The notes under the pieces were generated by a model. That model had not been told where the DNA came from, did not search any database, and worked only from the letters and a program-made list of their open reading frames with translations. Positions 1 through 27,567 of a stretch of DNA of 27,567 bases are shown in pieces. The position numbers were made by a program, and so were the translations under genes. The number at the start of each line of letters is the position of its first letter. Positions within the stretch are counted from its first letter, which is position 1. The DNA is from a virus, in the IMG/VR virus record IMGVR_UViG_3300031746_000134, positions 1-27,567 of that record. One strand, given 5' to 3'.

Positions 1-1731
1 ATACATATCATGAACAGTCTCAATAGCAGAATATATACGACCTTCAAGAACTTCTTCAGTACCTTCTTCCCAAGCAGCTTTAACAGAAATTGGTGCGTAT
101 TTATCAGCTATAGAAATTCCTCTTTTTGTTAAATCAACAGCTCTTCCACCTAAAGATTTTCCTTGCTCAAGTATTCCAGACCATATTTTTTGACCTGTAG
201 CAGAAGCTTGTTTTTTTGTCATTTCAGATGCGGATGCAAGACCAAAATCTTTTACAGAATTTTTAATGCTTTCATCAACGTATTCTTTAATGTTTCTTTT
301 AGCATAGAATTGCTGTAATCCATCATCAAGAATATTTGAACCCAAACGTTCGGCATAAAATGATCCCATCAAAGCAGGAAGATACATAAGCATTTGAGCG
401 TCTTCTGATATTCCAGCTTCAATCATTGATTGTTTAAAACTATCAGCAGCAGTAATGGCCATAGTTCCTGAACCCATCATTCCTCCGAAAGCATTTGCTA
501 CATCATCAGAATATTTCTTAGCAGCATCACCTGTAAGACCTAAAGCAGAAGCTTCAGCAGAACCTAATCCAAAAGCTTTACCAAAAAGTCCTGTTACTTT
601 TCTTGTAGCCAGAACTTGAAAAATAGAACCAGCAGCAGAACCTCCTGACCAAGCAAGAGTTTGAGCATTCTCATTCCATGCTGAATTCTCAACATTATAA
701 GGTGCTTTTATAGAATAAGCGTTAGCTAAATTTTTATAGTAATTATCAGCTTCGTCAACATAATCATCTTTAGTCCATTTACCTCCATCTGTACCATAAG
801 TTAATTCATTTAACTTCCCGGCAACATCATCAAGCCAATCAACAAATCCAACAGATGCAGCAGGAATTTTAGCAATTGTATTTACTATGGCTGAATCAAA
901 AAGATTTTCATACCAAGACTGTCTCATTTTCTGAGGCCCCCAAACACTCATCAAGGCATGTCCTTCATTATTTTCTGAAAGATCAACTTCTTGAGCATAA
1001 GGAAGACCAGTCTCTTCATCGTATCGAACAGCTAGACCTGTGGAATTTTCTGGTCCTCCTGAAAATAAACCAAAGAATTTATCGTAGTCAGCAGTTAAGT
1101 CTCCTACTTTTTGTTTTCTCCCACCTATTTCAATTTCTTTGTAATTTCTGTTTTTTGTATAATCTTCACCATACATAAACTTACTTGTCAATGGATCGTC
1201 AACAATAGCTCTGTACCACCCTTGTTCAAGAATAAAATCATCATTACTTTTAACCTGCTTTCTTTCTCCGTCCTCGTAAGCATACCTACTATCTCCTGGA
1301 TCTTCATCAAAAGTTGAAATTCTACTGTCTAATTTAAAAGGAGATGTAACAGAAGCTACCATTCCTCCAGTTCTTCTTCTCCATGTCAGGTCATAATCAT
1401 CACCGACATCAAACATGTTTTTTTTGTAATTGGCATAACCAGCCTCGGCTTGACTATATATTTTGTCAAATGATTCTGGAGTCCATTCTACACCATTTGC
1501 AGCAGCGTCACCTTTGTAATGTTCAAAGGCTTCATCTTTAGGCATCATGTGAAGAACAAGATCTGGTGATGTTTGTTCTAAACGTTTAACATCACGGTCA
1601 TTATTACCATAGAATTTTAAACCAAAATAATCTACATTGCTTTTTTGAGGCCCACCTTTTACGGGTGGATCAGTATCTTGTGTAGTTTCTAATGTTGGTT
1701 CGTTTACAATTTCTTCATTCTGATCTGACAT
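1..1731 (-). CDS. Large cargo/ejection-like protein, N-terminal 577 codons (runs off the left edge)
   Basis: An uninterrupted frame begins at the ATG at 1731 (protein start MSDQNEEIVN) and is still open at base 1, so the C-terminus is missing. The first ~30 residues are acidic and Thr/Pro-rich. Residues 35-350 are soluble and rich in Asp, Tyr and Trp. Residues 360-465 are rich in Gly, Ala, Ser and Met and look like amphipathic or membrane-active helices. Residues 553-563 contain an acidic cluster (AWEEGTEEVLE). I recognise no catalytic motif. It is the last gene seen in the late direction, after the muzzle-like and two cargo-like genes. In crAss-like phages this place holds very large virion proteins, some carrying a virion RNA polymerase. 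That role is an inference from position only, since the polymerase motifs would lie beyond the window. Confidence 0.75.
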   Translation of the reverse strand, partial: MSDQNEEIVNEPTLETTQDTDPPVKGGPQKSNVDYFGLKFYGNNDRDVKRLEQTSPDLVLHMMPKDEAFEHYKGDAAANGVEWTPESFDKIYSQAEAGYANYKKNMFDVGDDYDLTWRRRTGGMVASVTSPFKLDSRISTFDEDPGDSRYAYEDGERKQVKSNDDFILEQGWYRAIVDDPLTSKFMYGEDYTKNRNYKEIEIGGRKQKVGDLTADYDKFFGLFSGGPENSTGLAVRYDEETGLPYAQEVDLSENNEGHALMSVWGPQKMRQSWYENLFDSAIVNTIAKIPAASVGFVDWLDDVAGKLNELTYGTDGGKWTKDDYVDEADNYYKNLANAYSIKAPYNVENSAWNENAQTLAWSGGSAAGSIFQVLATRKVTGLFGKAFGLGSAEASALGLTGDAAKKYSDDVANAFGGMMGSGTMAITAADSFKQSMIEAGISEDAQMLMYLPALMGSFYAERLGSNILDDGLQQFYAKRNIKEYVDESIKNSVKDFGLASASEMTKKQASATGQKIWSGILEQGKSLGGRAVDLTKRGISIADKYAPISVKAAWEEGTEEVLEGRIYSAIETVHDMY

Positions 1732-1764
1732 AACTATTATTTATATGGAAAAAAATTCAAAACA

Positions 1765-3717
1765 TTATTTAAGCTTAATAGGGCCTTTCATTGGAGTCTT
1801 TGCTCTTTTCTCACCTTCTTGCTTTAATTGCTCTTTAGCATTCATTTCGTAAGCTTTCTTTGCAGTAGCATTAACAACAATTTTTTCACCTTGACGTTCA
1901 GCAGTCTCGCCTACATCGTATTGATCAAGTTCAGGAAGCATGTTTGTAATAGGAATATCTATAATAGCATAAGAAACTTCATCGGTATCCCAAGTCATAG
2001 CACCACCTTCATCTCCATTTATTTTATACTTTTTAGCTTCAGCTTCACTTCTTGACATGTAACCTCCGTATCCTTTTTCAAGAGTTACGTCGTTAGCAGA
2101 TTGTGTATCCCATGTTCCCCAAGTAAATAAACCACTATTGTTTATTAAATCAGTAACTCCTGTTTCTTTATCGCTTGGATCAAAAACTTTAACTCCTTTC
2201 CAAGGAGCATCATCATCAGCAACAACTTTAGCTCTTGCTACCCACTCGTAATTTTTCCAAGCTTTTTCTTGAGCATCCCATCTTGGCTTTGGTGTAGGAA
2301 CTTGTCTTATTTCTAAAACTTCAGATATTTGCATGTTACCAAGTTCTGTAGTTATCTTGTTTCTTTTCTTTCCAATAATAACTTCATTTCCACTTGCAGC
2401 TTGCTTTATAGTCATGCCTCCACCAACAATAGCTTTATTTGCCTGGGCAAGACCTGCAGTAAAATTAGCAGGAGTAAGAACCACAACAGTGTCTTCTGCT
2501 TTTTTAGCAACAAGCTTTCCGTTTTTGTATTCAGGATAAGTTTCTTTTTTAGCAAACTCACCACCTGCTGGGCCTAATCCCATTACAAGAGCTTGAAATC
2601 TTCTTAACTCTTCTGGCTTTTGAATAACCTGACCAGAGTTTTTGTCAATGTTTCTTAATGTTTCTTCATGAACATTTCCAGTGTTATGTTCTTCTGATTT
2701 GAATTTTTGTGCATATTCAGTTATGCGATCTTTGACATAGAGATTAAATAAAAGATCATTCTTAGCTGGATTAGCTATGTCTGCATCTGATATGTAATAA
2801 TCATTGTCATATAAAATATTACCCTTTTTGTCCTTTAAAAAGTCACCTTTCTCATCCATCTTTGGCATCTTGAAAGCTTTTTTATTTTCGACATCAGCGT
2901 AAAAAGCTTGTTTTAAATAGTATTCTTGAGAGTCATTGAATCCATATTTTACCAAGTATCCAATTCCTTTATTTATTTGATCTATATTTTTCGCATCATT
3001 CCATGAATGACCAGTAGTCATAGAAGCAGCATAATCTAATCCTTCAGTAACAGTTGTTGATTCTTTATTAGAAACAGAACCAGCATTTCTATTCATTCCA
3101 ATATGACCATCTGTAAATATTTGATCAACTGCTTGATGAAAATCTTCCTGCTTACCTGTTCCGTTATCAAACTGAACATGGTTTATACCAACAGTACCAT
3201 CTTGTCTTTCGTATAATTGAGGTTCAGCAATTACTGTTTGAACATAATCTCCTTTTTTTCCAAATCCACCATCTACAGATCCAAACTTAGGAACTAGGTT
3301 TCCGTGTTCATTTGTTGCAAGTTCAATATCATTTTGGTGTTGACCACTGTTCTTGTTTTTAATTTGAGACAATCTATCTAGTGTTTGAACTTCATTTTGT
3401 TCAGCAGCATCTTTATCGTAAACAAGCCAACGAGCCTCTGCTACAGCTTTTTTATATTCTGGATCAGACTGAACCCAAGCCATTTCTCCTCCGTACTTAG
3501 TGTACAATGATTGAACTTTAGAATTAAACTCTTTTTCTTGATCGTAAACACGCTGCTTGTCACCTGGATTTCCTTTAGCATCGAAATCAAAATCTTCTGT
3601 TGCAGGCTTTGATTGTACAGGTTTAGTACGTTGAGGTATGTTTGTAACATCAAGCCGAGGTTCTCTGCTATAAGACATAAATCCTGGTGCGTCACCCATA
3701 TAATTTACTAATGCCAT
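1765..3717 (-). CDS. Cargo-like virion protein, 650 aa, function unknown
   Basis: The 650-residue protein is soluble, with no signal peptide or clear membrane segment. It is strongly charged, rich in Lys, Asp and Asn, and has a basic tail (ends KTPMKGPIKLK). Residues ~75-115 look helical (long Lys/Glu/Ala runs), the middle is mixed, and ~440-600 contains alternating hydrophobic stretches that look beta-rich. I see no enzyme motif. It sits between the 520 aa cargo-like gene and the open-ended large gene and is separated from the former by 50 bases holding a good Bacteroidota-type promoter, so it may be transcribed separately from the upstream structural genes. By position I infer a protein stored in the tail barrel or head and ejected with DNA. 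An internal capsid protein is the main alternative. Confidence 0.75.
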   Translation of the reverse strand: MALVNYMGDAPGFMSYSREPRLDVTNIPQRTKPVQSKPATEDFDFDAKGNPGDKQRVYDQEKEFNSKVQSLYTKYGGEMAWVQSDPEYKKAVAEARWLVYDKDAAEQNEVQTLDRLSQIKNKNSGQHQNDIELATNEHGNLVPKFGSVDGGFGKKGDYVQTVIAEPQLYERQDGTVGINHVQFDNGTGKQEDFHQAVDQIFTDGHIGMNRNAGSVSNKESTTVTEGLDYAASMTTGHSWNDAKNIDQINKGIGYLVKYGFNDSQEYYLKQAFYADVENKKAFKMPKMDEKGDFLKDKKGNILYDNDYYISDADIANPAKNDLLFNLYVKDRITEYAQKFKSEEHNTGNVHEETLRNIDKNSGQVIQKPEELRRFQALVMGLGPAGGEFAKKETYPEYKNGKLVAKKAEDTVVVLTPANFTAGLAQANKAIVGGGMTIKQAASGNEVIIGKKRNKITTELGNMQISEVLEIRQVPTPKPRWDAQEKAWKNYEWVARAKVVADDDAPWKGVKVFDPSDKETGVTDLINNSGLFTWGTWDTQSANDVTLEKGYGGYMSRSEAEAKKYKINGDEGGAMTWDTDEVSYAIIDIPITNMLPELDQYDVGETAERQGEKIVVNATAKKAYEMNAKEQLKQEGEKRAKTPMKGPIKLK

Positions 3718-3734
3718 GTCGTGTGATATTTTGT

Positions 3735-3765
3735 CAAATCTAATTAAATTTTAAGCAACTTCAAA
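3735..3765 (-). promoter_or_regulatory. Bacteroidota-type promoter before the 650 aa cargo gene
   Basis: On the minus strand, TTTG (3765-3762) is followed after exactly 19 bases by TAGATTTG (3742-3735). This matches the known Bacteroidota sigma-ABfr consensus of TTTG at -33 and TAnnTTTG at -7. The site lies wholly in the 50-base gap between two genes and ends 17 bases before the ATG at 3717, so the leader would be very short. The match is seen directly; promoter activity is inferred. Confidence 0.6.
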
Positions 3766-3767
3766 AA

Positions 3768-5330
3768 TTAAAGCTTATGCAATTGATCTCTTTCTTCCTG
3801 AGTCATTTTGTAATAATCTTGACGACTAACAAATCCGCGAGCCTTTCCAACTTTTGCAGTATTCAATGTGTTATATTTAGCATCAAGATCATCCATTTGG
3901 TTATTCACCTTATGACCTTTAAGTTGTGCTTCATTATTAAATTGACTTTCTTTTACCCTGAAAATCTGAGCAGTGTTAGCTGCCATGTTTGCACCTTTCT
4001 TTTCTTGAAAATCAGCAGAAGCAATACCTTCATTCATATTGTAACGTTGCATATCTTGTTCGTATTGAGCACGAACTTGATTGGCAGCAGCAATATTAGC
4101 CATTGAATCTTGACCTTGCATATCCCAAAGAGATTGAGATATTTGATTGATACCAGCAACAGTGTTCGCGTGAATACCAACAATTTTGGATGGATCACCC
4201 ATCTCTCTAATAATTTTAGCATTACGTCTTTCTCCTCGCTCAAGATCTGCAGTAGCTTTTGTTTTCATTCCTTGATAGTCGCGAACCATTTCACGATTAA
4301 CAACCATGTTAGGTTGAACACCAGGATGACGACCTTTAGAAGCGTTCCATCCAAGCATTGCAAGATTAGCACCAATTTCCTGATTAGCGTTCTTATCGTT
4401 CTTTGCAAGAAGATCTTCTAAATGCTGTTCATCTGGGGTTAATCCTTCTTTCTTTGGAGTCATTGCCATTACAGCTTCTTGCCATCCAGGAATATTATTA
4501 TCAGCAGGAAGTTGAGCTGAAGGTTTTTTTTCGCTATTATAAATATCCTGGAAAGTACGAGGTTTCATTACAATATTTGAATCAGCACTAGGAGCTACGT
4601 TTGGATCGTATCCAGGTAAATCAAATTGTGGTAAACCAGTATTGTCATTTTCCGTTCCTGTCCATTCTTCGTTTCGAACAAGATCAGGAGCCATTGAAGA
4701 AAGTGTTTCTTGAGGATCATATCCTTCTGGGATATTATAAACCCTAGAAGCTTCTGCGTTTGGAGCTGTACTAACTTCATTTCTAACTCCTATCTTATTT
4801 CCTTGATCATCATAAACTGACTTATCAGTAAACTTTTGAGAATTTCTAAAAGCATCAGGTTGGACACTATCAGTAGAGCCGGCATCCTGATAAGAAGGAT
4901 ATTGATTGTTATTGTTCATCATTAATTCATACATTGACAAACCACCACCTTCTTTAAATTCACCTGCTCTGTTCTCAGGAGTAGTTCCTCCATTAACTCT
5001 TTGGTTATATGGAGAATTAGGAGAAAGATGTTCTGGATCAATTCCTCTTGCTTTTAATTCAGCTACCTGCTGTTCATTCAAAAAGTATTCTTTAGAACTG
5101 ATTCTAATATCAGCTCCTTGACCGCCTCCTTGATTCATACTTACATTTACATTCGGATCATATCCCATATCAGCAACTAAAGCTTTTGCTTTATCAACAT
5201 TTTCGTAAGGAACAACATGACCAGAACCAACGTTCATGATTTTATCATCTGCTTTTGGATGACCATTACCAGGAACAACTCCGTAAGAAGCCCCTCCATG
5301 TTTTGCTGTCATTTGATTAAATATACTCAT
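3768..5330 (-). CDS. Cargo/ejection-like protein, 520 aa
   Basis: Three regions can be seen. Residues 1-130 are Gly/Asn-rich with a compact segment (about residues 73-107, containing ADIRISSKEYFLNEQQ) of the kind I associate with tail-barrel cargo proteins of Bacteroidota phages. Residues 130-290 are Pro/Asn/Asp-rich and probably disordered. Residues 290-520 are almost entirely helical and rich in Gln, Ala, Asn and Met, with a heptad-like character. There is no signal peptide, membrane segment or catalytic motif. It begins 3 bases after the upstream Gly/Ala/Met-rich gene, so the two are very likely co-expressed. A long helical C-terminus following a small ordered head suits an ejected internal virion protein, by analogy with short-tailed phages generally. 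Exact function is unknown. Confidence 0.75.
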   Translation of the reverse strand: MSIFNQMTAKHGGASYGVVPGNGHPKADDKIMNVGSGHVVPYENVDKAKALVADMGYDPNVNVSMNQGGGQGADIRISSKEYFLNEQQVAELKARGIDPEHLSPNSPYNQRVNGGTTPENRAGEFKEGGGLSMYELMMNNNNQYPSYQDAGSTDSVQPDAFRNSQKFTDKSVYDDQGNKIGVRNEVSTAPNAEASRVYNIPEGYDPQETLSSMAPDLVRNEEWTGTENDNTGLPQFDLPGYDPNVAPSADSNIVMKPRTFQDIYNSEKKPSAQLPADNNIPGWQEAVMAMTPKKEGLTPDEQHLEDLLAKNDKNANQEIGANLAMLGWNASKGRHPGVQPNMVVNREMVRDYQGMKTKATADLERGERRNAKIIREMGDPSKIVGIHANTVAGINQISQSLWDMQGQDSMANIAAANQVRAQYEQDMQRYNMNEGIASADFQEKKGANMAANTAQIFRVKESQFNNEAQLKGHKVNNQMDDLDAKYNTLNTAKVGKARGFVSRQDYYKMTQEERDQLHKL

Positions 5331-5333
5331 AAC

Positions 5334-6371
5334 TTAACGATTTAATCTGCCTTTCATCATGCCTGCTAAATTAATAGGAGCACCATCTTTGGCTGAATAA
5401 TAAGCACTATTTGGATCTGCATAAACACTAGAAGCCTGTTGTGCTCTTTGGAAATCAGAACCCAATTGTGCTTCTTCTCTTACAGCTCTTCTTTTTTCAC
5501 TCATTTGATGCATCTTACCACCAACAAGAGCAAAACCTGCAGTAACTAATGAAGCTGGATTTTTAGGATCAATCTTAGAGATTGAATTTCCAAGAACATT
5601 ACTTGATTCAGTAACCTGAGTAACACCTCTATCATCTTTTGAATATTCACCTTTACCCATCATCCCCATTAATGAACCTACCATCTTTGCTCCACCCATA
5701 CCTGTTTTACCTTGGTTTGCACCAGGAAGACTTGTTTTTGAGTCAGGATTTTCAGGAGTCATTGTAGATGGTGGCATAACAGAAGTAGGTCCAGGCATAG
5801 ATCCTGGTTGTCCCATTGGTTGTTGAACGCTTGGCATTGCAGTTTGATCAGGCATTGCTATAGAAGGTTGAACACCTCCTTCAGGTAATACTTGTGGTTG
5901 AACAGCACTCATGTTTGCTCCTGGTGCTAAAGAAGCTGGATCAATTCCTTGTGTAGGAGGTGTAGCTAAAACTTCAGGTTGGTTTCCTTGTATTTTTTTC
6001 AAATACTCAAGTGCTGATAAATCTATACCTGCACCATCGGCAGCATTCAACATATCTACCAATCCATTTTGAGCTGCAGAAAACATTTCATCAGGCTTTT
6101 TGGCTAATCCCATAATTCCTTTCATCATGCCACCGCCACCTTGGCCGCCACCACCTTTTCCTCCCATCATTCCCATTAAGCCTTTTCCTCCAGCCATCAT
6201 TCCTCCTGCACCTGTAGCTCCAGCGGCTCCTGCCGCACCTGCACCAGCACCAATTCCACCTGCGGCTGCACCGGCTGCACCGGCTGCACCAGCTCCTATT
6301 CCTGCGGCTGCTCCACCGCCTCCTACTGCTCCGATAATTCCGGGTATTGCTGCTAATAATGGCCAAGGCAT
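5334..6371 (-). CDS. Gly/Ala/Met-rich probable ejection protein with glycine-zipper N-terminus
   Basis: The N-terminal ~95 residues are nearly all Gly, Ala, Met and Ile. A short hydrophobic start (MPWPLLAAIPGIIGAVGGGG) is followed by many GxxxG / AxxxG spacings and a run of GMMGGKGGGG-type repeats. Such glycine-zipper sequences occur in membrane-inserting proteins. Residues 95-130 form a helix, 130-225 are Pro/Gln/Met-rich and likely disordered, and ~265-345 form a second ordered, largely helical region with a basic patch (SEKRRAVREEAQ). No Sec signal cleavage site is evident. It lies 12 bases downstream of the muzzle-like gene and 3 bases upstream of the 520 aa cargo-like gene. I infer an internal virion protein that may form or line a membrane passage during DNA entry. 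The family is not recognised. Confidence 0.7.
   Translation of the reverse strand: MPWPLLAAIPGIIGAVGGGGAAAGIGAGAAGAAGAAAGGIGAGAGAAGAAGATGAGGMMAGGKGLMGMMGGKGGGGQGGGGMMKGIMGLAKKPDEMFSAAQNGLVDMLNAADGAGIDLSALEYLKKIQGNQPEVLATPPTQGIDPASLAPGANMSAVQPQVLPEGGVQPSIAMPDQTAMPSVQQPMGQPGSMPGPTSVMPPSTMTPENPDSKTSLPGANQGKTGMGGAKMVGSLMGMMGKGEYSKDDRGVTQVTESSNVLGNSISKIDPKNPASLVTAGFALVGGKMHQMSEKRRAVREEAQLGSDFQRAQQASSVYADPNSAYYSAKDGAPINLAGMMKGRLNR
6264..6290 (-). repeat. Tandem 9-bp repeat, three copies
   Basis: The plus-strand unit ggctgcacc occurs three times without gaps, inside the Gly/Ala codons of the ejection-like gene. It is GC-rich compared with the surrounding AT-rich DNA. Such repeats can vary in copy number, which here would lengthen the Gly/Ala tract without breaking frame. 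Confidence 0.8.
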
Positions 6372-6383
6372 ATTTTCTAATTT

Positions 6384-9300
6384 TTAGTGTTTTGATTCTC
6401 TAAATGCTGTTAATACAGATTTTATAAAGATATTATTTCTAGTCTTATATTCCAATCTTATTTTAATCCAACGACCACGAAGACGGCTATCAACACCATA
6501 GATATTGTTTACAGGCTCGTGTAATTGCTGAGTTCTGATAATTGGAATACGCCATAAATTTTCTTGGTATATTGGATCTCTCCAAAAATTTGTTTCATCT
6601 CCAACTCTCCATGGAAAGTGCTCTGAAAACTGATGTTGTGTTTCATAAACAGCTTTGTAAAGATCATCAGGAGAAGAACTGATGTGCATATTATCAAACA
6701 CCTTAGATATATCAGCAGGTTCCTTTACAATGAACTCTACATAAGAAATATCTGGTTCAGGTTTGCCAAAGAACACAGTAGCATTCTCCACGCCTCCAGA
6801 AATTTTTATATCCTGGATCCATGCATCTCCTGCATTATTAGGAACGGGATTCATACTTGGAAATATATCAGGATTGAATAAGAAGAAATCCTCATTAATA
6901 GTCAATGACATTGGAGACGTTGCTGTTCTTTCACCGTGGAATGCAGATAGCCATTCATTGAAAACAATTGTCTTTCCATTCCTAGAGAAATCACAATCAC
7001 CCGGAACTAATGGATTTCCGTTTATCCAAGTAAAATAAATGTCATTATGTTTTCTGTCGTAATGAGCAACAACACCTGCCGTACAAACAGGATTATCAGC
7101 TAGTAGTTCTGTAATGTCAGAGTCTCCAGAATTGATCTCACACAACGAATGCAGTTCAGATCTATAACCGTAGTTGTCACTTGTCATTTCTACAGATAAA
7201 TTACCTTGAGATTGAATTATTCTCCATAGTTTTCTCTTATTATAATCAACGCCATAAATAGATGTATCAGTTGAAATGATAGACCACATGTGTTGAGATC
7301 CAACAAAGTCACTCATGTTTAAATGTTTCTTATCAAGAATATCACCTGTACCAAGAAGTAACTCACCTGCCGAAACACCATTATTCAAAATAGCTTTTTC
7401 ATTTACAAAATGACGATTGACTCCAAATTCTTGAATTGAAATAAGTACGTTATTAAGAACCATTAATCTTGCAATTTTTCCAAGTCTAAAATCGTAATCA
7501 TTTATCGCGTTAAGATCAATCATTCTGTATCCATCAACAAAAGAACCAAGAACATGCTTATTACTATACATGATACCTGCTGGTTTTTTCTCAGCAACAA
7601 AAGGAACTTCTCTATCAAATCCACCATAAAATTTTACTGATAAAACTTCATTGTAACCACGGTTTAAATCTTGAGATTCTTTTTCAATATTTTTTACAGC
7701 AAAATCATAAATGTTAGCTCCTGATCCTGGAAAGAATTTATTGACAACATTTTGAAGTCTCATTTCTGTATTGATCTTGTTCTCAGTTATAATACTAAAT
7801 GAAGTTCCAAACGTAAACAATCTTTCTCCGATTATAGTTTCTAATGGTCCCGGCCAATCAACGTCAAGTAAGCCTCCTCCATCGTCTTTTACACCAACTC
7901 CATACTTAGGGTTAAATAATTGTTTTAACCATGTTCTTTGAAGAAAACAATCTCCTCTATAGAAAACTGTATTATTGATGATTGACGGATTAGCAACCAC
8001 ATCAGCTATCTTAAAGAATTTAGAAATCTTATAATAGTTTGTAGCTTTAAGATCGTACAAATCAGCTATATCAAAAACAGATGGATCAACATTTGTTTTA
8101 TAAACATTACTCAAAGAATATCTTAAATCTTCAGCAGACTTCATTCCAATATAAGAATTCCAAGCCATTGCATGATTTCTTACTTCAATGTATTTCTTTC
8201 CTAATAAGTTTTCAGCAAAGAAATAAAAGTTGCTATTAAAATCTGTTTTTGCTCCTTCATTAAAGAAAGAAGAGAATCCATTATTATTAGCAGGTTCCCA
8301 TTCTTTTATATTTGAAATGTCTGTTAAATTTTTAGAGTAAGTTGAAAATGTATAAACATTATCATTGTAATAATAGTCAGGCTTACTAGCACCAGATTCA
8401 TTAAGAATAGTAAAATCTACTTTAGCAAATGGCTGAACAAAACCTTTAGATATTTCTAAAGTTTTATTAAAGAAATGATCAGGAGAATAGAAGCCAAATC
8501 GATCATCAATTCTTTTGTTTAATTTCTTATGCCAGGATACAAATGTAAATTCATTATCAAACAAAGCACTATAATCAATCCTGTGTATGTAAGGAAATTG
8601 AGCACCATTATCATCGTCCCCTTCTCTTTCGAACATCGGAACAAAATTTTCATTTCTTCTTAGTGTTTGAGGAAAGTCAGGAAGTAAAAACCAAATACCA
8701 CGAATATCTAATCCTGTAGCGGCATTGTAACACGGAATAGTTAATCCTTGGTAAAGAAGAGTTTCATTTCTTTTAGCACGAACAAAATAGAATCCAGAAA
8801 CATTATCAAGAAGATACTGTGGAATTGAAGAAATAGCAGATGTTACATCAAACTTAACACCCATTATTCTTACATCATTTCCGACTACCGTAGGCGATAT
8901 ATTAATGTTTGGAAAGCGATATACACCATTAATGTTTGAGGGACCGGTAGATCCACTGTAATCATCAATTCCTTCTATTGGAAACGCTTGTGTTTCTCTT
9001 CCATTGTTAAGAACACAAACAATACCATACGCATAAGCTTCACCTCTAAAATGTCCTGTATAATTATAGACATTCATTTCGTTGTTGTAAATACCTCTAA
9101 ATAAACCACCTGATATATGTGGTAATAGTTTTGAGTCATCGTATTTAGGCGTTATCTTTTGAGCAAAATCTAATATTGCATTAGCAGAATCATTATCATA
9201 TTGCGTTGTATCAAATAGATCAGCAGCAAAATATCTATTCTCTAATTGAGTATGAGTAATTGCTCCGTCATATTTTGGTTTTGTTTTAATCAACTCCTCA

Positions 9301-10304
9301 AAGCCAATATCAAACATCCCTTCAAATCCTGTAATTTCTATATCTAAGGTTGTTATGTTTGGATCAATGTGGTAAAATTTATCAATGATACCAAACTCTT
9401 GAGTGTCATTAAATGAATAGATGTATCCAAGTTCTAAATATGAATAGGTTGTGTCAAGATTATCAAAACTTAATCTTATACTTTTGTCCGTAATTCTGCC
9501 ACCCAAAAGACCGTGATGGCTTATTCCTTCATTAGCATAAAGACCTGCAGTTATTTGTATAGCATTTGTTTCTGTAAAAAAAGAAGTCCTATCAAAGCTT
9601 TCTGTCGCGTACCTTGCAAAGAATATCCAGTTACCAGCCTTAACTGAACCAGAGCTTCCTAAACCATTAAATTGTACATCGATATGGTTTTCACTTTCGT
9701 GAAGCATATTTACAACGTTTGGAAATGAATTGTTCCAATATCTTCTTGCTAAAGAATTGACAACTCCATTTTTATCAAATCCAGAATTTATAACGCGTAA
9801 AGGATTATTTCCACTTGCTAGATAAAGGTTTATAGAACCGTCATAATCCTGTCTTGCAAACATATCAATCTGGTAATTACAATCAAAGTTGAAAAGACTT
9901 GTTGTAAAAGGTTGATTTAAAGAAGCCGGATCTCTTGATGGATTACCTCCTGTAAAGTTAAATAATGGAGCATAACTTTTAGTAGCACCAAAACCTGTAA
10001 GTGAAACGTTTTGATTTACAAGAGCAGCCGGAGCTGGATAACATCCTATTTCACCAAGACCTGTATCTGGATTAACTGAAGCTATATATCCAATACCATT
10101 ATACTCACATTTTCCAATTGGAATAAATCCTTTGTTTAAAGCAAATCTATATTCATTACCACCAATATTAGTAACAACAAGACCTTTACCATCAACATCA
10201 AGAAGTCTGACATTTTTCATCCTTCTAGCCGTATCGTTTGAAAGCTTTAAAATATCAATATCTCTATTGTCGCCTTTTAAAAATTCATTTATTTGTACCG
10301 CCAT
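6384..10304 (-). CDS. Muzzle / tail stabilization-like protein (crAss-like), 1306 aa
   Basis: This is the largest complete gene. The protein is beta-rich throughout, with many aromatic and Asn/Asp residues and no signal peptide. Near the N-terminus, residues 60-91 carry FIPIGKCEYNG, IGYIASVNPDTG and GEIGCYP. I associate this block with the large stabilization or muzzle protein of crAss-like phages, which closes the distal end of the short tail; their members are also about 1000-1400 residues. No coiled coil or tape-measure character is present. It lies between the SET-domain gene (3-base gap) and the ejection-like gene (12-base gap), the expected place between connector/ring proteins and cargo. 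The family call relies on remembered motif similarity. A receptor-contacting role for the middle region is possible but not shown. Confidence 0.65.
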   Translation of the reverse strand: MAVQINEFLKGDNRDIDILKLSNDTARRMKNVRLLDVDGKGLVVTNIGGNEYRFALNKGFIPIGKCEYNGIGYIASVNPDTGLGEIGCYPAPAALVNQNVSLTGFGATKSYAPLFNFTGGNPSRDPASLNQPFTTSLFNFDCNYQIDMFARQDYDGSINLYLASGNNPLRVINSGFDKNGVVNSLARRYWNNSFPNVVNMLHESENHIDVQFNGLGSSGSVKAGNWIFFARYATESFDRTSFFTETNAIQITAGLYANEGISHHGLLGGRITDKSIRLSFDNLDTTYSYLELGYIYSFNDTQEFGIIDKFYHIDPNITTLDIEITGFEGMFDIGFEELIKTKPKYDGAITHTQLENRYFAADLFDTTQYDNDSANAILDFAQKITPKYDDSKLLPHISGGLFRGIYNNEMNVYNYTGHFRGEAYAYGIVCVLNNGRETQAFPIEGIDDYSGSTGPSNINGVYRFPNINISPTVVGNDVRIMGVKFDVTSAISSIPQYLLDNVSGFYFVRAKRNETLLYQGLTIPCYNAATGLDIRGIWFLLPDFPQTLRRNENFVPMFEREGDDDNGAQFPYIHRIDYSALFDNEFTFVSWHKKLNKRIDDRFGFYSPDHFFNKTLEISKGFVQPFAKVDFTILNESGASKPDYYYNDNVYTFSTYSKNLTDISNIKEWEPANNNGFSSFFNEGAKTDFNSNFYFFAENLLGKKYIEVRNHAMAWNSYIGMKSAEDLRYSLSNVYKTNVDPSVFDIADLYDLKATNYYKISKFFKIADVVANPSIINNTVFYRGDCFLQRTWLKQLFNPKYGVGVKDDGGGLLDVDWPGPLETIIGERLFTFGTSFSIITENKINTEMRLQNVVNKFFPGSGANIYDFAVKNIEKESQDLNRGYNEVLSVKFYGGFDREVPFVAEKKPAGIMYSNKHVLGSFVDGYRMIDLNAINDYDFRLGKIARLMVLNNVLISIQEFGVNRHFVNEKAILNNGVSAGELLLGTGDILDKKHLNMSDFVGSQHMWSIISTDTSIYGVDYNKRKLWRIIQSQGNLSVEMTSDNYGYRSELHSLCEINSGDSDITELLADNPVCTAGVVAHYDRKHNDIYFTWINGNPLVPGDCDFSRNGKTIVFNEWLSAFHGERTATSPMSLTINEDFFLFNPDIFPSMNPVPNNAGDAWIQDIKISGGVENATVFFGKPEPDISYVEFIVKEPADISKVFDNMHISSSPDDLYKAVYETQHQFSEHFPWRVGDETNFWRDPIYQENLWRIPIIRTQQLHEPVNNIYGVDSRLRGRWIKIRLEYKTRNNIFIKSVLTAFRESKH

Positions 10305-10307
10305 GAT

Positions 10308-12173
10308 TTATGGATTATTTCTTAATGTTGGTGTTGGATTTCTATTCATTACCCAATCAGTTTCTTTTTGAGGAGGAACTCTAATTGCTGTATTTTTTGG
10401 TTTATTAAAAGCATTTAAAGGTATTCTTGCACCAACTTGTATTCCTGGTTGCCATTTACCTTGAACTTTTCCAGCATCAGATCCACCTTCAATTGTTTTT
10501 CCTGCTCCAGGATTATAACGCATACTTGCTTCAGCAGAAAGTCGTAAAGGAAATCTAAATGGCTGAACCTCAAATTTACCTGAAGCACCATAGGTTAAAC
10601 CTGCTTTTGTGTTATTAACATCTCCTTCTTTTCCACTTGCAACATCAACTCCTTTGCTTCGGTAGTAAGCACCAAGTTCAGGCCCTACTTCAGCTCTCAT
10701 TGCACCTTGCTTCCATTTTTCATTTCTGTAAGTAGGAAGACTTTTATTTGCAAACTGAAGTTTATAACCTCCAGCAAAGTCAGCATTAAAACCTAAGTTT
10801 GGATCAACTCCTGCACCGACTCTACCTTCTGCTTGACCAAACACTCCGTTAGATACTTCTTTAGGATCAGTTCTTAAATCCATTTTTCCATAAAGAGAAG
10901 GGGCTTCTCCTGAATATGGAGCATTTACATCTACGGTTCCTGTAGCGTTAAGGCCTATGTTCTTCATCGCGTTGCCACCGATATTACTTTTACCAATAGT
11001 CAATCCGAAGCCAGGAGCTTGTTCTTCATTTGATTTAGAAGCTAGTCCTTGCATGTTTATGCTTAATGGAGAAGCTTGAGCAAATGTATTTTTAAGAACA
11101 GCACCTCCAAATTGGAAACCTCTCAGCATGTCAAAGATTACAGGACCACCCATTGAATGTTCTTGATATGGAGTTCCTTTTCCATAAACAGGAAATAATT
11201 CATCTTTACCAAGAAGTTTTTTGTCCTGGTACATGTTGAAGTATGACTTGTTAAAATCCTTATCAACAACAACATGCTTACCATTTATATTATAAACCGG
11301 AAGACCGCTATACCCTTCTGTAGGTGTTGCTAATTGATATTGGTCTTTATTGTAAGTGCTTGCACCTGGAACGAATATTCTGTCGTTATTCATCGTAGGA
11401 TATCCTGTAACATTCATTGTATTCAGTTTGCCCAATGAAATAGGTTTGTCACCATTCATCATTGGATTAGCATTCATCCAATCCATTGTTGCTTGATGTG
11501 CAGGATTGACAACAGGCTCAGTTCCTCCGCCATCTTGCATTCCATAAAGAGCACTTGATTCAGGAACATGCTTCTTGTAATTCTCAGCAAAATATTCAGC
11601 TTCTTCTGGCGTATTGAATTTAATATCTTCAGAAGAAGGTTTTGGATTTTCATTGTATTCTAATTCAGGACCACCTTTATCTTGCAGTAACGGAACAGCA
11701 TACTTACCCATACTTGCCATGTAATGAGTTCCTTCTCCTTCTGGAGTCATTCCGGTCTTGGGATTTGGGCTTAACATTCTTTTAGCAGCAGGGTTTCCTA
11801 ATTCAGCAGCAATAGCCATACGACCTCTTGACATTCCATCCATTATAGAAGGACCTCCATCTTGCATCATTCTAGCAATGTTTGGTTTCCCAAACCCTTC
11901 TGGCTGTTCAAGTTCTGGTTGCTGTCTGTAATCAACAGTAATTTCTTCTCCTTTTTTTAAATTACGAAGAGGAAGGACAAGTCTTTTATTTCCAACCTTC
12001 TTGCTAATAGAATTTGGATTATCAGAGTGATTATAGTTCTCACCTATATCTTTTGTTGGCCAATCATTAATATGAGCAACACCGATATTTTCTCCGGCTT
12101 TTAAATCCTTGGCAGCCATAAGACCTTTACCCTGGATTTCAGATTTTCCAATTGTTGTTTTAAGCTTTCTCAT
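10308..12173 (-). CDS. SET-domain protein with C-terminal beta-barrel-like region, 621 aa
   Basis: Residues 9-82 match the SET methyltransferase fold in order: GKGLMAAKDLKAGE (15-28, SET-N), NHSDNPN (48-54, the NHSxxPN motif of the S-adenosylmethionine/knot region) and LRNLKKGEEITVDY (69-82, SET-C with the closing tyrosine Y82). The insert between SET-N and the NHS motif is only ~20 residues, far shorter than in typical SET enzymes. Residues 95-220 are Met/Pro/Gly-rich with two QDGG motifs (104-107, 213-216). Residues 126-200 include GEGTHYMAS and a short helix (EEAEYFAENYKK). Residues ~340-360 carry MGGPV and FQFGG. Residues ~387-590 form about nine Gly-rich stretches with alternating polar and hydrophobic residues, as in outer-membrane barrels, ending GIQVGARIPLNAF. 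There is no signal peptide. The start shares one base with the upstream stop (TAATG). The SET homology is well supported; barrel and virion location are inferred. Confidence 0.75.
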   Translation of the reverse strand: MRKLKTTIGKSEIQGKGLMAAKDLKAGENIGVAHINDWPTKDIGENYNHSDNPNSISKKVGNKRLVLPLRNLKKGEEITVDYRQQPELEQPEGFGKPNIARMMQDGGPSIMDGMSRGRMAIAAELGNPAAKRMLSPNPKTGMTPEGEGTHYMASMGKYAVPLLQDKGGPELEYNENPKPSSEDIKFNTPEEAEYFAENYKKHVPESSALYGMQDGGGTEPVVNPAHQATMDWMNANPMMNGDKPISLGKLNTMNVTGYPTMNNDRIFVPGASTYNKDQYQLATPTEGYSGLPVYNINGKHVVVDKDFNKSYFNMYQDKKLLGKDELFPVYGKGTPYQEHSMGGPVIFDMLRGFQFGGAVLKNTFAQASPLSINMQGLASKSNEEQAPGFGLTIGKSNIGGNAMKNIGLNATGTVDVNAPYSGEAPSLYGKMDLRTDPKEVSNGVFGQAEGRVGAGVDPNLGFNADFAGGYKLQFANKSLPTYRNEKWKQGAMRAEVGPELGAYYRSKGVDVASGKEGDVNNTKAGLTYGASGKFEVQPFRFPLRLSAEASMRYNPGAGKTIEGGSDAGKVQGKWQPGIQVGARIPLNAFNKPKNTAIRVPPQKETDWVMNRNPTPTLRNNP

Positions 12174-12916
12174 TACCCAACGTTTCTTGACATTTTAACT
12201 TTAGGAACCAAGTTGTGCATGATTCTTTGGATCTCATTCATGTCATCGCGTGTAACGTGACGGAACGAAGTTTTAGATTTGCTTACATAATGACCAAGAC
12301 GATCCTGTAAGAACATAAATCTATTCTCAGGAACAAGACCATTCATGTAGTCTTCGAAATAAAGCTTTGTCATGCAGTACCAAAAACAAGCTTCTTGATT
12401 TCCATCAAGTATCATTGGAAGACCTTGATCATCTACCATTACACCAAGGTAATCGATAAAGACTGTGTATTCACTATTGAATGTAGATGGATCATCAAAG
12501 TTGAACTTCAAATAAGCACCATCCCAATTGTATTTTGCAATAGAGCATTTGTTTCTGTGAACATTTAAAAGTCGATAAACATTACATGGCATGTAACCTT
12601 TATTGAACTTAACAGGAATCTCAACGTTTCTGTATTGAGCAAAGCCTTCATACATTCCGATTTCATCCGTTTCACACTCTCCACACCATTCAGCGATATC
12701 CCAAATATCAAATTCTTTTCCTTTGACGTTTCGAGCTATTCTTGCCGCGACGTTTTGAACGGTAACATATTTTCCAGATCCAACTTGTTCAATAGATGTA
12801 GCTTCGAAATTTCCAGGTGTACCATCTGAACATGGAACGTTTATGGAATTTGTTCCTCCACAATCAGCAACATTCTTGTTAACTGTGTATGCTGGGTTAT
12901 CGAAATTACTACTCAT
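12173..12916 (-). CDS. Probable ring/connector (neck) protein, 247 aa
   Basis: This soluble protein of 247 residues has no signal peptide or membrane segment. The N-terminus (FDNPAYTVNKNVADCGG) is Cys/Gly-rich. Residues 48-64 (GKYVTVQNVAARIARN) are followed by a CxxC pair (C78, C81) in AEWCGECETDE. The C-terminal third is helical and basic. I do not recognise a named family. Its place in the chain of small genes between the capsid protein and the muzzle-like protein fits one of the stacked ring or connector proteins of crAss-like short tails. It is translationally coupled to the SET-domain gene through a TAATG overlap and follows the 150 aa gene after one base. Confidence 0.6.
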   Translation of the reverse strand: MSSNFDNPAYTVNKNVADCGGTNSINVPCSDGTPGNFEATSIEQVGSGKYVTVQNVAARIARNVKGKEFDIWDIAEWCGECETDEIGMYEGFAQYRNVEIPVKFNKGYMPCNVYRLLNVHRNKCSIAKYNWDGAYLKFNFDDPSTFNSEYTVFIDYLGVMVDDQGLPMILDGNQEACFWYCMTKLYFEDYMNGLVPENRFMFLQDRLGHYVSKSKTSFRHVTRDDMNEIQRIMHNLVPKVKMSRNVG

Positions 12917-12917
12917 C

Positions 12918-13370
12918 TTATCTATATTTATGTCCTGACATGATTAAATCGCACATTTGAAGTCTCAAATTTTGATTGAACCGTAACTTGTAATGTTTCT
13001 TATTTCTTTTTAAAAGAGTTTTATCAAGTGTCAACTTAGGAGTCCAGATCTTGCCATCAGATTCAATGTCATAAACATATCCTTTTCGTTTTGGATTAGC
13101 TGTATTTGAGATCTTAATATAACCAAAGCTTGGTATTGGGAAAACAAATATTTCATTGTTCACTATTAGATCCTGTGCTACTGCTTTCAAAAATGATGTG
13201 AATACATTCTTGGCAATCTGACTGGCTTCTCTTTCTTGTTTAAGTTTGAGAACTTCTTTAAAGCTTTTAAAAGAACGTTTTTCGAATCTCTTTAAATCCA
13301 GTACATCATCGATATAGTTTATCTTGAACGTGTAACCGAATCCATTTGATTCCCATCTTTTGTACTTCAT
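12918..13370 (-). CDS. Small basic protein, weakly HU/IHF-like; function unknown
   Basis: The 150-residue protein is strongly basic (rich in Lys and Arg). Residues 50-90 have a helix followed by a hairpin-like segment (NNEIFVFPIPSFGYIKI). This resembles the stretch of HU/IHF proteins in which a helix leads into the 'gFGtF' beta arm. The flanking regions do not match a full HU/IHF protein, so this is a weak likeness only. crAss-like phages do carry small IHF-like and other short basic genes in the tail-gene region, which makes the comparison reasonable. Alternatives are a ring protein or a small tail-completion protein. It lies 9 bases downstream of the 133 aa gene and one base upstream of the 247 aa gene. 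Confidence 0.55.
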   Translation of the reverse strand: MKYKRWESNGFGYTFKINYIDDVLDLKRFEKRSFKSFKEVLKLKQEREASQIAKNVFTSFLKAVAQDLIVNNEIFVFPIPSFGYIKISNTANPKRKGYVYDIESDGKIWTPKLTLDKTLLKRNKKHYKLRFNQNLRLQMCDLIMSGHKYR

Positions 13371-13379
13371 TCTGTTTAT

Positions 13380-13781
13380 CTAGTGTTTGAATTTATCAAT
13401 TGTTTGACTATTGGCTCTGTTCCAAATTGCTTCCGGATCAGGATGACCAACAATATCTGTAAAGTTCGTTCCTGGATATAGATGTTGATCTCTTCTTGCG
13501 ACATCAAAATCTTGACTACATTCAGGAATTGGAACTGTTGTTTCAACTACATATCTTGCATCTATTAATAATGCATTTCCACTTGCAAGAACTCTGTAAT
13601 GCTTTACTTGCTGAATAGAACCTCCACTACATCCACACCCAACATTAAGCCATACAATCATATCAAATGGCCATTGAGTGTTAATCTTAAATAAGATACC
13701 ACCCATGAACACTCTGTTCTGAAAAGTTACATGACCTTTCTGAGCTACTTGACTTGCGATATTGGAGTTTGGTAATGACAT
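13380..13781 (-). CDS. Small structural/connector protein, 133 aa
   Basis: The protein is predicted to be mostly beta, with an N-terminal polar stretch and a compact Cys/Gly motif (VGCGCSGG, C49 and C51). There is no signal peptide or membrane segment, and the family is not recognised. It begins one base after the stop of the 221 aa gene and is followed after 9 bases by the small basic gene, so it belongs to the same transcript. Size and place fit a head-completion, ring or tail-attachment protein. The CxC pair could bind a metal or form a disulfide, but no partner residues can be assigned. Confidence 0.6.
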   Translation of the reverse strand: MSLPNSNIASQVAQKGHVTFQNRVFMGGILFKINTQWPFDMIVWLNVGCGCSGGSIQQVKHYRVLASGNALLIDARYVVETTVPIPECSQDFDVARRDQHLYPGTNFTDIVGHPDPEAIWNRANSQTIDKFKH

Positions 13782-13782
13782 A

Positions 13783-14448
13783 TTATTCTACTCTACTTTG
13801 TTTTTGAAGTGCATCAGGAGCACTATCACGCCCTTCATTTTTCTCATCAGGTCCAATTTGAATCAGACTGGTGAATTGTTGTATTACGATAAGCTCCAAT
13901 TTATGTACAAGATGACGAGCAATTGGAAATGGATCGTCTTCACTACAAATATTTCTTGGATCCTCAAAGACCGCAATTAAACAAACATATTTTAATCCCT
14001 GTGTAGGGAGATTTTTCAAAATTGCCTTATCATCTACTAATGTAAATGTAGGAACTTTTCCTGTATATTTCTCATATCCAGAAAACATAAACCCTTGAAA
14101 GTTTGACCTTCTAAAAGGATGCATTTTATCAACCGTTCCAAAGTATTTGATACCGTCTTGTCCAAGACTGGCTTCAATTTTAGGAATAGTGATGTAAAAT
14201 TCTTTAACTCCAGAATCAATACCGTTGCAAACCAAATTGCCACATTGAACTTCAAGACAGCATTCTGTAGTAAAATCTTGATCATTTATTTTTTTGAATT
14301 GTCGATACTCATCTTTTAATAAAACAGATCTAACATCCCAACACTTATCGTAGATGAGCTGAATGTCGATTCTTTCATCGTCACCAGAAAAGAAACCTTT
14401 AATTTGATTTCTGATACTGTATCCTACTTCTGCAAGACTTTTTGACAT
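13783..14448 (-). CDS. Probable ring/connector protein, 221 aa
   Basis: This soluble alpha/beta protein of 221 residues starts with a helix (SLAEVGYSIRNQIKGFF). Cysteines cluster at C63, C64, C69 and C74 (ECCLEVQC, NLVC), with another at C36. The C-terminal ~35 residues are polar and probably flexible. No enzymatic motif or named family is recognised. It follows the small membrane-protein gene after 10 bases and precedes the 133 aa gene by one base. In tailed phages, proteins of this size between the capsid gene and the tail tip are usually connector, stopper or ring subunits; that role is inferred from location. Confidence 0.6.
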   Translation of the reverse strand: MSKSLAEVGYSIRNQIKGFFSGDDERIDIQLIYDKCWDVRSVLLKDEYRQFKKINDQDFTTECCLEVQCGNLVCNGIDSGVKEFYITIPKIEASLGQDGIKYFGTVDKMHPFRRSNFQGFMFSGYEKYTGKVPTFTLVDDKAILKNLPTQGLKYVCLIAVFEDPRNICSEDDPFPIARHLVHKLELIVIQQFTSLIQIGPDEKNEGRDSAPDALQKQSRVE

Positions 14449-14458
14449 GGCTTAAATA

Positions 14459-14809
14459 TTAATTGAAAGTACCTATATTTTTGTTTCTAGCAGTCCACAG
14501 CAAGGTGTTGATAAAAGATGCTGACAAACAGCAGAACACCCATTTAACATAGACTGTGTAATCGGTTATGAAATCAAAATTGGTAGAAAAATGGTAGGTA
14601 ATAGACCAGTAGATTATTGTTCCCCAGAAACTTGCCATACATGTAACACAAAGTATTATTGGTTTAGCAAAAAATAATGGGATCCACTCTTGATCAATGA
14701 ACCATTTTCTGATAGGATACCCTATCCTGCCATTATCGACTTCATCAGTTACCTCACGAATGCCAAGACAGGATAGGGATACTACCAAAATTATTTCAAA
14801 AATACCCAT
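14459..14809 (-). CDS. Small integral membrane protein, DUF1360-like (tentative)
   Basis: The 116-residue protein has a hydrophobic N-terminus (residues 3-15), a second hydrophobic block at ~44-72 with a CVTCMASFWG motif (C54, C57), and a third at ~85-105 with a Cys pair (C93, C94). Small membrane proteins with a Cys-x-x-Cys-x-S-x-W-x-G pattern are found in the DUF1360 family, which I suggest with caution. It overlaps the upstream 256 aa gene by one base (TAATG), so its translation is probably coupled to an abundant structural protein. An integral membrane protein in the middle of connector genes is unusual. It could be a superinfection-exclusion factor, an accessory holin or an assembly factor; none is shown by the sequence. 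Confidence 0.65.
   Translation of the reverse strand: MGIFEIILVVSLSCLGIREVTDEVDNGRIGYPIRKWFIDQEWIPLFFAKPIILCVTCMASFWGTIIYWSITYHFSTNFDFITDYTVYVKWVFCCLSASFINTLLWTARNKNIGTFN
14714..14778 (-). repeat. Inverted repeat with two mutually exclusive pairings
   Basis: Plus-strand ccctatcctg (14720-14729) and caggataggg (14769-14778) are perfect 10-base inverted complements separated by 39 bases. A second small hairpin, aggata-ccc-tatcct (14714-14728), uses the same tatcct, so the two structures cannot form together. Both lie within codons 11-32 of the small membrane-protein gene. There is no adjacent T-run, so it is not a standard terminator. Confidence 0.6.
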
Positions 14810-15579
14810 TATAGAGTACCTCCGTTTGCAATTGGAATTAATCCAGCTACAGGTGCATCAAATGCAGCGAAGTTCGCATCACCAGGACGAACGTAGAAGT
14901 AAACTTCTTTTTCGTAATCATTCCAGTGATTTGCTCCATCTACATCTTGAACATCAGAATCCTTACGGATCGTGAAGTGATACTCACAGTAGTTGTCTCC
15001 AAGTACAGGAAGATTTGGTTGAGAACCAAAAGATCCATGACGGATTGGGAACAAACGGCTCATGTACTCAGCATTAAGAACAGCTTGAGTATAAGGAGTA
15101 ACAACAGTTACAGAACCAGAAGGAGCGTAAGCGTTGAAACTTGTTCCAGGTTTACCTGTTAAAGTAATTGTTGTACCAGCAACAACAGCAGTAACAGTAG
15201 CAAACGGATCTGCGTTAATGCTTGCAGCAATAGCAGCAGCAGTTACAGCAGCAGTTGGAGTTCCTCCAGCAGGATCTTCGTAGCAATATGTACGAACAGC
15301 AGGGAATGTTGTTTGAACCTCATAGGTAAACAAATTCGGCAAAGTTTCAACTGTCATACACCACTCGTAAGGGCATTCGCATGAAACAGGAATAACAACA
15401 TCAACATCTACTACTTGTGGAATCTCCGCAGTAGTACACGCTTTGTGTGATTCAACTTGTCCGGCAACCGTAAGTACTCCGTACCCTTCGATTGTTAATG
15501 ATACGTTTGGTACCACATTTGTGATAAGTGCAGGATCGATTTGGTTAATCAAAATCCTATCGGCATGTCTTCTTAACAT
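14809..15579 (-). CDS. Abundant-type structural protein, possibly head decoration or neck, 256 aa
   Basis: The protein is beta-rich, with high Ala, Val, Thr and Pro. The N-terminus is MLRRHADRILINQIDP. Residues 48-74 contain four cysteines (C48, C67, C69, C74; SCECPYEWC). Residues ~95-150 hold an Ala-rich helix and beta hairpins (TVTAVVAGTTITLTGKPG), a small-domain pattern common in phage virion proteins. Residues 185-245 contain YCEYHFTIRKDSD and VYFYVRPGD. Codons are visibly richer in G/C and more regular than in the cargo genes, like those of the capsid gene, which suggests high expression. By place, two genes after the capsid gene's neighbour, it may be an auxiliary capsid, head-fibre base or neck protein. 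No named family is recognised. Confidence 0.65.
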   Translation of the reverse strand: MLRRHADRILINQIDPALITNVVPNVSLTIEGYGVLTVAGQVESHKACTTAEIPQVVDVDVVIPVSCECPYEWCMTVETLPNLFTYEVQTTFPAVRTYCYEDPAGGTPTAAVTAAAIAASINADPFATVTAVVAGTTITLTGKPGTSFNAYAPSGSVTVVTPYTQAVLNAEYMSRLFPIRHGSFGSQPNLPVLGDNYCEYHFTIRKDSDVQDVDGANHWNDYEKEVYFYVRPGDANFAAFDAPVAGLIPIANGGTL

Positions 15580-15603
15580 TTCTTTTTAAATTAAAAATTA
15601 AAC

Positions 15604-16326
15604 TTATGTTATTGACTGAGAATCCTCAGCAATAGCTTGTTGGTATCTTGGTGATTCGTAAATACCTAACTTCTTTCTTATTGCAATTCTTACAATCTCT
15701 TCTCTAGCATGAAAAGGAAGCTCACATGAGATATCCTGATTTGCCGTTGGAGTCGGAATGTTTATCGCTCTTGGGTATCGTAAATAAGTAATCAAAGCTT
15801 CAACACCAAAAGACTGTGTTCCTGTAATACATTGGATAGTTTGACCTATCATTCTGTGGTACAATCTATTGTCAGTTGGTTTGTTGTAAGGATCTCTTTC
15901 TATTTCAAATTCCTTATCAGCAGTCATTCTTTTTGACTTCATGAATTTGGATATTCCCGTAAGTTTACAGTCATTCTCAATGTATTGTATTCTAAATGCA
16001 CAATTCAAAAGAAACATGTATCCATTATTGTCACCGTTTGGATTCCCTGGAGTCGTTACAAAACCAGTTTCATTATACGGCAACTCAAACACTTCACCAC
16101 CCGGTTGATTCACTCCGACGTTCGGAAGCACATCGCGTGCCTCCAGAACTCGAAGATCATCCGTTCTTTTCTGCGTCATCTCAACTTCATTGTATCTATT
16201 CTTTACCCATTCTTCCTGGGCAAGATTTAACAATCGGTTTCCTTCAGCAGGAGTAACAGTACCAGTCTCCTCTTTATTAAGGCCATCTAGTAATGCTGTG
16301 AACATATTTTGAGCAGTGATTATCAT
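15604..16326 (-). CDS. Head-tail connector/adaptor-like (ring) protein, 240 aa
   Basis: Residues 1-60 form helices with a pattern typical of phage head-tail adaptors that bind below the portal: a start-helix (NMFTALLDGLNKEE), then TPAEGNRLLNLAQEEWVKNR, in which a small protein 'plants' helices against the portal ring. The middle (60-160) is mixed, and the C-terminus returns to helix (FHAREEIVRIAIRKKLGIYE). crAss-like phages have such an adaptor or ring-1 protein shortly downstream of the capsid gene, as here. It is followed after 24 bases by the 256 aa structural gene and preceded by the 288 aa gene with a 12-base gap. The assignment is from pattern and context. Confidence 0.6.
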   Translation of the reverse strand: MIITAQNMFTALLDGLNKEETGTVTPAEGNRLLNLAQEEWVKNRYNEVEMTQKRTDDLRVLEARDVLPNVGVNQPGGEVFELPYNETGFVTTPGNPNGDNNGYMFLLNCAFRIQYIENDCKLTGISKFMKSKRMTADKEFEIERDPYNKPTDNRLYHRMIGQTIQCITGTQSFGVEALITYLRYPRAINIPTPTANQDISCELPFHAREEIVRIAIRKKLGIYESPRYQQAIAEDSQSIT

Positions 16327-16338
16327 CTACCTTAACTA

Positions 16339-17205
16339 TTACTTTTTTGTATTACTCTTGTCAGATGTATTCCTTTTAGGAGCTTCATCATCATTAATAA
16401 CTTCAGGTTTATCTTCAGTCATGTCAAATCCAATTTCCACATTTGGTTCATAGGTTGGTTTGTTTTCAAGCATTGCTCCCCATTGACTAACAATAGAAGC
16501 GTTACTTGGATCCTTCAACCATTGAATTGCGTAATCTTCGTTGATTCCAACTAAATCTTTACCATTCATGTATTTACCATTGTCCATGTGAAGATAGAAC
16601 TTTTCAATACATCTTCGAAGGAAGATTTTGTATTTAAGGTCCTTGTCATTATTCACGTCAAGAATCAATTGAGGAGTAGCATCAGCTAATTCGTATAGAG
16701 CAGATTCGATCTGACCTCCAGACAAACCATCCAAGAACTTCCCAAGAACTTTTGCATAGTTTTCCATTTCCTTCGTAGAAAGTCCAGCAATAACCGTAAA
16801 TGCTTGTTGCTTTAATTTAGACTTAGCAATAACAGTTGTAGCTTCTTTTTCTTTGTCTTCAATGTAATACCTGTGCACCAACGGATTTACATCAGCCTTA
16901 CATGCAGCAATCATAGAGTCATCTTTTACGACTTCAAAAACAAGTGCGTCATTCGCGTTCGACAAGTCAAAGACCTGAAGATGTGAAATCCTAATACTCA
17001 TTTCGTCAACCACATTATCGTCACGATCCCTTTTAGGTTCAAGACTGATTGATAACTCTTTTCTTTGTGCCTCTGAAAGACGTGAAGCATAATCAATTGG
17101 CTTCTTTGTTCTTTGATCCTCTTTTGGAGCAATGAAGACTGGTGCTTCATGAAATTTCTTATCAGTTGCTACCAGTCTTTTTATGTTCGATTGTAAAGTG
17201 TCCAT
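16339..17205 (-). CDS. Structural-region protein, 288 aa, function unknown
   Basis: The protein is soluble and charged. Residues 1-60 are Lys/Arg-rich. Residues ~65-110 are beta-like (SIRISHLQVFDLSNANDALV). The middle is helical, with repeated Lys/Glu/Ala helices from 115 to 220. The C-terminal ~35 residues are acidic then basic and disordered (ending SDKSNTKK). It is the first gene after the major capsid gene (46-base gap) and precedes the adaptor-like gene. A gene of unknown role between capsid and adaptor is usual in crAss-like genomes. Possible roles are capsid accessory protein or assembly chaperone, and the disordered charged tail would suit a chaperone. No motif decides this. Confidence 0.6.
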   Translation of the reverse strand: MDTLQSNIKRLVATDKKFHEAPVFIAPKEDQRTKKPIDYASRLSEAQRKELSISLEPKRDRDDNVVDEMSIRISHLQVFDLSNANDALVFEVVKDDSMIAACKADVNPLVHRYYIEDKEKEATTVIAKSKLKQQAFTVIAGLSTKEMENYAKVLGKFLDGLSGGQIESALYELADATPQLILDVNNDKDLKYKIFLRRCIEKFYLHMDNGKYMNGKDLVGINEDYAIQWLKDPSNASIVSQWGAMLENKPTYEPNVEIGFDMTEDKPEVINDDEAPKRNTSDKSNTKK

Positions 17206-17251
17206 TTCTTATTTCTTTTAATCTGGGTTCTTTATTTCTTTTTATTTTGGC

Positions 17252-18706
17252 TTATGCCTGTGGTTTGTAAACCTCTGCAAATCCGAATGGATTCTTCAAG
17301 CAGATACCTGTCTCAGACAAGATTTGTACTTGGTATCCATCAACTGAATTTGAAGCGAATTCACGACGACCTGTTCCTTGAGGAGTTGACATACCGTCAA
17401 TCACCTTCTTAACATATCGACGATCATCAGATCCGTTTCCTAAAGAAACTAAATCAACGTTTGCATCACCACCGATTGTGTTACCAAGAGACATGAAGAA
17501 TCCACGGTAAGACTCAAGGTTTACACCAAAGATGTCTTTTGATTGTGGTCTCCAAGCAGCGTCCATTGCTTTATTCCAAGCAACAACCAATTTAACACCA
17601 CCCATTTCGTAGCTGTTAAATGCAACTTTCACACCTTTTGCTTTGTCTTCTTCAGACACAAACAATGGAAGTGGATTGTATTTGAATACATCACGCATCA
17701 AACGTTGGAAATTCCAAACGAATGCTTGACCACCCATTACAAACACCTCAGTCATACCATCGTTGTTAGACAACAATTGTAAGTTCTGCATGATGTTCTC
17801 TAACGTTTTCACGTTCATGTTGTTGTACTGGAACTTCAATGAAGAATCTCCTTGTGCAACAATACCGTCACCTTGAACGATATCACGACCTTTCAAGTCT
17901 TTCAAGAAGACATTATCGTTAGCATCGATAGATGCCTTACCGAAAATCAATTGATTCTCACGAGCATAAGCCCAACGACGAAGCATGTCCATTTCTTGTT
18001 GCTTGAACCACAACTTTTGACCATTGTGCTCAACCCACAATACTGTATTCTGTGCAGAACCAGAGATTGAGAATTGCATACGTTGGATCGTCATGTAATT
18101 CGTGTGCCATTCAGGGAATGTATTTTTTTCGTAACCTGTCTCTGACAATTCAGGGAAGGCAGTGTAGCTGAAACCAACTTCTTTACCAACAGCAAGTAAC
18201 GTAGGATCAACCCATCCTCCAGATACATTCGTTACAAGTTTACACTTGTACTTCCAGTTTCCAGAACCAACTTCGATTGGATACTCATCCATGATCTGAA
18301 CGATTGTTCTACGATCACCTAATTCCAAGGTATCATTTGGAGAGAAGAAATTTGTATCCAACGTGATGATGAATACAGACTGATTTGAACCTGGTTGTGC
18401 CGTAGCAGCTCCAGAAGCGTCAGTAACCGCAGCAGTCACCATACCTTTACGGAATGGATAACCTTTCAAAGCCCACATGAACTTTCTGTTACCAATCACT
18501 TTGAAGTCAGATGTTTCCATTCCTGGAGCCAATCCTTTCTTCGAATACCCACGTCTCGCAAGGTATGAAGAGAATGCTGTAAAGTTGTCCTCGAACAAAT
18601 TCACAACATTTGATGCGATCTCCGGGCGTGTCAGCAATGCTGCAGCTAATGAGTTCGTCATCGTTGTTCTGTTGGCATCGAATGTGCCTGTACCGATAAT
18701 TTTCAT
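17252..18706 (-). CDS. Major capsid protein (HK97-fold, crAss-like), 484 aa
   Basis: Length (484 residues), position directly after a scaffold-like gene and portal, and overall composition all fit the crAss-like major capsid protein, which is about 490 residues. The N-terminal ~50 residues are helical (LAAALLTRPEIASNVVNLFE), followed by alternating beta segments and a long central helix (RRWAYARENQLIFGKASID). Later regions (VFVMGGQAFVWNFQRLMRDV and GVKLVVAWNKAMD) look like the A-domain of an HK97 fold. Codons are more regular and G/C-richer than in the cargo genes, as expected for the most abundant virion protein. The start at 18706 follows AAAAAAAGAATA, an A-rich leader without Shine-Dalgarno sequence. 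Identification is from context and character, without a search. It assembles the shell on the scaffold and portal. Confidence 0.8.
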   Translation of the reverse strand: MKIIGTGTFDANRTTMTNSLAAALLTRPEIASNVVNLFEDNFTAFSSYLARRGYSKKGLAPGMETSDFKVIGNRKFMWALKGYPFRKGMVTAAVTDASGAATAQPGSNQSVFIITLDTNFFSPNDTLELGDRRTIVQIMDEYPIEVGSGNWKYKCKLVTNVSGGWVDPTLLAVGKEVGFSYTAFPELSETGYEKNTFPEWHTNYMTIQRMQFSISGSAQNTVLWVEHNGQKLWFKQQEMDMLRRWAYARENQLIFGKASIDANDNVFLKDLKGRDIVQGDGIVAQGDSSLKFQYNNMNVKTLENIMQNLQLLSNNDGMTEVFVMGGQAFVWNFQRLMRDVFKYNPLPLFVSEEDKAKGVKVAFNSYEMGGVKLVVAWNKAMDAAWRPQSKDIFGVNLESYRGFFMSLGNTIGGDANVDLVSLGNGSDDRRYVKKVIDGMSTPQGTGRREFASNSVDGYQVQILSETGICLKNPFGFAEVYKPQA

Positions 18707-18756
18707 TATTCTTTTTTTAAATTCAACAATTAATATTTATCGATTCCAATACATTA

Positions 18757-19914
18757 CTACATCAGTCTTTCTGGTGCTGATAATGCATCAAAATCTATTT
18801 GCATAGAATCCTGACCACCGCCCCCATTTCTTTGAACATTATTTGGTTTTGGATCAAGCTTACCAAGTACAGCATTTTTACCTGCCTCCTTTGCGTTAGT
18901 TAAAGCCGCACGAATCTTATCGTCTCCTTTCCACATCATAACCGCTATCTTAGCCAAGGTTTCGTTACTTTGTAACGCCTGAAACATTGGAGCCATACCG
19001 GTCTCATCTGGAGTAACCAATTTTGCAAAATATTCACTGAACTCAGCCTTTTCAGATTGACTTATAGGCAAGCCGTAAACATCATTAGCATTATTGATAT
19101 ATTTGAGGGAGTCGTTAATTTGCTTGGATCTTTCTTCATTGATCTTTGCAATTTCATGCGAGCTTTGTTGCTCAACATTTTTCCTCATATTGTCAAGAGC
19201 CTGGGATTGTTGCTCATTGATTTCTTTTCTGTGCCTTCCGGCTTCGATCTCAATCAATCCGGAATTCTCCATCTTGTTAAGAACTTCATTGATTTTCTCA
19301 TCAGACCAGTCTTTGTAAGACTCTTTAAATTTAGAAGCTAATACTTCTCTGTCTGATAACGTATTGACATCTTGAATGTTTTTATATTCCTTTACGATGT
19401 CTTCAAACTTTACACCCTTATCAATAGCTTCTTGCATTTTAGCTATTTCAGGATGTATTTGTACTTCAGGTTCAAATATCTTTTGAAGATATTGAAGATA
19501 ATTTTCTTCGTTGATACCTTGTGGAATCTCCCAATCTGGATTAGCAGTTTTTAATTGCTCGAAAGGTTTCATCCAATATTCTTCTCCAGTAGCAGGTTTC
19601 CCTTGATTCAAATCAGTATTCTGATTTTGGTTCTGGTTCTGGTTCTGATTATTTTGTTGTTGATCTCCTAAATCTTGATCTCCTGCTGGATTAGCATTTG
19701 CATCAGGTTTAGGATCCAGGTTTGGCAATCCATTTATGGTTTCTTCATAGTTCCCTGTAGGGATACCATCTGCCGAACCTTCAGGTTTAGCTGCTCCATC
19801 TCCGTGAATGAAAGGATCATAGCTTCCTTCCGGTGCGGAAAGAGCATCAAAGTTCACAACATCTACTTGTGCTGCACTACCGTTCGGATCTGGATTAAAA
19901 TTTTCTTCTGCCAT
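18757..19914 (-). CDS. Scaffold-like head assembly protein, 385 aa
   Basis: The protein is acidic, low in hydrophobic residues and dominated by disorder and coiled coil, as capsid scaffolds are. Residues 1-110 are Pro/Asp/Gly/Asn-rich, with a Gln-Asn tract at 85-99. Residues 140-340 are helical, with heptad-like Lys/Glu segments (DEKINEVLNKMENSGLIEIE). The C-terminus is Gly-rich and short. The peptide FDALSAPE occurs twice, at residues 22-29 and again at 375-382 near the end. No protease triad is evident. It lies between portal and major capsid genes, the usual place of a scaffold, and has its own candidate promoter upstream. Alternative: an internal head protein that is retained. Confidence 0.7.
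   Translation of the reverse strand: MAEENFNPDPNGSAAQVDVVNFDALSAPEGSYDPFIHGDGAAKPEGSADGIPTGNYEETINGLPNLDPKPDANANPAGDQDLGDQQQNNQNQNQNQNQNTDLNQGKPATGEEYWMKPFEQLKTANPDWEIPQGINEENYLQYLQKIFEPEVQIHPEIAKMQEAIDKGVKFEDIVKEYKNIQDVNTLSDREVLASKFKESYKDWSDEKINEVLNKMENSGLIEIEAGRHRKEINEQQSQALDNMRKNVEQQSSHEIAKINEERSKQINDSLKYINNANDVYGLPISQSEKAEFSEYFAKLVTPDETGMAPMFQALQSNETLAKIAVMMWKGDDKIRAALTNAKEAGKNAVLGKLDPKPNNVQRNGGGGQDSMQIDFDALSAPERLM
18769..18792 (-). other. C-terminal copy of the FDALSAPE peptide
   Basis: These bases encode residues 375-382 of the scaffold-like protein, close to its C-terminus. The codons differ from those of the N-terminal copy at synonymous places (Pro, Ser, Leu, Ala), so identity is kept at protein level rather than by a recent DNA duplication. 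Confidence 0.8.
19629..19646 (-). repeat. ggttct hexamer tandem repeat (Gln-Asn tract)
   Basis: Three perfect copies of ggttct on the plus strand, flanked by near copies, encode the alternating Gln-Asn tract of the scaffold-like protein (residues ~89-99). Copy-number change here would alter linker length without shifting frame. Confidence 0.75.
19828..19851 (-). other. N-terminal copy of the FDALSAPE peptide
   Basis: These bases encode residues 22-29 of the scaffold-like protein (NFDALSAPEG in context). Compared with the C-terminal copy, GAA, GCA, GAT and TTT codons are shared, while Pro, Ser, Leu and the first Ala use other codons. Confidence 0.8.
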
Positions 19915-19958
19915 AATTTTTAATTTTTCTTGGTTCTTTTTATCTTAAATCTTTGAAG

Positions 19959-19990
19959 CAAATATAATGAATTAACAATATAATTATCAA
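19959..19990 (-). promoter_or_regulatory. Candidate promoter before the scaffold-capsid genes
   Basis: On the minus strand, TTGATA (TTG at 19990-19988) is followed after 21 bases by TATATTTG (19966-19959), a perfect match to the Bacteroidota -7 motif TAnnTTTG with a partial -33 motif. It lies in the widest gap of the window (19915-19986), with the -33 half touching the portal stop codon, 45 bases before the scaffold ATG. It would raise scaffold and capsid transcription over portal and terminase. Confidence 0.55.
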
Positions 19991-22509
19991 TCTTTTATTT
20001 TCTCTTTTTGTGAACTTGCCTGAATTAATTGTTCCTCAGTAGCCTCTACACCCTTCATTGCTATGTCAGCTCTTGCAATTTGCATTTCTTGACCTGCTTC
20101 TACTTTTTGTTGTTCAAGGTAAGCCATCTCAACTTCTTTGTCAGTTTCGATACCTTCAATATCAACACCAGCTTTACGATCAACTTCATACTTTCTAAGC
20201 TCTTGATCCATTCCGAATTTCTGTCTTTCCCATTCGAACTTAGCTTTTTCAAGTTCAGCCATGATCATTTTAGAATCCTCAGATTGTTTGTCCATCATTT
20301 GCTTTAACTCCTGGTCCATTTGCTTTAACTGAATGTCGTGTTGCCTTTGTGCTTCACCATTCGCTTCTGCACGTTTAAGAGCAAGCTCTTCGTATTGTGT
20401 AGCTTTAGCTTCCAGTTCTTTTAAGTTGTCAGTATTGTAAAGTTTCACAATGTTTGAGAATGTAAGCATACCTTTTTGGTATTGAGTCATTGACAAACTT
20501 TTAAGATCCTGTAATGCTCTTTCTTCAACACCACTATCACTTGCAAATACCATATAGTCAGCACGATCTAATTGATCAGCAGGTATATCGAATAACTCTT
20601 GTGCAAAGTCTCCTAAAACAAAAGATCCTCGTTTACCTTTTTTCCAGGCAGCACGACAGAGATTAATCATTCTGTTGAGTACACGTCTTTTTGTTTGTTC
20701 GTGATCGTAGAAGATAATCTCTGTCACAAGTGCTGAATTTCGAATACTTTGCTCTGTAGTTCCAACCTGATCAGTTGGAGCAACGTCTCCCATTCTTTGA
20801 GGAGAAACTCCTGTAATACTAGAAGCAAGTTGCTCAAGATGTTGAAGCATCGCGAATAGATATTGAATACCACCACCCATAGAATCGTCATAGTTCTGGA
20901 ACTGATTAAAACTTGGTTGCTTGTTTAATCCTGATCTTACAGACTGGATCCATCCAACACCAATCTTTCTTTGGTACATCCATTCCTTCATTGACATACC
21001 TTCAGGAATCTGAGACTTGTCCATAATGAAACCTTTAACTCCAGATAATGCCAACCACAATTCTTTATGGTAATGGATTATATTGTAAAGGATTTGAATA
21101 TCTTTCGCGGCCCAAACAAGAGAGTAAGGTTTTCTAGTGTAATGGTTGAATGCTCTTCCGACATAAGGAAGTTCTACCTTACCAAAATTATCATTAGCTC
21201 TTACCACGGCTTTCTTTCTACAATCAACAAAGATGTTTGTATCAATCATTACAGCCTGGTACACATCATTCATGTAGCCAACCTCTTCTTTTTCTCCCTT
21301 CTCAGTTTTAACCGTATCGGAATCAGACATTACATGAGTAAAGAAGTCTCCCTCCTTGTGTGGGTTTGGAGATTTCTTTGATTTAACTTTTCTTGATGAT
21401 TTCCAATACATGTTACACACGCGAATAACAGAAGAGAAATCTTCTGATCCAGTATATAAACTATCAGGGCCACAACCTTCAACGTTGTTAGAACCATACT
21501 CAGATCCACCAACAGAACTATTAAATCCATAGTATCCATATCCATACCCTGTCTGAGTATTGATATATGAAGATCTTGATTTTAATTTCTCTAATTCTTC
21601 GAAGGAAAGCTTGTCGCCAAACTCGTCAATGATTTGGTTAACATTTAAGAATCTTTCTTCCATGCACCATTCTCCTTCACCAATCCATTCTACTTGACTG
21701 TCTCCAGCATAATAGAATCCCATGATGTTTACTTTACGACAAACTGGATCCTCTGATAATCGATCATCCTCCCAGTCAACAAAGTAAATTTCTTTATCAG
21801 TAACAAGCTTATCTTCAAACCCTCTGTTAAAGGTATCTTTTAGGTGTTGAGTTGCCATAAGGAATTTAATTCCCTTCTCAGCCATTATCTCTAAAAAGTC
21901 TTTGTACTTGTATTTGAAATAAACATCTATTCCTTCAAGTTCTTCTTCAGAGATAAGATTTTCGTGAGAGATTACATATTTACCCATTTCAAGTTCTCGC
22001 TCCATAGCACGAAGTTGTTGTTCCATTTGAGGATCCATTTGGGTTCCTTCTTGAGCAGCTTTCTGTCTTGCTTGTTGGATCTGAGAATTCATCTCATCAA
22101 TTCCTCTTAATGATTCAGCATATTGCTGACTAACTTTCTTTTTGTTAGCAGCCATTTGAGAAACAATCTTTTGGAATCTTTTTTGGTTCTTATCATTTAC
22201 AGAGTTACTGTCGATTGAGAACACGCGATAATTAAATGGTCTTTTAGTTTCTTCAGCACGCAAGCGATCAAACTTAGGACGAAGCAATGGAACGAATCGG
22301 ATCTTAGCAGGATATTCATAGTCATCTACTTTTCTCAAATAATCAAAGTCACCTTCATTCTGAACTCCATTGTAAAGGTCATAACAAAATTTATCCTTGG
22401 CTTTTGCAAGTCGATTAGTAAAAGACATTTTAGCGATTGACGCTGCACATCTCTTCATCCATTCAAGATTCTTTTCGCTCTCTGGGATATTTTGATTTGG
22501 TAAAGCCAT
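19987..22509 (-). CDS. Portal protein (crAss-like), 840 aa
   Basis: The protein would form the dodecameric ring through which DNA enters and leaves the head. It directly follows the terminase gene (2-base gap), and its length matches portals of crAss-like phages (about 750-850 residues). Residues 1-100 contain helices and a wing-like region (YPAKIRFVPLLRPKFDRLRA). Residues ~105-180 form a long Gln-rich coiled coil. The central part (190-480) is alpha/beta with WEDDRLSEDP and GEWCMEERFLNV. Residues ~318-345 are a Tyr/Gly-rich loop (TGYGYGYYGF). Residues 560-620 include the conserved-looking ITGVSPQRMGDVAP and SALVTEIIFYDHEQTKRR segments. The last 150 residues are a charged coiled coil typical of an extended portal barrel. 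The family call is from context plus remembered pattern. Confidence 0.8.
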   Translation of the reverse strand: MALPNQNIPESEKNLEWMKRCAASIAKMSFTNRLAKAKDKFCYDLYNGVQNEGDFDYLRKVDDYEYPAKIRFVPLLRPKFDRLRAEETKRPFNYRVFSIDSNSVNDKNQKRFQKIVSQMAANKKKVSQQYAESLRGIDEMNSQIQQARQKAAQEGTQMDPQMEQQLRAMERELEMGKYVISHENLISEEELEGIDVYFKYKYKDFLEIMAEKGIKFLMATQHLKDTFNRGFEDKLVTDKEIYFVDWEDDRLSEDPVCRKVNIMGFYYAGDSQVEWIGEGEWCMEERFLNVNQIIDEFGDKLSFEELEKLKSRSSYINTQTGYGYGYYGFNSSVGGSEYGSNNVEGCGPDSLYTGSEDFSSVIRVCNMYWKSSRKVKSKKSPNPHKEGDFFTHVMSDSDTVKTEKGEKEEVGYMNDVYQAVMIDTNIFVDCRKKAVVRANDNFGKVELPYVGRAFNHYTRKPYSLVWAAKDIQILYNIIHYHKELWLALSGVKGFIMDKSQIPEGMSMKEWMYQRKIGVGWIQSVRSGLNKQPSFNQFQNYDDSMGGGIQYLFAMLQHLEQLASSITGVSPQRMGDVAPTDQVGTTEQSIRNSALVTEIIFYDHEQTKRRVLNRMINLCRAAWKKGKRGSFVLGDFAQELFDIPADQLDRADYMVFASDSGVEERALQDLKSLSMTQYQKGMLTFSNIVKLYNTDNLKELEAKATQYEELALKRAEANGEAQRQHDIQLKQMDQELKQMMDKQSEDSKMIMAELEKAKFEWERQKFGMDQELRKYEVDRKAGVDIEGIETDKEVEMAYLEQQKVEAGQEMQIARADIAMKGVEATEEQLIQASSQKEKIKD

Positions 22510-22511
22510 AA

Positions 22512-24383
22512 TTAATAATGTTGTTGTATTCTTCCTTGATTCGATTTATAATGAAAAAATTCTTCCTTTACTGTCGCTCCTTGGTTTTGGTTAATCCTAA
22601 TGTTTATATTGTCTCTCGCATGACAAACTGCCAATGAAGATGATATTGTAACGTCACAGTTATAATTCCTGTCGTTCTTAAATTTAATGGCACGGTCTAT
22701 TTGGTATGCGTCATACATGATTTCAGAATACTGTTCAATGTAATCTCTGTACATGATCAACCACTCAAGCTTTGTTCCTGGATCCACTCCATACTTATTA
22801 TTTACCTTGCTGTCTTTTACGTTTGCATAAGCAATAGCAGGACGTTCCTTTAAGTAACCCTCAAATCCATTGTTCTTATACCAGTTAAATATACCAATGT
22901 TTGACCATTCTATAAGATTTGGAGATTTATAATAAACACAAAGCTTTGCTGTTTCCTCATAAAACTTATCTGCTGTTGCAGGACGATCAGTGTACCTTGC
23001 CGCGAACATGTTTGATGTAGAGTTGCTGTCTTTAAACATTTTGTAAATAGAACAAGATCCTTTCGAATCAGAAGTGTTTGCCTCGTCTTTATCATAGGAG
23101 TCAGTTCCGGCTACATAAAGATTCAAATACACTTCATCATTTTCATCAAGGTCTGGATGTTCAAAAATAAGTAGTGCTCCATTCTCGTCATGAATAAATC
23201 TTACGCCAGATATTTTGCCAAGATCATCTTTAACCCATTCAAGCCTTCCTCTGTCAGCCATGTCAGTTAATGCCTTCTCATTTCTAAGTCTTGCATACTG
23301 AGTATTAAGTATCGCTGCGTTAAACATGTTTCCTCCTGTACGCATGAATGCTTCACTTGGAACAAGTGGATCCTGAGTTATCGCGTTGATAAAATCTTGA
23401 GCCTTCTTTGATGTTCGAGCAGTTTCTCTTTTGGTTCCGATGTAGTTAATACTTTCTTCCTTTAATGAATTACCCTGGTCATCAACCATTTTGAATTTCC
23501 ATGCAGGAACAAAGTATCCAATACCTTCTTCTCCTCCATCATCTTCGTATTCATTTTTGTAAGACATCATGTCGTAAGCTTCAGGATTGTAGAACATCTG
23601 TTCTAGTTCCGCGGCTCCCTTCTCCATGTCTCCTCCAGTTCCAACTATAATAGCGAAACCTGTCTTCTCTCCTCCTTCAGCTTCAAGTGCTGGTTGAATG
23701 TATTTAAACGAATCAATTAATCCAGGGAACTTACCTGCTTCTTCAAAAACAATAAGTGATGGTGATTTACCAATGGTTGCTTGAGCGTTATTCTTAGAGG
23801 TCATATTGTAGATCTCACTATGAATACCTTTCCAAGCAGGAATGAAATTTTCGATTACTTTGTATTTTGCCTGGACATACTCAAGAGTATCCGGCAATCT
23901 TCTTTTATAGAACTCAGTATCCTTTAACGCATTCAATCCACGAATACACATTCTCATTGTTGCATTAGAGTATTTCTCTTCACCTGCAGTAATGATTGAT
24001 TGAGAGTGTGGGAAGAATGTAAATTCCTTTCCAAGAAGAGCGGCATGTTTTTCAGAGAAACCCTTTTGACGTGCTTTAACCACAACAAGATGTTTTCCTG
24101 CATTCCTAGCTTTCTCAACAGCAAGAAAATATTCAAGATCCATATCTACGAATCTTGGGGCAATTAAAGTTTTTCTGCCGGTCTTAGGATCCTTACCTCT
24201 GATTTTCCAGAAATTCAAATACCAATAATAGTCACCAGGAATATAAACACCGCCAACAGTATATCCCTCAAGACATCTCCGTTTCTGCTCATGCCACCAC
24301 TCCCTGTACTCATAGGATAATGGATTCGCTCTTGTAAAACCGTCGATTATTACAGGAGAAAATAATTTAGTATTAACATACAT
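22512..24383 (-). CDS. terL: Terminase large subunit (ATPase/nuclease)
   Basis: This is the DNA-packaging motor. The N-terminus has the crAss-like block RRCLEGYTVGGVYIPGDYYW (residues 35-54). The ATPase shows a Walker A variant VVKARQKGFSEK (101-112), a Walker B IVFEEAG (211-217, hydrophobic stretch then Glu-Glu) and a coupling motif IVGTGG (246-251). The nuclease domain begins near LNLYVAGTDSYDKDEA (420-435), with D428 as the likely first metal-binding acid. Later acids in LIEWSNIGIFNWY and the final QIDRAIKFKND region are candidates for the rest of the active site. Length (623 aa) is normal for a large terminase. It starts in a TAATG overlap with the small tail-anchored membrane gene and is followed by the portal. 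No small terminase subunit is recognised in the window. Confidence 0.9.
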   Translation of the reverse strand: MYVNTKLFSPVIIDGFTRANPLSYEYREWWHEQKRRCLEGYTVGGVYIPGDYYWYLNFWKIRGKDPKTGRKTLIAPRFVDMDLEYFLAVEKARNAGKHLVVVKARQKGFSEKHAALLGKEFTFFPHSQSIITAGEEKYSNATMRMCIRGLNALKDTEFYKRRLPDTLEYVQAKYKVIENFIPAWKGIHSEIYNMTSKNNAQATIGKSPSLIVFEEAGKFPGLIDSFKYIQPALEAEGGEKTGFAIIVGTGGDMEKGAAELEQMFYNPEAYDMMSYKNEYEDDGGEEGIGYFVPAWKFKMVDDQGNSLKEESINYIGTKRETARTSKKAQDFINAITQDPLVPSEAFMRTGGNMFNAAILNTQYARLRNEKALTDMADRGRLEWVKDDLGKISGVRFIHDENGALLIFEHPDLDENDEVYLNLYVAGTDSYDKDEANTSDSKGSCSIYKMFKDSNSTSNMFAARYTDRPATADKFYEETAKLCVYYKSPNLIEWSNIGIFNWYKNNGFEGYLKERPAIAYANVKDSKVNNKYGVDPGTKLEWLIMYRDYIEQYSEIMYDAYQIDRAIKFKNDRNYNCDVTISSSLAVCHARDNINIRINQNQGATVKEEFFHYKSNQGRIQQHY

Positions 24384-24724
24384 TATTTAACTATGTAGTT
24401 GATTATGTATCCTAAACCAATTAGTGCCAATAAACAAAGAACTATTTTTATTGTAGTAACAAAAACTATCTCTTCAATAGTTTTAGAATTCTCTTTTCTT
24501 AGCATTGTCTTTGTTTCACATTCTTCTGGATTATAAAAAACCATCAACTGCTCAAAAGTCATCTTCTCATTAAATGTAGTAGTCGTTTCATTATTATTCC
24601 AAACCTTCTTGATTAATTCTGTAGAAGGAAGAACACCATTAAACGAACACGTTATTTCATGGAAAATATTTGGGTAATGCTTATAGAGGAATTCTCCAAC
24701 CTCTGTATCTGTAAATCTTTTCAT
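24383..24724 (-). CDS. Small tail-anchored membrane protein, 113 aa
   Basis: The protein has a soluble N-terminus (MKRFTDTEVGEFLYKHYP) and one strongly hydrophobic segment at the C-terminus (IKIVLCLLALIGLGYIINYIV), so it is probably tail-anchored in the inner membrane. I chose the ATG at 24724: it leaves a 16-base A-rich gap (AAAACAAAAGAAAAACAG) after the upstream stop, like other starts here. Longer frames open at 24751 and 24790, but overlap the L,D-transpeptidase-like gene by 11 and 50 bases. It sits between lysis-type genes and the terminase and overlaps the terminase start (TAATG). The role is unknown; a lysis accessory or regulator of a holin is possible. Confidence 0.65.
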   Translation of the reverse strand: MKRFTDTEVGEFLYKHYPNIFHEITCSFNGVLPSTELIKKVWNNNETTTTFNEKMTFEQLMVFYNPEECETKTMLRKENSKTIEEIVFVTTIKIVLCLLALIGLGYIINYIVK

Positions 24725-24740
24725 CTGTTTTTCTTTTGTT

Positions 24741-25343
24741 TTACTTGACATCCGTTGACTCAAGCAATGTATATGTAAATGAGTTTCCATGAATAGCCTT
24801 TGCTTTGTTCATGATAACCATAAATTCTAAAAAGTCTTTTAATCTTTTGAATACTTGACATCCTTCGGACCAGTTCTCAACATATTCAGATTGAGTTTTT
24901 GGATTGGATCTGTGACCATTGATTCCGAACACCCCTTCCACAACTAGAGTTTCATCAAAGACCATATCCTTATTTTTGTCTCTCCATCCTTTACAAGGCT
25001 TCACTTGACGCATAGCTTCGTATTTTCCTTGGTGAAGACCAATTGCCCACATACCTCTGTATTGTCCTGGAATTAATCTGAATACACCTGCAGGGTTATG
25101 GAACTCTTTCATTGCTTTGGTTCCTGGATCAGTTGTGATATCCCATGAATGGAATTGCCAAACACCATTTTCATTCTTATAAGAAAGCGTAAGCTTATCA
25201 TCAAAAATGTTTGTAACCTTTCTTCCTGGAAGCATGTTACGAACGCCTACAACGTTAACATCAAATCCCTTGTTTTCTTTATCGCCAAACCAAACATATC
25301 CCTTTAGTCCTACAGCGATTTCTATTGCTTCTTTTGTCATCAC
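24741..25343 (-). CDS. L,D-transpeptidase/carboxypeptidase-like murein enzyme, 200 aa
   Basis: Two segments recall the YkuD-type L,D-transpeptidase active site: FGINGHRSNP (H144, R145) and NWSEGCQVF (S159, G161, C162), which would supply the catalytic His and nucleophilic Cys in the usual order and spacing. Upstream, residues 60-105 (FHSWDITTDPG through GMWAIGLHQGKY) resemble the fold's core strands. The protein has no signal peptide, so access to peptidoglycan would need a holin. It overlaps the spanin-like gene by 4 bases (ATGA) and lies in a run of membrane and hydrolase genes, so an endolysin or cell-wall trimming role in lysis is likely. Family assignment is by motif only, and cleavage rather than crosslinking is inferred. 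Confidence 0.6.
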   Translation of the reverse strand: MMTKEAIEIAVGLKGYVWFGDKENKGFDVNVVGVRNMLPGRKVTNIFDDKLTLSYKNENGVWQFHSWDITTDPGTKAMKEFHNPAGVFRLIPGQYRGMWAIGLHQGKYEAMRQVKPCKGWRDKNKDMVFDETLVVEGVFGINGHRSNPKTQSEYVENWSEGCQVFKRLKDFLEFMVIMNKAKAIHGNSFTYTLLESTDVK

Positions 25344-25849
25344 TTAATTATTAATAATCCAGTTAATATTCCATTTGCTAATAAAGACCAATTGCGTTGG
25401 CCTTTTATTTTCTTGATATTAAAATCCTGAGTGGTTATAATTGTGTCCTTAGAATTAATGATGTAGCGTTGTGCAACAATTACACTATCTTGAAAGGTAG
25501 ATAGATTAGTCAAGTGATCAACCTTTTCATAAAGAACATGTATTAGCGTATCCTGATAAGGAACTATTTTAAATGTATCCCTAGAATTTTTTACTTCTAA
25601 AAGCTTTGCTTCAAAGTCTTCCTGGAGTAATGAAATCTTATTGATGATATTCTTTTCATTCCCAATAGTTTTGGTCCAGGTTTGGATCTGAGTTTCTTTT
25701 CCTTCGATTCTTCGCTCAATAACTTTTTGAGTTGAGGTAGGGAATATCTGTTTGTCTGGTTTCATTAACAAGAAAAAGCACATGATACTAAGTGCTAATG
25801 TCAATATTAAATTTAAGTTCTGTTTTTTTCCGTGACTCATCCTTCTCAT
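25340..25849 (-). CDS. Spanin-like / inner-membrane coiled-coil protein, 169 aa
   Basis: A short basic N-terminus (MRRMSHGKKQ) leads into one membrane helix (residues ~12-29, LILTLALSIMCFFLLM). A long polar region of coiled-coil and Thr/Ile/Gln-rich segments follows (30-150), then a second hydrophobic stretch at the very end (SLLANGILTGLLIIK). An N-terminal anchor followed by a periplasmic coiled coil is the plan of an i-spanin (Rz-like), which would act with the neighbouring murein enzymes to disrupt the envelope. The second hydrophobic tail is unusual and could make it a unimolecular spanin-like protein. A candidate promoter lies 28 bases upstream, inside the preceding gene. A second ATG (25840) is a possible start. 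No lipobox is present. Confidence 0.55.
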   Translation of the reverse strand: MRRMSHGKKQNLNLILTLALSIMCFFLLMKPDKQIFPTSTQKVIERRIEGKETQIQTWTKTIGNEKNIINKISLLQEDFEAKLLEVKNSRDTFKIVPYQDTLIHVLYEKVDHLTNLSTFQDSVIVAQRYIINSKDTIITTQDFNIKKIKGQRNWSLLANGILTGLLIIK

Positions 25850-25859
25850 GACATGTGAA

Positions 25860-26354
25860 TTAGATTTCTATTTCAACAAACTTATTCATTAAGCACCAGT
25901 TATACAAATCTTCTGGTGTAAATGTATATGGTTTTTCAACGCCATAAACCCAGGCAACAAACTCAGAGCAAGTCATGGCTGAATCAAAATTCTTTTTTTG
26001 TCTCCATTTCCCAGTGATAAGTTTTATTGGATAACGAAGAATAAAGGAAACGAAATCGTATGCAGTAACACCTGTCTTTGTAGCAGCTCTCATGCATATC
26101 GCTTTTTCAATAACACCTTCAGGATGGCGAAACACGCGAATGTCATATTGATATTTATTATCCCAAGCAAGAAAAGGTCGGCTATTAATCCCATCGTTTT
26201 GAGCATCCATCACAGAAGGAATTCCCCATTGTTCAATGTAAAGTGCAGCATGAGAAAAACGAGATCTAGTGACCTTCATTATGATCCTACTCAAGAACCT
26301 GTGTCCTGTGCAGATTAGAATATCTCCTGGTTTAAGATTCTGTAGATTCATCAT
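25860..26354 (-). CDS. YiiX-like (NlpC/P60 permuted papain-fold) cysteine hydrolase, 164 aa
   Basis: The order of motifs fits the YiiX/YebB-type permuted NlpC/P60 family: an opening KPGDILICTG (8-17), then SRFSHAALYIE with the catalytic His H35, and later SAMTCSEFVAWVYG with the catalytic Cys C129. The permutation puts His before Cys, the reverse of canonical NlpC/P60. Members cleave amide or ester bonds, often in peptidoglycan or lipids. There is no signal peptide. The start overlaps the holin-like gene by 23 bases, and MM gives two possible first codons (26354 or 26351). With holin-like and spanin-like neighbours, an endolysin role is the best inference, though processing of a virion or host protein is possible. 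Confidence 0.7.
   Translation of the reverse strand: MMNLQNLKPGDILICTGHRFLSRIIMKVTRSRFSHAALYIEQWGIPSVMDAQNDGINSRPFLAWDNKYQYDIRVFRHPEGVIEKAICMRAATKTGVTAYDFVSFILRYPIKLITGKWRQKKNFDSAMTCSEFVAWVYGVEKPYTFTPEDLYNWCLMNKFVEIEI
25877..25908 (-). promoter_or_regulatory. Candidate promoter for spanin / transpeptidase genes
   Basis: On the minus strand, TTTG (25908-25905) is followed after 20 bases by TAAGTTTG (25884-25877), a full match to the Bacteroidota TTTG / TAnnTTTG promoter. It lies inside the last codons of the YiiX-like gene and ends 28 bases before the ATG of the spanin-like gene. It could give that gene and those following it a separate transcript start. Confidence 0.5.
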
Positions 26355-26601
26355 CTTTTGGTTTAGTTTCTTCTAATCCTTTGTTGATGCTTTTATGATT
26401 TTCATAAGAAGCAATTCCTAAAAGTGATATTACAAATGTGAGCAACTGAGCTAAAACCATTTCCATATTCTCAACAGTAGTAAACCGAACAACAACGTAT
26501 GTTACTAATGGAAATCCAATATAAACAGCAAGGAACCTTTTAGAAGATTCTTTGTTTCCTCCAAGTGTTAGTCTTCTAAAATATTCAAGCAAATGTTTCA
26601 T
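26332..26601 (-). CDS. Holin-like small membrane protein, 89 aa
   Basis: After a basic N-terminus (MKHLLEYFRRLTLGGNKESSKR) come two membrane helices, about residues 22-40 (FLAVYIGFPLVTYVVVRF) and 46-65 (MEMVLAQLLTFVISLLGIAS), and a polar acidic tail. Two helices, short length and charged ends are the usual signs of a phage holin, which makes membrane holes to time lysis. It overlaps the preceding membrane gene by 4 bases (ATGA) and the YiiX-like hydrolase by 23 bases, and the pairing of holin with hydrolase supports the role. Family not determined. Confidence 0.6.
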   Translation of the reverse strand: MKHLLEYFRRLTLGGNKESSKRFLAVYIGFPLVTYVVVRFTTVENMEMVLAQLLTFVISLLGIASYENHKSINKGLEETKPKDDESTES

Positions 26602-26909
26602 GGTGTATTTATTCCTTTTTTTGCAAGTGCAATTACTAATACATTTACATTCTTGGAGAGTTCTCCAACATTTTCACTCATGACTCTTAATTCCAATTGA
26701 GTCATTGCTTCAATTCTTTTTGTGTCATTTATTTGTTGCTGTTCAACTAATTCAATTCTTCCTTTGTTCTTTCCGTTCTCATCAACAACTTGTTTTAAAT
26801 CAGATACCATTCTGTTTAAAAAAAATCCAATAATAGAAAAAGAAAGTACAATAATAAATCCAGCTATCCCAATCACAAACCAAAGGGTTCCGTCATTCAT
26901 TTGTTCCAT
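26598..26909 (-). CDS. Small membrane protein with coiled coil (holin/antiholin-like), 103 aa
   Basis: One N-terminal membrane helix (residues ~9-31, WFVIGIAGFIIVLSFSIIGF) is followed by ~60 residues of charged coiled coil (VSDLKQVVDENGKNKGRIEL onward). The arrangement resembles haemolysin XhlA-type phage proteins, but with the membrane helix first. The start sits in a TAATG overlap with the ferritin gene, so it is probably translated by ribosomes finishing ferritin. It precedes the two-helix holin-like gene with a 4-base overlap. It may be a holin partner, an antiholin or a spanin-like protein. Confidence 0.55.
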   Translation of the reverse strand: MEQMNDGTLWFVIGIAGFIIVLSFSIIGFFLNRMVSDLKQVVDENGKNKGRIELVEQQQINDTKRIEAMTQLELRVMSENVGELSKNVNVLVIALAKKGINTP

Positions 26910-27484
26910 TATTCACCCATTTCATTGTCCAACAATCGAAGAGCCGATCCTTCAGTTCCAAAGGCAGTTAACTTGTCAGTCCAAGTTTGCATTTTGTCAT
27001 GCTCTTCAACTTGTTCTTTTAAATATTTCAAACACAATTCATAAAGAATGTGATCTCCAATTCTCATTGCATCAGTAGCCATTTTCTTTATCTGAGTACT
27101 CACTTCTACTTCATGATCAAATGACTTCTTTATAATTTGAGGTAATCCACCAAAGGATTCTTCTGGTTGCTTTAAAGCAGGTGTACATGGTGTAACTCCA
27201 AAAGAAAGAAGATATGTTCTTGACCAATTGGCATGTTCCATTTCTTCATCAGAATATCTCTTCCACAATTTAGCAGCCCCCATGAATCCATTGTTATTCA
27301 GCCACATCGACATCGCCAAATAGATCCTTGCAGAAAACTCTTCCTGCTCAATTCTATAATTTAAAGAATCAATACACAAATGTGATATTAGTGGATTCTT
27401 TGTTACACCAGGAGAAGAGTTGCTTGAACTTTCTTTGATTCCTGATAATCCTACTACTGCTGGTTTATTTTCTCCTTCTGGCAT
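26909..27484 (-). CDS. Bacterial-type ferritin (FtnA-like), 191 aa
   Basis: The core aligns well with bacterial non-haem ferritins, which oxidise and store iron in a 24-subunit cage. Ferroxidase positions are intact when laid on E. coli FtnA: E48 (E17), E81 and H84 (E50, H53, in DEEMEH), E125 (E94, in DHEVEVSTQI), Q158 with E160/E161 (Q127, E129, E130 in LKEQVEEH). Helix A reads LNYRIEQEEFSARIYLAMSM, and the C-terminus (LRLLDNEMGE) matches the short E helix. A ~30-residue Ser/Gly-rich N-terminal extension is added to the usual ~165-residue family length. The next Met is M58, so the start at 27484 is required. It lies two bases after another gene and overlaps a holin-like gene (TAATG), so it is in the phage operon. 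An iron-store or oxidative-stress role during infection is inferred. Confidence 0.9.
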   Translation of the reverse strand: MPEGENKPAVVGLSGIKESSSNSSPGVTKNPLISHLCIDSLNYRIEQEEFSARIYLAMSMWLNNNGFMGAAKLWKRYSDEEMEHANWSRTYLLSFGVTPCTPALKQPEESFGGLPQIIKKSFDHEVEVSTQIKKMATDAMRIGDHILYELCLKYLKEQVEEHDKMQTWTDKLTAFGTEGSALRLLDNEMGE

Positions 27485-27486
27485 AA

Positions 27487-27567
27487 TTAATAGTTTCCAT
27501 TATAAATATCATACAACTCATTTCTCAATAATAAAGAGTAATAACTTTTTTGTGCAAAGCCATTGTT
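27487..27567 (-). CDS. C-terminal end of an unknown upstream gene (partial)
   Basis: The minus strand is open from base 27567 to a TAA at 27489-27487, encoding a Tyr/Leu/Asn-rich tail (ends LYDIYNGNY). The stop lies two bases before the ferritin ATG, the same tight spacing as elsewhere. The start is off the window and nothing can be said of its function. The frame is short, so it could be open by chance. Confidence 0.45.
   Translation of the reverse strand, partial: NNGFAQKSYYSLLLRNELYDIYNGNY

Follow-up and report, generated by a model that had tools for sequence, protein, structure and literature searches.

Results

A shortened SET domain at the head of a crAss-like tail-operon protein

The first 95 residues of a 621-residue protein, encoded among the tail genes of a distant crAss-like phage, form a genuine but shortened SET domain. 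The gene occupies 10308..12173 on the minus strand of the window, the 27,567-nucleotide stretch of viral DNA analysed here, and the domain itself occupies 11889..12173. The SET fold methylates proteins in animal and plant cells; to our knowledge, most SET enzymes described are eukaryotic or belong to a few bacterial effectors with eukaryotic targets. An earlier note had proposed an N-terminal SET domain here from the SET-N, NHSxxPN and SET-C motifs, which fall within residues 1–82 (12173..11928, minus strand), and had named a profile search of residues 1–90 and a structure prediction as suitable checks; both agree with the proposal. The Pfam SET profile, PF00856, matched residues 1–90 with 33.6 bits (E = 5.5e-8; curated cut-off 22.4) and the whole protein with 26.4 bits (9.9e-6), while an NCBIfam search gave nothing useful. 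A profile of 52 phage SET domains, searched against solved chains, found human MLL1 (1.2e-14) and the algal-virus enzyme vSET (1.8e-10). The AlphaFold2 model of the domain, made with the same alignment of phage SETs, had a pLDDT of 86.9 and a pTM of 0.77 and showed a SET fold; its best Foldseek match in the PDB was vSET (E = 2.5e-6, TM 0.66), and the best 50 of 166 matches with E ≤ 1e-3 were all SET enzymes or complexes containing them. UniProt already labels a 971-residue viral protein of the same fold 'SET domain-containing'.

The idea that a structural protein of the phage looks like SET in these motifs merely by coincidence is contradicted by the Pfam match, the modelled fold, the Foldseek results and the matches to solved chains, and we consider its probability negligible. 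We rejected it on a shuffle control, in which the profile drew solely on 45 phage SETs from outside the crAss group so that the test was independent of close relatives: the real 90 residues scored 80.1 bits, against 12.8 bits for the best of 20,000 shuffles.

Conserved motifs and a reduced insert

The GxG, NHSxxPN and GEExxxxY motifs occur in the window protein in SET-family order and at the residues given by the earlier note. G15-K16-G17, in SET-N (12123..12131, minus strand), is presumably the AdoMet-binding position, as judged from general knowledge of SET domains; NHSDNPN, residues 48–54 (12012..12032, minus strand), would form part of a putative AdoMet pocket; and GEEITVDY, residues 75–82 (11928..11951, minus strand), ends in the presumed catalytic Tyr82. 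Eight positions, S11, G17, G44, N48, H49, G75, E77 and Y82, are invariant across the 52 diverse phage SETs, and G15 (50/52), S50 (51/52), P53 and N54 are almost so. In crAss-type SETs, and in these alone, the three motifs are followed by a PELEQP post-SET signature, residues 86–91 (11901..11918, minus strand), of which P86, E89, Q90 and P91 are invariant in alignments A4 and A5. H34 is likewise invariant in the crAss-type group and is replaced by R in some other SETs; it may be an active-site substitute.

SET codons are under strong purifying selection, with dN/dS of about 0.06–0.1 in pairs with dS below 1.5. The values were dN 0.122 and dS 1.49 for the window and L003, 0.040 and 0.67 for L122/L128, 0.029 and 0.36 for L123/L128, and 0.023 and 0.35 for L139/L141. 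Because the AdoMet and catalytic positions are invariant across very different protein architectures, the chemistry is presumably retained, and the reduced domain would then bind AdoMet and be catalytic.

In known SET enzymes the SET-I region lines the lysine channel. The full insert is absent from the window SET, in line with the small insert described in the earlier note: the Pfam alignment spans profile positions 1–17 and 63–104 of 105 and skips the middle, and the phage SET profile has 82 positions where vSET uses 102 residues, a shortening of about 20. As insert length varies within the SET family, we keep the window SET in the family, as a reduced variant.

Position in the tail operon and in related crAss-like loci

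Four products of the window exceed the Crassvirales profile cut-offs, namely the major capsid protein (17252..18706; PF23898, 4.5e-41), ring protein 2 (13783..14448; PF25702, 1.5e-11), ring protein 1 (12173..12916; PF24228, 8.3e-22) and the muzzle protein (6384..10304; PF25731, 1.7e-44), all on the minus strand. The major capsid protein is about 25% identical to those of gut crAss-like records, and the window is, on these gene matches, a distant crAss-like phage. Ring 1 and the muzzle flank the SET gene, within the phage late structural operon in which the earlier note had placed it, and the SET ATG overlaps the ring 1 stop codon (TAATG).

The same order, ring 1, SET, muzzle (lineage 1), was found in L003/L118, L012/L119, L013/L121, L094/L129 and L120, the last with a lone 109-residue SET filling the slot. 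Loci of a second crAss-like lineage, among them L091 and L122, have the order ring 1, muzzle, SET-mosaic; in L091, Pfam identifies ring 1 (3.8e-12) and muzzle (7.8e-20). A TAATG or TGATG overlap with the upstream gene marks the start of the SET reading frame in the window and in 25 of 25 loci inspected, the partner being ring 1 in lineage 1 and the upstream gene (the muzzle where identified) in lineage 2. The SETs of both lineages form one clade (support 98/88, 25 rows), separate from the cupin-fused podoviral and standalone marine SETs in a tree whose short alignment leaves the deeper forks weak. A search of the deposited-phage collection returned no crAss-type SET-mosaic.

A conserved head on a shuffled mosaic

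When six full-length relatives were compared, almost only the SET domain and the adjoining PELEQP were conserved, and SET is the sole domain that Pfam recognizes in the window protein. Behind it, residues 102–211 (11541..11870, minus strand) form a 'GNPAAKRM..GTHYMASM..YAVP..EYFAENYK' module shared by 19 viral loci, mostly inside other mosaics, and a 'GQWxHPG' module that follows SET in L012/L013 stands at the head of other mosaics. Module edges lie near GG. An MQDGG linker occurs in the window protein at residues 103–107 (11853..11867, minus strand) and at residues 212–216 (11526..11540, minus strand). Of the inner ends of local alignments, 48% fell within six residues of a GG, compared with 11% of random positions. 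A recurrent motif of module edges, [YF]Q[DEKN]GG, occurs 22 times in the 27 A5 mosaic proteins, where shuffles predict 0.23; it may serve as a flexible linker or be cut by a protease.

In other SET-mosaics Pfam identified Amidase_2 (L134), SLT with LysM (L140), SLT with a PG-binding domain (L135), GNAT (L147) and ART-PolyVal (L136), and gave a weak lysozyme-like match in L122 and L123. The shared module also turns up in mosaics without SET, for example with an ADP-ribosyltransferase in L104 and a chitinase-type hydrolase in L114. The SET domain itself is internal in L149 (at about residue 663), L147 (about residue 84), L102 and L113. A lysine-rich module frequently follows SET in lineage 2; it is missing from the window protein and also occurs without SET, in L099 and L110. 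The SET domain is a mobile module of a mosaic protein family and the only part of it conserved between phages, the rest being shuffled.

The variable C-terminal region of the window protein, residues 381–621 (10311..11033, minus strand), resembles an outer-membrane beta-barrel by eye only, the full-length model (pLDDT 32.6) being too poor for use. Similar glycine- and aromatic-rich stretches were seen by eye in the C-terminal parts of the L013 and L139 mosaics, and a phage-delivered barrel is one possible interpretation of their appearance.

SET domains in other phages and in bacteria

Short SETs like that of the window are widespread among unrelated phages and also occur in some bacteria. A pattern scan of IMG/VR showed that at least 383 stretches, among the 599 candidates listed, encode a relative. 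Three architectures were seen: standalone proteins of about 100 residues in marine phages, cupin-fused proteins in podoviruses, and the crAss mosaics; the PELEQP tail is absent from the first two. Standalone SETs lie beside baseplate genes in cyanophage P-RSM6 and between nrdB and talC in P-SSM7, and clustering of their neighbours revealed no single partner gene. In the podoviral form (L004, L005, L008, L010, L018, L027, L041 and others) SET is C-terminal to a cupin-like domain, in a gene directly downstream of the DNA-stabilization gene, where P22-like phages have their needle and ejection genes. In Vibrio and Alteromonas phages, the cupin part by itself carries the annotation 'short tail fiber protein' or 'RmlC-like jelly roll'. 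The small protein encoded at 6240-6764 in L156 combines EF-hand/dockerin-like repeats, recognized by eye, with a C-terminal SET.

A standalone 122-residue SET is encoded in flavobacterial chromosomes of some marine Bacteroidota (L176-L179, around 4959-5327) in a conserved neighbourhood, and is a cellular counterpart of the phage domain. Two PHROGs families of unknown function, phrog_28741 and phrog_34170, contain the same short SET as the window and are matched by 46/52 and 49/52 A2 members respectively; their profile lengths, 100 and 296 positions, are consistent with the standalone and cupin-fused podoviral forms.

Discussion

Relation to known systems

The closest characterized enzyme is vSET of PBCV-1 (A612L; PDB 1n3j, 3kma), a minimal viral SET with the three motifs in the same order, which differs in its longer insert and in being a single-domain algal-virus enzyme acting on histone H3. 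The setting of the window protein resembles that of the polyvalent proteins, described by Iyer et al. (2017; PMC5512222) as large late-gene mosaics of phages and conjugative elements with peptidoglycan hydrolase, ART and GNAT domains, and proposed there to enter the host together with DNA. SET-mosaics have a like mixture of hydrolase, ART and GNAT domains and a like place among late genes, and L136 includes ART-PolyVal itself. They differ in that their modules are joined at GG linkers and that none of the 27 SET-mosaics has a Pfam metallopeptidase. The combination of several domains is found in close architectural relatives, the window protein showing SET only, whereas the location among late or virion genes applies to the window gene itself. 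We class the window domain as a reduced SET-family variant in a polyvalent-like setting.

In phiCrAss001, cargo zones in tail and capsid store the cargo protein gp45, encoded after the muzzle gene gp44 (PMC10172136). Virion-packaged gp45 and gp46 are encoded just after the muzzle, in the slot of lineage-2 SET-mosaics, a likeness of position; no SET is reported in them, and the window SET gene precedes the muzzle. Among open-licence papers and the main text on polyvalent proteins we found no SET domain in crAss-like phages or polyvalent proteins, and the open-licence papers yielded nothing relevant on either SET domains or lysine methylation in phages. A text match to 'SET domain' in a crassvirus structure paper proved to be an immunoglobulin C2-set domain.

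Possible roles of the SET domain

Our best reading is that the domain is a reduced protein methyltransferase that uses AdoMet and forms one module of a mosaic protein delivered by the virion, a view that we hold tentatively, at somewhat below an even chance, because packaging, activity and target all have to be inferred. The tail-operon position, the start–stop coupling and the cell-wall-hydrolase partners suggest that the mosaic protein is a component of the virion or part of the cargo it carries, and the amidase, SLT, LysM, GNAT and ADP-ribosyltransferase domains added by relatives underlie its resemblance to injected polyvalent proteins. The SET-mosaic would be produced along with the tail proteins, beginning at the start codon that overlaps the ring 1 stop, and, with SET as its conserved head, would most likely leave in the tail or cargo compartment of the virion and enter the cell with the phage DNA. 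There, the variable modules behind SET might help envelope crossing or act on the cell, while SET would methylate some protein of the newly infected host at an early stage, a role analogous to the supposed action of the GNAT and ADP-ribosyltransferase modules of polyvalent proteins. A stronger form of this proposal, in which the virions of a family of environmental crAss-like phages deliver a minimal protein-lysine methyltransferase that modifies a bacterial protein, such as one of transcription or defence, just as infection begins, with SET as the fixed part of a package of exchangeable effectors, is conceivable but doubtful. Against our best reading, the lysine-channel residues of known enzymes are partly missing with the reduced insert, SET alone is recognizable in the window protein, and the deposited-phage collection yielded no crAss-type SET-mosaic. 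Nor does the domain by itself imply delivery, since standalone relatives occur in non-structural contexts (P-SSM7) and in flavobacterial chromosomes.

Delivery would be unnecessary if, in the cell that makes the virions, SET methylated lysines in ring 1 or the muzzle as parts of the tail machinery, or in its own mosaic partner. Such a role in tail assembly or stability would suit the start–stop coupling, which joins SET to ring 1 in lineage 1 and, in lineage 2, to the gene upstream (the muzzle where identified), and the sufficiency of a lone SET in the L120 slot. However, SET-less mosaics follow the same kind of muzzle in L099, L106, L107 and L110, so that muzzles as a rule do not depend on the modification, and we think this role unlikely on the whole. 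The lysine-rich module that often follows SET in lineage 2 might seem to be its substrate, but we do not favour it as a dedicated one, given its occurrence without SET and its absence from the window protein. The domain might instead be non-catalytic, as the earlier note had allowed, and serve for docking or cofactor sensing, holding variable cargo on the tail. The constant N-terminal position of SET before hypervariable C-termini is what an anchor would look like, and the reduced SET-I insert, with only one channel tyrosine evident from the alignment and general SET knowledge, counts in favour of this option. Against it speak the AdoMet and catalytic positions, which do not vary between hosts or architectures, the occurrence of SET alone in L120 and internally in L149, L102 and L113, and the SETs in non-structural phage regions and bacterial chromosomes, where no anchoring is needed; we judge it unlikely.

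If the domain is active as a methyltransferase, protein methylation would be added to the activities that a virion may carry, its very small SET scaffold would be of use in enzymology, and an entry point to prokaryotic SET function would be opened. The conserved, GG-joined mosaic offers a way into the cargo carried by crAss-like phages that have not been cultured.

Other genes in the window

A ferritin-domain gene (26909-27484, minus strand; PF00210, E = 2.5e-22) lies at the edge of the crAss-like contig. The gene at 25860-26354 (minus strand) gives a weak match, just under the cut-off (5e-5), to Peptidase_C92, the YiiX-type permuted papain-like amidases, and its product is a candidate envelope or lysis enzyme.
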